DNA from: Terriglobia bacterium
Lineage (GTDB): Bacteria; Acidobacteriota; Terriglobia; UBA7540
Direction: 5' to 3'
NCBI GenBank assembly: GCA_035712365.1
Contig: DASTAW010000003.1
Location: 62,001 to 126,000 of the forward strand
Length of the DNA stretch: 64,000 nucleotides
Positions 1 through 64,000 of this stretch are shown piece by piece (the stretch's first letter is position 1; every line of letters starts with the position of its first letter). The translations under genes were made by a program, and so were the position numbers. Under the pieces are notes generated by a model. That model was given only the letters and a program-made list of their open reading frames with translations, was not told where the DNA came from and searched no databases.

Positions 1-870
1 ATCGATGACAACAAACGGCGGAGTGCACGACGCAGAATTTTGAATTATTTGCGCCAGATGAAGAAGGAGGGGTTGCTGCGCTCCGATCCAAACGAGGTAA
101 TCGGCCGACTGACGGTCTCCAACGGGTATGCAAGTTTGGAAACGAGTCATTTGGTTGTCGAATGCGTTTTCGAGAACCTCAGCGTTAAAAAAGACGTTCT
201 CCGAAAATTGGAGGGGGCGGTCTCTCCTAAGAGCATCATTGGCACCAACACTTCAGGCCTGCCCGTCACGGTGTTGCAGGAGGGAGCACAACATCCGGAG
301 CGAATAGTCGGCATCCACTGGGGTGAGCCCGCCCACATCACCCGTTTCATGGAAATCATATGCGGAAAACACACCAACCGAAAATATGCGGACGACGCGG
401 CGGCCCTATCCCATCGATGGGGGAAGGAGCCCTCCATCGTCAGGCGTGACATTCGAGGCTTTATCACTAACCGTTGCATGTACGCGTTGCTGCGCGAGGC
501 TTTCTACCTGGTGGAGGCTGGTTACGCTACAGTCGCTGACGTGGACCGCTCGCTGCGGAATGATCTCGGGTATTGGATAACTTTGGCCGGACCCTTCCGC
601 TTTATGGACCTCACGGGCATTCCGGCATACGCGGCGGTGATGAAAGATTTGTTTCCAGAACTGAACTGCGCCCAGAAGGTGCCCGCCCTGATGCGCAAGG
701 TTGTGAAATCAGGCGCGAGGGGCGTATCCAATGCCAAGGGGTTTTACAGTTATACGCCGCAGGAAGCCGCGCGATGGGAAAAGCAGTTCATGAAGTTCAG
801 TTACGAGATCCGGGCGCTGGCCCAGAGATATCCGGAGGTAACAGTCAAACAGGAGCGGGCAAAGAAGTGA
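1..870 (+). CDS. 3-hydroxyacyl-CoA dehydrogenase family protein (5' end outside window)
   Basis: The reading frame is open from base 1, so the gene starts upstream and its NAD-binding glycine motif is not visible. What remains reads like the second half of the Rossmann domain (LVVECVFENLSVKKDVL, then IIGTNTSGLPV) followed by the C-terminal helical domain (GFITNRCMYALLREAFYLVE). These are hallmarks of 3-hydroxyacyl-CoA dehydrogenases, which oxidise 3-hydroxyacyl-CoA with NAD in fatty-acid or related acyl-CoA metabolism. The context (sugar oxidoreductase and aminotransferase downstream) gives no clear substrate. The family is sure; the acyl substrate is not known. Confidence 0.85.
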   Translation: MDDNKRRSARRRILNYLRQMKKEGLLRSDPNEVIGRLTVSNGYASLETSHLVVECVFENLSVKKDVLRKLEGAVSPKSIIGTNTSGLPVTVLQEGAQHPERIVGIHWGEPAHITRFMEIICGKHTNRKYADDAAALSHRWGKEPSIVRRDIRGFITNRCMYALLREAFYLVEAGYATVADVDRSLRNDLGYWITLAGPFRFMDLTGIPAYAAVMKDLFPELNCAQKVPALMRKVVKSGARGVSNAKGFYSYTPQEAARWEKQFMKFSYEIRALAQRYPEVTVKQERAKK

Positions 871-987
871 GGTAGATTTTATTTTATCTATGAACTGGGA
901 AAATAACCTGCGGCCCTGTGGCTTCGCAGGCAATGAGTGCGGCAGGAGTCTATCGGACGCCCCTCAAGGGAGAAAGAAATACTTTCC

Positions 988-2298
988 ATGAATAGAAGAG
1001 AATTCATCAGTATGGCGGGCGCGGGAGTCGCGCTTGCGGGAAGTAGCCTGGGAGCCGAGGGACGCGTTCGTATTGGGGTGATTGGGACGGGGCACCGCGG
1101 CACCAGCTTGACGCGGCTCTTGACCTTGTTTGAAGAGGTGGAGATCCCAGTCCTGTGCGACATTAACCCCGAACATCTGGCGAACGGCCAGAAGGTGGTG
1201 ACCGACTCGGGCCGGCGCAAGCCAGAGGGCTACTCGCGGAGCGAAGTGGATTACAAACGAATGCTGGAACGCGGCGATCTCGATGGCGTGCTCATTGCTA
1301 CACCGTGGGAGTGGCACGTGCGCATGGCAACCGACTCGATGAACGCGAAGATATATACCGGCTGTGAGGTTCCCATTGCCAATACCATCGATGAGTGCTG
1401 GCAAATCATCAACACCCAGGAGGAAACTAAGACCCCTTGCATGATGCTCGAAAACTGGAGCTTCCGCCGGGATAATCTTGCCGTCCTGAACATGGTCCGC
1501 AAGGGAATGTTCGGGGATATCACCTATGCACAAGGCGCCTATGCGCATGAATGCAACGGGGAGTGGTTTTTCAATCCGGATGGCACCAACACCTGGGTGG
1601 GTGACCACTTAATGAATCGCAATGCCGACCAGTACCCGACGCACGGAATGGGGCCGATCTTGAGCTGGCTGGACATCAACTGCGGCGACTACCCGGAGTA
1701 TCTGACCTCGACGGCCACGCGCGCCATCGCCGTCAACCGTTATTTCGAAAGGAGGTACGGCACCAACCACCCCACGGCCAAGCGAAAGGTCATGCAGGGC
1801 GATATTGTCACCACCGTGATCAAAACGATTAAGGGTAGAACTATCATGGTCTATAACGACATGGTTTCGCCGCGACCGTACGACAACAAGTGGCAGTTGT
1901 CTGGAAGCAACGGCATTTACAGCCACGAACACGATGCCCTTTACATCGAAGGCGTCAGCCCTCTTCCCCACAGCAATGAGGCCTGGGAACCCTTTGAGCC
2001 TTATCAGGAGAAATACGACCACACGTGGCATCGCGAAATCCAAGAGACCGCGGGCAAGCTGAAGACTGATGTCGTGTCTCACGGTGCTCCCGACTACCTG
2101 GAAGTCAAGTTCTTCGTCGAAGCTGTCCGAGACAACGGACCCCTGCCCCTGGACATCTACGACTCGGTGGTGATGAGCGCACCGGTTGGGCTGTCAGATA
2201 TTTCCATCTCGAAGGGCAGCGCGCCTGTACCGTTCCCGGATTTCACGCGCGGCGCTTGGCGGACGCGCAAACCGTACTTCGCGCTGGAGCAATCCTGA
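988..2298 (+). CDS. Tat-exported Gfo/Idh/MocA oxidoreductase, GH109-like
   Basis: The ATG at 988 gives a Tat-type leader (MNRREFISMAGAGVALAG), and a purine-rich GGGAGAAAG lies upstream; an earlier in-frame start at 937 would bury the leader. The mature protein opens with a Rossmann nucleotide motif (IGVIGTGHRG). The central block NRNADQYPTHGMGP resembles the conserved NRNGN-YPTHG-GP segment of glycoside hydrolase family 109, NAD-dependent alpha-N-acetylgalactosaminidases. The length of 436 residues fits that family. It probably acts on glycans in the periplasm. GH109 membership is inferred by motif only; a non-hydrolytic Gfo/Idh dehydrogenase is the alternative. Confidence 0.82.
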   Translation: MNRREFISMAGAGVALAGSSLGAEGRVRIGVIGTGHRGTSLTRLLTLFEEVEIPVLCDINPEHLANGQKVVTDSGRRKPEGYSRSEVDYKRMLERGDLDGVLIATPWEWHVRMATDSMNAKIYTGCEVPIANTIDECWQIINTQEETKTPCMMLENWSFRRDNLAVLNMVRKGMFGDITYAQGAYAHECNGEWFFNPDGTNTWVGDHLMNRNADQYPTHGMGPILSWLDINCGDYPEYLTSTATRAIAVNRYFERRYGTNHPTAKRKVMQGDIVTTVIKTIKGRTIMVYNDMVSPRPYDNKWQLSGSNGIYSHEHDALYIEGVSPLPHSNEAWEPFEPYQEKYDHTWHREIQETAGKLKTDVVSHGAPDYLEVKFFVEAVRDNGPLPLDIYDSVVMSAPVGLSDISISKGSAPVPFPDFTRGAWRTRKPYFALEQS

Positions 2299-2813
2299 GC
2301 AAGTTGTAAGTGGCGCGGACCATCGCCTCTACACCCCTTTTCATCAGCCTGGTAAGGAGGAGAAATCATGAAAGATTAGATAAGGATCGATTCCTTGTTG
2401 GAATGCGGTCAGCACAGTCTGCTGGCAATGTGCCATGGTTTGATCGTAGGAGGCCTGGAAGTGCTGGACTGCGGCCCGGCGTAAACCGGCATCAAAAATC
2501 GTCTCGATGAGGCTCGGCCCGGCGGACCAAAACCGACTGGGCCAGGTAAAACGACTCTGCGAGAGAAGTGGTCCCGAACCCGCCGGAAGCGCTCAACGGG
2601 AGCTTAGGGAACTAATTGGCCTTGGCGATGCCGATTTGTGCGTTCGCCAGTTAAGTGATTACGTGTATTCCTGAGGGCCATTTCGCATTGTGGCACAGCG
2701 TTGCTGGCCATGCCGGGATGAGGCCCGAGAAACGAGATAGGTAAACAGGTGGTTCCCGACCTGCAAAAAGCGCATTTCCAGTAGCAACATTTTGTTCCAA
2801 GGTTTTAGGTCAA
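2299..2813 (+). other. Gene-free stretch with a possible decayed ORF
   Basis: A strong ribosome-binding site (GGAGG, 2356-2360) precedes an ATG at 2368, but the frame stops after three codons (ATG AAA GAT TAG). Reading on through this stop gives about 30 protein-like residues (including MCHGLIVGGLEVLDCGPA, near 2431-2484) before another TAA. That segment vaguely recalls the start of metallo-beta-lactamase-fold proteins. This suggests a pseudogene eroded by stops and frameshifts, but the resemblance is weak. Nothing else is recognised up to the aminotransferase gene. Confidence 0.25.
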
Positions 2814-4145
2814 ATGGAGAAATACAAAAAGTCGGAGGAAGTTCTCGCCAAGAACCGCAATTTCATTAGCGGGGGAGTGGTTTCGGTAAACCGGGCCACA
2901 CTCCCTGAAATCGTTTTTGTCAAAGGTGAGGGCGCTTACGTTTGGGATGCCGATGGTAACCGGTATATCGATTACCATGCAGCCTTCGCGCCGCATTTTC
3001 TGGGCCACAACGACCCTTATGTAACCGAGGCTGTGCTTCGCGTCCTACGGGAACGTGCCAGCCTTTACGGATCCGGCACGACCGTCCTGGAAGGCCGGCT
3101 TGCGGAGCTGATCTGCCGACACATTCCATGGGTCGAGAGCGTTCAATTCCTGAATTCAGGGAGCGAGGCCACTTATCAGGCCATCCGGCTTGCCCGGGCG
3201 GTCACCGGCCGGGACGACATCATTGTCATGCAGGGCGGATACAACGGCTGGCACAACGACGTCTGTTGTAATCTCATGACTCCGCTGGAGCGGCTGGGCG
3301 CTCGTATTTCTCCCGGCGAATATCGTTACGAGCCGATCAGCGCTGGCATCCCCCTGTCTCACCAGGCGCTGGTTCATCCGGTCAATTTCAACGATCTGGA
3401 ATCGGTCGAATGCGTCTGCAGGAAGCATTCCATTGCTGCCCTGATTACAGAGCCTACTCTTCAAAACGTTGGGATCATCAAACCGCTGCCCGGATACTTG
3501 CAGGGTTTGAGGAGGCTGGCGGACCAGTACGGATTCATCCTGATTTTTGATGAAATCAAGACAGGATTCCGGCACAGCATTGGCGGTTATGCGCAAATCG
3601 CGAAAGTGGCGCCCGACTTGGTCGTATACGGCAAAGCGCTCGCAAATGGTTATCCGATCGCTGCCTTAGGCGGCAAAAAGGAACTGATGGACTGGTTCGT
3701 CCACCCTGATGCTTCGAAGCGTGTTCTGCTGGCAGGAACTTATAATGCCCATCCAATCCCGACAGCCGCTGCTATCGCGACCATCGAGCGCCTGCTCATG
3801 AATGACGGGGAGGTTTACAAGCACGTTGAACGCTTAGGGGATAAAGTCCAGGGAGGAATTGAAGCTGCCCTGCGTAGGTTCGGCCTTAAAGCTGTGGTGG
3901 CGAGGCAAGGTTCGGCTTTTTGTGTGTACTTCATGGATCACTGTCCGCAGGACTGGCACGATCTGGCATCGAATCACGACTTTGAACTGGATGGAGCTAT
4001 GCGCCAAGGACTTATCGATCGTGGTATTTATTTCTTTCCCCTGGCGACCAAGCAGTGCTCGATTTCGTTCGCGCACACTGCAGATGACGTGGAAGCTACA
4101 CTCCGAGCCTTCCACGAGACATTCGCTTCGATTTTAGCAAGGTAG
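2814..4145 (+). CDS. Class III PLP aminotransferase, glutamate-1-semialdehyde aminomutase-like
   Basis: This 443-residue protein has the fold-type I class III pattern. NSGSEAT near residue 115 binds the cofactor phosphate, IFDEIKTGFR near 244 holds the Asp that contacts the PLP ring nitrogen, and Lys274 in YGKALANGYPI is the predicted Schiff-base lysine. The N-terminus resembles HemL, but it sits with an exporter and a RidA protein rather than heme genes. It is therefore more likely a specialised amino-acid or amino-sugar transaminase or mutase. Only 5 bp separate it from the transporter gene. The substrate is unknown. Confidence 0.88.
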   Translation: MEKYKKSEEVLAKNRNFISGGVVSVNRATLPEIVFVKGEGAYVWDADGNRYIDYHAAFAPHFLGHNDPYVTEAVLRVLRERASLYGSGTTVLEGRLAELICRHIPWVESVQFLNSGSEATYQAIRLARAVTGRDDIIVMQGGYNGWHNDVCCNLMTPLERLGARISPGEYRYEPISAGIPLSHQALVHPVNFNDLESVECVCRKHSIAALITEPTLQNVGIIKPLPGYLQGLRRLADQYGFILIFDEIKTGFRHSIGGYAQIAKVAPDLVVYGKALANGYPIAALGGKKELMDWFVHPDASKRVLLAGTYNAHPIPTAAAIATIERLLMNDGEVYKHVERLGDKVQGGIEAALRRFGLKAVVARQGSAFCVYFMDHCPQDWHDLASNHDFELDGAMRQGLIDRGIYFFPLATKQCSISFAHTADDVEATLRAFHETFASILAR

Positions 4146-4150
4146 GTCCA

Positions 4151-5086
4151 ATGCGTTCCTGGCTTTTGCTCTTCGCGTGCAATCTGATGTGGGCCTTGCA
4201 GTTCACGTGCGTCAAATTGGTACAGGACCAGGTCGGCGCCCTGTTCACGGTTTGGGGACCGATGACGCTAGCTACTATCATGCTCATTCCAATGGTTGCG
4301 GGTGAACGGCGCGGGTATCACCCACAGGGCGGGCGATTCAGGAGCGACTTGCTCGCTTTCTTTCTTCTCGCACTGCTGGGGATATTTCCCGGGCAGGTCT
4401 TTATCACCTGGGGCACCCGCTGGTCGCTGGCGAGCAACGCGGCATTATTGATGCTGACGCTGCCGGTATCGACCGCCATTCTAGCCTACATATTTCTCCA
4501 CGAGAAAATGACGCGGGTCCGCTGGATCAGTTTTGCCCTGGCAATTGCGGGCGTTCTGATGTGCTCCAACCTGGACTTCCGGCACATGAACTTCGGCAAG
4601 GGTTACCTGCTGGGGAACGCGCTGATCTTCTTTGGGACGTTGGGCAGCGCCTTCTACAATTCTTACAGCAAGAAGGTGCTTGAAAGGTACTCGCCGCTGG
4701 AGGTCCTTTTCTACACCTACGTGGGAATGTTCATTCTCATGACGCCGCTCGTCTTGGCCGAAGAATCGAGCGTGTTCCAGCGCATCCCGAGCTTCACCGC
4801 CAGGACCTGGGTGGGGCTGGCGCTGCTGACATTCTTTCACAACTTCCTGTCGATGGTGCTGTTCCTGAAGGCGCTCAAGCAACTGGATGCCATCCAGGCG
4901 GCCCTTTCGAACTACCTGATCACATTTTTCGGCATTCCGATTGCGGTCGTCTGGCTGGGAGAACGATTGGCCCCGCTGGCGCTGGTCGGGGGAATCATCA
5001 TTCTCGGCAGCACCCTGCTGATTACGGTGTGGGAGAAGGAAAGCCCGCCCCCAGTGAAGTCGCGGCTGCCAACCATCAGCACTTGA
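4151..5086 (+). CDS. EamA/DMT-family membrane transporter
   Basis: This 311-residue protein is almost entirely hydrophobic, with about ten predicted membrane segments in two repeated halves, the layout of drug/metabolite (EamA) transporters. The C-terminal repeat ends in a typical segment (ALSNYLITFFGIPIAVVWLGE). Members usually export amino acids or other small metabolites across the inner membrane. It starts 5 bp after the aminotransferase stop codon and is probably co-transcribed with it, so it may export that enzyme's product. The substrate cannot be read from the sequence. Confidence 0.88.
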   Translation: MRSWLLLFACNLMWALQFTCVKLVQDQVGALFTVWGPMTLATIMLIPMVAGERRGYHPQGGRFRSDLLAFFLLALLGIFPGQVFITWGTRWSLASNAALLMLTLPVSTAILAYIFLHEKMTRVRWISFALAIAGVLMCSNLDFRHMNFGKGYLLGNALIFFGTLGSAFYNSYSKKVLERYSPLEVLFYTYVGMFILMTPLVLAEESSVFQRIPSFTARTWVGLALLTFFHNFLSMVLFLKALKQLDAIQAALSNYLITFFGIPIAVVWLGERLAPLALVGGIIILGSTLLITVWEKESPPPVKSRLPTIST

Positions 5087-5218
5087 TTTGTTGAACACGG
5101 GAATCAAGGGCCGGGCGAGCTGACGATCACTTCACCTTCCGCAGAGAAGCCCTGCTTGTTAAGAGGCGGCGAGACCGGGGAAGAAGTGAAATCTTCCACA
5201 GCACCGGAGGCATGGCTC

Positions 5219-5602
5219 ATGGCAAAGTCTGAAATTAAGCACCCCGAAAAGAAGGTTTCGACTGGGGCCTACTCGGCGGCTGTGTTGATTGATGGATGGC
5301 TCTACATCAGCGGTCAAGGCCCGCTTGACATGAGAACCGGAGCCATTGTCCACGGCACCGTCGAGGAGCAAACTCGTCTGACGCTCACGCACATCGGTAA
5401 GATTCTTGAAGCCGCCGGCTGCAACTTTTCTCATGTGGTGAAATGCACGTGTCATCTGAGCGACATCAGCGATTTCGATCGGTTTAACGGCGTCTATGCG
5501 GAGTTCTTCACGGGGGTTCGTCCGGCGCGGACCACAGTTCAGTCAGGCCTTGGCGAAGGAATGCGGGTGGAAATTGACGCGATTGCTCGGCTCCCAAGGT
5601 AG
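5219..5602 (+). CDS. RidA/YjgF-family enamine/imine deaminase
   Basis: The ATG at 5219 follows GGAGG (5206-5210) with 8-base spacing, giving the usual size of 127 residues; the longer frame from 5156 lacks such a site. The segments SGQGPLD and RPARTTVQ...VEIDAIA are typical, with the arginine of RPARTT in the place of RidA's substrate-binding Arg. RidA proteins hydrolyse reactive 2-aminoacrylate and other enamines/imines left by PLP enzymes. That fits its place behind a PLP aminotransferase and exporter. Confidence 0.9.
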   Translation: MAKSEIKHPEKKVSTGAYSAAVLIDGWLYISGQGPLDMRTGAIVHGTVEEQTRLTLTHIGKILEAAGCNFSHVVKCTCHLSDISDFDRFNGVYAEFFTGVRPARTTVQSGLGEGMRVEIDAIARLPR

Positions 5603-6631
5603 GGGCTGCGAGAGATGCTGTAACCTGACGTTGGTCTGCCAGACACAGATTGAGTGCATCACTTTTGGCTAACCTGAATTTCTGGGGACTCGCAATTCTA
5701 GTGGAACGATGCACCTTTACCGCCAGTCTCTCACGCGGACAACGTCGATCGATTGCGATAACTTGGTTAGAAAGCGATCTACGAATTGCAGGCCGGTACT
5801 GTATTGCCTATTCTCCGAACCAAGGCTGATGGAAGGCAGTCTTGGCACGACAGTCGATGAAACGGCTCTAGTGGTTCTGGTAACAGCCCATGTCCACCTT
5901 GCCGCCTTTCGTTCTCGGCCAACCATCGAGGTCCCTGACTCACAATGCCCCGGGGCAGAGTGCAATCTGGCAGGTTCCTATCAGCCGCATTTGGCCTGTT
6001 GCATGTCATTCCGGGCCGTCCGTCCTCCACTGGCATAAAGGCCTATACGAAAGGCAATCCCCGGCAGGTGCCTAAGGAGGCTTACAGTGCCAGTACTAAC
6101 TCTCGCTCGGCTCGGAATGACATGCAGCAAGCCAAAGGCAAGCCGCAAATAGTGATTTCTTTGATACCTCCTTGTTCCGCTGCGCCGCCTTCTGGGGTCT
6201 GCTTTCAAACGCGCGATCGGACATACGCTGTGCCGCAGTGGACTGGGAACGCTGTCGGGAGCGCTTGGCTTCCATCGGTTGTGCGAAGATCACCCCACTC
6301 GCCCCGGATATCGCCTCATATGCTTTTCCAGCTGTTGCGAAGGGCTGCCTTGCCACTTGCATTCCTTCTTGTTCGTCTTGATAGATGTTATAGAACTGAG
6401 GGTACTGCCTTCAATGCCGAAGAGATCGTACGAAGTTTACGCGGTGATTTTTGCAGGAGGAACAGATCCGCGATCTACAGACGTTATCTGTCTGGTGAAT
6501 GCAGTAATCACAAATATGGAACCGATGAGTGTGAAGAAGTCTGGCCGCCTCTTCCTGGGGGAATTACGACCAGAACGGATAGCCAGACTTCCATAAGCGA
6601 ACGCGAGGCCTGACAAGCTATCTTGGAAATC
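5603..6631. other. Long gene-free stretch with an imperfect inverted repeat
   Basis: No convincing gene is seen in about 1 kb: the open frames here have no familiar motifs, poor start sites and atypical composition. The region holds an imperfect inverted repeat. The arm at 5993-6013 (GGCCTGTTGCATGTCATTCCG) read in reverse matches 6113-6133 with only a couple of mismatches, and similarity continues a little outward. The ~100 bp between the arms could form a long hairpin or be a remnant of a small non-autonomous element. Confidence 0.4.
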
Positions 6632-6781
6632 TCAGACCACCCTGCGGCCCTGAATTATTCGGACCAGTAAAACCACGATCGCGATGAGCAGCAAGATGTG
6701 AATAAATCCGCCGAGCGTGTACGAGCTGATCATGCCGATCAGCCAAAGGGCCAGCAGGAGGACGAAAATGAATACCAGCAT
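6632..6781 (-). CDS. Small Lmo0937-like (DUF5670) membrane protein
   Basis: A 49-residue ORF starts at ATG 6781 with AAAGGAG seven bases upstream. It has two hydrophobic segments around a glycine turn (SYTLGGFIHILL) and ends in RIIQGRRVV. This matches my recollection of the short Lmo0937-family membrane proteins found near stress genes in many bacteria. Function is unknown. It lies on the same strand as the SYLF gene upstream and may be co-expressed with it. Confidence 0.75.
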   Translation of the reverse strand: MLVFIFVLLLALWLIGMISSYTLGGFIHILLLIAIVVLLVRIIQGRRVV

Positions 6782-6878
6782 TCGATTTCTCCTTTCCCGC
6801 TTCGAGGCTCGCCATGAGGTTTCATCAGCACCGCCCTGAAGCGCTTTCCATTGCCCCTTGTGCTTACGTTACAGATTT

Positions 6879-6912
6879 GCTGCCCGGCAGAGCTTCCGCC
6901 TTGCCGGGCAGC
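6879..6912 (-). terminator. GC-rich stem-loop between two minus-strand genes
   Basis: An 11 bp perfect stem (GCTGCCCGGCA at 6879-6889 with its complement at 6902-6912) lies just after the SYLF gene. No T-run follows on the minus strand, so it is more likely an mRNA-stabilising or attenuating hairpin than a full intrinsic terminator. Confidence 0.4.
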
Positions 6913-6943
6913 ACTGGGTTGCGCGGCGAACTCAGGCCGCTGG

Positions 6944-7660
6944 TTAAAGCGAAGACTCTTCCGCTTGTTTCCCGCCATGCGGCGAATACTTGGCCAGTGT
7001 GGCGGCGAGTTGCTGGGCCGCCTCTGTCGGCGGTTTCACCGTGCCGCTGAAGAGAATGGTTCTGGGCTCGACGGGATGACCATAAAGGGCTGTGTTGTCG
7101 TCCGTATCCTGCTTCAGGACGGCCCCGCTTAAAGCTACGCCCGCAAAAGCTCCGCGCGAGCGAGAATAGCTCAGGATTTCGGCGTGGAGCTTGAGATCGG
7201 TCTCCCCTGCCGCCGTACGGCCCACCGGCCCTGCCGCAACCGAAGCATCCGCACCGAGCTTGACCTTATCCTGCAGCAGTTTTTGTGCGCCCTTCTGGTT
7301 CATCACCAGAAACACCACGTCGGTGGCCTTGGCGCCAATCTGGAACCCAAAGCTTCCGCCCCCCAGGGTGAACAGAGAAGGCGCGCCCCAGTTGCCGTTT
7401 CCGTGTTCGCGGCATACCAGCACCCCTTTTCCATAGGTGCCTCCCACACCGAAAGCAGCTTTGATCTCGGAGGGCACAATCCCCACGCACACTGCCGTAT
7501 CGAGCAGATCGTGCGGGATACCCTTGTCGGGTGTCTGCATGATTTCGTTCATCACCATGGAAGCTTTTCTCAACTGGTCATTCTGCTGAAGCTTGCTGTC
7601 CTTCGCAAACGCTCCGGACCATGGAGCGAGCATCAGAAACGCAATCAATATCGTTTTCAT
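6944..7660 (-). CDS. Exported SYLF (YSC84-type) lipid-binding protein
   Basis: The 238-residue product starts with a signal peptide (MKTILIAFLMLAPWSGAFA) and has AGGAG seven bases upstream of the ATG. The body carries the SYLF domain: a helical start, then VCVGIVPSEIKAAFGVGGTYG, a glycine-rich sheet, and QKGAQKLLQDKVKLGADAS. SYLF proteins bind phosphoinositides in eukaryotes; bacterial periplasmic versions are common and uncharacterised. Family assignment is firm, the physiological role is not. Confidence 0.88.
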   Translation of the reverse strand: MKTILIAFLMLAPWSGAFAKDSKLQQNDQLRKASMVMNEIMQTPDKGIPHDLLDTAVCVGIVPSEIKAAFGVGGTYGKGVLVCREHGNGNWGAPSLFTLGGGSFGFQIGAKATDVVFLVMNQKGAQKLLQDKVKLGADASVAAGPVGRTAAGETDLKLHAEILSYSRSRGAFAGVALSGAVLKQDTDDNTALYGHPVEPRTILFSGTVKPPTEAAQQLAATLAKYSPHGGKQAEESSL

Positions 7661-8192
7661 TTTTCAATCTCCTTTCATCCTGTCCCTGCTCCCCAAGCGC
7701 GCTGCCGGGCCTCGTGGATCTGCTTTTGCTGATGACCAGCGCGACTCCGCTCCGTGGCTCTCATTGTTCATCCAACATTTCCTCATTAGCTACAACGGGC
7801 CTTGCGGACTCAACCCTCGATCAATCTTCTGCTCTGGCGGCACCCCGGCCTTCTCCGCGAATTCGGAGCAAGAGCGGCCCTGCCAGAGCAAGTGTTCGAT
7901 TGAGTCCCATCGAACAACGAGCACGTTCCCTTCCATGACGGCGAGGCAAACTGGAGTATGCAGATCAAGCGGTTAGAGGCCAGACAGCAGCTTGGTCTCC
8001 CGGCAGCCAGTCAAAATACCTAAGAAAGACGTACTCGCAGACCGGGAAAAATTCCACGGTATTCGCGGGTGTGGAGAAAAAAACCTCACAGGCTCAGAAC
8101 CAACCAAAGCAGCGGAGCGACAGCGATTCCGGCGTCTCAAAAAACGCACTGGTGCGCAAAGAGAAGACTCTGGAATTCTCCATTACGACGGA
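7661..8192. other. Gene-free stretch
   Basis: About 530 bp between two minus-strand genes. Open frames on the plus strand run into the antisense of the DUF2914 gene and have no protein-like motifs. I see no RNA gene or strong hairpin here; the part nearest 7660 presumably holds the promoter of the SYLF gene. Confidence 0.4.
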
Positions 8193-9383
8193 CTAACTGA
8201 TTATTTCTTGCAGGAGTGGCGGCTCTTCTTTCTGTACGATAGCGTCGAAATTCAAGCGCCCAATCAGCCGGCCGGTTTGCGTTTCCACATTCACCCGCCA
8301 CCGACCGGGGGTGATGCCAGACTCTCTGGAGAACGTCCGGTAGCCGCCTCCTCTCCCGCCTACCACGGTAAGCGGAACGCGGTGCCGGGTGGTCCAGGCG
8401 CCTCTCGTCGGGTCGTAATATTGCCATTCATGGATGATCTTCATGGAGAGGGCGGTCGGAGCAAAAACCGCGGTGTAAACCGCCAGTGACTCGCCGGGGG
8501 TGATGTGGACGGTCTCGGTGAAGGCGAAAAAACGGGCAAGAAAGTCGATGGATGCCAGCGCGTTTGTGTGAGGTTCAACGGTCGCGGTGTAATCGCCGGG
8601 ACCTTTTGCGACAATCGAGTGGTAGACGCCAGCCTCCTTCAGGGATAACGGAAGGGGCGGAATAACGTTGAGGAAGTACAGCCCGTTCACAACAACGAGA
8701 ATGCCCGCCAGAGATCCGAAAACGAACCATCCACGTCCTCCTGCGAAGCGCCGGCGGGAGAGAACCGCCACAATGAGCAGGATGGCAGCAATCGCCCCCA
8801 CGCTGACCGCGCTGCTTAGCCAGAATACTCTTGTGCTGACTTCGTGGACGAGGATCGGCATCATGTAAATAGCAAAAGCATAAATCGCCAGGAACAAGAG
8901 TGCGATCTGGAACCACAGGCGGGCAAATCGTCGTTTCAGAGAGCCGTTGGCGATAAACGTCAGGGCAAGAAGTGAAAGAAAAGGCCAACTGGTGGTGATG
9001 GTACCGCTCCTGAAGTAGAAAACGAGATAGACGGAAAGAATGCCTCCGAAGAAGAACTGCATGACGTTTACTAACCAGAAGTGAAGTCTGCGCGGGTTCG
9101 CTTCGGGCCGCGCTCCACTCTCGTCCGCGGAATCGTCCAGCAGATTGATCCAGACGACGCAGGCCGTCACGATGGCAAGGTGGGCAACGACCCAGAAATT
9201 ATCCCAAAACACGTCAACGCGGCGCAGGGCGAGCGCGTCGAACGCGAATCCGCCTACGATTGAGAGGGACGAAATCGGTCGCTCAAAACGCCCGTACAAG
9301 CGCCACAAGCCCAGCAAAAACGATTTTATGCGAATGGGAAGATGACCAGAGGTTGAAATGGGGTCATTGCAGAACTGGCTCAA
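8193..9383 (-). CDS. DUF2914-domain membrane protein
   Basis: This 396-residue protein has about seven predicted transmembrane helices in its first 250 residues. A soluble C-terminal domain follows with HEWQYYDP...RVPLTVVGGRGGGYRTFS...PGRWRVNVET, the pattern of DUF2914. A TTG at 9383 is the furthest plausible start. The C-terminal part probably lies on the outer face of the membrane. No enzymatic motif is seen. It sits beside, but not clearly in an operon with, the NHEJ genes. Confidence 0.8.
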   Translation of the reverse strand: MSQFCNDPISTSGHLPIRIKSFLLGLWRLYGRFERPISSLSIVGGFAFDALALRRVDVFWDNFWVVAHLAIVTACVVWINLLDDSADESGARPEANPRRLHFWLVNVMQFFFGGILSVYLVFYFRSGTITTSWPFLSLLALTFIANGSLKRRFARLWFQIALLFLAIYAFAIYMMPILVHEVSTRVFWLSSAVSVGAIAAILLIVAVLSRRRFAGGRGWFVFGSLAGILVVVNGLYFLNVIPPLPLSLKEAGVYHSIVAKGPGDYTATVEPHTNALASIDFLARFFAFTETVHITPGESLAVYTAVFAPTALSMKIIHEWQYYDPTRGAWTTRHRVPLTVVGGRGGGYRTFSRESGITPGRWRVNVETQTGRLIGRLNFDAIVQKEEPPLLQEIIS

Positions 9384-9742
9384 TGATGCTCACCTTACTG
9401 GAACTTACCGAATCCAAGGCCGTGACGGAAAACCTGAGGGCAGAGCCACAGCGCCCCTCACTGTAACAAGTGATCCAGACGCATTGAGACGATTCGGCAC
9501 TGATATTATGACATCGCTTCAACTCGATTGAACAGGGGACCAGCCGGACGCCGCTGATGCTTCGGTCAGGAAAATTCACATGACTGCTGAATGAAGATCG
9601 ATCGAGGGAATGCCGTCTGCAGAATCGGGCAACTCACCCGCCCGTCATACGGGCCAGCCCAGGGTTCGCTTCTGGTTTTTTACGCAGAAACTGCAATCGG
9701 CCACGCCGGACGATGAAGCCCTCGAGTGAAAGAAGCAGAAGA
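9384..9742. other. Gene-free stretch
   Basis: About 360 bp between the start of the DUF2914 gene and the end of ku. No coding potential, repeat or RNA was recognised; part of it should serve as upstream region of the DUF2914 gene. Confidence 0.35.
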
Positions 9743-10561
9743 TCAACTGGCTTTCTTGCGGGCTTTTTGCCGGGATTCTTTGGCGGACCGGCGTGCCTGT
9801 TCTTGTTCCGCCAGGCTTTTCTTGAGCGCATCCATCATGTTGATGACTGGAGCCGGTTTTCGTTCGGCGGTGACAGGGACTTGTTTGCCCTTCAACTTGG
9901 CCTCCACCAAAGCCTGCAGTTGTTCCTGGTATTTGTCGTGATACTGCTCCGGTTGGAAGTGTCCGGAAAGGTTGTCGATCAGTTCCTTCGCCAATTTGAG
10001 TTCCTGCTTGTTCACTTCACCGTCCTGCTGGCCGTATTCCGCCACCTCACGGATCTCATTGGCAAAATACATCGTGTGGAGGGTCAAGCCGTGAGTGCGA
10101 GGACGAATCACCACCAGGTACGAACGCTGGTACATAACGAACGTCGCTATGGCCGCCTTGTTGGTCTGCTCCAGGGTCTCAACCAGGAGCCTGTAAGGTT
10201 TTCCACCTGACTTATCGGGCACCGCCAGATAGGAAGTTTCGTAGTAAAGCGGGTCGATTTCCGAAAGCTCCACAAACTCGCTGATCTCCATGGTGCCGCC
10301 GGTCTCCGGCTTCATCTTTTCGATCTCTTCCTTGTCAATCAGCAAGTATCTTCCCTTTTCGTATTCATAACCCTTGACGACTTCTGAATTGTCAACTTGC
10401 CGATTACAGTGAGGACAGTAAAGTGGACGCTGCAGCCTGGTCTGGCAGGCTTTGTGGATCTGATGAAATTCGATTTTTTCTTTTCGGGCAGCAGGATACA
10501 GCTTTATTGGAATGGAGACTAAGCCGAAGGTGATGTGCCCTTTCCACGTCGTCGAAGGCAT
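9743..10561 (-). CDS. ku: Bacterial Ku, NHEJ DNA-end-binding protein
   Basis: The ATG at 10561 (MPSTTWKGHITFGLVSIPI) follows GGAGGAG and gives 272 residues, normal for bacterial Ku. The Ku core is clear: WKGHITFGLVSIPIKLY at the start, then RYLLIDKEEIEKMKPE and ELKLAKELIDNLSGHF. The C-terminus is Lys/Arg-rich (about residues 240-272), as in many Ku proteins that bind DNA and recruit LigD. Ku homodimers encircle broken DNA ends in non-homologous end joining. The gene follows ligD by about 100 bp, forming a two-gene repair operon. Confidence 0.95.
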   Translation of the reverse strand: MPSTTWKGHITFGLVSIPIKLYPAARKEKIEFHQIHKACQTRLQRPLYCPHCNRQVDNSEVVKGYEYEKGRYLLIDKEEIEKMKPETGGTMEISEFVELSEIDPLYYETSYLAVPDKSGGKPYRLLVETLEQTNKAAIATFVMYQRSYLVVIRPRTHGLTLHTMYFANEIREVAEYGQQDGEVNKQELKLAKELIDNLSGHFQPEQYHDKYQEQLQALVEAKLKGKQVPVTAERKPAPVINMMDALKKSLAEQEQARRSAKESRQKARKKAS

Positions 10562-10659
10562 AACTCTCCTCCGCTCTATTACGCCAGATGGGATGTTTGG
10601 CGACACCAAAAGGATTCAGGCCGGAGTCCAGTTATCGTGCCGGGGCTTGTCGAAATCTC

Positions 10660-13293
10660 TTACCGGGAACTCTGCTTGAGCCGGGCATCCAGCAGGTCGA
10701 TGGCCTTCGTCAGCGGCTGGGGCGCTTTCCAGAAGTCTTTCCAAAGGTCGCCTTTCTTCTCCAGACGCTTGAATATGGAATTCAGGTTGAATCGCTCTGG
10801 TTTCAGACTGCCGGTCAGCTCATCGGATGAGACCGGGCAGGAAATCGATGCTCCGGGCACCGCCCGCAGGGAGTATGGAGCTGCAAGAGAACGGCCGTAG
10901 GAATTCTGTGCGGCATCGATCAGAACGGTGCCGGCTTTGCGCTCTGATACCCTGCGATTGCTCGTGACCAATGCTGCTCTCTTCCCTGACGCGACCTGTC
11001 CGACGATTTCCGCGAAATTTCGGACCTGCTCATAGTCATATTCTCTTTTGATGGGCACGTAGATGTGAAATCCTGTCGCGCCGGAAGTCTTGAGAAACGC
11101 GCGTACTCCAAGCTCGGTGAGTACCCGATAAATTTCCCGCGCTATGGTGATGACCGTTTTGAAGCTGGTCCTTTCGCTCGGATCGAGATCGAAGAAAAAG
11201 TAGTCAGGGTGTTTCAGATCATCCCGGCGGCTGAACCAGGGATTATGGTCGATGCAGCCCAAATTGGTGAGGAACAGAAGAGAGGCGCCGTCCTGCGCGA
11301 GGAAGTAGTGAGTGACCTCTCCGTTTTCCTCGGATCTAACTGCGACGGTTTCCATCCAGGACGGGTAGGTCTCGCCAGCTTCTTTCTGGAAAAATGCTTT
11401 CCCTCCGGCGCCATCCGGATAGCGGCGCAGGACCAAGGGCCGGTCTCGTAGAAAAGGTAGAACCAACGGCGCCACCCGGTAGTAATAGGCAATCACGTCA
11501 CGCTTGGTATGGCCGGTTTTCGGATAATAAATTTTGTTCAGATGTGTCAATCGCAGCGGCTTGCCGTCGAGCTTGATGTTGATGTCGTCGCGGCGGCCGT
11601 GGAATAGCTCATGTTCAATGTCGCGCTTTCTCGTGAGCGTTCCGTTGGTGGGGGTGCGGCGGGTGGACCGCGATTCCTTCGGATGCGCCGGCTGGATGCT
11701 GGGCCCCGGTCGTTGTGCCTTGGGCGATGCCTCGGTTTCAAACCGGCATTCCCGTGGATTATGGTCCGGCAACAGGCCGAGGAAAACGGGCGACCGCAGG
11801 CGTTTCTCGCGGGTCCAGTTGGCATATCTGATTCGCGCGACCAGCTTGGGTTTAATCCAGTAAGCCTTCTCTTTTGTCTCCGGGCGTTCTTGAAATGGGC
11901 AATGCTGGGTCCGCAGGCGCTCCATCAGGTCAAAAATCTTTTTTCGATACCCTTGGTCAAACCCGGTTCCCACACCACCGACGTAGAGCAACTTGCGGTC
12001 ACTGTAAAGTCCGAGCAGAAGCGCGCCAAAATGCGTTCTGCCGCCTCGCGGAGCCGTGTAGCCTCCAACCACGGCGTCCAGTTCCTCGACAGTCTTGAAC
12101 TTTTGCCATTGGCTGGTGCGCTCGCCGGGGTATAGACTCCGCATCTGTTTCGCGATAACGCCCTCGAGCCCTTTCTTTTTGGCCAGGTCGAAGAGTTCCT
12201 TTCCTTTCTCAATCTGGTGGTCCGAATACATAATGGGCGGGGTGAATTCGATGGCGTCTCGGAGCAACTTTTTGCGCTCGGCCAGGGCAGCGCGCCGGAG
12301 GTCATATCCGTCACAGTAGAGCAGGTCGAAAACAAAGTAGGTGACCGGATTTTGTTTCACCAGCGAAGGCGAAGGGTTGCTAACGTTCATCCGTGACTGC
12401 AGGCGCTCAAAGTCGCTATGCCCCGATTCGTCCAGAACGACAATTTCCCCGTCAAGGATGGCCTCTTTAACTCGCAGACGCTGGGGGAGCCCCGCAAGTT
12501 CCGGGTAATTGGATGTGATGTTCTGGTCCCGGCGCGACCGAAGCTGCAGGCGCTTCTTATCTACCCGGGCCAGGGCGCGGACGCCATCCCATTTGATCTC
12601 GAACAACCAATCAGGGTCGGAGAATGGACGCTCGGCAAGAACTGCCAATGTGGGCGAGACATGGGACGGTATTGGCGCTTTGCGCGCGCCTTCCACGGAC
12701 TCGGGCGAAACTCTGCCGAATGGCTGGACATCCTCCTCTATTTCACGAATGCTGCGGCCGGAGATGACGGATTCACCGCGATCGTCAATGTTCCAGCGTG
12801 GATCGGCTGAGGCATCCCGGTGCTTGATCATCAGCCATGATTTGCCGTCCTTGCTTTGCCGCGAGGTCCTAACCAGGACGAATCCGCCGTGCAGTTTTCG
12901 GCCGTGCAGCACGAACTTGATCTCACCCCTGGTGATCTGTCGTTCGGCGTCGAGGCCGTCCTCCACCTCGTAGGTCCCGTTGTCCCATACTTCAACGGGT
13001 CCCGCGCCATAGTTGTTCTCCGGGATGACGCCTTCGAAATCGATATAATCGAGCGGATGATCTTCCGTCTGGATGGCCAGCCTTTTGTCGCCGGGATTCA
13101 TTGACGGCCCCTTGGGCACGGCCCATGAAACCAGCACTCCTCCAACCTCCAGCCGAAAATCGTAGTGCAGGCGTGATGCGTCGTGCTTCTGGACTACGAA
13201 ACGGTTTCTGCCTGAACGCATGCGGCGAGTTCCGGAGGGCTCTGACGTTTTCCGAAAATCTCTTTTGTTCTTGTATGCGCTGAGCTTAGCCAT
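10660..13293 (-). CDS. ligD: ATP-dependent DNA ligase D (phosphoesterase-ligase-polymerase)
   Basis: This 877-residue multidomain enzyme completes bacterial end joining. Domain order is read as: 3'-phosphoesterase (about residues 30-160, with HDASRLHYDFRLE and NNYGAGPVEVWD), ATP-dependent ligase (about 215-520, nucleotidyl lysine K234 in EIKWDGVRAL), then primase-polymerase (about 590-870, with FFFDLDPSE carrying metal-binding aspartates). This PE-Lig-Pol order differs from the Pol-PE-Lig order of mycobacterial LigD but is known in other phyla. The ku gene lies just downstream on the same strand. Confidence 0.95.
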   Translation of the reverse strand: MAKLSAYKNKRDFRKTSEPSGTRRMRSGRNRFVVQKHDASRLHYDFRLEVGGVLVSWAVPKGPSMNPGDKRLAIQTEDHPLDYIDFEGVIPENNYGAGPVEVWDNGTYEVEDGLDAERQITRGEIKFVLHGRKLHGGFVLVRTSRQSKDGKSWLMIKHRDASADPRWNIDDRGESVISGRSIREIEEDVQPFGRVSPESVEGARKAPIPSHVSPTLAVLAERPFSDPDWLFEIKWDGVRALARVDKKRLQLRSRRDQNITSNYPELAGLPQRLRVKEAILDGEIVVLDESGHSDFERLQSRMNVSNPSPSLVKQNPVTYFVFDLLYCDGYDLRRAALAERKKLLRDAIEFTPPIMYSDHQIEKGKELFDLAKKKGLEGVIAKQMRSLYPGERTSQWQKFKTVEELDAVVGGYTAPRGGRTHFGALLLGLYSDRKLLYVGGVGTGFDQGYRKKIFDLMERLRTQHCPFQERPETKEKAYWIKPKLVARIRYANWTREKRLRSPVFLGLLPDHNPRECRFETEASPKAQRPGPSIQPAHPKESRSTRRTPTNGTLTRKRDIEHELFHGRRDDINIKLDGKPLRLTHLNKIYYPKTGHTKRDVIAYYYRVAPLVLPFLRDRPLVLRRYPDGAGGKAFFQKEAGETYPSWMETVAVRSEENGEVTHYFLAQDGASLLFLTNLGCIDHNPWFSRRDDLKHPDYFFFDLDPSERTSFKTVITIAREIYRVLTELGVRAFLKTSGATGFHIYVPIKREYDYEQVRNFAEIVGQVASGKRAALVTSNRRVSERKAGTVLIDAAQNSYGRSLAAPYSLRAVPGASISCPVSSDELTGSLKPERFNLNSIFKRLEKKGDLWKDFWKAPQPLTKAIDLLDARLKQSSR

Positions 13294-13418
13294 AGCATTG
13301 CCCCGCCCGCTGCCTTCCGGCAGAACTCATCAATTCAGCGTGGCTTCCTGAGAGTAAGATGCAGATAGGGGCCAGAATGGGACTAGTTCAATAAGGCAGC
13401 CGCTAAAGGGGTTCCGGG

Positions 13419-14828
13419 GTGGGTAGCCATGACGCAATCGTCGTAGGCTCTGGGCCAAACGGGCTGGCCGCTGCCATCCGGCTGGCGCAGGCGGGTCTAT
13501 CGGTGCTGGTGCTCGAAGCTCAGCCTCGCATCGGCGGAGGGGCCCAGACCATGGAACTGACGCTGCCGGGTTTTCTGCATGATGTCTGCTCGGCGGTGCA
13601 TCCTCTTGCCGCAAGTTCCCCTTTTTTCAGCTCACTTCCGCTGCCGTCCCATGGATTGCAATGGATTCAGCCACCACTGGCGCTCGCACACCCGCTTGAC
13701 GATGGTACGGCGGCCATCCTGTCGAGGTCCATGGAAGAAACCTGCGGGCCGCTCGGGTCTGACGCTGACCAATATTGCCGATTGATGTCGCCTCTGGCTG
13801 CGAACTGGTCTGATCTTATTCAGGATGTGCTGGGGCCGCCGCGGGCTCCGAGGCATCCCCTGACCCTGGCGCGCTTTGGCTGGAATGCCTGGCGGGACGT
13901 CAAGAGTTTGGCCGGAAGGTTCAGAGGCCCGCACGCCAAGGCCCTCCTTGCAGGTATTGCCGCCCACTCCATGCTTCCTCTGGAGCGCGGCCCCAGCGCC
14001 GCCTTTGCCTTATTGTTGGGGGCCGCCGGACACGCGGTTGGCTGGCCCATCGCGCGCGGTGGGTCACAGGCCATTGCAAATGCCCTGGCCGGTCATCTGC
14101 GCTCCCTGGGTGGCGAGATCCGAACCGGGGAAAGCGTGAAGAGCGTGGAGGAACTGGCGGCGGCCAAGGTCATCCTGTGCGATGTGTCGCCACGCCAACT
14201 TCTCGCGATGGCTGGCGCCCGGATCAGGCCTCGCTACCGCCGGTGCCTGGAGCAATTTGAGTACGGCCCTGGGGTATACAAGGTTGACTGGGCGCTTGCA
14301 GGACCGATTCCGTGGACGGCCAAGGTCTGCCATGCAGCAGGCACGGTCCATCTGGGAGGAACGTTTGAAGAAATTGAGAATTCAGAAAGAGCAATTTGGC
14401 GGGGCGAGATCGATCCTCATCCGTTCGTCATTCTGTCGCAACCCTCTTCATTCGATCCAAGCCGCGCTCCGGGTTCCAAACACGTCGCCTGGGCCTACTG
14501 CCATGTTCCAAACGGATCCACTGTGGAGATGGTTGAGACCATCGAGAACCAGATCGAGCGTTTCGCGCCAGGGTTCCGCCGGCTGGTTCTTGCCCGCCAC
14601 ACCATGGACCCTGCCGCGCTCGAGCGCCACAATCCAAATCTGGTCGGAGGCAGCATCAACGGCGGCGCTCAGACCTACAGGCAGGCTATTCTGCGGCCGA
14701 GCTACAAGTTGTATGGGACTTCTGCACGAGGGATTTATCTCTGTTCGGCTTCGACTCCTCCCGGCGGGGGCGTGCATGGCATGTGCGGCTATTACGCGGC
14801 TCAAAAAGCTCTGCGCGATCTAAGCTAA
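13419..14828 (+). CDS. Phytoene-desaturase-like FAD-dependent oxidoreductase
   Basis: The product (469 residues, GTG start) opens with a dinucleotide-binding fold (DAIVVGSGPNGLAAAIRLA, then VLEAQPRIGGGAQT). It ends with the typical C-terminal FAD motif (GIYLCSASTPPGGGVHGMCG). This is the pattern of NAD(P)/FAD oxidoreductases related to carotenoid desaturases and PYROXD2. No carotenoid genes are nearby, so a role in carotenoid synthesis is not supported. It is transcribed away from ligD; the 125 bp between them must hold both promoters. Confidence 0.85.
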   Translation: MGSHDAIVVGSGPNGLAAAIRLAQAGLSVLVLEAQPRIGGGAQTMELTLPGFLHDVCSAVHPLAASSPFFSSLPLPSHGLQWIQPPLALAHPLDDGTAAILSRSMEETCGPLGSDADQYCRLMSPLAANWSDLIQDVLGPPRAPRHPLTLARFGWNAWRDVKSLAGRFRGPHAKALLAGIAAHSMLPLERGPSAAFALLLGAAGHAVGWPIARGGSQAIANALAGHLRSLGGEIRTGESVKSVEELAAAKVILCDVSPRQLLAMAGARIRPRYRRCLEQFEYGPGVYKVDWALAGPIPWTAKVCHAAGTVHLGGTFEEIENSERAIWRGEIDPHPFVILSQPSSFDPSRAPGSKHVAWAYCHVPNGSTVEMVETIENQIERFAPGFRRLVLARHTMDPAALERHNPNLVGGSINGGAQTYRQAILRPSYKLYGTSARGIYLCSASTPPGGGVHGMCGYYAAQKALRDLS

Positions 14829-15041
14829 AAAGAATGGCCTTGTTCCCTTCCTAGTAATTCTACGTATCAACCGAATACGATCTTTAACGAATTGTAATGA
14901 GGCCATGAGGCACCTATAGTCAGGTCGTAGCTGTGACAAAAGGCGGAAGTTATTGCTGGCCATGCAGGCGCCTTGCCTACGGCGGCTGTTTTTGCCGAGC
15001 CTGACGCTGAGCGATGCCGGTTCGCCAGAAAGAGGTCAACC

Positions 15042-15605
15042 ATGGCTGAGAAAACGATCGCAAGCTTCGGTCTCTATCCAACTTACGCCGATTTGGAAAA
15101 CGCTATCAGGTCTTTCAGCACTGAGGGCTTTCGCGATGCTGATATTTCGGTGCTCATGCCAAAGAACCTGGGTTCAAAGCACCTGGCTCCGGCGGAATCC
15201 ACAAAAGCTCCGGAAATCGCCTCAGGGGCAGCGTACGACGGCGCCCTGTCGTGGTTTACCGCCATTGGCGTTCTGGCCATTCCGGGCGCAGGGCCATTTC
15301 TTGCAGCCGGCCCGATCGTGGCTGCGTTTACAGGGACGGAATCGGTGGGCGTTACGAGAGGAATTGCGGGAGCTCTCGGCGGGCTGGGAATCCTCAACTT
15401 CGAAGCCAGGCGCCTAGAAAGGCACATCTGGAACGGCCAGATCTTTGTTTCCGTCGATTGCGAGGGCACCGATTGCGTCAGGCGAGCCACCGAGATATTG
15501 CAATCCACCGGCGCCAGCGATGTCTCGACCACACATGGGACCAGTGCTGGGTACGCCGGCACAGACCAGCCCCTGCGCCGGGGCGAGTCGGGTGACGCGA
15601 TTTAG
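15042..15605 (+). CDS. General stress protein 17M-like protein
   Basis: The ATG at 15042 follows AAAGAGG and gives 187 residues. The N-terminal part (IASFGLYPTYADLENAIRSF) looks like the ferredoxin-like fold of the 17M/YflT stress domain, which begins with a similar 'modify a parameter by index' strand-helix pattern. The middle is a glycine/alanine-rich hydrophobic hairpin (VLAIPGAGPFLAAGPIVAAF). Function is unknown. It heads a run of short stress-type genes, suggesting envelope or desiccation stress. Family call is tentative. Confidence 0.65.
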   Translation: MAEKTIASFGLYPTYADLENAIRSFSTEGFRDADISVLMPKNLGSKHLAPAESTKAPEIASGAAYDGALSWFTAIGVLAIPGAGPFLAAGPIVAAFTGTESVGVTRGIAGALGGLGILNFEARRLERHIWNGQIFVSVDCEGTDCVRRATEILQSTGASDVSTTHGTSAGYAGTDQPLRRGESGDAI

Positions 15606-15641
15606 GAAAAATCCTCCGTCACCTTCGAACAGCGAGGACAA

Positions 15642-15812
15642 GTGCTCTACTACACAGTTGTTTTTCTCATCATCGCGATCATTGCCGCCGTTCTCGGTTT
15701 TGGCCTGTTGGCCTACGCGGCGGCCACCATCGCGAAGATTCTATTCTTCGTGTTTCTCATCCTTTTCCTGCTCACTCTGATCAAACATCTCTCTCGGCAC
15801 AGGGCGCATTAG
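15642..15812 (+). CDS. DUF1328 (YtjA-type) small membrane protein
   Basis: A 56-residue ORF starting at GTG 15642, 36 bp after the 17M-like gene. It has two hydrophobic helices ([18 protein letters not shown] and [17 protein letters not shown]) and a basic C-terminus (KHLSRHRAH). This is the layout of the DUF1328/YtjA small inner-membrane proteins, frequent next to csbD in stress loci. A GAGG lies just upstream. Function unknown. Confidence 0.8.
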
Positions 15813-15853
15813 GTTGCGATGCGCAGATCCCATGAAGAAAGGAGATTCCAGAA

Positions 15854-16063
15854 TTGAACTGGGACCGCGTTGAAGGAAAATGGAAGCAAATGCGAGGAGC
15901 GGCAAGAGCAAAATGGGGCAGGTTGACGGATGACGATCTTGACCTGATCGCCGGCCACAGAGATCAACTGATCGGAAGATTGCAGGAACGCTACGGCATT
16001 GCCAGGGATGAAGCGGAGAAGCAAACCGACGACTGGGCTGCGTCTACGGTCGAAGATTGTTAG
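15854..16063 (+). CDS. CsbD-family stress protein
   Basis: A 69-residue soluble protein starting at TTG 15854, with AAAGGAG about ten bases upstream. The sequence NWDRVEGKWKQMRG...DDDLDLIAGHRDQLIGRLQERYG is the CsbD signature. CsbD-type proteins are induced by general or envelope stress; their molecular role is unknown. The start codon is inferred from the conserved NWD beginning of the family. Confidence 0.88.
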   Translation: MNWDRVEGKWKQMRGAARAKWGRLTDDDLDLIAGHRDQLIGRLQERYGIARDEAEKQTDDWAASTVEDC

Positions 16064-16183
16064 GGGCAAGCTCGCCCCGGTAGAGGGCAGGCAGTAGCGT
16101 GGAGCACAAAAGTGGGGCAGCGTCCTGGACAGCGATCCTGCGGTTCGCAGTCAAGCAGGACATGCGGCAGAAAGGAGACACTG

Positions 16184-16339
16184 ATGCTCGGCACGGTCGT
16201 GGTGGTCATTTTGCTCCTGTTACTGATTGGCGCCTTACCGTCCTGGCCCTACAGCCGCCGCTGGGGTTATTACCCAAGCGGCGGACTCGGTCTTCTTCTT
16301 GTCATTCTGCTGATTCTCTTGCTGTTCGGATGGTGGTGA
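16184..16339 (+). CDS. DUF3309-type small membrane protein
   Basis: A 51-residue protein from ATG 16184 with AAAGGAG seven bases upstream. Two hydrophobic segments flank a polar middle (LPSWPYSRRWGYYPSGG), the hallmark of the DUF3309 family. These are predicted inner-membrane micro-proteins of unknown role found beside csbD-type genes. Confidence 0.8.
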   Translation: MLGTVVVVILLLLLIGALPSWPYSRRWGYYPSGGLGLLLVILLILLLFGWW

Positions 16340-16511
16340 GACGCTTTCGCCGTCTGGACCGAAACCCAATACAGGGTTCCTGTTTCGAGTCCGAAAGCAG
16401 GCGAGGCCCAAGAGACCGACGAGCAAGCAAGCGCGGCGCATGCGTCCGGTGGGTTCGAGCAATGCCCCATCGATCAAGCGCCTGGCGCAACATCCGCCTG
16501 GAGGTTTAAAG

Positions 16512-16694
16512 ATGCCATTAGAACGTCGCTGCCTCATCACGGACTGCGATTGTCCTGGCTATGCCTTCGACATGGATAACTACGAAGGGACGGAGCAAGA
16601 GATCGTAGAGACCGAGCGGGATGAACTGCAGCTCTACTGTTCATTGTGCGGTCATGCCGAGGAGGAACATGAAATGACGCGCTCCGATGAATGA
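16512..16694 (+). CDS. Small acidic Cys-rich protein
   Basis: A 60-residue protein starts at ATG 16512 with GGAGG seven bases upstream. Cysteines occur as CLITDCDC near the start and CSLCGH near the end, with several His and many Asp/Glu. The pairs could bind one zinc or an iron-sulfur centre. I do not recognise the family. The good ribosome site and position in the stress-gene run support a real gene. Confidence 0.6.
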   Translation: MPLERRCLITDCDCPGYAFDMDNYEGTEQEIVETERDELQLYCSLCGHAEEEHEMTRSDE

Positions 16695-16877
16695 GTGGCT
16701 GTAGCTTAAGGGCCTTATTTTCAAGACCCCTGAATGGCCGCAGCCAACCATCAGGAGCCCTCGCCTGGGCGCCGCGTTCATCCTGCTGATCGGGTTCGAA
16801 TAATGTACAATTGACCCTGACTCTCCAGAGTGTCTTCGCGACTCGTGAAGGCGCTACCCGCCTGAAGGAAAACGTCC

Positions 16878-17423
16878 ATGACACCTGACAAATCGCAAGG
16901 TATGGCGCCATTATCGCGGAAGCAGAACCTTGTTATTTCAACCTTGGGCGAAGGCGCGCTGATATTGGTCCTTGCTGCCATCGCCTGGATCACGCATGGG
17001 CCCTACATTTTCGCGAGCCTGGGCCCTACGGCGTATGAGCAGGTTGAACTGCCGCGATCCAGGTCCTCGCGACCCTACAACATCATCACAGGCCACCTGG
17101 TGGCGCTGGGCTCCGGGCTTTTCATGTTGTGGGTCCTGAATGCCTGGCACAGCCCGAACATACTGGCGCTCGGATACGTCTCCTCCCAGAGGCTGTGGGC
17201 GTCGGCCATCGCAGCCGCATTGACCGCAGGGATCACCCAGGCTCTTTACGCAAGCCAGCCGGCTTCACTGGCTACGTCCCTTCTCGTTACGCTGGGATTG
17301 ATGCAAACCCAGAGGGACGCCATGGCCATTGTTATTGGCGTGCTTCTCCTGACCTCTGTTGGCGAACCTATGAGAAGGCTGCTGGCACAGCATCCGCCTC
17401 TCGCCAAAAACCAGCCGTCGTAA
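16878..17423 (+). CDS. HPP-family integral membrane protein
   Basis: This 181-residue protein has four to five predicted transmembrane helices. It carries the HPP-family pattern FASLGPTAYE, then SRPYNIITGHLVALGSG, with SLATSLLVTLG further on. HPP proteins are membrane proteins, some linked to nitrite transport in chloroplasts and cyanobacteria. The literal HPP motif is replaced here (RPY). It closes the run of stress-type genes but has its own upstream region. Confidence 0.75.
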   Translation: MTPDKSQGMAPLSRKQNLVISTLGEGALILVLAAIAWITHGPYIFASLGPTAYEQVELPRSRSSRPYNIITGHLVALGSGLFMLWVLNAWHSPNILALGYVSSQRLWASAIAAALTAGITQALYASQPASLATSLLVTLGLMQTQRDAMAIVIGVLLLTSVGEPMRRLLAQHPPLAKNQPS

Positions 17424-17630
17424 TCTGGACCCATCATTTAAGCTCGAAAGCGGCCCCGGCCCGCCTTCCGATTGATATCCACCGGCTCTCTCCGGCCCCA
17501 AAATACAGTTGCAGGTTGCCTAAGGCTGTAGTAGTTTGCTGTTTAACTTGCGCGGCAATTTCGCGAAAGCCTCTGAAGACGATCCAGCTTGTTCAGGACC
17601 GATCCGGTCACGTTTCCATGGGAGTGTTCA

Positions 17631-18911
17631 ATGATGACTCGGCGTGAATGGTTGGCGGGGATGCTGGCCTCCGCTGCCGGACCCAAGGCATGGGCCAAAG
17701 TTGTTGCCGGCGTGGGAAAGGGAAACGCCCGGCCAAAGATTGCTGCGGTCACCACCATCTACTTCAAATATTCTCACACGCAGCATATTGTGGACCGCTT
17801 CCTGTTTGGGTACGGCTGGAACAGCCAGTGGCATCACCCGCCCATGGACCTGGTGGGCCTGTACGTTGACCAGGTGGGCAAGGACGATCTGGGCCGCGGG
17901 CGGGCCAAACTTTTTCCCAGCATGAAGCTTTACCCCACCATCGAGGAGACCCTCACACTGGGCGGCAGCAAGCTGGCCGTGGATGCCGTGCTCCTGGTCG
18001 GCGAGCATGGCCATTATCCTCAGAATGAAAAACACCAGACGCTTTACCCCCGCTATCAGTTCTTCGAGCAGATCATAAAGGTGTTCAAATCCAGCGGCCG
18101 CGTTGTGCCTGTTTACAATGACAAGCACCTTTCCTGGAACTGGGACTGGGCCCGGAAGATGTATGACACCTCGCGCGAGATGGGATTTCCGTTTATGGCC
18201 GGCTCGAGCCTGCCGGTCACCTGGCGCACGCCGTCGTTTGAAATGCCGTCCGAGGGCCGGGTGCGAGAGGCGGTTTGCGTGGCATACGGTGGAGTGGATA
18301 GCTACGATTTCCATGGCCTTGAAACGCTGCAATGCATGGTGGAACGGCGCACGGGCGGCGAGCAAGGCGTGAAATGGCTCCAAGCTTATCGTGGAGAGGA
18401 TTTCTGGAAAGCGTATCAGGAAGGCGTCTGGTCAAAAGACCTGATGAAAGCGGCCCTCTGCCGAAGCCACACGCTCACACCCGCCCGGCCAACCTTCAAC
18501 GACATCTACCCCACAGACGACGAGATGCGCCGGCTGGTGAAGGACCCCGTGGCCTATCACTACGAGCACCTGGACGGCGTGCGGTGCACCATGATGCTGA
18601 TGAACGGCCTCGTGCAGGATTTCAACTTCGCCGCCCGCATTGACGGCCGCCCGGGTATTTTCTCGACGCAGATGTATCTGCCCATGCCGCCCGGCCGCAC
18701 GACGCTGGCAAATTTCTTCAGCCCGCTGGTGCATCACATGGAAAAGATGATACTGACCGGCCGCACCTCCTACCCGGTGGAACGCACTCTGCTGACCACG
18801 GGCTTGACGGCGGCTGGAATGGAAAGCCTCTATCGCAAGGCGCGTTATGAAACGCCCCACCTGAAAATCAGCTACCAGTCAACAAAAGAATCCACTTTCT
18901 GGAGGACCTAG
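17631..18911 (+). CDS. Tat-exported protein of an unrecognised family, paralog 1
   Basis: The ATG pair at 17631/17634 yields a Tat leader (TRREWLAGMLASAAG). The mature part (about 400 residues) begins KIAAVTTIYFKYSHTQHIVD and contains PVYNDKHLSWNW and AGSSLPVTWR. I do not recognise the family. The opening strand-loop, an internal AVDAVLLVGEHG strand and overall size loosely recall Gfo/Idh-type oxidoreductases, but no clear glycine motif is present. It sits 5 bp before a second paralog without a leader, so an exported and a cytosolic version are made from one transcript. Confidence 0.75.
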   Translation: MMTRREWLAGMLASAAGPKAWAKVVAGVGKGNARPKIAAVTTIYFKYSHTQHIVDRFLFGYGWNSQWHHPPMDLVGLYVDQVGKDDLGRGRAKLFPSMKLYPTIEETLTLGGSKLAVDAVLLVGEHGHYPQNEKHQTLYPRYQFFEQIIKVFKSSGRVVPVYNDKHLSWNWDWARKMYDTSREMGFPFMAGSSLPVTWRTPSFEMPSEGRVREAVCVAYGGVDSYDFHGLETLQCMVERRTGGEQGVKWLQAYRGEDFWKAYQEGVWSKDLMKAALCRSHTLTPARPTFNDIYPTDDEMRRLVKDPVAYHYEHLDGVRCTMMLMNGLVQDFNFAARIDGRPGIFSTQMYLPMPPGRTTLANFFSPLVHHMEKMILTGRTSYPVERTLLTTGLTAAGMESLYRKARYETPHLKISYQSTKESTFWRT

Positions 18912-18916
18912 GCGCC

Positions 18917-20095
18917 ATGCCACAGCGCATCGCCGTCATAGCAACCGTTTACTATTATCTGTCGCACGCCCAGCATATCGGAGACCGCTTCCTGGTGGGC
19001 TATCCGCATGCAGGCGAGTGGCATCACCCGGACATGAAGGTGGTGGCGCTTTACGTTGACCAGAAGCCCGAAAACGATCTGAGCGCCGAGCGCGCCAAGG
19101 AGTTCGGCTTTACCGTCTATCCCACCATTGCCGAGGCGCTGCGGTGCGGTGGCGATAAGCTGGCCGTGGACGCGGTGCTGATTATAGGCGAGCACGGCAA
19201 CTATCCGCGGAACGAAAAGGGACAAATCCTCTACCCGCGGTACGAGTTCTTCAAGCAGGTTGTGGACGTGTTCGAGAAGGACGGGCGCGTGGTTCCCGTC
19301 TACAATGACAAGAACCTCTCCTACGATTTCAAGAAAGCGCAGTGGATGGTTGCAGCCGGGCACAGGATGAAGTTCCCGATGCTGGCCGGCTCGAGCCTGC
19401 CAGTCACCTGGCGCCTGCCGGACATCGAGCTGCCGCTGGGCTGTGAGATTGAAGAGGCGCTGATGGTGGGCGAGGGCGGTTCGGACGCCATGGACTACCA
19501 CGCGCTCGAAGGTATGCAGTGCATGATCGAACGCCGCAAGGGCGGCGAGACAGGAGTGAAGTCGGTGCAGTTGATCACCGGCGATGCGGTGTGGAAAGCG
19601 GGCCGGGAAGGGCGATGGTCGAGAGACCTTCTCGAAGCCGCGCTCTCCCGCAGCGACACGCCCCAAGGCCTAACCGTTGAAGACGGTCGCACCCAGGACC
19701 TGCTGGCCAACGGAACGCTGGAAGGCCTGGTGAAAGACCCGTGGGCCTATTTTATAGAGCACAACGACGGCCTGCGCACCACGCTGCTGATGCTGAACGG
19801 CGCCATCGCGGACTTCAACTTTGCCGCTCGCGTGAAAGGCATGCCGCAGATTCAGTCCACGCAGTTCTTTCTCTCCCCCAATCCCAACGTGACCTATTCG
19901 GCCTGCCTGGTGAGCAAAATCGAGGAGATGTTCCGAACCGGCAAAGCCCCTTACCCGGTGGAGCGGACCCTGATGGTGAGCGGAATTCTCGATAGCTGCC
20001 TGACGTCAAAGTACAATGGGCAAAAGCGCCTCGAAACTCCCTACCTGAACGTGCGCTATCAGGCGCCTGTGAAATCCCAGCGCGCCCACGAATAG
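18917..20095 (+). CDS. Unrecognised family, paralog 2 (cytosolic)
   Basis: This 392-residue protein shares most conserved blocks with the preceding gene (SHAQHIGDRFLVGY, VLIIGEHGNYPRNEK, VPVYNDKNLSYDF, AGSSLPVTWR, GMQCMIERRKGGE) but has no signal peptide. Conserved His, Asp and Glu residues in these blocks suggest an enzyme, possibly nucleotide- or metal-dependent; nothing more can be claimed. The 3' 194 bp (19901-20094) is duplicated at 23410-23603 with about ten differences. It ends close to a convergent, truncated regulator gene. Confidence 0.78.
   Translation: MPQRIAVIATVYYYLSHAQHIGDRFLVGYPHAGEWHHPDMKVVALYVDQKPENDLSAERAKEFGFTVYPTIAEALRCGGDKLAVDAVLIIGEHGNYPRNEKGQILYPRYEFFKQVVDVFEKDGRVVPVYNDKNLSYDFKKAQWMVAAGHRMKFPMLAGSSLPVTWRLPDIELPLGCEIEEALMVGEGGSDAMDYHALEGMQCMIERRKGGETGVKSVQLITGDAVWKAGREGRWSRDLLEAALSRSDTPQGLTVEDGRTQDLLANGTLEGLVKDPWAYFIEHNDGLRTTLLMLNGAIADFNFAARVKGMPQIQSTQFFLSPNPNVTYSACLVSKIEEMFRTGKAPYPVERTLMVSGILDSCLTSKYNGQKRLETPYLNVRYQAPVKSQRAHE
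19901..20094 (+). repeat. 194 bp duplicated segment, copy 1 (3' end of paralog 2)
   Basis: This stretch recurs at 23410-23603 with the same length and about ten base differences counted by eye, six of them clustered in a short patch. Here it is the natural 3' end of the paralog 2 gene. Confidence 0.9.
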
Positions 20096-20104
20096 CACGC
20101 GTTC

Positions 20105-21040
20105 CTACGGAGAGACCTCTGCCTGGACCTGCCCGGCTATGGCGCGCGCCACTTCATCCTGCAAACCGAGTTCGTCCTTCAGGTCACGCTGGTAGCTTTC
20201 GGCCCATATATGGCGATCATTTGCAACCTCGATCAACTGGGCGGTAATGCGAAGCCTGTTTCCTGACCGCGCCACCGAGCCTTCGACCACCTCATCGACG
20301 TTCAGGTCGCGCGCAATCTTCGCGAGCGGTAAAGTAGTCTTCTTGTAGCGCATCGCCGAGGTTCGTGAAACAACCCGCAAGGTTCGGATTTTTGCCAGGT
20401 CCGTGATCAAGGCATCGGTCATCCCGTCCGCAAAATACTCCTGGGCGGGGTCGCCGGTAAGGTTTTCAAACGGTAGTACAAGGAGAGAATGAATGCGTGG
20501 CCCGCCGGGTCTATGGGTGAGGGCCTTTCGGAATCCTCCGACATTTAATCCGAAAAGGATAGCGAGGAACGCGGCCACTACAAAAGCGCCCACCCACAGC
20601 GGTCGCAAGGACCGTCTTTTTTCTGCGCCGCTCTGAGTGACGGGCGGTTCGACCCGCGGAACATTATCCATGACCGGAGGGACAGCCTGTAAGGAGGCTG
20701 GAGCGACAATCTCGACTGGGGCGATTAATCGATACCCTCGGCGCGGCAAGGTTTCAATGTAACGCGGCCCTCCGGCCTTTTCGTTGAGCGCGTCGCGCAA
20801 TCTCTTGATCGCAGTGTTCAACCCTACATCGAAGTCTACAAACGTGTCCTGGAGCCAGAGCCTCCTGCGCAGCTCGTCACGGGTGACTAATTCTCCCGGC
20901 CGCTCCAGCAGGATTGCCAGCACCTGGAACGGCTGCTCCTGCAATCTGATTTTAGACCCGTGCTTGCGCAGTTCCCGGGAATGCAAGTCAACTTCAAAGT
21001 GGCCGAACCTGATCCGCCGGGCCTGAAAGGAGGATGGCAT
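20105..21040 (-). CDS. CadC-type winged-helix regulator with TolB-like domain, C-terminally truncated
   Basis: The 311-residue product has an OmpR-type winged helix (about residues 1-105: FGHFEVDLHSRELRKHG ... LPRRGYRLIAPVE). A transmembrane segment follows (about 150-170), then a TolB/FlgO-like domain (LLVLPFENLTGDPAQEYFADG). In the many acidobacterial relatives the chain continues into TPR repeats after this domain. Here it stops at QVQAEVSP next to the convergent paralog 2, so the TPR region appears lost. Such proteins are membrane-bound transcription regulators. ATG 21040 is chosen over an upstream TTG at 21091. Confidence 0.82.
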   Translation of the reverse strand: MPSSFQARRIRFGHFEVDLHSRELRKHGSKIRLQEQPFQVLAILLERPGELVTRDELRRRLWLQDTFVDFDVGLNTAIKRLRDALNEKAGGPRYIETLPRRGYRLIAPVEIVAPASLQAVPPVMDNVPRVEPPVTQSGAEKRRSLRPLWVGAFVVAAFLAILFGLNVGGFRKALTHRPGGPRIHSLLVLPFENLTGDPAQEYFADGMTDALITDLAKIRTLRVVSRTSAMRYKKTTLPLAKIARDLNVDEVVEGSVARSGNRLRITAQLIEVANDRHIWAESYQRDLKDELGLQDEVARAIAGQVQAEVSP

Positions 21041-21502
21041 GGGTAAAAAAGCGTTTGCGCCCACTCTAACACCAAAATAAACAGAATTCAAGAGCCGCCA
21101 ACGAGACCCATGCTCAGCCCAACCCTCTATTTATCAATAGATTAGCCCGTCAGATTTTTTTCAGTTACTCGTCAGATGCGATCCATTGACCCGTTTCCTG
21201 GCGGGCCTCATTGTCAGCGGTATTGCGGGCAGCACTCCGAAAATGGATTTGGATTGTGCCGTGGGGAGGGCTATTGCAAAACAATCAAGTTCGCCTGAAT
21301 TGAATCAGGTCCGTCTCAATTTCTTACGACCGAAATCCTTCGACGGGATTACTCACGGGTATGTCCAGTCCAAAATGGCTGCCCTCGCGAGAGTCCTACA
21401 GCAACGCTTTTTCCCGATGTGAAGGTGACGGTCACAGCCGGCGGTGGCCAGAGCGAGCTGGATATGTCGAAGAGGCTGATCTGAGAAAAAGGAGATACAA
21501 CG
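21041..21502. other. Intergenic stretch with a possible frameshifted gene fragment
   Basis: Between the divergent regulator and lipoprotein genes. Near 21337-21483 a protein-like run (GYVQSKMAALARVLQQRFF) is cut by a frameshift and continues in another frame as DVKVTVTAGGGQSELDMSKR before a TGA. This looks like the 3' end of a decayed gene, family unknown. The AAAGGAG before 21503 belongs to the lipoprotein gene. Confidence 0.3.
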
Positions 21503-23158
21503 ATGAGCACCAGACCGAGACAGAGGGTCCGCGTACCGGGACGCAAACTGGCAAGCCCTAGAGCATCGCTGTTGGCCCTAACATTCCTTGCCATAGGCAT
21601 GCTGTCCGCCTGCGGTGGAGGGTCCGCGAACTCAACGAGCAACCCGAGCACACCCGCTCCGGTGAGCGTCAAGGTCTCACCCGCAGCCACTTCGGTGGAT
21701 CAGGGCGATACCCTCCAGTTCTCGGCCAGCGTGACTGGAGGCGGCAATCAAGCTGTAACCTGGAGCGTTCAGGAAGGCGCCGCGGCAGGGTCCATCACGC
21801 CGGCTGGCTTGTATAAGGCGCCGGCTGCGGCGATGGACGTTCATGTCGTCGCCACCAGCGTCGCCGACCCGAGCAAGTCCTCCAGCGCCCTGGTCACCGT
21901 GAAAGCGGTCAGCGTGTCCCTGCCTGCGACCGCCGGGGCGCGCTTCGGACGGCAACAGCAGTTCACCGCCGTCGTAGAAGGGACGGTGGTGACGGATGTG
22001 ACCTGGACTGTTGAGGAAGGGTCTGCCGGCGGGACCATCACGGATGCCGGGGTTTACTCCGCGCCGATGAGCGGCGGCCCTTTCCACGTGACCGCACGCT
22101 CCGTGGCCGACCCTTCCAAGGCCGCGACAGCCGCAGTCATCTTAACCGACCATGGGTTCAGGATGCTGAACTCATCGACGTTGGAGCCGCGCTATGCCCA
22201 TACTGCCACCCTGCTGCCCAGCGGCAAGGTGTTGATCGCGGGAGGTATCTCAATAAACGTTGACGGTTCTTCCAGTCATAGTCTATCGAGCGCCGAATTA
22301 TTCGATCCGGCCACCGAGACCTTCACCGCGACCGGCTCGATGTCCTCCCCCCGGGCCGGCCACACCGCCACTCTGCTGAATAACGGTACGGTGCTGGTCA
22401 CCGGCGGTCGTAACGCCACCGCGGAGGTTTACGATCCCGCTACCGGCGGCTTTACCCAGGTTGGAAACATGGTGGCGGAACGGGGTGCGCACACGGCTTC
22501 ACTGTTGGGAGACGGGCGAGTGCTCATTGCCGGCGGCCAGCAAGCAGGCCCGGATGCCTTTGGATTTTATCCTGTGGCGACCGCGGAAATTTATGACCCG
22601 ACTGCCCAGACCTTCACCAGGGCGGGAGACATGCCAAATAAAGCGGCATGGCACACTGCGAGTGTGCTTCTCGACGGCAGGGTCCTGGTGGTTGGCGGCT
22701 ACAGTGATAGTTGCCCCGGTACGCAGGATGGGGCCGCCATCTTCGATCCAGCCAGCAAAAGTTTCAGCGCCGGTCTCAGCCTGCCAGGCGCTCGAGCGGA
22801 GCACACTGCCACGACGCTGAATGACGGGCGAGTGTTGATCGCTGGGGGCGCATTCGAAGACGACTGCAACTTGGACGGCTTGATTTACGACACGGCAGTG
22901 GTCTTCGATCCCGCCACCTCGAGCTATTCCTCGGAAAAGAAGATGAGCGAGCCGCGGTACCAGCATTCCGCGACGCTGCTTCTGGACGGGAAAGTGCTGG
23001 TCGTCGGCTCAACGGCGGATCTGTTCGACCCGGCGGCCTCCAGCTTTACCATCACCGGCGGTCCCAATGTGGACCGTGCGGACAGGCGCGCCACCCGGCT
23101 GGCCGATGGGCGGGTGTTATTTACCGGTTCCACTGCAGTCGCGGAAATCTACGAATAG
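21503..23158 (+). CDS. Lipoprotein with Ig-like domains and kelch-type repeats
   Basis: The 551-residue protein has a lipobox leader (LTFLAIGMLSACGGG), so it is probably anchored in a membrane. Two Ig-like domains follow (about residues 50-210; ATSVDQGDTLQFSASV and a second copy). A beta-propeller then forms from six or seven kelch-like repeats, each with HTATLL--GKVLIAGG and AELFDPATETF-type strands (about 225-550). Such proteins likely bind carbohydrates or proteins at the cell surface. AAAGGAG precedes the ATG. No catalytic motif is visible. Confidence 0.85.
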   Translation: MSTRPRQRVRVPGRKLASPRASLLALTFLAIGMLSACGGGSANSTSNPSTPAPVSVKVSPAATSVDQGDTLQFSASVTGGGNQAVTWSVQEGAAAGSITPAGLYKAPAAAMDVHVVATSVADPSKSSSALVTVKAVSVSLPATAGARFGRQQQFTAVVEGTVVTDVTWTVEEGSAGGTITDAGVYSAPMSGGPFHVTARSVADPSKAATAAVILTDHGFRMLNSSTLEPRYAHTATLLPSGKVLIAGGISINVDGSSSHSLSSAELFDPATETFTATGSMSSPRAGHTATLLNNGTVLVTGGRNATAEVYDPATGGFTQVGNMVAERGAHTASLLGDGRVLIAGGQQAGPDAFGFYPVATAEIYDPTAQTFTRAGDMPNKAAWHTASVLLDGRVLVVGGYSDSCPGTQDGAAIFDPASKSFSAGLSLPGARAEHTATTLNDGRVLIAGGAFEDDCNLDGLIYDTAVVFDPATSSYSSEKKMSEPRYQHSATLLLDGKVLVVGSTADLFDPAASSFTITGGPNVDRADRRATRLADGRVLFTGSTAVAEIYE

Positions 23159-23205
23159 CGGGGCGATGGGCGCCGGGACATTATTCTTTCGGAGGTGAAT
23201 CACTC

Positions 23206-23604
23206 ATGGGATTCAGACTTTCCTCTACAGCTAAGTACGTCTTTCCGGTCCTCTTCGCGGTTGTCGCCGTGGTGGTTTTTGCAGCTCCGGCGAATAATAA
23301 AAAGATATGGCCGAATGCGGTTGACTTCTCGGGCGGGAAAATTAGTGGGTCATTTGTGATTACCACCACAGGGGGAGCGGGCTCACTTTTAAGCAGCGGG
23401 ACCGGGGGTGCCTGCCTGGTGAGCAAAATCGAGGAGATGTTCCGAACCGGCAAAGCCCCTTATCCGGTGGAGCGGACCCTGATGGTGAGCGGAATTCTCG
23501 ATAGCTGCCTGACGTCAAAGTTGGAAGGGCAGAAGCACCTCGAAACTCCCTACCTGAACGTGCGCTACCAGGCGCCCGTAAAATCCCAGCGCGCCCACGA
23601 ATAA
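23206..23604 (+). CDS. Chimeric ORF: secreted N-terminus fused to the tail of paralog 2
   Basis: The ATG follows a GGAGG (23190s) and opens a signal-peptide-like sequence (YVFPVLFAVVAVVVFAAPA). About 68 unrelated residues run to GTGG, then the frame passes directly into ACLVSKIEEMFRTGKAPYPV and on to KSQRAHE, the last 64 residues of paralog 2. The join is in frame. It is either the remnant of a third paralog fused to another gene by deletion, or a 3'-end duplication. Whether it is a functional protein is doubtful; assembly error is a further alternative. Confidence 0.55.
   Translation: MGFRLSSTAKYVFPVLFAVVAVVVFAAPANNKKIWPNAVDFSGGKISGSFVITTTGGAGSLLSSGTGGACLVSKIEEMFRTGKAPYPVERTLMVSGILDSCLTSKLEGQKHLETPYLNVRYQAPVKSQRAHE
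23410..23603 (+). repeat. 194 bp duplicated segment, copy 2
   Basis: Same length as 19901-20094 and about 95 percent identical. The similarity begins at GCCTGCCTGG and ends at CACGAATA, right at the stop codon in both places. Confidence 0.9.
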
Positions 23605-23830
23605 CCCGCCACCCGCGGCAAATAGTTGTACGCGGCACTGGAAAACCGTTAAGTCGTGAAGTTGAAATTTTTTAAAAAATCCGTGCGGAGCCGAGTCGCC
23701 CCTTAATCTGAACTTTCCGAAGTATGTCGGAGATCATCTTAAAGAGGATTATGCCCAGGACCAGGCCGGCAAGCCTGGCTGTCCCGCGTACATGTGTTGT
23801 TCTGCCCTCCTTGGCGCCGAACTCTGGTCC

Positions 23831-25465
23831 TTACTCGAAACCAGACTCTTCGGCAATTGGCCGGGCATCAAAAGCAGCATCTACGCTGCGGCCAAAAGCG
23901 CCGTCTGCGGCGGGCCGCGTGGTGGGAATCACGCGCATCTTCAACCGCATTTGTTTCTCGCGGTGATAGCGGTTAAAGGCACCCACGGCGGCTTTGATCA
24001 TCAGTTTGGTGACCGTCCCGTTTTTCTTTCTTCGAACGCTGTCTGCCGCCATTCCGTATCCCGCGTAAGCTCGCTTGAACAGCAGGCAGACCAGGAGATA
24101 CGTCAGCCTTGCGGGCATGGACCATCCTTTGGCCGCTCCGCTCCGGGTCCGTTTGAGACTTTCGCTCAATGAGTAAAAACCGTCCCAGCATTTCTTATTC
24201 TCGGTATGCAAGTCACTCTTGGTAATGTTGGGATGCTTGATGATGTCAACAGGCCTCAGCGGTTTCAGCCAGTAGTCATCATAAAGGATTTGAGCCTTAT
24301 GTTTGGGATGGAAGTCCGGCCTGGCAAGATTCTTCCGGTCGCTCATCATCTCATAAAAGTCCTTGGTACCGGGGTAGGGGTTAAAGACCGTGAATTGAGC
24401 GAAGAGGGTGCCCGACTCCTTCGCAAAATTCCTCATGGTTCGGATGGTCTGGATCGTATCGGATTCCAGGCCGCAAATGATCGAGCTCAAAACGAAAATG
24501 CCGCTGTCCTGGATCTTCTGGATGGCCTGGACCATTCTCTCCCCGACCGGGTTCCACAGCTTTCCTGCACTCCGCAATCCTTCTTCTGAAAAGGACTCCA
24601 CTCCGATCAGCGCCACTCTGATCCGCATCTTCTCGTACATCGCCTGAAGGTATTCTTTATCGGTTGTCGCCTCGGTTGTCATCTGGGCAAAAGCGTACAT
24701 GTCTTTCGGCACCGAGCAGTCGTATTCCTCAAAGAACCTCAAACGCTCCTCGCGGATTTTCTCGAACTCACGTTTCTTGTTTTCACCGGGCTCGCGTGCG
24801 ATTCTTCCCAGGGTCGCCGGGTTGAAATTGTCGTCCGCGAAGACGATATATCGAAAACCCAGGTCATGCAGCTCATTTACTTCCTCAATGACCTTTTCGC
24901 TTAGACGCTGCCGGGGTCTGCGCCCTTCCGTCACCCAGACGGAGCAGAAGCTGCAGTTCTCCGGACACCCCGCCACAGTTTGAACGGAAGGGAAAACGTA
25001 CTTGGCGGCATCAAGCAAATCCCATCTTGCTTTGCGCATATCCTCTCCGGCGATTCGCCCGCCCGCGTACTTCCGCTGCAAACGATTCTCCAGAGCCTGC
25101 TTGACAGCCTGACTCCACACAGCCTCCCCACTGCCGGTCACCACGGCGTCCGCGCCCATTTTCAGAGGTTCCTCAGGGAAAATTGTGGTGTGAATCCCTC
25201 CCATAATGACCGTCGCACCACGAGACTTCGCTTCCTTTAATACCCGGTACCCAGGAATGCAGTTGCCCGTGGTGATACCGATGCCGACGATATCCCCGGG
25301 ATGGACGATATTGGGATTAAACTTTTCGATCGATTCATCCACTAGGATCGGATTGCCGACCAGATCGATGGGCGTCGCCTGAGCGATAACAAAAAGCCAT
25401 CGCGGCGTAATAAAACTGTAGCCCACGGTGGACATGGAAGGATTAACCAGTATGACATTTGCCAC
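23831..25465 (-). CDS. B12-binding-domain radical SAM protein
   Basis: The N-terminal part is a cobalamin-binding-like fold (VILVNPSMSTVGYSF, then GDIVGIGITTGN and GATVIMGGIHTT). A radical SAM domain follows with the cluster-binding CPENCSFC (C-x3-C-x2-C, about residues 167-174) and DDNFNP. The layout resembles the HpnJ/BchE-like class of B12-type radical SAM enzymes that act on lipids or tetrapyrroles; hopanoid genes are not seen nearby. GTG 25465 (GGAGG four bases upstream) gives a family-typical beginning; an ATG at 25540 would add 25 atypical residues. The substrate is unknown. Confidence 0.85.
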   Translation of the reverse strand: MANVILVNPSMSTVGYSFITPRWLFVIAQATPIDLVGNPILVDESIEKFNPNIVHPGDIVGIGITTGNCIPGYRVLKEAKSRGATVIMGGIHTTIFPEEPLKMGADAVVTGSGEAVWSQAVKQALENRLQRKYAGGRIAGEDMRKARWDLLDAAKYVFPSVQTVAGCPENCSFCSVWVTEGRRPRQRLSEKVIEEVNELHDLGFRYIVFADDNFNPATLGRIAREPGENKKREFEKIREERLRFFEEYDCSVPKDMYAFAQMTTEATTDKEYLQAMYEKMRIRVALIGVESFSEEGLRSAGKLWNPVGERMVQAIQKIQDSGIFVLSSIICGLESDTIQTIRTMRNFAKESGTLFAQFTVFNPYPGTKDFYEMMSDRKNLARPDFHPKHKAQILYDDYWLKPLRPVDIIKHPNITKSDLHTENKKCWDGFYSLSESLKRTRSGAAKGWSMPARLTYLLVCLLFKRAYAGYGMAADSVRRKKNGTVTKLMIKAAVGAFNRYHREKQMRLKMRVIPTTRPAADGAFGRSVDAAFDARPIAEESGFE

Positions 25466-25813
25466 AAGGCCTCCAATGGCTCCAAGATCGTTGTGACTGG
25501 GATTTTGAATGAAGTGCCCCGTAAGATTCCCTAGCCCCATCAAAGTCTACACCAAATCTCCGCACCTATCAGATAAAGGTTCGCGGCTGGCGCATCTATG
25601 AAGGTGACGGCGGTGTCAAGGGAAAAACCGTGGTGCTTTGTTTTGAGTGGCGGAGCGAGCAGCCCCCCTTACCCGAAGCTGGGGGATGCGAGCGGAGCCA
25701 CACTTCTGCCTCGACGCTGTTGCGCCGTTTCCTTTTTGGTTTCTCAGCGAGCCCAAGCTCACTCATCTATCCGGTCTCGAAGACCAGGATGTCGATTCCG
25801 AGTCGGGAGTGTC

Positions 25814-26200
25814 CTAATCAGACGTGAGAGGTCGATGTTCTGACCATGCGCCACCCGAGGTGCGCTCCCGAACTTTTTCTACTGGCGGCAGCGACTCCTG
25901 AACGTGCAGGGCGTGCCGCCAGCGGTAGAAGGCAATCACCGCCAGCTTGCGAGCCAGAGCCACGGCCGCCCGGCTGGCTCTGTGCCGCTGCCGCCGGTAG
26001 AAACCATAGAATCTCGGATTCAACGCCGCCCGATGCGCCGCCTGCACCAGCGCCCAGCGCAGTGCGCTCGAGCCCTGTTTGGTGATCGGCCCGCCCCAGC
26101 GATGCTCGCCCGAGGCATACAGCGACGGCGCCAGCCCCGTGTAGGATACCAGGTGCTTGGCCGTGCTCCCATGGCGGCGCACGCCTGCGGGCAGCGGCAT
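25814..26200 (-). pseudogene. IS110-family transposase, 3' remnant
   Basis: The minus strand encodes the C-terminal part of an IS116/IS110/IS902 transposase: AKHLVSYTGLAPSLYASGE, then HRWGGPITKQGSSALRWALV and AALNPRFYGFYRRQR. The N-terminal catalytic DEDD half is missing; upstream of about 26167 the frame runs antisense into the dehydrogenase gene and loses similarity. It is a dead fragment, left by a past insertion close to the 5' end of that gene. Confidence 0.8.
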
Positions 26201-26227
26201 GCGGAGTTTCCGTGTAAAATCGAGCGC

Positions 26228-27283
26228 ATGTCGAAACACCATCGCATTGCGCTGCTTCCTGGTGATGGCATTGGCAAGGAGGTTGTGCCGCAGGCCGTCC
26301 GGGTGATCGAGGCCGCGGCCAGCGGATTCGCGCTTGATTTCGAATCCTTCGAGTGGGGATGCGAATATTATCTGCGCACGGGCCGCATGATGCCAGCGGA
26401 CGGGCTCGAGCGGTTGCGCCCTTTTGACGCCATTCTGCTGGGCGCCATCGGACATCCCAGCGTGCCGGACCACATTTCGCTGCGCGATCTGCTGCTGCGC
26501 ATCCGCTTCGGCTTCGACCTTTATGTAAACCTGCGGCCAGTTGAAATCCTGCCGGGGCTTGAGCCGCCGTTGCGTGGCAAGACGGCAGATGACGTCAACA
26601 TGCTCTTCGTCCGCGAAAATTCCGAGGGCGAGTATTGTGGCATGGGCGGCCGTTTCAAGCCGGGCACGCCGGACGAAGTGGCCGTGCAGCAATCGGTCTT
26701 TACGCGCAAGGGAGTGGAACGCGTGATGCGTTATGCCTTTGAGCAGGCCCGGCGCCGCCCGCGCAAGCGGTTGGCCAGCGCCACCAAGTCAAACGCCATG
26801 CAGTTCACCATGGTGATGTGGGATGAAGTTCTGCGCGCCGTGGCCCGCGATTATCCTGACGTGGCCGTGGCCAGCTACCACGTGGACGCGCTGGCGGCCC
26901 GCATGATCACGCATCCGGAGAGCCTGGATGTGGTGGTCGGCTCCAACCTTTTTGCCGACATCCTCACCGACCTGGGCGCGGCGATCCAGGGCAGCCTGGG
27001 ACTCGCGGCCAGCGCCAACCTTAATCCCACCGGCCTGGGGCCGCCCATGTTTGAGCCGGTACACGGCAGCGCTCCGGACATTGAAGGCCGCGGCATCGCC
27101 AATCCCATTGCCTCCATCTGGACGTCAGCGCTGATGATGGAGCATCTCGGCGAGCCCGAAACCAGCCGGCGCATCATGGATGCGCTGGGGCAGGTGACGG
27201 CGGAAAAGAAAGTGCGCACGCCGGACCTGGGCGGGAAAAATACAACCGCGGAATTCGCCTCAGCGGTAATCCAGAAGCTCTAG
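26228..27283 (+). CDS. Isocitrate/isopropylmalate-type dehydrogenase, tartrate dehydrogenase-like
   Basis: This 351-residue protein has the beta-decarboxylating dehydrogenase fold: IALLPGDGIGKEVV at the start, the arginine cluster LRDLLLRIRFGFDLYVNLRP that binds the substrate carboxylates, and the NAD region GPPMFEPVHGSAPDIEGRG. The segment GFDLYVNLRPVEILPG and EGEYCGMGGRF are closer to tartrate/malate dehydrogenases than to LeuB, and no leucine genes are nearby. It oxidises a 2-hydroxy acid with NAD; the exact substrate is not certain. The IS110 remnant abuts its 5' end, and a small repeat supplies its stop codon region. Confidence 0.85.
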   Translation: MSKHHRIALLPGDGIGKEVVPQAVRVIEAAASGFALDFESFEWGCEYYLRTGRMMPADGLERLRPFDAILLGAIGHPSVPDHISLRDLLLRIRFGFDLYVNLRPVEILPGLEPPLRGKTADDVNMLFVRENSEGEYCGMGGRFKPGTPDEVAVQQSVFTRKGVERVMRYAFEQARRRPRKRLASATKSNAMQFTMVMWDEVLRAVARDYPDVAVASYHVDALAARMITHPESLDVVVGSNLFADILTDLGAAIQGSLGLAASANLNPTGLGPPMFEPVHGSAPDIEGRGIANPIASIWTSALMMEHLGEPETSRRIMDALGQVTAEKKVRTPDLGGKNTTAEFASAVIQKL

Positions 27284-27473
27284 CGGGTGTTGAAAAAAGT
27301 TACCCGTCATGCTGAGCCCGTTCGCCCTCCCTTTGCGAACGGCCCTGAACGGAGTGAAGGGGCTCAGGGTAAACTCCGCGAAGCATCTGCTGTATCTCAC
27401 TGAAAATGGCCAAAACAGATCCTTCGCTTCGCTCAGGATGACTTGGTACAGAGGGTTTTCTTCAACCTGCTAG
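27280..27473. repeat. MITE-like element with imperfect terminal inverted repeats
   Basis: A 194 bp unit has ends CTAGCGGGTGTTGAAAAAAG (27280-27299) and, inverted, CTAGCAGGTTGAAGAAAACC (27454-27473). The interior holds repeat-like text (CCTTCGCTTCGCTCAGGATG). It has no coding capacity. The left end contains the TAG stop of the dehydrogenase gene, and the right end contributes the last codons and TGA stop of the convergent DUF4019 gene. Confidence 0.65.
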
Positions 27474-27923
27474 CGGGCGCACCCGAATGTGGTTCTTCAG
27501 CGAGATGTGGTAGCCGGCTACAAGCCACTTGCCGTTGCTCTGCAACTCCATCGAGACAATTTCGGTAGCTGCTCCCTGGGCCCTGAAACTCACTCCAAAT
27601 CGCAGAATCTCGTACTCGCCCGGGACAAATCCCGGCGGGTTCGCAGCATAGGTGGAAGTTTCGAGTTTGCGGGAGAGGACCCTGCCGTAGAACCGCCGGG
27701 CCTTGGTCATTCCCACAATCCAGCCGGCTTTGGTGATGCTCGACTTGAACGGTTTCGCTGACTGTTCCCAGCTTTTGCCGTACTCGCCCTCGTCCAGCAG
27801 AGCAAGCCATTTTATGGCGGCCTCTTTCCCTTCTGAAGTCGGCTTCACGATCGCCTGAGGCGCCGCGAAGGCTGTCAGGTTGAGGCAGACTAATGCGCAG
27901 ATCGTGCGGATTGCCCTCTTCAT
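27462..27923 (-). CDS. Exported DUF4019 protein
   Basis: The ATG at 27923 gives a signal peptide (RTICALVCLNLTAFAAPQA) and 153 residues. The mature domain has AAIKWLALLDEGEYGKSWEQ, then GRVLSRKLETSTYAANPPG and a final sheet, the pattern of DUF4019, a small periplasmic domain of unknown role common in this phylum. GGGAG lies upstream. The last three residues (LAG) and stop come from the adjacent repeat, so the natural C-terminus may have been slightly altered. Confidence 0.8.
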   Translation of the reverse strand: MKRAIRTICALVCLNLTAFAAPQAIVKPTSEGKEAAIKWLALLDEGEYGKSWEQSAKPFKSSITKAGWIVGMTKARRFYGRVLSRKLETSTYAANPPGFVPGEYEILRFGVSFRAQGAATEIVSMELQSNGKWLVAGYHISLKNHIRVRPLAG

Positions 27924-28007
27924 GAATGCGACTCCCGGCGTGGTGCGAGTATTATAGCCCCGCCGCCGGAATACAAGAAACTTGGGGGCGCGGCCTCCCC
28001 CATCTAC

Positions 28008-28133
28008 TGAGGATTGCAAAATAGGGTGACAAGCTCGTTTGTAGTGCCGCCGTCCCGGCGGCACTTTCCAGGACCGGTCCCGCTGGGCGGGACCGGCGCT
28101 ACGGAAGTCCGGCACGCGATTATGCAATCCTCA
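28008..28133. repeat. REPIN (family 2, copy 1) inside an 11 bp terminal inverted repeat
   Basis: The core at 28041-28102 starts with GTAG and ends with CTAC. The left hairpin is TGCCGCC/GGCGGCA; the right hairpin is CCGGTCCCG/CGGGACCGG. Around it lies an inverted pair TGAGGATTGCA (28008-28018) and TGCAATCCTCA (28123-28133). The core and the right flank recur at 32349-32446; the left inverted arm was not found there. Confidence 0.75.
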
Positions 28134-28240
28134 TTAAGCAATCCGGGATGGTGTCTGCGCCCGGACAGGCGTAGAATCGTGGAAAGGGCAGAAATTCGAG
28201 GCTGGAAGATCAGCTTACTGGAGTGACCAGGAGGCACTTT

Positions 28241-28894
28241 GTGGAAACCTTGCTGATCGTGCTCCTTGCCATTGCCGTCATTCTGGCGATAGTAGTGTGC
28301 AGCCCGATCATGATTTCGGTTGATTCGCGCAACCGGCAGGTGAGGGTCCGCTGGCTATTCGCGCTGGAATTCCAGACGCCGCTGCCCGGCGCCGCAGGCC
28401 AGAAATGCTTCACCATTTTCCGGAGGCCGGTCCCTTTTCGTGGCCGGCAGCTGAGCGCGGAAGCGCCAGGCGTGAAAAAGAAAAAGCCTGCCAAGACGGC
28501 TGCCGAGATGCCAAGGGTCCGCGCGAAGCGCCGTGCCACAGGGCGATTTGTCGCGCGCTGCCTGGGCGATTCCGCCATTCGGCGCGCTCTGACGCGGCAA
28601 TTTTCCACGCTGCTCCGGCGCATTTTCCGCTCCGCAAATCTGACCCGCTCCGACATCGAGATCTCAACGCCCGACCCTGCGCTCAACGGAATGCTGGCGG
28701 GCGTGCTGACGTCCATCAAGCCGGTAGACCGCTCCGGGGCGCGGGTGAACTTCAGGGGTGAAAACAGCCTGTTCGTCGAGCTTCATTTTCAGCCGCATCG
28801 CGTCCTCAAAGCGTTGCTGTTTTTCCTGACCGGCCTGCCCCACCGGGCCCTTTTCAGGCAATGGCGGTCTTTTGCAGCCGCCCAGCGGCACTGA
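28241..28894 (+). CDS. DUF2953-like membrane-anchored protein
   Basis: The GTG at 28241 has a perfect AGGAGG six bases upstream, better than the in-frame GTG at 28223, and gives 217 residues. An N-terminal transmembrane helix (LLIVLLAIAVILAIVV) is followed by ISVDSRNRQVRVRWLF, as in DUF2953 proteins such as Bacillus YtfI. A basic central linker and a C-terminal helix follow. The gene lies 63 bp before a GerW/YtfJ gene, the same pairing as ytfI-ytfJ in spore formers. Role outside sporulation is unknown. Confidence 0.7.
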   Translation: METLLIVLLAIAVILAIVVCSPIMISVDSRNRQVRVRWLFALEFQTPLPGAAGQKCFTIFRRPVPFRGRQLSAEAPGVKKKKPAKTAAEMPRVRAKRRATGRFVARCLGDSAIRRALTRQFSTLLRRIFRSANLTRSDIEISTPDPALNGMLAGVLTSIKPVDRSGARVNFRGENSLFVELHFQPHRVLKALLFFLTGLPHRALFRQWRSFAAAQRH

Positions 28895-28957
28895 ACGCAA
28901 TCCTGGCAGGGCGTTCGTGCTGGAAACATAAAACATTCACGGAGACAGGAGGCAATC

Positions 28958-29362
28958 ATGAATCCGGCAGAGGAGATTCTCAAAGGTTTGATCGGAGAAC
29001 TCAAGGACATGGCGAAAACCGAAACCATTGTCGGCGCTCCCATCACCATGGGCGAATATGTCATCGTGCCCATCTCCCGCGTTTCGCTGGGAGTCGGAGC
29101 GGGCGGCGGAGTCGGCGAGTCTGACGGCAAAGAAAAAAGGGGCGGTAGTGGTCAGGGCGGCGGCGGGGGCGGCGGCATCCGGGTGCATCCCGTGGCTCTG
29201 GTGGCTGTCCACGGCAGCGAGTTGACCGTGCATCGTCTCGGGGCCGGCGGCTCCCTCGGGCGCACGGTCGAGCGCATGCCTGACGTTCTGGAAGCGACGC
29301 TGGAAAAGGCCTTTGATCTGTGGCAGGCCCGCAAAGGCAACGATCAAAAGCAGGGTTCCTGA
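28958..29362 (+). CDS. GerW/YtfJ-family protein
   Basis: This 134-residue protein has AGGAGG five bases upstream. It shows the GerW pattern: TETIVGAPITMGEYVIVPIS, a glycine-rich loop (GQGGGGGGGIRVHP), then PVALVAVHGSELTV. In Bacillus the family is needed for normal spore germination; homologs are widespread in non-spore-formers. Together with the DUF2953 gene just upstream it forms a conserved pair. No evidence of other sporulation genes exists in the window. Confidence 0.88.
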   Translation: MNPAEEILKGLIGELKDMAKTETIVGAPITMGEYVIVPISRVSLGVGAGGGVGESDGKEKRGGSGQGGGGGGGIRVHPVALVAVHGSELTVHRLGAGGSLGRTVERMPDVLEATLEKAFDLWQARKGNDQKQGS

Positions 29363-29414
29363 AGGCATGTCACGACTAGATATTCTATAATAAGTTAGAT
29401 ATGCGCAACCCAAC

Positions 29415-29517
29415 AATTATGAATTATGAATGATAAATTATGAATCAAGTTTTCACGTGGAGACGCAGGTTTTACAACGTTTCGCTTTATACTTCATAAT
29501 TCAGAATTCATAATTTC
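29415..29517. repeat. AT-rich inverted tract
   Basis: The run AATTATGAATTATGAATGAT (29415-29434, continuing to 29445) is roughly the inverse of ACTTCATAATTCAGAATTCA (29491-29510). The pair could form a cruciform in otherwise GC-rich DNA. The right half recurs near 36045, 39079 and 39979. Confidence 0.5.
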
Positions 29518-29564
29518 TTGCCCGGCGCTTCCTTTGGAGGTGTGTCATTCGAGCGTCGTTTTCC

Positions 29565-30044
29565 GTGGTGGTTCGGCTGATCGCGCTTCTACTCTTCATC
29601 AGCGCGTTCGCGCAGGAGCCGGCCCAGACCATCCACGGCACCTGGATCGCCACCGCCGGCAAGGGGCAGACCCTTCAGGGAACGTGGGCAGGCAGCGCTC
29701 TTCCCGAGCACACCGATGTGGCCCAGGGCGTCTGGTCGCTGGCCACCGCTGGAGAGATTGTTATCCGGGGAACCTGGCGGGCGGAGAAGGACAGCCGAGG
29801 ATGGCAGGGCCACTGGACCGCCCAGACCGAGCGGGGAGAGTCTTTCGCCGGCTCCTGGGGCGCCGACGTCGAACACTGGCAAGGCAAAACGTTTCAGGAC
29901 TTGCTGACTTTGACGCTTCAGCAGGAAGTCTCCGGCTGGTGGCAGATCGGCGCCCGGCAAGGCAACTGGTGGCTGAAGGGCTCGACGAATCGCCAGCATA
30001 GTCCACAAGTTTCCGGCCCTAAAGGGCGCCCGCTAAAGCGATAA
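29565..30044 (+). CDS. Small secreted protein with GTW/GSW repeats
   Basis: A signal peptide (RLIALLLFISAFAQ) is followed by about 130 residues with recurring beta-type units ending in GTW, GSW or GNW (IHGTWIA, LQGTWAG, IRGTWRA, FAGSWGA). I do not recognise a family; it resembles small all-beta exported proteins. GTG 29565 is the first standard start; GGAGG (29536-29540) sits at ideal distance from an in-frame ATT at 29547, so a rare ATT start is possible. No clear operon partner. Confidence 0.6.
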   Translation: MVVRLIALLLFISAFAQEPAQTIHGTWIATAGKGQTLQGTWAGSALPEHTDVAQGVWSLATAGEIVIRGTWRAEKDSRGWQGHWTAQTERGESFAGSWGADVEHWQGKTFQDLLTLTLQQEVSGWWQIGARQGNWWLKGSTNRQHSPQVSGPKGRPLKR

Positions 30045-30328
30045 ACTTCCGGCCTGCGGCTCCCGCACCCGCGACCTTCGAAATTGTTGCGCCGTTATCC
30101 CTCAGAACCACTGCCCCGCTGCCGCCCGCCATTGCGCCCATTGCCCACAAAATCCAGCTTTGTCGGAAAACCCGAACGAGCTTTTTAGACTCAAATGACG
30201 GGACCGGCCAATCGCGTGTAGAATTCCTATTCCCCCACGTTGCACTGGGGAGAAGCCGGCCCGCCGAGGATGTCTCTTTGCCCGGCATCACCAGAACACG
30301 CACCACCCAGTTGATCGGAGGCCCGCAT

Positions 30329-31036
30329 TTGAGCATTCGCAGACTGCTTCAGGGATTCGTTATCGTTATTCTTCTCGGCGCCGGCGCCGCGGCCCTGCGC
30401 GCCCAGGACTATCGCGTGTTCATCGAGGGCGGAGTCTCCACGCTGTACGACAAGCACTATTACAACGTTTACGGCGCAGCTTTCGGGTCAACCTACAGGA
30501 CGGGCAACAACTTTACCGCCGGGGGCGAATATCCCATCTTCAAGACCCTCAGCGCGGAAGGGTCGTACAGCGTATTTCGCAACAATCTGGCGGTCACCAA
30601 CTTCATCAATTCCACCACGCCCAACGACCAGATTGGATATGGCATTCGGGGCCAGAGAATCAGCATCGATGCGAATGCCCACTCGGCGAAGCCCATCAAG
30701 GGCGTGCGGCCCTACCTGGCGGTGGGGCTTGACCTCAACCGCTTTTCGCCCACCAGCGGAGGCTCGGCGCGGGCGCAGACACCCGGATTTAACGGCGTGC
30801 CCGGCACGGTCCTGAAGTCGGATGACCAGTTCGGATACAATTTCGGCTTCGGCTTCGACATCAGCCTCACCCACATGCTGGCTGTCCGGCTTGACGCTCG
30901 TGACCACCGCTTTGGCTCGCCCACTTACGGCCTGCCCGGGTCCGCCAGTTCAGCTTTTACGGCGTACTTTCCCATCAAGGGCACTGTCAACAACCTCGTC
31001 TATTCCGCCGGCATTGTCGTCCACTTCGGAAAGTGA
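30329..31036 (+). CDS. Outer-membrane beta-barrel protein
   Basis: The TTG at 30329 follows GGAGG seven bases upstream and gives 235 residues, with a signal peptide (LLQGFVIVILLGAGAAALRA). The mature part (QDYRVFIEGGVSTLYD, then alternating amphipathic strands such as AVRLDARDHRFGSPTYG, ending in VYSAGIVVHFGK) fits an eight-stranded OmpA/OmpX-like barrel. The C-terminal aromatic/hydrophobic strand fits outer-membrane insertion. The exact role is unknown. Confidence 0.78.
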   Translation: MSIRRLLQGFVIVILLGAGAAALRAQDYRVFIEGGVSTLYDKHYYNVYGAAFGSTYRTGNNFTAGGEYPIFKTLSAEGSYSVFRNNLAVTNFINSTTPNDQIGYGIRGQRISIDANAHSAKPIKGVRPYLAVGLDLNRFSPTSGGSARAQTPGFNGVPGTVLKSDDQFGYNFGFGFDISLTHMLAVRLDARDHRFGSPTYGLPGSASSAFTAYFPIKGTVNNLVYSAGIVVHFGK

Positions 31037-31088
31037 CTTCAAGCCCGCATGACGGTCGCGCCCGATCCCATGGCGCCGCTGTGCAGGA

Positions 31089-31144
31089 GTAGCGGCGCGT
31101 TTACTGCGCCACATCTGCAAATGGCGGCTTAAAGCCGCCGCTAC
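31089..31144. repeat. REPIN (family 1, copy D, inverted orientation)
   Basis: 56 bp starting GTAGCGGCGCGTTTACTGCG and ending AAGCCGCCGCTAC. Read in reverse it aligns with the copies at 38144, 39251 and 39865: GTAG head, GGCGGC-TTTA-GCCGCC hairpin, a spacer, a second hairpin and a CTAC end. Its second stem has different bases that still pair. Confidence 0.8.
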
Positions 31145-31168
31145 GGAGGCGTCCGGTGAAGGTCGTGT

Positions 31169-32167
31169 TCAACTGGCCACAAACATGCGCCGCGCGACGT
31201 GTTCCGAGTGAAAGGTGCGGGCGGCTTTTTCCAGTTCCGAATCCATCTCCGCCGCCACCAGAAAAATGTAGCTGGTGATGTAAATCCAGGACATGAGGAC
31301 GAAGAACGTGCCCACGGCGCCGTATGCGCTTTGCGTGGTGAAGTGGCGCACAAAAGCGTTCAAGCCCAGCGTCGAGGGGAACCACACCGCCACCACAAAC
31401 AGACTGCCCGGGGTCACCCAGCGCCAAGGGCGCTTGCTGTTTGGAAGAATATAGTTGGCAAAATTGACAGCCAGGTTCAGCAGCGCCAGCGGAATCGCCC
31501 ATCGCAGCACATGCCACAGCGCCACGAAGGCGATGCCGGGCCCGGAACGGGTCCCCAGCCAGTGGCCAATCAGGCCGCCAAAAGCCAGCAGCCCGAACGC
31601 CGTCAGGAAGGTGAGCGCGAACACCAGCATAACCCCGCAAGCCAGCAGCCGCCTTCTAAAGCAACTGCGGGTTTCCGTCGCATTGTAGGCTTTATTCAAT
31701 CCGTCCATCAGACTGATAACGGCGCGCGTGGCAATCCAGATGGAACCCGCCAGGCCAAAACTGAGCAGGCCGCCCCATTCATGGGTCAGGCTGGTGACGG
31801 TTTTGAAGACGTAAGGCTGAACGGCGTCCGGGAAATACTGGGTGATCCAGGTAAGCACGTGCGGCCAGGCGCCTGTGAACGGAAGATAGCCCACAATGGC
31901 CCCCAGAACAATGAAGAAGGGGAACAAGGCCATTGTGAAAAAGTACGACATCTGGGCGGCCAGGTCCTCGCAGGCATCGTGCACCATGGCTTCCCACACC
32001 CGGCGCAACCACACGCGCACCGGCAGATTGCTCTCCAGGCCAACCAGCCGCGTCCAGGGCAACCCGTGCATCTCTGCAGGTCTGAGGTTGCCTTCTGGGA
32101 CGCGAGGCAAACTTCCTTCCTGTTGGGGTTGGGTCAAGGGAGGGCCGCTCCTGGAATCGGCATTCAT
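31169..32167 (-). CDS. YihY/BrkB-family inner-membrane protein
   Basis: The 332-residue protein has about six predicted transmembrane helices. The family pattern is present: DLAAQMSYFFTMALFPFFIV near residue 70, then ARTFHSEHVARR at the C-terminus after SWIYITSYIFLVAAEMDSE. YihY/BrkB proteins are widespread; a transport or ribonuclease role has been proposed but is unproven. A REPIN lies between its 3' end and the convergent barrel gene. Confidence 0.88.
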   Translation of the reverse strand: MNADSRSGPPLTQPQQEGSLPRVPEGNLRPAEMHGLPWTRLVGLESNLPVRVWLRRVWEAMVHDACEDLAAQMSYFFTMALFPFFIVLGAIVGYLPFTGAWPHVLTWITQYFPDAVQPYVFKTVTSLTHEWGGLLSFGLAGSIWIATRAVISLMDGLNKAYNATETRSCFRRRLLACGVMLVFALTFLTAFGLLAFGGLIGHWLGTRSGPGIAFVALWHVLRWAIPLALLNLAVNFANYILPNSKRPWRWVTPGSLFVVAVWFPSTLGLNAFVRHFTTQSAYGAVGTFFVLMSWIYITSYIFLVAAEMDSELEKAARTFHSEHVARRMFVAS

Positions 32168-32348
32168 TTCCGGACCAATAGTTGCCGCGGAGGGCTTGCG
32201 CCAGGTCCGCGGTCCTGAGACTACCTCTTATTATACGTGGCCCACCGCTTCTTCTGCGCTCGAACCAGAGTGCATACTTATCCGATTGGTTAACGGGGCC
32301 GGCTGGCGGAGACTGCTAAAAATGCACCGCGCCGGCCCAATCTCGTTT

Positions 32349-32446
32349 GTAGCGCCGCCGTCCCGGCGGCAATTTTCAGGGCCAGTCCCGCTTGGCGGGA
32401 CCGGCGCTACGGAAGTCCGTCACTCTACTATGCAATCCTCATTAAG
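32349..32446. repeat. REPIN (family 2, copy 2) with conserved right flank
   Basis: The core 32349-32410 is GTAG-headed and CTAC-ended with hairpins GCCGCC/GGCGGC and AGTCCCGC/GCGGGACC, closely matching 28041-28102. The flank TGCAATCCTCATTAAG also matches. The rest of the 414 bp gap (32168-32581) holds nothing else I recognise beyond the ribosome site (GGGAGG) of the next gene. Confidence 0.75.
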
Positions 32447-32581
32447 AATCTGCTGATTGCCTTTATCGAAAACGCTCGCAGCGCCGTTGCCTTTCACCTC
32501 GTCGAATGATGTACAATCGAACATACTTCAAGGCCTGTAAACACTGGTTCCCGAATCTCAAACAGGGAGGGGCCGTTCACC

Positions 32582-33946
32582 ATGGCAAAGAGCGGTTTTT
32601 CACGACGCGAATTTATGCGTACCTCAGCAGGAGCGGGCATCGTGATGGCAGTCCCGCCATTCCTGCTGAAGAACGGAGATGCCGCAGCATCGCCGCCATC
32701 CACCGAGACCGTCCGCTTTGGCATGATCGGCATTGGAATGGAAGGCTCCGGCGTGCTGGAAACTTCGATCGGCCTTCCAGGCGTCGAGTGCGTTGCTGCG
32801 TGCGATCTGTATGACGGCCGCCATACGCTGGCCAATGAAATCATCAGCGGAGTCACAGGCAAGACGGTGCCAACCACCCGCCGCTATCAGGACCTGCTCG
32901 ACAACAAGGAGATCGACGCCGTGGTGGTCGCCGTTCCGGACCACTGGCACGCCAGAATCATTGTGGATGCCTGCAACGCCGGCAAGGATGTCTATTGCGA
33001 AAAGCCCATGACTCACAAGGTGGAAGAAGGATTCCAGATCATCGCGGCGGCGCAGAAGGACAATCGCATTGTACAGATCGGCAGCCAGCGGCGAAGTTCC
33101 ATCCACTTTGCGAAAGCCAAGGAACTCATCGAGCAGGGCGCCATCGGCGAAGTCCGGTTTGCGGAAGCCGTCCTGGGCCGCAACTCTCCCTGCGGCGCGT
33201 GGGTGTATCCGCCTCCGCCAGATCTCTCACCTCAAAACCTGGATTGGGATACCTGGCTCGGCGACGCGCCCAAGCGCCCGTTTGATCCCATACGCTTCGC
33301 GCGCTGGCGCGCCTTTCGAGACTACGGCGAAGGTTTGCCCGGCGATCTTTTTGTCCACACACTGACCGGCATTCACTATGTAATGGGCCTGGACGCGCCT
33401 CCCCAGCGGGCGCAAACTTACGGCGGTCTTTATTACTGGAAAGACGGACGCGACTTCCCGGACCTGATGACCACGCTTTACGAATATCCGAACCTGCAGG
33501 TCGCCGTGTTGATGACTCAAATGACCAATGTCGATGAGGTGACCCGCTTCTTTGGCACGCGCGGCATCATCGAGGTGTACGGCGATGGCGACCGTCTGAC
33601 CATTGCGCCCCAGGATGGCAGGGACAGCGGGCCCTGCTACTACGATTCGAGCTTTCCAGCGAAGATGCGCGCCGCCTACGAAAAGGAGTGGCACACCAGG
33701 AATGATGCGAAGCTCGAAACCGCCAAGCCAATCGAAGAGCACGCGTCATACAGCTATCCACCGGGCTACAGCGAATTCCGCCATCACTTGTGGAACTTTT
33801 TCGAGTCAGTGAGAACGCGCCGGCCGTCGGTGGAGGACGCGACTTTCGGCAACAACACCTCCATCGGCTGCCACATGGCCAACTATTCCTACTTCCATAA
33901 ATCCGCCGCGGTGTGGGACGCCGCCAGTAAGACCATAACCGGCTAG
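32582..33946 (+). CDS. Tat-exported Gfo/Idh/MocA-family oxidoreductase
   Basis: A Tat leader (FSRREFMRTSAGAGIVMA) precedes a Rossmann domain (FGMIGIGMEGSGVLE), with the family's EKP motif (VYCEKPMTH) around residue 145. The C-terminal domain ends with a typical family segment (YPPGYSEFRHHLWNFFESV). Members oxidise or isomerise sugars with NAD(P); acidobacteria and planctomycetes export many of them for glycan breakdown. GGGAGG lies about ten bases before the ATG. Substrate unknown. Confidence 0.88.
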   Translation: MAKSGFSRREFMRTSAGAGIVMAVPPFLLKNGDAAASPPSTETVRFGMIGIGMEGSGVLETSIGLPGVECVAACDLYDGRHTLANEIISGVTGKTVPTTRRYQDLLDNKEIDAVVVAVPDHWHARIIVDACNAGKDVYCEKPMTHKVEEGFQIIAAAQKDNRIVQIGSQRRSSIHFAKAKELIEQGAIGEVRFAEAVLGRNSPCGAWVYPPPPDLSPQNLDWDTWLGDAPKRPFDPIRFARWRAFRDYGEGLPGDLFVHTLTGIHYVMGLDAPPQRAQTYGGLYYWKDGRDFPDLMTTLYEYPNLQVAVLMTQMTNVDEVTRFFGTRGIIEVYGDGDRLTIAPQDGRDSGPCYYDSSFPAKMRAAYEKEWHTRNDAKLETAKPIEEHASYSYPPGYSEFRHHLWNFFESVRTRRPSVEDATFGNNTSIGCHMANYSYFHKSAAVWDAASKTITG

Positions 33947-34388
33947 TGAAGATACGACGCTCGGGAATAACCGTTACCACGCCCTTTGGAAAAGAGCGCT
34001 GGCGACGGGAAAGCAGATTCTCCATCGTCCCGCTGAACTGTGACGAGACTCCTCAGGATGATGGTAGGGGCGTGCGCGGTCCTGCGAAATGTCCCCCGCA
34101 TTGCCCCCAGCGGAGTACACCTCTAACCTCAATGGATTTAGCCACTTCCGCACCACGATTCCCTCATCCGGTCCGCTGATTACCAGTTGATTAACGTAGT
34201 AAACAGGATAATTCCCGGCTGGATTCAGGAGATCGCCGGATTGTTAGACCTGTAGCCTCGGATTATTCTGCTCACCAAGGGTCCCGCTATTTAGCACGAA
34301 TTAGCACGAATCATTTCGACACTGTGGATCGCACGTGCACACAAGGTACGACGAGTGCCTTCTTCTGCGGTGAATGAGCGGAGGTCGA
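33947..34388. other. Gene-free stretch
   Basis: About 440 bp with no convincing gene. A short tandem repeat TTAGCACGAATTAGCACGAA occurs near 34290-34311. The GGAGG just before 34389 belongs to the RlpA-like gene. Confidence 0.4.
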
Positions 34389-34862
34389 ATGAGGAAGCTG
34401 ATGATGGGGTGTACGGTGGCGGCCCTTACCATGATCGCATCGCCATCCGAGGGAAGGCGAGCGGCAATGAATCCGCTCAAGACGCCCTACCCTTCGATCC
34501 AGAGCCAGTATGGCGTGGCAAGCTGGTACGGCGCCGAATTCCAGGGGTTGCCGACTGCCAGCGGACCGCCCTTCGACATGAACGCCTTGACCTGTGCCCA
34601 CCGCGAGCTGCCCCTGGGCACCCGCATCCGAGTGACTGATCTGATGAACTTGAGATCTGCGGTGCTGAAAGTCAATGATCGCGGGCCGTTTGTCGGCAAC
34701 CGGGTCCTCGATGTCAGCCGTGCTGCCGCAAAATGTCTGGGCTTTCTCGGGGCTGGCCTCGCCCCTGTCCGGATTGAAGTGGTCAATTATCCGGGGCAGT
34801 GCGTCGGCATCAGGCCCGTCCCAATGATGGTGGCCGCCGCCAGCGGGCCAACGCCTCAATAA
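34389..34862 (+). CDS. RlpA-like septal ring lytic transglycosylase family protein
   Basis: This 157-residue protein has a short signal-like start (MRKLMMGCTVAALTMIAS) and a double-psi beta-barrel: GVASWYGAEFQGLPTASG, FDMNALTCAHRELPLGTRI, VNDRGPFVGNRVLDVS. The His in CAHRELP and the Asp in VNDRGPF match the catalytic pair of RlpA, which cleaves naked glycan strands of peptidoglycan. There is no SPOR domain, so it lacks the septum-targeting part of E. coli RlpA. GGAGG precedes the ATG; a strong terminator follows. Confidence 0.88.
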   Translation: MRKLMMGCTVAALTMIASPSEGRRAAMNPLKTPYPSIQSQYGVASWYGAEFQGLPTASGPPFDMNALTCAHRELPLGTRIRVTDLMNLRSAVLKVNDRGPFVGNRVLDVSRAAAKCLGFLGAGLAPVRIEVVNYPGQCVGIRPVPMMVAAASGPTPQ

Positions 34863-34979
34863 GCCGCGGCCCTGTTGCTGAGGGTCCTCTCGCAGGGAAA
34901 TGGCCCTGCTTTCGAGAGAGCGCGGATTCATCCGCATGGTCCACGGACGCTTGCGCGCCGGGACGACGATCCAAAAATC

Positions 34980-35017
34980 AAGGCTGGGCGGGAGGGGATG
35001 TGCCCAGCCTTCTTTCC
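34980..35017 (+). terminator. Intrinsic terminator after the RlpA-like gene
   Basis: A 10 bp perfect stem (AAGGCTGGGC at 34980-34989 with GCCCAGCCTT at 35002-35011) is followed by a pyrimidine-rich CTTTCC tract. Confidence 0.7.
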
Positions 35018-35107
35018 AACGGGGGACCCAACCGTTAGCCCCCGTATTCACACAACCACATGGTCCGTGCTCAGGCTGTGTAAAATCCTGGGTCTTTCAT
35101 CGCTAAT

Positions 35108-35326
35108 CTAATCAGCCACAACTCCAGCGCCCGAATTGGCTGGCCTGCGGGCAGCGGCATGGCCCTGCGCCCCTTTAGCTCGCGAGGTCCGTGTGCGCCG
35201 GACCATCAACAGTGCCTGCCCCACCACCACAAAGGCCGTCATCAGCGCCAATGCGATCAGCAAGCCTCCGGCCAGGGCGCTTGCAGTCGCGAGGACCACA
35301 TCACTCAATAGCTTCCCTGTTGCCAT
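35108..35326 (-). CDS. Small single-pass membrane protein next to VirB10-like gene
   Basis: A 72-residue protein starts at ATG 35326 with one long transmembrane helix (ATASALAGGLLIALALMTAF) and a basic, Ala-rich tail (RRTRTSRAKGAQGHAAARR). It lies 51 bp after the VirB10-like gene on the same strand. I do not recognise the family. The pairing suggests a two-gene envelope unit. Confidence 0.55.
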   Translation of the reverse strand: MATGKLLSDVVLATASALAGGLLIALALMTAFVVVGQALLMVRRTRTSRAKGAQGHAAARRPANSGAGVVAD

Positions 35327-35377
35327 GTCGCCCTCATCCCAGCCTGTCGAACTTGCGGTAGCCTGGCTTGATTACCG

Positions 35378-35974
35378 TCACTTCGCCTTTACCACCAGGG
35401 ATGCGCCATACAGGCCCGCTTTTCCAGTGATCTCACTCATCGCCTGGAGGTCAGCCTGACGGCCGCCCACTGAAAGAACCGAAACCGAGTTCCAATGGAT
35501 TTCCCACTTGTCTCCGTGCCGCATGGCTATTCCTAGAACTTCGCTGCCGGCAGGAATCATCACCGTATCATCTGGAAACACGTATGACTGCGCCCGCGCC
35601 AGGACCGTGGCTTGCCCCAACCCGCCAAACCGGGCCGACTCAATCTCCACCGGGATCAAAGTCCCCTTCGGTATGGCCTTCAATCCCCTGGCAGTCTTCG
35701 AAATCGTGCCCTGCAACTTGCCAAGCCAGGTCGCCTGGGACGTCTGCGCAACCAGTTGGTTATGCCCGACGCCCTGTGAAGTAGCTTGCTCTGCGAGGTT
35801 CTGGACTTGCTCGCCGGCCAGCCAGAACCGTTTATAGCAATACATCGTCGCCAGGACCAGCACAACTGCGAATGCCCATTCCTGCAGCAGCCAGAGCCTG
35901 GTATGCCTTTCCTCGCGCACCCTGGGGACCCGTTCCTGATCTTGCGTCGATAGACAATCTGCGTGTTTCAACAT
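35378..35974 (-). CDS. Membrane-anchored VirB10/TrbI-like protein
   Basis: The 198-residue product has an N-terminal transmembrane helix (EWAFAVVLVLATMYCYKRF), a Gln-rich linker, and a C-terminal domain. That domain contains IPKGTLIPVEIESARFGG, then VMIPAGSEVLGIAMR, the two-part signature of the TrbI/VirB10 fold. VirB10 links inner and outer membrane in type IV secretion. This copy is about half the usual length, and no VirB4, VirB8, VirB9 or relaxase is nearby, so it is an orphan or a shorter relative. Domain call is by motif only. Confidence 0.55.
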   Translation of the reverse strand: MLKHADCLSTQDQERVPRVREERHTRLWLLQEWAFAVVLVLATMYCYKRFWLAGEQVQNLAEQATSQGVGHNQLVAQTSQATWLGKLQGTISKTARGLKAIPKGTLIPVEIESARFGGLGQATVLARAQSYVFPDDTVMIPAGSEVLGIAMRHGDKWEIHWNSVSVLSVGGRQADLQAMSEITGKAGLYGASLVVKAK

Positions 35975-36042
35975 GAGTGAACTGTAATATCAGGTATTCC
36001 TGCGCGCAATAGTACCGCCGTACCAGTTATCGCGCTGATATC

Positions 36043-36105
36043 CTTCATAATTCAGAATTCATAATTTCTTTCGCCCGCCACTCACCACTATTCACTATCC
36101 GCTGG
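36043..36105. repeat. Composite intergenic repeat (AATTC/ATAATTT plus CACTA tract)
   Basis: An AT-rich part (TTCAGAATTCATAATTTCTT) followed by a CACTA-rich part (CCACTCACCACTATTCACTA). The same order appears at 39077-39138 and 39977-40036, with CACTA-type tracts alone near 38338, 39006 and, inverted, 42223. Confidence 0.5.
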
Positions 36106-36158
36106 TTTTTGGTGGCTTTTGCGCTATGCTGTGTTGATCGGATCGCAGGAGGCGTCGC

Positions 36159-38147
36159 ATGGCTCTATTTTCCTGGCAATTGTCCCGGCGGAAATTCCTT
36201 GCTGGCGGCACGCTGCTTTCCGGGTTGGCAGGCGGAATGGCCGGCCGCCTCCGGGCGTTTGCGCGTGGTTCGGATTCCGCAATGCCGCGAGATCCTGACG
36301 AGCCTTCGCGCGCCGCGACGAACGCCGCAACTGATGCAGGCATGAACGTCTGGGCCATCAATGACACTGTGCGTGTCGATCCCATCCGCAACCGCCCCTT
36401 TGAAGAGAATCTCAGCCTTTTTCCGGACGGCGTCCGCTCCGGCTACAAGCAGTCCAATCTGGTTTGGGACGCGGCTGCGCGGCGCATCAAACTGAAAGCC
36501 GCGCGCAATGAGACGGTGGCATTCCAACTTGTGATCGAGCGCACCGGAGCCAAGCTGACCAGCGTGAACGTGGCGCTGGCTGATCTGGCCGGGCCGTCTG
36601 GCGCCAAAATCCCGCTCGACAATTTCGACATGTTTCGGGAATGGTACGTGCATGTCCAGCATCCCTCGAAGCAAACCTACACGCTCGGCACAGGCTGGTA
36701 TCCTGACGGTCTGCTGCCCTGTCTTCGCTGGAGCGGCAATCTCTATCCGCACACTTACGTGATGCCGTTCGACCTGCCCGATCCTTTGAACAACGTGGGC
36801 AAGGATCAGCAGAGCCAGGCCATCTGGGTCGACATCTATATCCCTCGTTCGCGTGACGCCGCGCCGCCGGGCAAGTACTCCGCGCCCATCACGATTTCGA
36901 GCGACCAGGCGTCAGCGCAGTTGACGCTGGACCTTCAGGTGTGGGATTTCGAGCTTCCCGAGGAGAGCCACCTCAAGCCCAGCATTCACACCGACACCGA
37001 AATCAACAGCTTCTCCGAGGAGCTGGAACTCAAGTATTACCAGCTCGCGCGCAAACACCGCATTGCGATCTCCTGCCTGGGATACGCCCCGGCCCTGAAG
37101 GTGCGCGGCACCAACGTTGAGATTGACTGGAGCAAATACGACGCGCGGCTCTCCAAATATTTCGACGGCAGCGCCTTCACTTCCCAATATGGATATAGCG
37201 GTCCCGGCTACGGCGTGCCAACCGAATACATCGTTACCCCGTTCGACGCCTATCCCTGGAACCTCTACAAGATTCCGCGTGGCATCCAGCTCAGCGGAAA
37301 AGAGTGGAAGTTCTACGCCCCATGGCCGGTGGCTCCGCCTCGCGAGGGCCCCACGCCCGAATATCGCGCCATCTGGAAAAACGCTTTTCAGGCTTACCAG
37401 GCCCATTTTGACCAGCATCCCAACTGGAATAAAACGGAGCTGGTGGTATTTTTCAACAGCCTCGACGAGTCATATGACGATCTGTCGCGCGGCCGCATGT
37501 TTTACTTCGGGCAGCTTCTCAAGGAATCGAACGTTCCGCGCCTCCGTTATCGCGTGGACGGTTCTTATCCCAGGGAGACCACCAAGCGCCTGGAAGACAT
37601 TCTCCACATTGCCAACCTCGGCCTCGACGACTGCACTCCCGAAAACGCCGCGGAATTCAAAAAGCGAGGAATCGAGCTCTGGTACTACGAAAATGACGCC
37701 GCCATCACCGACGGTGATGGGCTGAAATGCCGCGCCCTGAGCTGGTTCGCCTGGAAGCAGCACACCGACTCCTGGGACATCTGGGAAATGGATTTCAATT
37801 CGCTGCGCGCCTGGCAGTACGCTGCCACATACGACAACCGGAATGGGGCCGGCATGCTGGTCTATCGCGGTGAAACTATGGGTCTGGATGAGCCGGCCGC
37901 CAGCATTCGCTTTAAGGGAATGCGGCGCGGCAGCCAGGACTACGAATATTTCTGGCTGCTCGCACAGACTCCGGGCGGCAGAGAAGTGGCGGACGAAGCC
38001 GTGCGGCACGTTGTGCACGGCACTTACCAGCCGAGCAAAGTGTCCTTCGGCGCGCCCGGCATGTGGATCCACGATCCCGACGAATGGGACCGCGCGCGCC
38101 TCAAAATCGGCGACGCCATCGAGAAGGCCCACGCATCCCCCACGTAG
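36159..38147 (+). CDS. Tat-exported DUF4091 glycoside-hydrolase-like protein
   Basis: GGAGG precedes ATG 36159; a Tat leader (QLSRRKFLAGGTLLSG) opens the 662-residue chain. After a beta-rich N-terminal module, a (beta/alpha)8-like region carries TELVVFFNSLDESYDDLS. The C-terminal DUF4091 segment is IRFKGMRRGSQDYEYFWLLA. DUF4091 proteins are predicted extracytoplasmic glycan-acting enzymes; the Asp/Glu pair in SLDESYDD could be catalytic, which is inference. The gene's TAG stop is the GTAG head of a REP element. Confidence 0.85.
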   Translation: MALFSWQLSRRKFLAGGTLLSGLAGGMAGRLRAFARGSDSAMPRDPDEPSRAATNAATDAGMNVWAINDTVRVDPIRNRPFEENLSLFPDGVRSGYKQSNLVWDAAARRIKLKAARNETVAFQLVIERTGAKLTSVNVALADLAGPSGAKIPLDNFDMFREWYVHVQHPSKQTYTLGTGWYPDGLLPCLRWSGNLYPHTYVMPFDLPDPLNNVGKDQQSQAIWVDIYIPRSRDAAPPGKYSAPITISSDQASAQLTLDLQVWDFELPEESHLKPSIHTDTEINSFSEELELKYYQLARKHRIAISCLGYAPALKVRGTNVEIDWSKYDARLSKYFDGSAFTSQYGYSGPGYGVPTEYIVTPFDAYPWNLYKIPRGIQLSGKEWKFYAPWPVAPPREGPTPEYRAIWKNAFQAYQAHFDQHPNWNKTELVVFFNSLDESYDDLSRGRMFYFGQLLKESNVPRLRYRVDGSYPRETTKRLEDILHIANLGLDDCTPENAAEFKKRGIELWYYENDAAITDGDGLKCRALSWFAWKQHTDSWDIWEMDFNSLRAWQYAATYDNRNGAGMLVYRGETMGLDEPAASIRFKGMRRGSQDYEYFWLLAQTPGGREVADEAVRHVVHGTYQPSKVSFGAPGMWIHDPDEWDRARLKIGDAIEKAHASPT

Positions 38148-38203
38148 CGGCGGCTTTACGCCGCCATCACGGCCCGAACGTGGCGAGGTAAACTCGCCGC
38201 TAC
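38144..38203. repeat. REPIN (family 1, copy A) starting at a stop codon
   Basis: 60 bp with GTAG head and CTAC end. The left hairpin is GGCGGC-TTTA-GCCGCC type; the right hairpin is GGCGAG-GTAAA-CTCGCC. Bases 38145-38147 are the stop codon of the DUF4091 gene. Confidence 0.85.
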
Positions 38204-38546
38204 TCCTTGAATCTGGAATCTTGGATCTCAAATTCCCCAGGCTACCGCCGCCAGCATTTTCTGATTCTGAAATCTCCAATCTCAAATCTGCGACCCCCGA
38301 TCGAGGTTCCGCCCCGCCGCCCTTAATTCCCAAACCCGCCTCACTACCACTCATCACTAACCACTGCTTCCTGGTGTCGGAGGTACCACGACGGGTGAGG
38401 GGTCTTCAGGAGGGTCGGGCTCCAACCGGCAGAGTAATTCCGGCTTGATTCCATTTCCTCTCGGCGAGAGAATCGAATCACACAGCCGGTCTTCGCTTGT
38501 GAATCCTGGGGGTGTGGTTGCGGAAGCAACTGGAAGGAGCAGACTG
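38204..38546. other. Gene-free stretch with degenerate intergenic tracts
   Basis: No gene is seen. It contains GATTCTGAAATCTCCAATCT (38263-38282), close to GATTCTAAAATCTCCAATCT at 43042-43061, and a CACTA-type tract (CACTCATCACTAACCACTGC, 38347-38366). The GYD gene's ribosome site (AAGGAG) is at the end. Confidence 0.45.
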
Positions 38547-38837
38547 ATGCCTACCTACATCTCTCTCTGCAATTGGAGTCAGCAAGGGATCGAGAAAGTC
38601 AAAGAGAGTCCCGCCCGGCTTGACGCCGCAAGAAAAGCCTTTAAGGCTGCGGGGGCGGACCTCAAACAGTTCTATATGACCCTGGGCCGATACGATTTTG
38701 TGATCCTCACCGAGGCGCCAGACGAAGCGACAGCCGCCAAGGCGGCACTTAACCTGGGGAAAGCAGGAAACGCCCGCACGGAGACGTTCCGTGCTTTCAC
38801 TGAAGACGAATATCGCAAACTCCTGGGCAGCCTGTAG
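38547..38837 (+). CDS. GYD-domain protein
   Basis: A 96-residue protein from ATG 38547 with AAGGAG upstream. It has the GYD pattern: TYISLCNWSQQGIEKVKESP, then QFYMTLGRYDFVILTEAPDE and NARTETFRAFTEDEY. GYD domains form small ferredoxin-like dimers of unknown function, widespread in soil bacteria. The TAG stop lies in a GTAG-headed hairpin, and a strong terminator follows. Confidence 0.85.
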   Translation: MPTYISLCNWSQQGIEKVKESPARLDAARKAFKAAGADLKQFYMTLGRYDFVILTEAPDEATAAKAALNLGKAGNARTETFRAFTEDEYRKLLGSL

Positions 38838-38855
38838 AGGGGCGTCCCACGCCTC
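38834..38855. repeat. Single REP-like hairpin at the GYD stop codon
   Basis: GTAG (38834-38837, containing the stop TAG) is followed by stem GGGGCGT (38839-38845), loop CCC and ACGCCTC (38849-38855), one G-T wobble. It has the REP layout but a sequence of its own. Confidence 0.45.
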
Positions 38856-38916
38856 GGCTTGCCGGGCGCTCTTCATCGGTAACTTAGCCGGTTGGCTCAG
38901 CAGAAATCGGAGAAGC

Positions 38917-38951
38917 AAGGAGAGCAGGTCATTCCTGCTCTCCTTTTCTGT
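38917..38951 (+). terminator. Intrinsic terminator after the GYD gene
   Basis: A perfect 12 bp stem (AAGGAGAGCAGG, 38917-38928) with a 5-base loop and its complement (38934-38945), followed by TTCTGTTTC. Confidence 0.85.
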
Positions 38952-39076
38952 TTCAAGCTTTACTTCCCAGCCGGGCCAGCGTTCCGCCACGACTTGCCTG
39001 TCGCCCATCATTAACCACTATTCACTATCCATTGCATTTTTCATCCTTCATACTCCACACGTCATATTCCCCCGTC

Positions 39077-39215
39077 CTTCAGAATTCCTAATTTTCCTTG
39101 GCCACTAATCACTGACCACTAACCCCTGACCACTGCTCTTTTCAATTGCCTCTCGCCCCTGCGCGTGGTATAAATCCATGGAAATTTGCAAGACCCACAG
39201 CAAGACCAATGCAGG
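39077..39215 (+). repeat. ~140 bp direct repeat, copy upstream of RAYT
   Basis: It aligns with 39977-40116, offset by 900 bp, at roughly 80 percent identity by eye. Shared text includes ACTAATCACTGACCACTAAC and CTCTTTTCAATTGCCT, then a TATAAA box and CAGCAAGACC. Confidence 0.8.
39146..39174 (+). promoter_or_regulatory. Promoter-like motif in the upstream repeat
   Basis: TTGCCT (39146-39151), 17 bases, TATAAA (39169-39174). The same boxes and spacing are kept in the second repeat copy although the spacer has diverged. It points toward the RAYT gene. Confidence 0.5.
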
Positions 39216-39250
39216 GTGGGCCTAGCGGCTCGCCCCTCGTGCTTTTATTT

Positions 39251-39309
39251 GTAGCGGCGGCTTTACGCCGCCATCCGGTTCGAAAGTGGCGAGATAAACT
39301 CGCCGCTAC
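39251..39309. repeat. REPIN (family 1, copy B)
   Basis: 59 bp, GTAGCGGCGGCTTTACGCCG at the left and GATAAACTCGCCGCTAC at the right, directly upstream of the RAYT gene. The right stem reads GGCGAG/CTCGCC. Confidence 0.85.
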
Positions 39310-39327
39310 GGTGCTACGATTCCTGCG

Positions 39328-39843
39328 ATGTCACCGCCCAGTTTCATTCGTAAACGCAACCGGCTCCCACGTTCTTACTATCTAGGTCGGCAGTGGTACT
39401 TCATTACAGTTTGCAGCGCAGGTGGTAGATCGGCCTTTTCCGGCGGCGGTCTTGTAGAACTCCTGCTCGACCTCCTGAGGAGGCAGTGCCACGCGAGCTC
39501 ATTTGACCTGCACGCCTACTGCTTTATGCCAGACCACGTGCATCTTGAGTTGGCTGGACAGTCTGATGACTCAGACTTGATTCAGCTTCTTCACGATTTC
39601 AAGGGCGTAGCCACGGCGCTGGCCCGCCGCCTGGGCGTCCGGAAACTTTGGGAGAGAGGATTCTACGACCACATACTCAGGGAGAATGATGACCACAACG
39701 CTGTAGCATGGTACATCTTCAACAACCCGGGGAGGAAAGGTCTCACCCAGGACGCGCGGGATTGGCCCCATTCGGGTTCCTGGATGTTCGACTGGAAAAA
39801 GGCAATGGCCCCAATCAAGCCCTACCTCCCACCCTGGAAGTAG
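39328..39843 (+). CDS. REP-associated tyrosine transposase (RAYT, IS200-like Y1)
   Basis: The 171-residue protein carries the HUH motif (PDHVHLEL, about residues 68-75) and the region of the catalytic tyrosine (LWERGFYDHILREN, about 110-123), with YIFNNPGRKG after it. These mark RAYT proteins, single-domain Y1 transposases that cut single-stranded REP hairpins headed by GTAG. It is flanked on both sides by GTAG-headed paired hairpins, as known for RAYT loci in gamma-proteobacteria. It has no IS ends of its own and should act in trans on REPs. Confidence 0.92.
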   Translation: MSPPSFIRKRNRLPRSYYLGRQWYFITVCSAGGRSAFSGGGLVELLLDLLRRQCHASSFDLHAYCFMPDHVHLELAGQSDDSDLIQLLHDFKGVATALARRLGVRKLWERGFYDHILRENDDHNAVAWYIFNNPGRKGLTQDARDWPHSGSWMFDWKKAMAPIKPYLPPWK

Positions 39844-39864
39844 CGGCGCACCCGTGCTGCCGTC
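39840..39864. repeat. Degenerate REP at the RAYT stop codon
   Basis: GTAG at 39840-39843 includes the RAYT stop codon; CGGC-GCAC/GTG-GCCG can form an imperfect hairpin. It is followed directly by the complete copy C. Confidence 0.4.
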
Positions 39865-39923
39865 GTAGCGGCGGCTTTACGCCGCCATCAGGTTGGAACG
39901 TGGCGAGGTAAACTCGCCGCTAC
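39865..39923. repeat. REPIN (family 1, copy C)
   Basis: 59 bp, GTAG head, same two-hairpin layout as copy A (right stem GGCGAG-GTAAA-CTCGCC), ending CGCCGCTAC. Confidence 0.85.
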
Positions 39924-39976
39924 GCCAGCCTCCATCAAAGCCCCTCTCGCCGTTTGCGTCTCTGTCTTTGTAGCGG

Positions 39977-40116
39977 CTTCAGAATTCATAATTTTCTTGG
40001 GCGACTAATCACTGACCACTAACCCCTATCCACTGCTCTTTTCAATTGCCTTTCCACTTCACAAGTGGTATAAAACCGTCGCAATTGTAAGACCTACAGC
40101 AAGACCAAAATTGCAG
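39977..40116 (+). repeat. ~140 bp direct repeat, copy downstream of RAYT
   Basis: Second copy of 39077-39215. It lies upstream of the methyltransferase gene and keeps the promoter-like boxes. Confidence 0.8.
40046..40074 (+). promoter_or_regulatory. Promoter-like motif in the downstream repeat
   Basis: TTGCCT (40046-40051), 17 bases, TATAAA (40069-40074), oriented toward the methyltransferase gene about 180 bp away. Confidence 0.45.
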
Positions 40117-40256
40117 CCCGTGGCCGTCACAACACGCACGCTGAACAGCCTTCCATCTGTGATATTCTTGGTAGCTGTTTGCGTGACCAGCGATATATTA
40201 ATTATTCTAAAGACGTGGGGGTAACTGCCGAAACCTAGGTAGGATCGGACGCGAAA

Positions 40257-41324
40257 ATGGGAACTAGGCTTCGCGACGCGAATTCGGCATTGGTACTCAG
40301 CCAGCCTGATTGGCCGTTGGTTGAATCGGTTGCTGAAGAGGCTGGCCTGGTCGCCGAGGGTGACCATCTCATGGCAAGCTTTGTTCCGCCGGAGATTGGC
40401 CACATCGGTCGAGACCACCAAACGGCCCTGCCTCGTATCGCCAAAGATCCCCACTTAACCCGTTTGATTGACCAGGCTCTCCGGCAAATCCCGACACAAC
40501 ACGTGATTTATTCGGGAGATGCAAGGCGCATGGCTTTCCTCATGCCTGAGAGCGTGCACCTTGTCGCCTGTTCGCCGCCGTACTGGACGCTCAAAGAGTA
40601 CAGGGAGACGGAAGGGCAGCTCGGCCACGTTTCAGACTACGAGGGTTTTCTGGCAGAACTGGACCGGGTATGGTCACACTGTTACCGCGCACTGGTGCCG
40701 GGCGGCAGGCTCATCATCGTGGTCGGGGATGTGTGCCTTTCCCGCCGAAGGAATCATGGCCGCCATACCGTTGTGCCTCTCCACGCTTCGATTCAGGAGC
40801 ACTGCCGCAAGCTCGGCTTTGACAACCTGCAGGGTGTCTTCTGGCACAAGATTGCCAACGCAGCGTATGAAGTTGAGAACGGTTCCGGCTTTCTGGGCAA
40901 GCCTTACGAGCCGAATGCGGTGATCAAGAACGATGTCGAGTATATCCTGATGCAGCGCAAGCCCGGAGGCTATCGCAGTCCTTCAGTAGCCACGCGCGTC
41001 ATGAGCGTCATCTCGGAAGAGAATTACCAGAAATGGTTTCGCCTCGTGTGGGATGACCTGCCCGGCGCGTCAACAAGGGACCATCCTGCCCCGTATCCCG
41101 TCGAGCTTGCTGAAAGGCTCATCCGCATGTTCAGTTTCGCGGGTGATACGGTTCTCGACCCGTTCCTTGGGACCGGGAGCACCAGCATTGCGGCAGCCCG
41201 ATGCGGCCGCAACAGCCTTGGCGTCGAGATCGACCCGCACTACCGTAAGACGGCGTCTAACCGACTCGCCAATGAGACGGCGGGTCTCTTCAGCAAAGTC
41301 ACCCTTCAACTCCACGGAGATTAG
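40257..41324 (+). CDS. Type II DNA methyltransferase (SPPY class)
   Basis: The 355-residue enzyme has catalytic motif IV as SPPYW (residues 106-110) and AdoMet motif I as DPFLGTGS (about 301-308) near the C-terminus. This order, IV before I, is the beta class. SPPY is more usual in N4-cytosine methyltransferases, DPPY in N6-adenine enzymes. It lies 8 bp before a PaeR7I-like endonuclease gene, so it should protect that enzyme's site. Whether it makes 4mC or 6mA is not settled by the motif alone. Confidence 0.9.
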   Translation: MGTRLRDANSALVLSQPDWPLVESVAEEAGLVAEGDHLMASFVPPEIGHIGRDHQTALPRIAKDPHLTRLIDQALRQIPTQHVIYSGDARRMAFLMPESVHLVACSPPYWTLKEYRETEGQLGHVSDYEGFLAELDRVWSHCYRALVPGGRLIIVVGDVCLSRRRNHGRHTVVPLHASIQEHCRKLGFDNLQGVFWHKIANAAYEVENGSGFLGKPYEPNAVIKNDVEYILMQRKPGGYRSPSVATRVMSVISEENYQKWFRLVWDDLPGASTRDHPAPYPVELAERLIRMFSFAGDTVLDPFLGTGSTSIAAARCGRNSLGVEIDPHYRKTASNRLANETAGLFSKVTLQLHGD

Positions 41325-41332
41325 CGTGCCGA

Positions 41333-42064
41333 ATGGATAAGCCAGATGACAGGGTTCGCGCTGCCGTCAGGTACTTTTGGCAGACCAGAACGAAACAGGC
41401 AACCACTCAGGGCAACAAAACCGGAATTAAGGATTATGGCAGCCGAGGGGCAGTGACCGGCGGCAAGCAGATCGATGGCTTTATCAAAATTGTTGCTGAT
41501 CTGCTCAAGGAAAGCGAGCTTTCTCCGGACTCCATCCACATCGACAAAAAGCACGTGGTGCTTCCAGGATGGTTCCGGCCCTCAAAGGAATGGGACCTGG
41601 TTGCCCTCATAGACGGAACGCTTCTGGCAGTCGTGGAGTTCAAGTCGCAAGTCGGCTCTTTTGGGAACAACTTCAACAACAGGACAGAAGAAGCGCTGGG
41701 AAACTCGACCGACATCCTCACAGCGTACAGGGAGGGCGCTTTTAAGGGCTCGCCGCGCCCCTGGGTTGGATACCTCATGCTCTTAGAGGACGCACCGAAG
41801 TCCCGAAACCTCGTTGACGTTCAAGAGCCGCATTATCCCGTATTTCCTGAATTTCAAAATACGTCATACGCTGATCGCTACCGTATCCTTTGTCAAAAAC
41901 TCGTCCGCGAAAGGCTCTACGACGCCACCTGCCTGCTCCTCTCTGATGCGGTGGGTGGCCTGCGCGGCGAATATTCTGAGCCCTGCGCAGAGATCGGCTT
42001 CCGGAATTTTTCAGCATCACTCACCGCCCACGCCCTGGCATTTGCAAGGGCCCATAGGAAGTAG
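41333..42064 (+). CDS. PaeR7I-like type II restriction endonuclease
   Basis: At 243 residues it is close to PaeR7I in length. The predicted PD-(D/E)xK centre is D88 (EWDLVAL) with E102-x-K104 (VVEFKSQVGSFGNNF). The blocks GAVTGGKQIDGF and NFNNRTEEALGNSTDI are shared with the PaeR7I family as I recall it, whose members cut CTCGAG. It is expected to cut unmethylated DNA of that or a related site. The methyltransferase precedes it in one operon. Its TAG stop lies in GTAGCGG, resembling a REP head. Confidence 0.88.
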   Translation: MDKPDDRVRAAVRYFWQTRTKQATTQGNKTGIKDYGSRGAVTGGKQIDGFIKIVADLLKESELSPDSIHIDKKHVVLPGWFRPSKEWDLVALIDGTLLAVVEFKSQVGSFGNNFNNRTEEALGNSTDILTAYREGAFKGSPRPWVGYLMLLEDAPKSRNLVDVQEPHYPVFPEFQNTSYADRYRILCQKLVRERLYDATCLLLSDAVGGLRGEYSEPCAEIGFRNFSASLTAHALAFARAHRK

Positions 42065-42081
42065 CGGTGGTTGTTAAGCGG

Positions 42082-42163
42082 GTAGCCACGGTCAATGACT
42101 TGTTGACCGTGGGTCCTTACTGAGGTAAAAGCCCACGGACAGGAGAACGCTGTCCGCGGCTAC
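42082..42163. repeat. REPIN (family 3)
   Basis: GTAG head at 42082, hairpin CCACGGTCAA/TTGACCGTGG, spacer, second hairpin CCCACGGACA/TGTCCGCGG and CTAC end. Same architecture as families 1 and 2 with different stem sequence. The 520 bp gap 42065-42584 holds mainly such elements. Confidence 0.7.
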
Positions 42164-42255
42164 CGTCTACCGAGCTCCGGAGGAGCGGCAGAATTTAGCC
42201 CATAGCGCAAGCCGTTAAAAGGCAGTGGTTGGTGGTTAGTGATGGGTGGTGAGTT

Positions 42256-42278
42256 GTAGGGGAGGGCTTCGCCCTCCC
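42256..42278. repeat. Single REP-like hairpin
   Basis: GTAG followed by a perfect 8 bp stem GGGAGGGC (42260-42267), loop TTC and GCCCTCCC (42271-42278). No inverted partner is seen next to it. Confidence 0.55.
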
Positions 42279-42490
42279 GCATTGTTTTTACAGCGTGTTT
42301 ATCCTGCCGTCAGTAAGCGATTATCCGCCTTTTCAATCACCCAATTGCAAATCGCTCAAACATTCAATCGACTGACCCCTCACCCGTCCCGTCCACGCCG
42401 GGACACCCTCTCCCCAAGGGGCGAGGGATTTGGCGGGAAGTTGAACGATTGCCAACGGCCGCCACTCCCCGTAAGATGGGCATGGAGGAT

Positions 42491-42543
42491 GTCGCGCCGG
42501 GCGATGAATCCTCAGGCGCTGTGGGCCATGAAGCCCGCGCTAC
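42491..42543. repeat. Degenerate REPIN-like element
   Basis: GTCGCGCC at the left and GCGCTAC at the right; inner pairs GCGCC/GGCGC and GGGC/GCCC. It ends in CTAC and has two short hairpins, but the left head is GTCG rather than GTAG. Confidence 0.4.
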
Positions 42544-42584
42544 AAAAACTCGCCCGCCCGGCAATTCAAAAGGAGGATGCTGGC

Positions 42585-43004
42585 ATGGAAGCACTGAGCA
42601 CCAAGGACATCAGTTTAGAACAGGCCCTGCTGATCGTTGGGAAGGCAATTGAAAAGGCAAAAGCCATCAAGACCAAAATGGACATTGCCGTGGTGGACGC
42701 CGGCTGCAACCTGAAGGCCTTTGCCCGCATGGACGGAGCGTGGCAGGGCAGCATCGACATTGCCATCAGGAAGGCTCGTACCGCGCGCTTTTTTGACATG
42801 CCAACGGGCGAGATTGGTAAGCTCTCGCAACCCGAGGGCCCGCTCTATAACATTGAGCATTCGAACGGCGGACTCATCACCTTCCCGGGCGGCGTGCCCA
42901 TCAAAACAGCCGACGGAACCATTATCGGCGCGGTGGGCGTGAGCGGTTCAACCGTGGAAAATGACCATGAGGTGGCCCAGGCCGGCTCCGACGCCTTGGG
43001 ATAA
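42585..43004 (+). CDS. HbpS/GlcG-family (DUF336) protein
   Basis: AGGAGG eight bases before ATG 42585 sets the start; 139 residues is the family size. Blocks [35 protein letters not shown] and [12 protein letters not shown]...[13 protein letters not shown] are typical of the GlcG/HbpS fold. HbpS of Streptomyces binds heme and signals redox stress; GlcG sits in glycolate operons. The specific ligand here is unknown. Confidence 0.88.
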
Positions 43005-43475
43005 CATCGTAGGCGAGGGCCCCCGCCCCCGCGCCGGGTTTTTGATTCTAAAATCTCCAATCTGCGATGCACCGAGCGTACGCCGTGCTGGCCCTCCGTC
43101 CACGTCATCCTGTGGGACCTGTCCGCAAATCATCGGGACGACGAAGGATTTCCTGCTGCCTGCCAGCAGGTCAGCAAACGACACACATGTAGGCTATCAC
43201 CCTCAAAACACCCCGAAATGAGACGCATGGGATTTTCGGCATTCGGATTCCAAAAATTTCAAGTTGCTGACAACGCAAAGGTTAAGCGAATTTTGGTTAT
43301 CTCCATTTTAGGGTCTTTGGAAAAGCTGTCCCATTTTCGCGCACTGAGCACAATTTACACTTGCGAAACATAATCCATTGTCTTCTAGCCTCCCGCAAAA
43401 ACCAGCCGCGCGCTGGAAGAAAATTGCACCATTCCCTTCCGCGTTTGCGTAATAGAGAATAGACAGGAAGGGCAT
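43005..43475. other. Gene-free stretch upstream of the sigma-factor operon
   Basis: No gene is seen. A REP-like GTAGGCGAGGGCCCCCGCC lies near 43009 and GATTCTAAAATCTCCAATCT at 43042-43061 repeats text from 38263. The last 200 bp presumably hold the promoter of the sigma gene. Confidence 0.4.
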
Positions 43476-44030
43476 TTGAGCAGGGTTGCCGAACAGGTTG
43501 TTGATGCTGCAATCGCGCGATGCGCCGATGGCGACCATTCTGCCTTCGCCGAGATCGTGCGCGAGCACCAGGCGATGGTTTATAGCGTGGCTCTGCATTT
43601 CCTCAAGAGCCCGTCGACGGCGGAAGACGTTGCGCAGGACGTCTTCCTGGAGCTTTACCGCAGCCTCGGCAGCATCAAGTCCGGCGCGCACCTGCGATTC
43701 TGGCTGCGAAAGGTCACGTGCCACCGCTCGATTGACCGCGTGCGGCGCACCAAGCCGGACGGAATGCTCAGTCTGGAAGACGTGCCGGAGCCCGCAGAGC
43801 TGGACCACACGCGCGATCCGCTGATGGAAGAAAGGCTGTGGAAGCTGGTGGGAACGCTTCCTGACAAGTCGCGAATGGCGGTCATCCTGCGCTACCAGGA
43901 AGAGATGGAACTCCACGAGATTGCCCAGGTGATGGAGATTCCAATCAACACGGTGAAGAGCTCGATCGACCGGGCGCTGGAACTTTTGCGCACCAAGCTC
44001 ACCCGATCGATGGCAGGAGTAAAGGTATGA
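43476..44030 (+). CDS. ECF-type RNA polymerase sigma factor
   Basis: The 184-residue protein (TTG start) has region 2 (AFAEIVREHQAMVYSVALHF, SPSTAEDVAQDVFLELYRSL) and region 4 (LPDKSRMAVILRYQEEMELH, EIAQVMEIPINTVKSSI). It directs RNA polymerase to an unknown regulon. Its 3' end overlaps the next gene by 4 bp (ATGA), which encodes a likely anti-sigma partner. Confidence 0.93.
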   Translation: MSRVAEQVVDAAIARCADGDHSAFAEIVREHQAMVYSVALHFLKSPSTAEDVAQDVFLELYRSLGSIKSGAHLRFWLRKVTCHRSIDRVRRTKPDGMLSLEDVPEPAELDHTRDPLMEERLWKLVGTLPDKSRMAVILRYQEEMELHEIAQVMEIPINTVKSSIDRALELLRTKLTRSMAGVKV

Positions 44031-44404
44031 AGCCGCTTGACGACGAACTTCGAGGTCTGCTGCGGCGAAAAGAACCGCCGGCGGGTTTTGCTGAGCGAGT
44101 GATGTCGCGCCTGGAAACAGAGCCCCGACGATTGACGCTCGTCCAACGCCGGTTCGCACTCTTCCGAGGGCCGGTGCTGCGCTGGGCTGTGGCGGCGGTA
44201 GTGGTTTGTGTGGCGGTGATGGCCGGCATCCTTCGATACCAGCACCAGCAGCAGAAGCGCGCGCAGGCCGAGCGGGCAAGCCGCCAGGCGATTCTGGCGC
44301 TTCGCATCACGAATGAACAGATTGATGCAGCACTGGTACGGGCGCAGCACGTCACCGCGCAAGCGCTGGAGGGTCGTAAAAATCTAAAACAGCAGATGGA
44401 GTGA
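44027..44404 (+). CDS. Probable membrane-bound anti-sigma factor
   Basis: A 125-residue protein with a short cytosolic N-terminus (MKPLDDELRGLLRRKEPPAG), one transmembrane helix (WAVAAVVVCVAVMAGILRY) and a helical, Gln/Ala-rich outer part. The overlap with the sigma gene and topology fit an anti-sigma role. No zinc-binding HxxxCxxC motif is seen, so it is not a ZAS-type anti-sigma factor. The role is inferred from context. Confidence 0.7.
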   Translation: MKPLDDELRGLLRRKEPPAGFAERVMSRLETEPRRLTLVQRRFALFRGPVLRWAVAAVVVCVAVMAGILRYQHQQQKRAQAERASRQAILALRITNEQIDAALVRAQHVTAQALEGRKNLKQQME

Positions 44405-44410
44405 TGACTC

Positions 44411-45079
44411 ATGAAAACATTGACATGTTTTACCGGGAAGCAAACCTTTGCGCGCGTATTCTCAGCAGCGCTGCTGACGTCGTGCCTGACGGCATTTGGC
44501 GCTGCAGCAGCCTGGGCGCAGAACGCCAGGCTGGACCTCAGCCAGCTCGACAAGCTGGCCAGCAAGGCGTCCGAAGTTACGAACGTGACCCTGGACGGTT
44601 CCATGCTGAAGCTCGCGGCGGAGCAGATGTCACAGAAGGCGGCCACATCAAAGTCACAAAACAAGGCCTTCGCGGCCAACATGGTCCAACGGCTGAAAGG
44701 CATCTATGTAAAAAGCTTCGAATTCGACCAGCCGGGCGGATACAGCAAAGCCGATCTCGAAGGTGTAACCAAGCAACTTGAGTCAGGCGGCTGGAAAGCA
44801 ATCGTCCACGTGGAAGAAAAGAAGTCGGGCGAGACCACCGGCGTCTACTTGATGCAGGAAGGCGGAGAGACGGTTGGCATGGCGGTCGTGGCTGCTGAAC
44901 CCAAGGAGCTCACCGTCGTGAATCTTGTGGGCCCTATTGACTTCAGCCAGCTTGGCAGTCTGGGAAGCCTGGGCGCGCTCGGCCAGCTTGGCGGTCTGGC
45001 GGGAAGCATCGGGAGTTCGAAGCCGCAGCTCGAGCACCGGCAACCGACAACCCAGAAGGGACAAGCGGATTCCAATTAG
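44411..45079 (+). CDS. Exported DUF4252 protein
   Basis: A signal peptide (LLTSCLTAFGAAAAWAQ) opens this 222-residue protein. The DUF4252 pattern follows: LDLSQLDKLASKASEVTNVT, then LKGIYVKSFEFD and KAIVHVEEKKSGE. The C-terminus is Gly/Leu/Ser-rich (SLGSLGALGQLGGL). It is the third gene of the sigma operon, six bases after the anti-sigma-like gene, and may be the extracytoplasmic sensor or output. Confidence 0.83.
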   Translation: MKTLTCFTGKQTFARVFSAALLTSCLTAFGAAAAWAQNARLDLSQLDKLASKASEVTNVTLDGSMLKLAAEQMSQKAATSKSQNKAFAANMVQRLKGIYVKSFEFDQPGGYSKADLEGVTKQLESGGWKAIVHVEEKKSGETTGVYLMQEGGETVGMAVVAAEPKELTVVNLVGPIDFSQLGSLGSLGALGQLGGLAGSIGSSKPQLEHRQPTTQKGQADSN

Positions 45080-45130
45080 CGCTAATCTCCGACGCGGAAT
45101 GAGGCGCATTCTCCGCCGATCGCATAAGCC

Positions 45131-45165
45131 GCGGAGTTTCACTGTCAAGCAGAACGAAACTCCGC
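45131..45165 (+). terminator. Hairpin after the sigma operon
   Basis: Stem GCGGAGTTTC (45131-45140) pairs with GAAACTCCGC (45156-45165), 15-base loop, then a pyrimidine-rich GCCTCCCTTTC tract. Confidence 0.55.
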
Positions 45166-45254
45166 GCCTCCCTTTCATCATCCCTGTTACAATCCCTTCG
45201 AAAACCAAGTAAACTGATCTGAAGGCAGTCTGAAATTTCTGCTCGGAATGCATA

Positions 45255-46307
45255 ATGGGTCCTGAAGAATTCATTACCGCGATTCGCAAAGGCGGCCTGG
45301 CTCCCGTCTATTTCCATTGCGGTCTCGACAGATTTCTCCACCAGGAGTGCCGGGACGCCGTCCGCGACGCGGTTCCGGAGGAGTCCCGGGCCTGGTGCCT
45401 GAACGAGATTGAATATCAGCCGGGCATGCTGGCGCGCGAGTTGCAGACGGCGCAACAAATTCCCATGCTGGGCGGGCACAGTTATTTTCTCGTCTCGGAC
45501 GCCGATGACTTCAGGCACGCGGACGAAGATGATGCCAAGGCGCTTGCCGCTTACCTCGAGAATCCTTCACCGTCCGCAACTCTGATCTTTTCAGCCGTTG
45601 AGCCCGACCGCCGGCGCAAGTTCATTCAACTTCTGGAGAAGCAGACGGTGGTTGTGGAAATGCGTCCGCTCTCGATCCGGCAGGCGGCGGCCTGGGCAAA
45701 AGAATTCCTGCACCGCGCGGGCGTTGAAATGGACGCCAGACTGGCTGAGGAGATCGCCTCAAAATTCCTGCCGGGAAGCTCATCGCGCGACACCAATCCC
45801 CAGGGCGTGAACCTGCTGTGGATGCGCACTGAACTTGAGAAGCTGATCACGGCGATCGATGGAAATACGAAGCTGCAGCCGGATGATCTCCAGATCATCT
45901 CGACTTTCCAGGAGGAGCACGAGATCGGCAAGATGCTGCGCGCCATCGCCGATCGGCAATGCGGAGGTGCGCTTGGGTTTCTGCGTTCGCTGGTGGCCAG
46001 CAAGGTGGCGGAAACGCTGCTGCTGTGGTGCATTGGCGATCTGTTTCGTCAGGCGCTGAAGTCCAGCGGACAGAGCAGCAGCTTCGGAGGCGGGTGGGGA
46101 CGGCAGTCAAACCCGTTTGCCACGTGGGAAATCGCTCCAGTGGCGCGGCGCCGATATACTCACGAGGAATTACTGAAAGCTTTGACGCTGATCCACCAGG
46201 CAGACCTTGGAATCAAATCCTCGTGGAAAGATTCCACTATTCTACTGGAATTTCTGATCTGGCGAATTACGTCTGCGCCAGGCGACCCAAAACCGACAAC
46301 CCGCTGA
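45255..46307 (+). CDS. holA: DNA polymerase III subunit delta
   Basis: The 350-residue protein matches HolA in length and layout. The N-terminal AAA-like domain has APVYFHCGLDRFLHQECRDA and FLVSDADDF, and the C-terminal collar holds FFR-like RSLVASKVAETLLLWCI and QADLGIKSS. The delta subunit opens the beta sliding clamp within the clamp loader. It is followed by convergent rpsT, a pairing seen in many bacteria. Confidence 0.88.
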   Translation: MGPEEFITAIRKGGLAPVYFHCGLDRFLHQECRDAVRDAVPEESRAWCLNEIEYQPGMLARELQTAQQIPMLGGHSYFLVSDADDFRHADEDDAKALAAYLENPSPSATLIFSAVEPDRRRKFIQLLEKQTVVVEMRPLSIRQAAAWAKEFLHRAGVEMDARLAEEIASKFLPGSSSRDTNPQGVNLLWMRTELEKLITAIDGNTKLQPDDLQIISTFQEEHEIGKMLRAIADRQCGGALGFLRSLVASKVAETLLLWCIGDLFRQALKSSGQSSSFGGGWGRQSNPFATWEIAPVARRRYTHEELLKALTLIHQADLGIKSSWKDSTILLEFLIWRITSAPGDPKPTTR

Positions 46308-46365
46308 ATCGAGTTTCTCAGCAGCCGGCGCCACCCAGAGTCATGAAGCAGGCAGGCCAAATACT

Positions 46366-46629
46366 TTAGGACAGGGAATTGAAACGCAGGCGCAGCCTCG
46401 ATTTATACCGGGCGGCCGTGTTGCGGTGAAGAACACCCTTTTGGATCATGCGGTCCAGCATGGAAAGCGTGGGTATCAGCAGGCTTTCGGCGCGCGCCTT
46501 GTCCCTGGCGTCCAGCGCCTGGCGAAGCTCGCGGATCTGGTGCCGCATCCGGCTGCGATGGGCCCTGTTCCGCTCAGTGCGTTTTTGCGTCTGCGAAAGA
46601 CGCTTCAGAGCAGATTTATGGTTTGCCAC
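46366..46629 (-). CDS. rpsT: 30S ribosomal protein S20
   Basis: The 87-residue product starts at GTG 46629 (MANHKSALKRLSQTQKRTER) with AAAGGAG upstream. IQKGVLHRNTAARYKSRL near the C-terminus is the family signature. It is a primary 16S-binding protein. The 75 bp to hpt must contain divergent promoters; TTGACG (46686-46681, minus strand) is a possible -35 box. Confidence 0.95.
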   Translation of the reverse strand: MANHKSALKRLSQTQKRTERNRAHRSRMRHQIRELRQALDARDKARAESLLIPTLSMLDRMIQKGVLHRNTAARYKSRLRLRFNSLS

Positions 46630-46703
46630 ACATTCTCCTTTGCAAAAGCAATATAAACTTTAACAGAGGCCCCGGATACCCGTCAACGGCGAGGACTGCC
46701 AGA

Positions 46704-47252
46704 ATGGACCATGGCGCATCAGATAAAGCTCCTGAAATTCTACTCTCAAGGCACGAGATCGAGCAGCGGGTCCGTGAACTTGCGGTCGAGATCGCGAAGG
46801 ACTATCGGGGTTCTACGCCGCACCTGATTGGCATTCTAAAGGGAGCCTGGATCTTTATGGCTGACCTCATCCGCCACCTGGATATCGACGTTACCATCGA
46901 TTTTCTGGGAATCACCAGCTACGGCTCCAACGCACATTCGTCCGGTGAAGTCAAAATCACCAAGGACCTTGACAACAGTATTAACGGCCGTGAGGTTTTG
47001 ATTGTTGAGGACATACTGGACACAGGGCGCACGCTCAGGTATCTGGAGGAAGTGTTATCCGCGCACAAGCCGCACAACCTCCGCGTCGTAACTTTGCTGG
47101 ACAAGCGGTCGCGCCGGGTTGTTCCTGTGAAGGCGGACTATGTCGGTTTTGAAATTGCCGACGTTTTTGTGGTGGGTTATGGTCTCGACTTCGATCAGAA
47201 GTATCGGCAACTTCCCGACATTCACGTGCTCCGAGGGGAACGCTCGCGCTAA
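46704..47252 (+). CDS. hpt: Hypoxanthine phosphoribosyltransferase
   Basis: The ATG at 46704 gives 182 residues, the usual size. The PRPP-binding motif is VLIVEDILDTGRTL, with LKGAWIFMADLIRHL as the flexible-loop region before it and YVGFEIADVFVVGYGLDF near the C-terminus, as in bacterial HPRTs. It salvages hypoxanthine and guanine to IMP and GMP. The next gene, mutS, has its own promoter-like box. Confidence 0.93.
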   Translation: MDHGASDKAPEILLSRHEIEQRVRELAVEIAKDYRGSTPHLIGILKGAWIFMADLIRHLDIDVTIDFLGITSYGSNAHSSGEVKITKDLDNSINGREVLIVEDILDTGRTLRYLEEVLSAHKPHNLRVVTLLDKRSRRVVPVKADYVGFEIADVFVVGYGLDFDQKYRQLPDIHVLRGERSR

Positions 47253-47308
47253 AGGCCTGATTCCAGCTACTAAAAAAACTCTAGTGTACCGGCGAGCATT
47301 GAGCACGG

Positions 47309-47314
47309 TATAAT
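47309..47314 (+). promoter_or_regulatory. -10 box upstream of mutS
   Basis: A perfect TATAAT (47309-47314) lies 20 bp before the mutS ATG. No good -35 box is seen at 17 bases upstream. Confidence 0.4.
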
Positions 47315-47334
47315 ATCCGCCGCCAACCATACCC

Positions 47335-49941
47335 ATGAGCGAATTTTCCACTCCACTGATGCGCCAGTACAACGGAATCAAGGAGCACTATCCGAACGCG
47401 CTGCTGTTGTTCCGTCTGGGGGATTTTTACGAACTTTTCTTTGAAGACGCCATCGTCGCAGCGAGGGAACTGCAGATCACGCTCACTTCCCGCAACAAGG
47501 AAAAAGGAGTTGCGGTGCCGATGTGCGGCGTTCCCTATCATGCCGCGGAAGGCTATATCTCCAAGCTGATCCGCCGCGGTTACCGTGTGGCCATTTGCGA
47601 CCAGGTTGAAGATCCGCGCAAGGCAAAAAAACTGGTGAAGCGTGAAGTCACGCAGGTAGTGACGCCGGGTACGGTGACGGGGTCCCAGGTGTTGGAGCCG
47701 CGGGACCACAACTATCTTGCAGCCGTGGCCGAATCGAATGACGCTATCGGCCTCGCGTTTGCTGATCTGTCCACGGGCGACTTTCGCGTTACGGAGATCG
47801 CCGGGGAGGGCCGCCAGGAACGGCTGATCGAAGAGCTGGTCCGGATGCGTCCTCGGGAATTACTGCTGGCCCCAACCGCTTCCGTTCATTTCTCTCCGGA
47901 GTCCGACCCACCGATCACTGAGACCCGCTTGGAGGAGTGGGTTTTTGGAGGAGAATACGGAGAGAGACTGTTGAAGGACCATTTCGGAGTGGTCTCTCTG
48001 GCGGGCTACGGCATGGAGAGCCATTCGCTGGCTGCCGGCGCCGCCGGAGCCATCTTCCATTACATTCGCGACACGCAGAGGGGCTCCCTGTGTCATTTCG
48101 ATACGCTCCGCTTCTATCAAGAAAACGACTCGCTGGTCCTTGATTCCGCCACGCTGCGAAATCTGGAATTGATTGAACCTCTGACCGGCGGCCCTCGCCA
48201 TGCAACATTGCTCGCCGCGCTGGACCGGTGCGTCACTTCCCTGGGCGCGCGCAAACTGAAGATCTGGCTGCTGCGGCCTTCTACTGATGCCGCTGAAATT
48301 GAAGCTCGCCTGGACGCCGTTGAAGAGCTTTCCACCACCACGATCGCTCGCGAGGAAGTTCGGCGGGTCCTGAATGGTATCCAGGACCTGGAGCGCATTC
48401 TCGGCCGCGTATCTCTGGAATCCGCAAACGCCCGCGACCTGCTGGCCCTGAAGGCGTCGATCGAGCAGTTGCCGCTGGTTCGAACGTACCTTGAAAGCTT
48501 CAACGCCAGACGATACCGGGAACTTCACGAGCGCATGGACGAGTTGAGGGACGTTCACGATTTGCTCGATCGCGCCATCCACCCGGAACCTCCGGCGCTG
48601 CTGACGGAGGGCAATCTCATCCGGCCAGGCTACCATGCCGAACTCGATTCCCTGCGGGAAATCAGCCGCAACAGCAAACAGCTCATCGCCGGGATCGAAA
48701 CGCGCGAGCGCCAACGCACCGGCATTAATTCCCTGAAGGTGCGCTTCAATAGCGTCTTCGGCTATTACATCGAAGTCACAAGGGCCAACCTTCACATCGT
48801 GCCCTCTGATTACCAGCGCAAGCAGACTTTAGTAAACGCGGAACGCTTTTCCACGCCGGAATTGAAAGAACTCGAGGCCAAAATCCTGGACGCCGAGGAA
48901 AGGAGCCAGACGCTCGAGCGGGAACTGTTTGTGGAAATCCGCCGGACAGTCGGGGCTGGAGCGCGCAGAATTCGTCAGACGGCCCAGGCGCTGGCCGAGC
49001 TCGACGTGCTGGCCTGTTTTGCGCACCTGGCAGCGGAAAGAAACTACCGCCGTCCGGAATTTTCCGACAACGGCGAGATGGCGATCTTCCAGGGGCGCCA
49101 CCCGGTCATCGAACACATCATGACCAGGGAAGAGGCGGGGCATTTTATCCCGAACGACCTCTACCTGAACCCAATGTCCGACATCCTGATTATCGTGACC
49201 GGCCCGAACATGGGTGGGAAATCAACCTACCTGCGCCAGACTGCGCTGATCGCCCTCATGATGCAGATGGGCAGCTTCGTGCCTGCCGAGCGCGCCAAGC
49301 TACCCATTTTCGATCGGATATTCACTCGCATTGGAGCTTCCGACAACCTGGCGCGAGGCCGCTCCACATTCATGGTGGAGATGACGGAAACGGCCACCAT
49401 TCTGAACACCGCGACGCCGCGCAGCCTGGTGCTGCTGGATGAAATAGGCCGGGGAACAGCAACATTTGACGGCCTGGCCATCGCCTGGGCAGTCGTCGAG
49501 CATCTGCTGATGCACACGCGCGCCCGGACGCTCTTTGCCACGCACTACCACGAATTGACCGAGCTCGAAGACCTGCTGCCGGGCGTCCGCAACTATCACG
49601 TTTCGGTCAAGGAGTCCGGTTCGAACGTCATCTTCCTTCGCAAGGTAGAACCCGGCAGCGCCGACAAGAGTTATGGGATTGAGGTCGCGCGGCTGGCCGG
49701 TCTTCCTGCCCATGTTGTGGAGCGCGCGAGAGAAGTGCTGAAGCGACACGAGCAGAGTGAACACGCCGTCAGTGGAAAGCTGACCGAAAGAAAACACGAA
49801 CCCAAAGACGTGCAGTTGATGATATTTACTCCCTTGAACTCTGAAGTCGTCCAGGCCATTGAACAGGTCGATCTGGACAATCTGAAGCCGCTCGAAGCCT
49901 TGAATCTGCTTGCCGAACTCAAGAAGCAAATCCAGTCGTAA
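47335..49941 (+). CDS. mutS: DNA mismatch repair protein MutS
   Basis: The 868-residue protein has the mismatch-reading N-terminal motif with Phe-x-Glu (LGDFYELFFEDA), the Walker A loop GPNMGGKST (about 623-631) and Walker B/D-loop LVLLDEIGRGTATFDGLAIA. It also has ATHYHELTELEDLLP. It recognises mispaired bases and recruits MutL. mutL is not in the window. anmK starts 4 bp after its stop. Confidence 0.97.
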   Translation: MSEFSTPLMRQYNGIKEHYPNALLLFRLGDFYELFFEDAIVAARELQITLTSRNKEKGVAVPMCGVPYHAAEGYISKLIRRGYRVAICDQVEDPRKAKKLVKREVTQVVTPGTVTGSQVLEPRDHNYLAAVAESNDAIGLAFADLSTGDFRVTEIAGEGRQERLIEELVRMRPRELLLAPTASVHFSPESDPPITETRLEEWVFGGEYGERLLKDHFGVVSLAGYGMESHSLAAGAAGAIFHYIRDTQRGSLCHFDTLRFYQENDSLVLDSATLRNLELIEPLTGGPRHATLLAALDRCVTSLGARKLKIWLLRPSTDAAEIEARLDAVEELSTTTIAREEVRRVLNGIQDLERILGRVSLESANARDLLALKASIEQLPLVRTYLESFNARRYRELHERMDELRDVHDLLDRAIHPEPPALLTEGNLIRPGYHAELDSLREISRNSKQLIAGIETRERQRTGINSLKVRFNSVFGYYIEVTRANLHIVPSDYQRKQTLVNAERFSTPELKELEAKILDAEERSQTLERELFVEIRRTVGAGARRIRQTAQALAELDVLACFAHLAAERNYRRPEFSDNGEMAIFQGRHPVIEHIMTREEAGHFIPNDLYLNPMSDILIIVTGPNMGGKSTYLRQTALIALMMQMGSFVPAERAKLPIFDRIFTRIGASDNLARGRSTFMVEMTETATILNTATPRSLVLLDEIGRGTATFDGLAIAWAVVEHLLMHTRARTLFATHYHELTELEDLLPGVRNYHVSVKESGSNVIFLRKVEPGSADKSYGIEVARLAGLPAHVVERAREVLKRHEQSEHAVSGKLTERKHEPKDVQLMIFTPLNSEVVQAIEQVDLDNLKPLEALNLLAELKKQIQS

Positions 49942-49945
49942 AGTT

Positions 49946-51118
49946 GTGCCGTCCGCCGCTCCGCGTCTGCTGGTGGGCCTGATGGCAGGCACATCTCTCG
50001 ACGGTGTGGATGCGGCGTTGGTACGCATAGCAGGGCCGGCCACAGCGCCTCGCGTCCGCCTGCTGAAATTTGTTTCGATTCCATACTCGCCGGGCGTCCG
50101 GCGCCGTTTGCTGAGAATTGCCGCTGGGCATACGGTTCCGGCCGGAGAGATCAGCCAGCTCAATTTCCTGCTGGGCGCGCTCTTCGCAGATGCAACAATC
50201 GAGCTTTGCCGAAAAGCCGGGATCACCCCTGGGAACCTGGCCGGGATCGGCTCGCACGGCCAGACGATTTTCCATCAGGGGACCACCACAGTCGAGGCCG
50301 GCCACAAGGTCAGTTCCACGTTTCAAATTGCTGAACCTGCCGTGATTGCCGGACGGACCGGCGCAACGGTGGTATCCAGCTTCCGCACAGCCGACGTGGC
50401 GGCCGGCGGCCAGGGCGCGCCGCTGGTTCCGTTGCTGGATTATCTCCTGCTGAGCGATAGGAGCCGGGGAACCGTCGCACTGAACATCGGCGGGATTGCC
50501 AATGTCACGGTGCTCCCGGCGGGCGCAGCGCTGGAGGACGTATACGGCTTTGACACCGGCCCCGGCAATATGATTATGGACGGCCTTGTGCGAGCCTTCA
50601 CCGGCGGGCGGCGGCATTATGACTCGAATGGCCGACTGGCCGCCCGCGGTAAAGTCATCGAGGATCTTCTGGTGCTGGCGCTCCGGTATCATTTTTTCCG
50701 TGAGCGGCCTCCGAAAAGCGCAGGACGAGAGCAGTTTGGAGAGGAATTTGTGAAGCGATTTTTCCTCAGCAGACTTCCAGGCGCCCGCAAAGAAGATTTG
50801 CTTCGGACGGCAAATGAGCTGACCGCCGCCGCCGTTGCCGGCGCGTTGCGACAGTTTGTTTTTCCTCGAGTGGACATCAGCAGGCTGATCGTTTCAGGAG
50901 GCGGCGCTCATAACCGGCTGCTGATGAAACGCATCAGTGAACAGTTGCCAGAAATCAAATTGTTGTTTTCAGATGCCTTCGGGCTTCCAGTGGACGCCAA
51001 GGAAGCCATCGCTTTCGCCATCCTCGCTGACCGGACCCTGCACGGCCTGCCAGGGAGTCTGCCCGCCGTGACGGGAGCTCGCAAAGCCGTTGTGCTGGGA
51101 ACCACATCCCGGCCGTGA
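49946..51118 (+). CDS. anmK: Anhydro-N-acetylmuramic acid kinase
   Basis: The GTG at 49946, 4 bp after mutS, is preferred over a TTG inside mutS; it gives 390 residues, close to the family norm. Motifs: LMAGTSLDGVDAALV (phosphate loop), IGSHGQTIFHQG, NIGGIANVTVLP and GFDTGPGNMIMD. The enzyme phosphorylates anhydroMurNAc during peptidoglycan recycling. It probably shares a transcript with mutS. Confidence 0.94.
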   Translation: MPSAAPRLLVGLMAGTSLDGVDAALVRIAGPATAPRVRLLKFVSIPYSPGVRRRLLRIAAGHTVPAGEISQLNFLLGALFADATIELCRKAGITPGNLAGIGSHGQTIFHQGTTTVEAGHKVSSTFQIAEPAVIAGRTGATVVSSFRTADVAAGGQGAPLVPLLDYLLLSDRSRGTVALNIGGIANVTVLPAGAALEDVYGFDTGPGNMIMDGLVRAFTGGRRHYDSNGRLAARGKVIEDLLVLALRYHFFRERPPKSAGREQFGEEFVKRFFLSRLPGARKEDLLRTANELTAAAVAGALRQFVFPRVDISRLIVSGGGAHNRLLMKRISEQLPEIKLLFSDAFGLPVDAKEAIAFAILADRTLHGLPGSLPAVTGARKAVVLGTTSRP

Positions 51119-51126
51119 GGAGGCCG

Positions 51127-51741
51127 CTAGACGTGGAAACCCAGGTGCCAAAGGTTGAGGATCAGCACCTCCCTCAGCGAGTAGAGGGCACGCGCAAAGG
51201 GATCGGCCTCAATCGGACTTGCGGGCGCGGGCGAGGTGTAGGCGGCGATGCCAAGGGAAGAAAACAGCCGCTTGATCCGGTAAAGATGAAAACCGTCGCT
51301 GACCACAACGCAGGTCGATTCCCCGCGGCCCTTCAGAATTTTCGCTACCGCCTTCACCGTCTGGAAGGTGGTTTCGCTGCGGGTCTCCTCCACAATTTTG
51401 CGCGCGGCGACTCCCTGCTGGATGAGGTAGTCCCGGCCTACGCCGCCTTCCGTAAAGCGGCGGTCACCACCGCTGCCCCCGGTGGTAATGACCAGCAGGG
51501 CGAAGCCATGCTCTTCCAGGTAAAAAGCACGATCCAGGCGGGCCTTATAAACCGGTGAAGGGCGCCCGTTATATTCCGCCGCCCCGAACACCACGATGGC
51601 CGCAGCCGGCTGCGCTTCATCGCTGGCGGCCTGGCGCCGGATGGTCTCGTAAAGCGACACTTCCAGCAAGGCAGCGCCGGCAAGTGAGGCAATCAGTATC
51701 AGGAAAATCCAATGGCGCAGTCGCAAGGGAGACTCAGGCAA
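51127..51741 (-). CDS. YdcF/SanA-type DUF218 membrane protein
   Basis: The TTG at 51741 overlaps the stop region of tsaC by 8 bp and gives 204 residues with an N-terminal membrane helix (HWIFLILIASLAGAALLEV). The DUF218 core has AIVVFGAAEYNGRPSPVYK, ITTGGSGGDRRFTEG and CVVVSDGFHLYRIKRLF. Family members (SanA, ElyC, YdcF) act in the envelope, some in peptidoglycan or vancomycin tolerance. It is translationally coupled to tsaC. A longer frame exists but runs antisense through tsaC. Confidence 0.85.
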   Translation of the reverse strand: MPESPLRLRHWIFLILIASLAGAALLEVSLYETIRRQAASDEAQPAAAIVVFGAAEYNGRPSPVYKARLDRAFYLEEHGFALLVITTGGSGGDRRFTEGGVGRDYLIQQGVAARKIVEETRSETTFQTVKAVAKILKGRGESTCVVVSDGFHLYRIKRLFSSLGIAAYTSPAPASPIEADPFARALYSLREVLILNLWHLGFHV

Positions 51742-52363
51742 GGAATTCTTCCAGATCTGCTTCGCTGACGCCGCCGCGACGCAGGATGCGGGCCCGCCCG
51801 CCCTGGAGTTGCACAACCGTTGAAGGATTGTCTCCAGTCGTGGAGCCACCGTCCAGAATGAGCGGGAGCGAGTCGCCAACCTGTTCCTCAACCTCGCCCG
51901 CCGTCGTGCAGGCGGAATGCTCCGACAGGTTGGCGCTGGTGCCCGTAATGGGTCGGCCCACGGCTGCAATCAAGGCTTCTGCGAGCGGAAAGCGCGGCCA
52001 GCGTACGCCGACGCAGCCCGTGTTTGCTGTCAGCTTTAAGGGGATCAGGCACGACGCGCGAACGACCAGGGTGAGCGGACCCGGCCAGAATTTTTTCGCC
52101 AATGTGAAAAAGAGTTGCGGCGGGTCGGCCACCAGGTCGGCTGCCTGGTCGAGCGACGCGACCAACAGCGGAATGGGCCGATCGGCAGAACGGCGCTTGA
52201 TCCTGAAAATTTCGGTGATCGCGGCTAGATTAAAGGGATCTGCTCCCAGCCCGTAAAAAGTGTCCGTCGGGAAGGCGATAACTTTGCCGGAAAGGATCAA
52301 CCCGGCGGAGTGCTCCAGCGCGTCTTCGAGGTTCGCCTTGTCTACCTTAAGAGTCACTGCCAT
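51734..52363 (-). CDS. tsaC: L-threonylcarbamoyladenylate synthase (Sua5/YrdC)
   Basis: ATG 52363 gives 209 residues. Motifs: GKVIAFPTDTFYGLGADPF (substrate pocket), KRRSADRPIPLLV (conserved Lys-Arg and Ser), FWPGPLTLVV and GRPITGTSANLSEH. It makes threonylcarbamoyl-AMP from threonine, bicarbonate and ATP, the first step of the t6A37 tRNA modification. mtaB, which methylthiolates t6A37, lies about 1 kb away on the opposite strand. Confidence 0.93.
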   Translation of the reverse strand: MAVTLKVDKANLEDALEHSAGLILSGKVIAFPTDTFYGLGADPFNLAAITEIFRIKRRSADRPIPLLVASLDQAADLVADPPQLFFTLAKKFWPGPLTLVVRASCLIPLKLTANTGCVGVRWPRFPLAEALIAAVGRPITGTSANLSEHSACTTAGEVEEQVGDSLPLILDGGSTTGDNPSTVVQLQGGRARILRRGGVSEADLEEFLA

Positions 52364-52511
52364 TGAGCACTGCCGGAACCCATGATCGATAGTGAATCTG
52401 ACCGTAGCATATGGCGGTCCGAGGGTCAAGACGAGGGCTGTGAGGCCGGCGTGGCGCCGGCGAGGCGACCCGCGCAGAGACTCCAGAAAACAGTCTGCCC
52501 AAAAAATGGCC

Positions 52512-52541
52512 TTGACTTCCGTGCGGTAACTGGGTGAGAAT
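52512..52541 (+). promoter_or_regulatory. Promoter-like motif upstream of rpsU
   Basis: TTGACT (52512-52517), 18 bases, GAGAAT (52536-52541), about 55 bp before the S21 start. Confidence 0.4.
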
Positions 52542-52594
52542 TCTGGTAACCAGAGGAAAAGTGTGTCTTTTATTTCACTAGGAAATGGGGGTGT

Positions 52595-52798
52595 TTGTCA
52601 TTGGCTGAAGTTAGACTTCAGGAGGGAGAGTCTTTGGAAAGCGCCCTCCGCCGCTTCAAGCGAAAGGTTCAGCAAGAGGACATCATCAAGGAAATCAAAA
52701 AGCATTCCTTTTATCTGAAGCCAGGAGAGAAAAAGCGAGTCAAAGCAGCCTTGGCGCGGAAGAGAGCCCGCAAAAAGGCCAGGCATGACCACGACTAA
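52595..52798 (+). CDS. rpsU: 30S ribosomal protein S21
   Basis: A 67-residue basic protein with the S21 pattern: EVRLQEGESLESALRRFKRK, then a basic KKRVKAALARKRARKKAR tail. TTG 52595 or TTG 52601 could start translation. S21 aids mRNA binding by the small subunit. It lies upstream of a zinc-ribbon protein gene. Confidence 0.93.
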   Translation: MSLAEVRLQEGESLESALRRFKRKVQQEDIIKEIKKHSFYLKPGEKKRVKAALARKRARKKARHDHD

Positions 52799-52857
52799 AT
52801 CCTGATTAGGAGCGAGGGACGATCAGGTGAGGGACTGGTCAGGCAGGGGGGCAACTC

Positions 52858-53157
52858 ATGGAATACCGGGATCGGGTCCTCAAGTGTATCGATTGCGGAG
52901 CGGAATTCGTTTTCACGGCAGGTGAACAACTTTTCTTCGCGGACAAGGGGTTCAAGAACGAGCCGAAACGCTGTAAGCCTTGCAAATCCAAAAGAAGCCA
53001 GTTGCTGAACGGGCAAGGTCATCGGCGTGTGGAAACCAGCACCGTTTGCTCGCAGTGCGGTAAGGAAACAACGGTACCTTTCAAGCCGACTCAGGGGCGC
53101 CCCGTCTATTGCAGGGAATGCTTCGAACTGCGTCGAGCCGCGGGAGCTCCGGCTTGA
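52858..53157 (+). CDS. Zinc-ribbon protein (zf-trcl/CxxC type)
   Basis: This 99-residue protein has two putative zinc centres: CIDCGAEFVFTAGEQLFF with CKPCKSKR, and CSQCGKETTVPF with YCRECF. The first half is the 'probable zinc-ribbon' (CxxC-x-CxxC) domain common in small bacterial proteins. It likely binds nucleic acid or protein; the gene follows rpsU by 59 bp. Function is unknown. Confidence 0.8.
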   Translation: MEYRDRVLKCIDCGAEFVFTAGEQLFFADKGFKNEPKRCKPCKSKRSQLLNGQGHRRVETSTVCSQCGKETTVPFKPTQGRPVYCRECFELRRAAGAPA

Positions 53158-53399
53158 TCTGATCGCAGACTTCCGCCTCTTCATTTTTCCGGAAGGGATC
53201 ATGTGCGGCGTGCGGAGGGGTAATCGCTGGGCACAGGCGGGTGTCGTGTGCCTTCAGGCCGGCCGTCTGGTTTTCGATCACCGCAACCCCAGCCAGTAGC
53301 CTCCCACCGAAGCTCGACGAGAGTCCCCCCTTTTCGTCTTCTCGGAATAGGCACGCCATGCTGACGAACACCCTCACCTTCGCATAACATCAGGTATTC

Positions 53400-54713
53400 A
53401 TGAGCACGTTTCACCTCATCAATTTCGGGTGCAGGGCGAGCCATGCGGACGGGGCATCGATCAAGCAGCAGTTGATGGCGAAGGGGTTCAGCGAGGCCGC
53501 GTCGGAATCGAGCGAGATCGCGGTCTTGAATACCTGTACCGTCACCGCCGCTGCAGACGCCGAAGTGCGCCAGGTGATCCGGCGCATTCACAGGGCCAAC
53601 CCTGATTGCCGGATCCTCGTGACTGGATGTTACGCGCAGCGCGCTGCCGATGAAGTCTCGAAGTTACCGGGCGTCGCCTGGGTGATCGGTAACTCCCACA
53701 AGCACACGCTGGTGCAGGTCCTCTCCGGCGATGGCGGTGCCGGGTCATCTGCGGTTGGACACGGCGCCAACCACCCGCTGGTCCTGGTGGGGGAAATTGG
53801 CGACACTTTCCACTTCGCTCCGGTATTTGCTGGGGACCGCACCCGTCCGACACTAAAGGTGCAGGACGGCTGCAACGCCTGCTGCGCGTTTTGCGTCATC
53901 CCGCAGGTTCGCGGCGAGAGCCGCAGCATGGATCCCGGCCAGGTCATCGAGCAGGTCCGCGAGTTGGAATGGAACGGCTATAAGGAAATCGTCCTATCAG
54001 GCATCAACCTCGGCAGCTACGGACGCGACCTTGGCTTCCCTATTGATTTTCGGGGTCTCGTGGAACGCATCCTGCGTGAAACCGGAATCGGGCGGCTGCG
54101 GATCAGCTCGATTGAACCGATGGATGTCAGCCGAGGGCTGATAACACTCGTGGCTGCTGAGCCGCGCATGGCCCAGCATTTCCACGTTCCGCTGCAAAGC
54201 GGTTGCAACCGGGTCCTGCGGCTGATGAACCGGCGCTACTGGACCACCCATTACGCCGATCGAATTCTTGCCATTCGTGAGCGGATGCCCAATTGCGGAA
54301 TCGGCGCTGACGTCATGGCGGGTTTTCCGGGCGAGACGGAGGCCGACCACGCCGAAAGCTGCCGGTTCATCGAGTCGCTGCCCTTCACCTATCTCCACAT
54401 CTTCCCATACTCGGCCCGCCCCGGGACGGCCGCGGCAACGCGCGCCGGGCAGGTGGACGGGCGGCGCATCCACGAGCGCGTCCGCGAACTGAAGGCATTG
54501 ATCGAAGCCAAACACAGCCAATTCGTCGATGCTCAGATCGGGCAAACTCTGAGCGCGGTGGTCCTTCACAAAACCGGGAACGGCCCACCCGTCGCGCTGA
54601 CCACCAACTACTTGCAAGTGTCTCTCCCGGGCGAAAGCGTTTCTCCAAACACCCTGCTCGATGTGGAAATCCAGGGCATCGATGGGGGCGCACTGGTCGG
54701 ACGCGCGGCCTGA
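53400..54713 (+). CDS. mtaB: tRNA t6A37 methylthiotransferase MtaB
   Basis: The 437-residue protein has an N-terminal MTTase domain (NFGCRASHADGASIKQQL, NTCTVTAAADAEV) and a radical SAM centre with CNACCAFC (C158, C162, C165, C-x3-C-x2-C). The region GFPGETEADHAESCRF and a C-terminal TRAM-like tail follow. MtaB converts t6A to ms2t6A at position 37 of ANN-reading tRNAs. It could be MiaB instead; the NFGCRASHADG start favours MtaB. Confidence 0.9.
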   Translation: MSTFHLINFGCRASHADGASIKQQLMAKGFSEAASESSEIAVLNTCTVTAAADAEVRQVIRRIHRANPDCRILVTGCYAQRAADEVSKLPGVAWVIGNSHKHTLVQVLSGDGGAGSSAVGHGANHPLVLVGEIGDTFHFAPVFAGDRTRPTLKVQDGCNACCAFCVIPQVRGESRSMDPGQVIEQVRELEWNGYKEIVLSGINLGSYGRDLGFPIDFRGLVERILRETGIGRLRISSIEPMDVSRGLITLVAAEPRMAQHFHVPLQSGCNRVLRLMNRRYWTTHYADRILAIRERMPNCGIGADVMAGFPGETEADHAESCRFIESLPFTYLHIFPYSARPGTAAATRAGQVDGRRIHERVRELKALIEAKHSQFVDAQIGQTLSAVVLHKTGNGPPVALTTNYLQVSLPGESVSPNTLLDVEIQGIDGGALVGRAA

Positions 54714-54913
54714 TGGTAATTGCCACACAAGTGATGAACAGTCCTCCGCAACCGGCAGTTTCCCGCTGTCCACACACAGGGTGACGTGCGCCGGCTTCAG
54801 GCTGATGTCGACCAGCAGGCAGCACCAATCCGGCGCGGACATCGAGAAGCGTGGCAGGCAACGCTCAGCGGCAACGCCGCACCGAAGTGCGCCATCGGGG
54901 CGCCGTTGAGCCT

Positions 54914-54921
54914 GACCCGTG
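54914..54921. repeat. Target-site duplication, left copy
   Basis: GACCCGTG directly outside the left end of the transposon; an identical copy flanks the right end (56946-56953). Confidence 0.92.
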
Positions 54922-54939
54922 GGTACTGGTTCAGTTTGA
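54922..54939. repeat. Left terminal inverted repeat (18 bp)
   Basis: GGTACTGGTTCAGTTTGA, exact inverse of 56928-56945. It contains the last codons and TGA stop of the transposase gene. Confidence 0.92.
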
Positions 54940-55767
54940 TTTATCACGATCAGCCAGCCCTACAATTTCTTGTATTGACCAAACATAGTCAGATATTCCA
55001 GCTTGCATTGCCGGAGTGCATCTAAGCGTTTCATGGATACGGGCAAAATTGTAGTACATGAAGTACAGCGACACTGCGTACATCATATTTTCTACTTTCT
55101 TGGAGTGAGCGTTGGTTAGTCGGGTGAAGCGTCTCATGCTCATTCGCATAGTGAGATTCTGCCTTTCGACGTAGCTGGTAGACACGCACTTCATATCGGG
55201 GGTGCCTTGGATAATTTTGCTTTCACATCCAATACACTCCGCTGGACTGTAGCGAACTTCTTCCTGACTTGCCCCGTAAAGTTTCACTAGTTGTGCATAA
55301 TCAATATCGGACCCAAAAGCCCCCTCAACCGCGTCCAGGTAAGGTCGCAGGCCGTCCGTTGTGAGTTGTACACGGTTCGCCAAACGACTCTTTAGATCGT
55401 CCATAAAGATAATCGCCGTTTTCAAGTCACGGTTGCCGAGCATGGAAGAGATTACCAACTTCGTGTCGGCATCAATAGCAACCCAAGTCCAGACATCGCC
55501 GTACCCAAACTGTCCCTTGAACTTTTTAGGGACATTTTTCTGTTTTGCATAGCAGAATTGCCATATCTCATCGCACTGGATGTGACGGCAATGCAAATTC
55601 TTAATGGCTCGGTCTTGGAAGCTATCTGCCGCTTGGCCGACATTTGCCAGTAGCTTCAAGATTGTATTTTTGGCAACTCCAGTCATGCGCGAAGTGGAGT
55701 TTATAGAGCACCCTTCCACTAGTGCGGTGATGACGCTGGTCTGTTTTTCTCTATTCAGTTTGTTCAT
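54931..55767 (-). CDS. IS1-family transposase
   Basis: This 278-residue DDE transposase has a helix-turn-helix start (SINSTSRMTGVAKNTILKLL) and the IS1-type core. Core motifs are CRHIQCDEIWQFCYAKQK (first Asp-containing motif), QLTTDGLRPYLDAVEGAFG (second Asp) and STSYVERQNLTMRMSMRR (Glu), then MYYNFARIHETLR. It is intact. Its stop codon lies inside the left terminal repeat. It should catalyse movement of the 2.0 kb element. It is divergent from the small basic ORF. Confidence 0.93.
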   Translation of the reverse strand: MNKLNREKQTSVITALVEGCSINSTSRMTGVAKNTILKLLANVGQAADSFQDRAIKNLHCRHIQCDEIWQFCYAKQKNVPKKFKGQFGYGDVWTWVAIDADTKLVISSMLGNRDLKTAIIFMDDLKSRLANRVQLTTDGLRPYLDAVEGAFGSDIDYAQLVKLYGASQEEVRYSPAECIGCESKIIQGTPDMKCVSTSYVERQNLTMRMSMRRFTRLTNAHSKKVENMMYAVSLYFMYYNFARIHETLRCTPAMQAGISDYVWSIQEIVGLADRDKSN

Positions 55768-55805
55768 CGAATATGCTACAATGATGTCGTTTAGAAAGCC
55801 CCGCG

Positions 55806-55958
55806 ATGATTAAACCCAAGTACCGTAAAAGTCTCGACTCCGCTCAACTTGCCCACGCTGCTGTAGAGCGAGCTATTGGGTCGAAGCTGAAGCCCCCTAG
55901 GCCGAGTCAGCCACAAGCAGCAAAGATGTCATCCAAAAAACACCCGAAAGGGAAGTAA
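55806..55958 (+). CDS. 50-residue basic passenger protein
   Basis: ATG 55806 to TAA 55958. The product starts IKPKYRKSLDSAQLAHAAVE and ends in a Lys-rich tail (KMSSKKHPKGK); 12 of 50 residues are Lys or Arg. No family is recognised. It starts 39 bp from the divergent transposase start and ends 3 bp from the convergent Ntn-hydrolase gene, filling the space between them. A DNA- or protein-binding accessory role is possible, not shown. Confidence 0.5.
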   Translation: MIKPKYRKSLDSAQLAHAAVERAIGSKLKPPRPSQPQAAKMSSKKHPKGK

Positions 55959-55961
55959 ATC

Positions 55962-56783
55962 CTACCAAGTCCATTTGCTGAGATTCTTTTTCAGCCATTT
56001 AGCTTGAGAATTCTTCTTTCTAACATCCCTTATGCCTTTGATTGAATCATCCATCGCCGAGATAAACATTTCTAACGCTTCGTCATCCCTGTCAGCAATA
56101 GCGTTGAGTATGCTTGGCAAGTATAAGAACATATCAGATAGCGGACTCTTTCCAGGCTGGCTAGATGGATAGATATGCTCCCAGTAGTCGCCTTGATCTG
56201 ACACGCCAACTACTTGCGGGGCACCCCCGCAGTACATGGCATGATCTCCGGTGGAAATAATAAGATGCATGGCAATTGCGGGCATGGTGTAAATGGACGT
56301 AATACCATCTTGAAATAGAATACTCGCTATCGCCTTTATTGCTGCTTCTCCCGACTCCATCCCACTACACACAGGATTCGTGTTCGCGGGTGAAATGCGT
56401 CCTGTTTCTTTCACCCTGTACAATTTTGCAGGTTCTCCAACCTGCATGGCTAAGAGAATGTCCACCGTAGGCGGGTTCGGATCGCCGGATTTGCGTAGAG
56501 GTATTATATCCCGCTTAAATATGTCTCTCACAGCAGCACCGACTACAGCCTTCACCCGCTCTGCCCGTACCCTTTTTTCTCCGATTTTCTCAATAATTTC
56601 CGCCGCAATAGAACTGAGATAGCTCGTATCCCCAGATCCCGCAATATACGCCCGACCATTAAGAGGGTGTACAGGAAATATCTTCGGTCCAGGTGACTTT
56701 GCTTGATACTGTCCCCCTGAGTATTCACTATCAGTGCATAGCACAACACCGTCCACGCACCTAAAACCAGCCGCAATAGTCAT
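55962..56783 (-). CDS. Proteasome beta-subunit-like Ntn hydrolase (transposon passenger)
   Basis: ATG 56783, with AGGGGG eight bases upstream, gives 273 residues beginning M-TIAAGFRCVDGVVLCTDSE. Removal of Met would expose Thr1. Counting from it, Asp17 falls in CTDSEYSGG and Lys33 in GPKIFPV, the positions of the Thr1/Asp17/Lys33 triad of 20S proteasome beta subunits. The 273 residues exceed a usual beta subunit by about 60, added at the C-terminus (MFLYLPSILNAIADRDDEAL, basic end). An upstream ATG-region start would add a 33-residue leader. No alpha subunit or ATPase partner is present. Predicted self-assembling protease; activity is inference. Confidence 0.8.
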   Translation of the reverse strand: MTIAAGFRCVDGVVLCTDSEYSGGQYQAKSPGPKIFPVHPLNGRAYIAGSGDTSYLSSIAAEIIEKIGEKRVRAERVKAVVGAAVRDIFKRDIIPLRKSGDPNPPTVDILLAMQVGEPAKLYRVKETGRISPANTNPVCSGMESGEAAIKAIASILFQDGITSIYTMPAIAMHLIISTGDHAMYCGGAPQVVGVSDQGDYWEHIYPSSQPGKSPLSDMFLYLPSILNAIADRDDEALEMFISAMDDSIKGIRDVRKKNSQAKWLKKNLSKWTW

Positions 56784-56927
56784 AGCCTTTGCCCCCTGTG
56801 GCCTTGGTTCTCTTTTTGTCTGCTGCTTACTAAATTGCGGGCTGGAGTATATCAAATTCTGCTTTGGGTTAGAGGATGTCATGCGACACCCCCAAGACCG
56901 GAAAAATATGGAAACCTGTATTCCCAG

Positions 56928-56945
56928 TCAAACTGAACCAGTACC
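56928..56945. repeat. Right terminal inverted repeat (18 bp)
   Basis: TCAAACTGAACCAGTACC, exact inverse of the left end. Identity stops after 18 bases. Confidence 0.92.
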
Positions 56946-56953
56946 GACCCGTG
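56946..56953. repeat. Target-site duplication, right copy
   Basis: GACCCGTG, identical to 54914-54921. Confidence 0.92.
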
Positions 56954-56997
56954 AACATCATCCTCAAATTGCTCTTTTTGTGGCATACTAAGATGTT

Positions 56998-57237
56998 ATG
57001 GCAAGAGGTTGGACTAGCAAGGCAGTAGAAGAACAAATGGATATCACGGAATCAAAAGAATCAGAATTACCTCAGTCATCACCCGAACAGCAGCAAAGGC
57101 AACGGGACCGGGAAAGCCTTGAGCTTTCGCGCTCCCGTGTCCAGCAGGAGCTTGCAGCGGCAACGCATCCGAATTACCGCACTTCGCTCGAAGCTGCTCT
57201 CGGCTACCTTGAGGAAAAAATCGCAGCGTGCAAGTAA
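56998..57237 (+). CDS. Small conserved hypothetical protein (MARGW type)
   Basis: A 79-residue soluble, helical, charged protein that opens MARGWTSKAVEEQMD and ends YLEEKIAACK. I recall similar short acidobacterial proteins with the same beginning but no known role. TACTAA about ten bases before the ATG may be its -10 box. The transposon inserted only about 45 bp upstream, so any distal promoter elements were displaced. Confidence 0.55.
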   Translation: MARGWTSKAVEEQMDITESKESELPQSSPEQQQRQRDRESLELSRSRVQQELAAATHPNYRTSLEAALGYLEEKIAACK

Positions 57238-57466
57238 GCCCGCCGCCGCGGTCCAAATGCTGATTCCCTGGCGCAGGAAGTCTTCTGCCCGGTGTAGAGA
57301 CTCGGGGTGGAAGTGTCCACGCCGAGGGTATCTCTGGTTCCCGTAGTTATTCCGCTCCAAATTCGACGGCATTTCTATCCTCCCTGGGCAGAAGCCTGCA
57401 ATGGACAGGTTCTCCCTTCCGCCTGCCAAAGGGCCGCAATCGTCAATCTGAAGTCTTGAGGCTGCT

Positions 57467-59446
57467 CTAACCCGCCGCATCAGCGGCCGAGAGATTGGTC
57501 CGGAGGCGGATGGCGGGAGTCTCCGAGCCCGGTGGCTTTAGCCCAGGATCGCTTTCCAAGGCATCGAGTAAGGCATGAGATACCCGCTCATCAATTTCGG
57601 CATCACGCCGCAGGTCCACCGGAAAGCGAATCACGGCCTCAATTGAGGATGGCAATATGTGGAGTTGAATCTTCGGGCGCAGACCGTCTGCTGGGGCGGA
57701 GTAAACAGTTCTTTGCATTTCGCGATACTGTCGCTCCAATTCCGGGCGATAGTCCGACAGGACGCCGGTAACGGCCCCAAGCAGCCTCTCCTTTACCAAA
57801 GCGAAATCAGCGCCCCGAGGCACCGTGATCGCGACCTCATGCCAGATAAAGCTCGTGCCCGGAATCTGTTTGAAGAGGCCTGCCGAAGGCTGAAACACTA
57901 TAGAATTCGAGAACGCGACCACTCGCCCCGTAGGCGCGCCGAACCCGCTGCCCCCCAGCTCCATGAGATGAAGCCGGACAAGCCCGACATCGATTACCTC
58001 GCCAGTGACTCCGCCGATTTGAACGCGGTCGCCAACACGAATGCCAAATTTCCCGATAAGGAAGAAATAGCCCACCACCGAGAGAATGACGCTCTGCAGA
58101 GCCACGGCCACGCCGGCGGTCAGCAGTCCAGCAAAGGTGAGAACCGATGCGAGCCTGCCGGCAAAGGTGAAAACAATGATCATTGCAATCACGAGCCACA
58201 GAACGAACCTTCGCAGAAACAGGAACTGGTGTCTTTGACGCGGATCATGGACGTACCTGTACACTGCCCGCCGCCAAACTTCCGCCGCCGCGATTGCTAC
58301 CCCAAGGATCAGAACCAGAAACCCCACCCGCACTCCCAGGCTCTTCCAATCGGCCGAATTGCGGCTATCCATTGCGTCACGCCAGCGTGTAAGGCCCCGG
58401 CTGTAGAGACCGAGCAAGACGTCCATCTTGCTCAATGGAATGGCGGCCGATGTCGCCTGTTTGAACTTTGCGGCGAGATTATCGAGCTGTTCTCTTTCCT
58501 GGGCAAGTTGAGCCGGACCCGCCGTATCAGCCTGGGCAGCAAGTACGTCTCCCTGTTTGGACATCTCTTTGAGCTGTGTGACCATTGGAGCACGCAAATT
58601 ATTCACAGCCTGAGTAAGAGCGTCAGTTTGCCCGACGATGGAATCAATGGTGTGGATCTTTTGAATTTGAGTAAAAATATCACCCGCCAGGTCCCACATG
58701 CCGAAAACGTCCGACCTGCCGGAAGCCGATGTGGCGCCTGTGGGCGGAAGGGGGCTCAAAGACGCGGCACCCGAGCGGCTGGCAGTTGCGGGATTGGAAG
58801 CTGTTTCCGGGACGGAAGCAGCGAGGGTCTCAATTTGCGCCCGCAGGCCCCCGGCGCCAAGGCTATTGGCGCTGGTTCCGCTTACAAAATCGACCATGCT
58901 GCGAACGGCATCACGGCGCGCTGTGAAAAGCTTCACTTCCCCCTGCAATTCCGATACCTGAGATTCAAGGTCGCGACGACTTCTCCCCGTTGCCGTCGCC
59001 AGCTTTTGCTGATTCGAGTCCAACTCTGCCTGCGTGTCCTGAAGGAGCTTGTCAAGGTTTGTCTGCATCGCATGAAGCGCCTGGTAGTGCGTGTCGGGTG
59101 CGCCTGCGCTCTCAGCCTGATTGGAAGGCGCCGCCTTTGCGAGCACATCTGCCTGGGCGCGGGCAAAGCCGAAAGCCAGCCGAACCACCTGCTCAGCAAT
59201 CTGCCGGTTGTTGTAAACCACCATCTGGTCATCTGGCTCGGATGCGATCCGCTGTTCGGCGGACAGGTGTCGATACCACTTGAGGGTCTGATTCAGGAAC
59301 TGAATTACTTGTGGGGCAGAAACGGCGCCTGACGAAGTCGGAGGCGGGGAGTTTTGAGGAAATGCCGGAATAGTGCCTGCCATTCCCAGGACCAGGAACG
59401 CGAGCAGCAAGCCGTATCTTCCCTTTTTTACCACTTTCTCAGCCAT
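57467..59446 (-). CDS. MscS-type mechanosensitive channel with long exported N-terminus
   Basis: The 659-residue protein has a signal peptide (LLLAFLVLGMAGTIPAFP), a periplasmic coiled-coil region (about residues 60-330), four transmembrane helices (about 365-480) and the MscS core. In the core, GVAVALQSVILSVVGYFFLI is the pore helix and FGIRVGDRVQIGGVTGEVID starts the beta domain. It resembles KefA/MscK-like channels in layout, gating under osmotic shock. The large antisense frame through it is not a gene. Confidence 0.88.
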   Translation of the reverse strand: MAEKVVKKGRYGLLLAFLVLGMAGTIPAFPQNSPPPTSSGAVSAPQVIQFLNQTLKWYRHLSAEQRIASEPDDQMVVYNNRQIAEQVVRLAFGFARAQADVLAKAAPSNQAESAGAPDTHYQALHAMQTNLDKLLQDTQAELDSNQQKLATATGRSRRDLESQVSELQGEVKLFTARRDAVRSMVDFVSGTSANSLGAGGLRAQIETLAASVPETASNPATASRSGAASLSPLPPTGATSASGRSDVFGMWDLAGDIFTQIQKIHTIDSIVGQTDALTQAVNNLRAPMVTQLKEMSKQGDVLAAQADTAGPAQLAQEREQLDNLAAKFKQATSAAIPLSKMDVLLGLYSRGLTRWRDAMDSRNSADWKSLGVRVGFLVLILGVAIAAAEVWRRAVYRYVHDPRQRHQFLFLRRFVLWLVIAMIIVFTFAGRLASVLTFAGLLTAGVAVALQSVILSVVGYFFLIGKFGIRVGDRVQIGGVTGEVIDVGLVRLHLMELGGSGFGAPTGRVVAFSNSIVFQPSAGLFKQIPGTSFIWHEVAITVPRGADFALVKERLLGAVTGVLSDYRPELERQYREMQRTVYSAPADGLRPKIQLHILPSSIEAVIRFPVDLRRDAEIDERVSHALLDALESDPGLKPPGSETPAIRLRTNLSAADAAG

Positions 59447-60216
59447 ACGCCACCTGCACCGGTGCCAGCGTCCGGAAGATTATTTCCCCGGGCGCCAAGC
59501 CCGGGCTATAAATTATCGATTGCCGAATGAATGAGGCCCCGCCATGGCGCTTGAGAGGCCCGCAAGAAGATGACCAGGAGTAGCAGAACAGGCGGTTGTG
59601 TCGGCATGTGCGCTCTGTGGCGCCTCCCACCTCGAATCCCCACCCCCTCAGTAACCAGGACATTATACGACAACGCCCGGTCGTCTGGTTAAACTCAAAA
59701 GATCCCGGCCAGCCGGTGGGCATCTTGCGGCAGGACCCGTTAACTTTACAATCGAATTCCAGCGCTTCGAAGGAGAGTATCTTAGCTATTGCCGCAGCTC
59801 AGGGAAACCACCGGAGGCATATTCCCGGCCAGTTAAGACGAGCGGTCAACGGTCCGCAACTGGCGATTAACTCATCAGACCATTTTCCATGGAACTTTCG
59901 TTCCAGAAACCGGCGAACTGTAGTTCCATCACTCCCATTAACGCCCAGATGTATATCCATTTAGGGTTAATAAACTTACCTACATTACTCACAGATAGAC
60001 GTCACTGATGAGTTGACAATCTCATAGTTATATATTACAGTGCTCTAATGCTTCCCTGCCATGCATCGCAGAATGCAACGAGGCAGCGCAGCACGATTTA
60101 GTTCTGGATGGTTAAGGTGCCCAGGACCAAAATCAGAAGGTAACTGAGGCTTTAGTACTCACGAATCCCTTGGCCGTACTGGGGAAAAGGCCAGGGATTG
60201 TCAATGGGAGGGGGAA
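59447..60216. other. Gene-free stretch upstream of the Tad cluster
   Basis: About 770 bp without a convincing gene. It becomes AT-rich after 59930 and holds a good promoter candidate at 60013-60041. No RNA gene or riboswitch was recognised, though a long untranslated leader for the Tad genes is possible. Confidence 0.4.
60013..60041 (+). promoter_or_regulatory. Sigma70-type promoter upstream of Tad genes
   Basis: A perfect -35 TTGACA (60013-60018), 17-base spacer, TACAGT (60036-60041, 4 of 6 matches). It lies 175 bp before the first Tad gene. Confidence 0.55.
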
Positions 60217-61449
60217 ATGAAACGATCCAGGAATGAAGCAGGCCAAGCCCTGCTTTTGATGGCGCTTTCGATGATCGTCCTGTGCGGGTTTACGGGACTT
60301 GCCATCGACATGGGATATCTCCGTTTCATGAAGCGGCAGATGCAGGCCGCGACTGACAGCGCAGCTCTGGCCGGCGCTGCTGAAGTGGGTTATGCAGACG
60401 TTACTGCCGCGGCGCAGACTGATGCGTCGAGCAATGGATTTACAGATGGTGTGAATGGGACCACCATCACGGTCAACAATCCGCCGACCAGCGGTCCACG
60501 CCAGGGCAATGCGAGCTATGTGGAAGTGCTCATTGCCCAAAGCCAGCCGACCTTTTTCATGAAGCTCCTCGGAGTTGAATCGGAAATGGTCAGAACGCGC
60601 GCCGTGGCTTACTCCGGGATTTCGGGCGCCTGCATTTACGCGCTGAACCCCAGCGTTTCCAGTGCTTTTTCAGTGAACGGGAACTCCGACCTGACCTCGC
60701 AGTGCGGCATCCTGGATAATTCCAGCAACTCGACCGCAGCTCTGGTGCAGAACGGAAGCGGATGCCTTTCGGCAACGTATATCGGCGTCGTGGGAGCATT
60801 CAAGAACAACTCTTCCTGCCTGCCGTCGCCCACACCGGTCAGCGGTATCGCTGGATTCAGTGATCCACTGGCCTACCTGCAACCGCCCACGGTCGGGGCC
60901 TGCGACTACCCGAGCGGCGTATCAATCAGCGGCGGTTCACAAACGCTCTATCAAGGCGTCTACTGCGGAGGCATCAGCATCAAAGGCGGTTCGACAGACG
61001 TCACCTTCAGTCCCGGCACCTACATTATCAATGGCGGCGGGATGAACGTCAGTGGCGGCGCAAACGTTCATGCCAGTGGAGTCACTTTCTACATTACCGG
61101 AACGTCCAGCACTTTTAAGGGCATCTCGATCACGGGCGGGACTAGAAGCCAGTTAATCGCTCCATCGACGGGCACCTATGCTTCCATCCTGTTTTTCCAG
61201 GACCGATCGATGACGTCCCCCTCGTCCGGCGCTGACAGCAACATCGCCGGCGGCAGCGGAACAGACATCCAGGGCACGCTTTACTTCCCGACCACGAACC
61301 TTACGTACGCCGGAAGCAGTACGAGCGCACTCTACACCATCCTGATTGCCAATACGGTGAAGATCTCGAACACAACCGTTATTAACGACACATATCAGGT
61401 GCTGCCGGGCGGGTCATCGCCGGTCCACAGCGCAATTTTGTCAGAATAG
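60217..61449 (+). CDS. Tad-type pilus-associated protein (TadG-like N-terminus)
   Basis: GGGAGGGGG precedes the ATG. The N-terminal QALLLMALSMIVLCGFTGLAIDMG helix followed by ATDSAALAGAAEV is the TadE/TadG-like pilin-type start. The 410-residue chain continues into a Gly/Ser/Thr-rich beta-helix-like region (TDVTFSPGTYIINGGGMNVS). It is probably exported and membrane-anchored, forming part of a pilus or surface structure. It is first in a run of three genes with TadE/G-type helices. Confidence 0.83.
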   Translation: MKRSRNEAGQALLLMALSMIVLCGFTGLAIDMGYLRFMKRQMQAATDSAALAGAAEVGYADVTAAAQTDASSNGFTDGVNGTTITVNNPPTSGPRQGNASYVEVLIAQSQPTFFMKLLGVESEMVRTRAVAYSGISGACIYALNPSVSSAFSVNGNSDLTSQCGILDNSSNSTAALVQNGSGCLSATYIGVVGAFKNNSSCLPSPTPVSGIAGFSDPLAYLQPPTVGACDYPSGVSISGGSQTLYQGVYCGGISIKGGSTDVTFSPGTYIINGGGMNVSGGANVHASGVTFYITGTSSTFKGISITGGTRSQLIAPSTGTYASILFFQDRSMTSPSSGADSNIAGGSGTDIQGTLYFPTTNLTYAGSSTSALYTILIANTVKISNTTVINDTYQVLPGGSSPVHSAILSE

Positions 61450-61473
61450 TTCAAACGGAGGGGGAATCTAAGG

Positions 61474-61965
61474 ATGAGGAACGAAGTTGAGGGTAAGTCT
61501 TGGTTTCGAAATCGGATTTTGGGGCGCCGGCCGGGTATCAAATCAGTATCCGGCCAGGCCCAGGTGGAGCTCGCCGTACTGCTTCCGGTGGCAATTGCCC
61601 TGTTGGTGGGCATCACGGAAATCGGCCGGTATGCGAACACGTGCATTGTGGTAAGCCATGCGGCAAACGCCGGAGTTCAGTATGCCGCACAGAACAGGGT
61701 CACCGCCTCGAGTGATGCACTGATCATTCAGGCTGCAAAAGCTGATGCTCCAAATATTGCGCACCTGACCGTCACCCCAGGCCACTACTGCACCTGCGCG
61801 AACGGTTCAAGCTCAACCTGCCAGCCGACCGACTGCTCGAATAGCCGGATTATCGAATACGTCAAAGTCAACACTCAGACGCAGATGAATAGCGTGTTCT
61901 CCTATCCCGGATTTCCAAGGTCGTTCACGGTGAAGGGAGAGAAGATCATGCGGGTAAGTCAGTAG
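61474..61965 (+). CDS. TadE-family minor pilin-like protein
   Basis: The 163-residue protein has the TadE helix (SGQAQVELAVLLPVAIALLV with the Glu typical of pilin-like processing) and a Cys-containing exported part (HYCTCANGSSSTCQPTDC). TadE-type minor pseudopilins are cleaved by TadV and join the Flp pilus. It starts 24 bp after the previous gene. Confidence 0.85.
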   Translation: MRNEVEGKSWFRNRILGRRPGIKSVSGQAQVELAVLLPVAIALLVGITEIGRYANTCIVVSHAANAGVQYAAQNRVTASSDALIIQAAKADAPNIAHLTVTPGHYCTCANGSSSTCQPTDCSNSRIIEYVKVNTQTQMNSVFSYPGFPRSFTVKGEKIMRVSQ

Positions 61966-62067
61966 CAGGATGGAAGACCCGTGTCCGGCTCGTGGGGACG
62001 TGCCGCACATGGTGAAATCGAAACGTTGGTATGTGAACTTCAAAAAAATAACTGGAGGGGGATTGTC

Positions 62068-62499
62068 GTGAAAAGTAAAGAGATCAAGGAAAGTCTGTCC
62101 AACAGATGGAATGACGTGGGCACAGCCCTGGTGGAATTTGGTCTGGTGATCGTGGTGTTCTTCATGTTCGTGTTCGGGGTCATGGATTTTGGGCGCGCCC
62201 TGTACACCTACCATTTTGTGAGCAACGCAGCCTGTGAAGCAACCCGATACGCGATGGTGCGCGGGTCAAGCAGCACCGACCCCGCGACGGCCGCTGAAAT
62301 CGAAGGCTATGTAAAGTCACTGGCGCCGCAGGGTATTGACCCCAACACCCTTACCGTCTCGACCTCCTGGAGTCCCAGCCATGCGCCGGGCAGCAGTGTC
62401 CGAATCCAGGTCAGCGATAATTTTCAGTGCATGTCGCCTTTTTTCAGGACCTATCACATGACGTTGAGCGATTCGTCGCAAATGGTTATCTCGCAGTAG
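62068..62499 (+). CDS. TadE-family minor pilin-like protein
   Basis: GTG 62068 follows GGAGGGGG and gives 143 residues. The TadE helix is TALVEFGLVIVVFFMFVFGV, followed by MDFGRALYTYHFVSNAACEA. The rest is exported. Together with the two genes upstream it forms a small Tad-like unit; the secretion ATPase TadA, the pilin Flp and RcpA are not in the window. Confidence 0.85.
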   Translation: MKSKEIKESLSNRWNDVGTALVEFGLVIVVFFMFVFGVMDFGRALYTYHFVSNAACEATRYAMVRGSSSTDPATAAEIEGYVKSLAPQGIDPNTLTVSTSWSPSHAPGSSVRIQVSDNFQCMSPFFRTYHMTLSDSSQMVISQ

Positions 62500-62565
62500 C
62501 TCCGATTGCCTCTCAGGGCGGGAGGATGAACAGCAATTTTGAAGACGATGCACCACCATCCCGCC

Positions 62566-63672
62566 CTATTCATTCACAACTTTGCGTTTGGGATGGCCGT
62601 TTCCGGCGACGGTGGTAATGATATTTGTGCGGGCATTGACGCGCCGGATGCGATTGTGAACTTTGTCAGCAATATAGAGATTCCCGGCAGGGTCCAGCGC
62701 AATGCCGCAGGCATCAATTTTGGACTTCGCTGCCGGGCCGCCGTCGCCGCTGTATCCTTCGAAGGCCGTCCCTGCATATACAGCAATCTGCCCGGTGCGG
62801 GCGTCAACCCGGCGGACGGTATAGGCATTGTTCTCGATGAAGAGAAGATTCCCCTGAGCGTCCGCAGCGATGTCCAAAAGATCGCCGATGCCAGCGCTTA
62901 GCGCAGGGCCCCCGTCGCCGGACGGGATCGCAGTTCCATTGCCCGCCACGGTACTGATTACCCGGGTCTTGAGATCAATGCGCCGGATGCGGTGGTTCTG
63001 AGTATCGGCAACAAACAGGTTTTCGCCGGCGTCGAGAGCGAGCGATGCCGGCCCGCCGAAACTGGCGTCGAGCGCCGGTCCGCCGTCTCCTGAAAATCCT
63101 TTCTCACGATTGCCGGCAAAGGTGACGGCGTCCTCTTCCAGTTCGACGATTTCATAGAATGTGCTTGCTGAAACCAGCAGCGAACCGTTCCTGAAGGCCA
63201 CCATCCCCAGCGGGTCAGAAAGGTCCGCGTCCATTGCCGGCGCACCGTCCGGGGAAATGGGCTCGCGGCCATTGGCAAGCGACCGGATGCGCCCCGTGGA
63301 GTGATCAACCACGTGGAGGAAGGCATCGTTGGTTTTGTTCCGGCCACCGAGGTACAGATTGCCCTGCGGGTCGAGCGCGAGACTATAAACGCGGTAAACC
63401 GACACATCCCGCGCCTGCTCATTCTCCTTAAAGCAACATTGTTTACCATTCCCGGCCGCCACCTCTACGTCCTTCCTTTTCCAGTCGATGCGCAGAATGC
63501 GATTGCCGTACTCCTCGTTGACGTACAGGTTGCCTGCTGCATCAAAGGCCATTCGGCAGGGACCGTTGATGGCGGTATGCAGAGGATCGCTCGCCCGAAT
63601 ATCCGCTGCGTGGAATAGGAAAATCGCCAGGAACAGAAAGCAAAGGGTTTTGGGGAAGGACTGTGCAGCCAC
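62566..63672 (-). CDS. Secreted NHL-repeat beta-propeller protein
   Basis: GTG 63672 gives 368 residues with a signal peptide (TLCFLFLAIFLFHAADIRA). Five or six NHL repeats follow, each like PCRMAFDAAGNLYVNEEYGN RILRID or GDGGPALDASFGGPASLALD. NHL propellers bind proteins or sugars; extracytoplasmic versions are abundant in Acidobacteriota. It lies convergent to the Tad cluster. No catalytic motif is seen. Confidence 0.87.
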   Translation of the reverse strand: MAAQSFPKTLCFLFLAIFLFHAADIRASDPLHTAINGPCRMAFDAAGNLYVNEEYGNRILRIDWKRKDVEVAAGNGKQCCFKENEQARDVSVYRVYSLALDPQGNLYLGGRNKTNDAFLHVVDHSTGRIRSLANGREPISPDGAPAMDADLSDPLGMVAFRNGSLLVSASTFYEIVELEEDAVTFAGNREKGFSGDGGPALDASFGGPASLALDAGENLFVADTQNHRIRRIDLKTRVISTVAGNGTAIPSGDGGPALSAGIGDLLDIAADAQGNLLFIENNAYTVRRVDARTGQIAVYAGTAFEGYSGDGGPAAKSKIDACGIALDPAGNLYIADKVHNRIRRVNARTNIITTVAGNGHPKRKVVNE

Positions 63673-63769
63673 GTCGGCTCCGGTGAAAATTGTTGGGTCG
63701 TCTGCGCGACAGCGTTATTATACGCTCTTCTTGCATCATAGAATTCATAGGAAAAGCAAAAGCTGGAGC

Positions 63770-63985
63770 CTATGCGGGAATTTCAAAATAAGCGGAATAG
63801 GTGTGCGGTTCGGGGACTTCCATGCCTTCAAGCCGCATCCCCTCCAGGTGAAACTCGATGGCTTCGCGCATGTTGCGCTCGACTTCGTCCCTCGTGTGGC
63901 CGGTTGAGACACAGCCTGGCAAATCGGGAGAATACGCGGAGTATCCGGTGCCCGTTTCTTCGATAACAATCAGAAACTTTTTCAT
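63770..63985 (-). CDS. hicB: HicB-type antitoxin
   Basis: The 71-residue protein reads FLIVIEETGTGYSAYSPDLP, then GCVSTGHTRDEVERNMREAI, the HicB partial RNase H fold. HicB neutralises HicA, an mRNA-cutting toxin. No DNA-binding tail is present, common in short HicBs. A hicA gene on the same strand would lie beyond the right edge; none lies downstream to its left. Confidence 0.85.
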   Translation of the reverse strand: MKKFLIVIEETGTGYSAYSPDLPGCVSTGHTRDEVERNMREAIEFHLEGMRLEGMEVPEPHTYSAYFEIPA

Positions 63986-64000
63986 CGTTTAAGTCCTGCC

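Follow-up and report, generated by a model that had tools for sequence, protein, structure and literature searches.

Results

An IS1-like element carries a proteasome-like hydrolase gene

The window, that is, the whole 64,000-nucleotide stretch of DNA analyzed here, comes from a Terriglobia bacterium, an acidobacterium of soil. It contains an IS1-like insertion sequence of 2,024 bp (54922..56945) with two long genes, a transposase and a proteasome-like Ntn hydrolase. The element ends in perfect 18-bp terminal inverted repeats, GGTACTGGTTCAGTTTGA, on the left at 54922..54939 (plus strand) and on the right at 56928..56945 (read on the minus strand). An exact 8-bp target-site duplication, GACCCGTG, flanks them at 54914..54921 and 56946..56953. 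The element lies between a Radical-SAM methylthiotransferase-like gene and an MscS-like channel gene. In two congeners, G001 and G002, this neighbourhood is contiguous, the ~2.2 kb of the window being replaced by ~67 bp that do not match it. This empty site indicates that the insertion took place in this lineage and that the hydrolase was already aboard. Repeats, duplication and empty site rule out an orphan gene of the host and bear out the sequence-only reading, which had placed the gene on a mobile element. As a non-transposition gene between inverted repeats with a target duplication, it is a passenger gene in the usual IS sense, and we are nearly certain that it is an IS-borne Ntn hydrolase.

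The transposase (278 aa; 54931..55767, minus strand) was assigned from profile matches and RefSeq homologues. It reaches 59 bits (E 5e-16) against a cut-off of 100 on the NCBIfam model transpos_IS1 and 23.8 bits against 24.1 on Pfam DDE_Tnp_IS1, and its 54-58% identical homologues are named "IS1 family transposase" in RefSeq. Two smaller candidates were rejected. A promoter-like TTGACT-17-TATTTT (56903..56931, minus strand), which begins at the right inverted repeat, does not score above shuffled sequences. A basic ORF of 50 codons (55806..55958, plus strand), located between transposase and hydrolase, resembles the small KGG...ARW protein described below no better than shuffles do. No RNA genes were found in the window.

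The hydrolase gene occupies 55962..56783 on the minus strand, stop codon included, and encodes 273 aa from a Met-Thr start; the protein begins MTIAAGFRCVDGVVLCTDSEYSGGQYQAKSPGPKIF... Counted from the Thr after Met, Thr1 (codon 56778-56780), Asp17 (56730-56732) and Lys33 (56682-56684), all on the minus strand, have exactly the spacing claimed for them from the sequence. This holds for the window protein and not as a rule of its family, since the Lys lies 1-3 residues earlier, or later, in many relatives. A chance triad is ruled out by family conservation and fold. The protein matches PF00227 (Pfam Proteasome) with 26.2 bits (E 7e-6; gathering score 22.4) and, weakly, the NCBIfam 20S beta model TIGR03634 (21.1 bits against a cut-off of 224). 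It matches neither the curated 20S beta model TIGR03690 nor, at E up to 1, the HslV model TIGR03692, on which the host's own HslV, a separate gene, scores 272 bits. A whole-genome search with PF00227 returned HslV, the window gene and one sub-threshold match only, and the element holds no AAA+ gene and no HslU. The earlier statements that no alpha subunit or ATPase partner lies nearby are thus upheld. The gene is single-copy in its own genome at that level of similarity, and no defence model of PADLOC matches it.

The Met-Thr start and the upstream stretch

An alternative in-frame ATG (56882) lies 33 codons upstream of the Met-Thr start and would extend the ORF to 306 aa. The intervening stretch (56784..56882, minus strand) is therefore a candidate leader or propeptide, and the long ORF could be the true product, its propeptide being removed autocatalytically as in 20S beta subunits. 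In several members, in-frame starts do exist upstream, with possible ribosome-binding sites, and a PRRLP-like stretch recurs. Against this, ATG, GTG or TTG stands directly before the Thr in every member where that codon could be placed, with GTG in many, although the start search in the newer members was itself set to require a Thr directly behind a start codon. For the first member set any Val or Leu codon was admitted before Thr, and all proved to be start codons, with four GTG and one TTG in the members that have Val or Leu. Such constancy supports the Met-Thr start that had been assumed for exposing Thr1. Moreover, five members (L005, L027, L028, L031 and L033) have no upstream start at all, and in the pair L010/L012 the equivalent of 56784..56882 has a dN/dS of ~1.1, so that coding of the extension is unsupported. 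We retain the propeptide as a rival and consider it very improbable.

In many distant members, for example L008, L015, L029, L036 and L092, an in-frame PRRLP- or RPLPQVYPW-like stretch precedes the Met-Thr start. From the sequences, this recurrence may reflect conservation of either the DNA or a peptide.

The predicted fold is that of an Ntn hydrolase

A structure model of the window hydrolase, built from 18 family members, has a mean pLDDT of 81.5 and a pTM of 0.74 and shows the Ntn alpha-beta-beta-alpha fold, so that in silico the protein passes the fold check set by the sequence-only reading. Foldseek places Anbu and 20S beta subunits at the top (E ~1e-12 to 1e-10, probability 1.00), the best being Anbu 5nyg and 5nyj at E ~1e-12. 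VIA-align comparisons with 20S beta and Anbu give Z scores of 21-22, with 2.3 A over 178 residues for the 20S beta subunit 6z46 (Z 22) and 4.0 A over 214 residues for Anbu 5nyw (Z 22). Phage HslV-like proteins match the fold as well, and BPH, which may match further down, is not among the 50 fold matches listed. The C-terminal ~40 residues are modelled as a long helix, 234-272, at low confidence (pLDDT 44-72).

The hydrolase belongs to a large and very diverse family

The sequence-only reading had called the protein an orphan. This label is too weak, since the family around it is large, highly diverse and borne on IS1-like and IS1595 elements. A single-sequence search of genome contigs found no relatives and an alignment-based search found seven; iterative searching brought in relatives of 12-27% identity. 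PF00227 is matched by 11 of 18 relatives, and PHROG 1040 (phage HslV-like) by 7 of 18 members. Matches at E 1e-4 occur in 88 of 399 genomes, the weakest being HslV-like, and the distribution is patchy. No protein match was found in the plasmid collection for three members tried or in the phage collection for one, and a plasmid or phage gene was rejected on these grounds. One complete element (L015, 7833-10907) lies on the putatively viral IMG/VR contig UViG_3300031718_000003.

Among 50 aligned members, Asp17 is kept in all and Lys33 in 47, with Arg in the other three. Position 1 is Thr throughout, apart from Ser in L136, and the central Gly140 (mature chain) is invariant. At the position of 20S Ser169, an equivalence by sequence pattern only, most members have Cys in a CGG motif. 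Three closely related hydrolases without IS context (L161, L164 and L166) have Arg for Lys33 (YYEERI); judging by this residue they are possibly inactive or altered in chemistry. The hydrolases of L010 and L012, the one pair compared in this way, have a dN/dS of 0.094, which indicates purifying selection.

Two families of insertion sequences carry the hydrolase

Inverted repeats and an exact 8-bp duplication surround the hydrolase in 25 elements, which were found mostly by hydrolase homology. Nine were delimited earlier (the window element, L006, L007, L008, L015, L027, L035, L036 and L042, the last found via its transposase). The remaining 16 come from 34 further loci, for which homology to the hydrolase was the sole selection criterion. 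The same test was positive for none of 150 random genes of the window, and for one of the 34 loci when the right flank was reversed. Overall, ~35 of 56 homology-found loci have IS evidence once those with a single IS end or a neighbouring transposase are included. Neither an IS end nor a transposase lies near the other ~21, so some copies persist, or are decaying, away from elements.

The transposases are of two families. IS1-like elements have ends GGTAGTGG..., and IS1595 elements have ends GATTATTTACTTGAC... or GGAAGTATGTACTTTACGCAA, with a transposase that matches PF12762 and scores 193 bits on NCBIfam IS1595 (cut-off 75). L143, L150, L157 and L159 are minimal elements of two genes and ~2-2.3 kb, and the orientation of the hydrolase relative to the transposase varies among elements. 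L165 (5528-6938, 1.4 kb) has no transposase: between its IS1595-type ends, which are flanked by an 8-bp duplication, lie the hydrolase and a small ORF, an arrangement that resembles a mobile insertion cassette. The genome of the window holds a second IS1-like element, L042 (4077-6213, G000:C7; duplication AGGTCGTG). It carries a KGG...ARW protein and a very divergent hydrolase, which has no Pfam match and a predicted Ntn-hydrolase fold.

A stable slot with variable sequence

Loci were also sampled by transposase and not by hydrolase. In the IS1595 clade around L036, a hydrolase occupies the same slot beside the transposase in 9 of the 10 closest copies, two of these nine (L175 and L179) by weak scores; more distant IS1595 copies mostly have none. 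Only 2 of 29 IS1-like loci have a hydrolase within 1.5 kb. Within the L036 clade the transposases are 54-84% identical and the hydrolases 12-24%, and the two identities are uncorrelated (Mantel r -0.31). L170 and L171, for example, have transposases that are 84% identical and hydrolases that are 17% identical.

Two pairs are mosaics, L008/L015 and L010/L012, with ends and transposase alike and a divergent hydrolase core; in L010/L012 similarity returns at the 3' end of the hydrolase (93%). L010 and L012 are two copies in one genome, with transposases 95% identical and hydrolases only 76%, and synonymous divergence in the hydrolase is five times that in the transposase. Such a mosaic on a stable backbone is a mark of cargo replacement or of fast divergence. 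The divergence could also come from old, loosely constrained copies and not from an arms race.

Other cargo of the same elements

Other delimited elements on the IS1-like backbone carry a DNA methyltransferase (L073), a BRO-N/DinD-like gene (L087) or a HTH and DUF4258 pair (L091), and in L074 a P63C protein lies between inverted repeats without a duplication. Genes that travel with the hydrolase include a type IIG restriction enzyme (L007), a TIR-domain gene (L029) and, identified by eye, a HicAB-like pair (L162). On alphaproteobacterial plasmids, similar transposases have as neighbours RES/Xre toxin-antitoxin genes and a gene annotated 'histone H1'. An AAA ATPase (L076), a DUF3800 gene (L082), an Mrr gene (L088) and an SDH protease (L081) also sit beside transposases, and we left them out as evidence of cargo because no inverted repeats were found around them. 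The gene in L081 (2039-2947) encodes a ClpP-like serine protease of SDH type and adjoins the same IS1-like transposase, with no element ends found.

Near one end of IS1-like elements, irrespective of their remaining cargo, we repeatedly found a small basic protein with the C-terminal motif KGG...R..IA..AA..RW (L006, L007, L035, L042, L087, L090, L092, L149, L152 and L156). Neither of two copies scanned has a Pfam match, and one plasmid copy is annotated as histone H1. This protein could be a DNA-binding accessory of transposition.

Discussion

Judged from its sequence, the hydrolase is mobile, under selection (in the one pair compared), catalytically intact and without a partner gene. The sequence-only reading is thus supported in part, namely in fold, triad, Met-Thr start, missing partners and mobile element, whereas its self-assembled ring is hypothetical. 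We propose that it is a stand-alone Thr Ntn hydrolase and a hypervariable IS cargo, probably acting on changing targets of host or phage, and as a whole we rate this explanation evenly balanced. Counting against it are the Arg at position 33 of three members, the Ser1 of L136, the lack of a PADLOC model and the loci with no trace of an IS. Methionine aminopeptidase would remove the initiator Met and expose Thr1, which would serve as the nucleophile together with Asp17 and Lys33. The enzyme would act alone or as a homo-oligomer, needing no dedicated ATPase or alpha ring, and would cleave, or otherwise modify, a protein or peptide; its activity is probably proteolysis. The target would most likely lie outside the element and change fast, such as host defence or stress proteins, phage proteins or rival elements. 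By acting on it the hydrolase would benefit or stabilize the element, like the alternative cargo of restriction-modification, toxin-antitoxin, BRO and TIR genes.

The role against an external, variable target is the least secure part of this proposal, and we put it slightly below an even chance. That the fold and active site stay the same while nearly all else changes suggests an enzyme aimed at fast-changing targets and not at transposition. In having such targets it would resemble the restriction and toxin-antitoxin genes that sister elements carry. A more specific version is that both IS families reserve a slot for a hypervariable effector of proteasome fold, a stand-alone Thr protease whose recognition surface is reshuffled by recombination against changing phage or host defence proteins. 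It would be a previously undescribed, protease-based mobile cargo for defence or counter-defence. We regard this version as speculative and rather doubtful.

Two other roles are unlikely, to a similar degree. The first is regulation of transposition, in which the hydrolase would degrade or remodel the transposase or transpososome and so control copy number. The adjacency of the two genes in 9 of 10 elements of one IS1595 clade and the existence of two-gene minimal elements are what such a regulator would lead one to expect. However, a protease that acts only on the transposase should co-diverge with it, and in that same clade it does not, which favours an external and changing target. IS1-like elements with the same transposase mostly bear other cargo instead of the hydrolase, and the relative orientation of the genes varies. 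The second is an uncapped, generic peptidase that benefits the host, its role in stress or peptide turnover being like the one proposed for BPH and Anbu, and that was mobilized by chance. The closeness of the fold to Anbu and 20S beta, the missing AAA+ partner and the copies outside IS elements agree with it. However, the host already has HslV, the family is patchily distributed among genomes, and its extreme divergence is ill-suited to a single house-keeping substrate. A non-proteolytic reaction of the proteasome fold, such as connectase-like ligation or amidase/acylase chemistry, is less probable still: connectase shows that the fold can be a monomeric ligase (PMC8665760), and the Cys found in most members at the 20S Ser169 position could fit, but no connectase-type two-helix insertion between S3 and S4 is evident in our model.

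For proteasome-like proteins beyond 20S, HslV, Anbu, BPH and connectase, there was previously no telling genomic context (PMC8665760). The tie to insertion sequences provides one and explains their patchy spread, and the small two-gene elements make their role testable. If the hydrolases are indeed effectors against changing targets, the proteasome fold would have been co-opted for conflict among mobile elements, hosts and phages.

Of the known systems, Anbu is similar in predicted fold, in the Thr1 that follows Met and in having no AAA+ partner, and the long C-terminal helix, predicted at low confidence, may resemble its H5. However, the window hydrolase is only 16-18% identical to Anbu, and its element holds only transposase and hydrolase, whereas the Anbu operon consists of transglutaminase, ATP-grasp and Alpha-E genes (PMC5666114). 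With 20S beta subunits it shares the fold, the triad and PF00227, but it is ~70 residues longer and far below the TIGR03634 cut-off, and its genome has no alpha subunit. HslV, BPH and the phage HslV-like proteins of PHROG 1040 are alike in fold and Met-Thr start; HslV differs in that its model is not matched, no HslU lies in the element and the C-terminus of the window hydrolase is longer.

Fuchs, Alva and Lupas (2021) described 22 proteasome-like families, distant and bacterial (PMC8665760). Some of these, PPH and AAH, are spread by phages; no suggestive genomic context was reported, no association with transposons is named, and the word transposase is absent (PMC8665760). The window protein resembles them as a distant proteasome-like protein of bacteria and differs in its link to a transposon, but since the families were compared by description, its family may be one of them. 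Passenger-carrying insertion sequences, namely IS1595, other families and transposase-free cassettes, share the inverted repeats, the 8-bp duplication and the combination of a transposase with unrelated cargo. No earlier report of a proteasome-like IS cargo was found in the openly accessible literature searched. The novelty thus lies in the joining of two known kinds, passenger-carrying insertion sequences and proteasome-like hydrolases, of which the protein family itself may already have been described.
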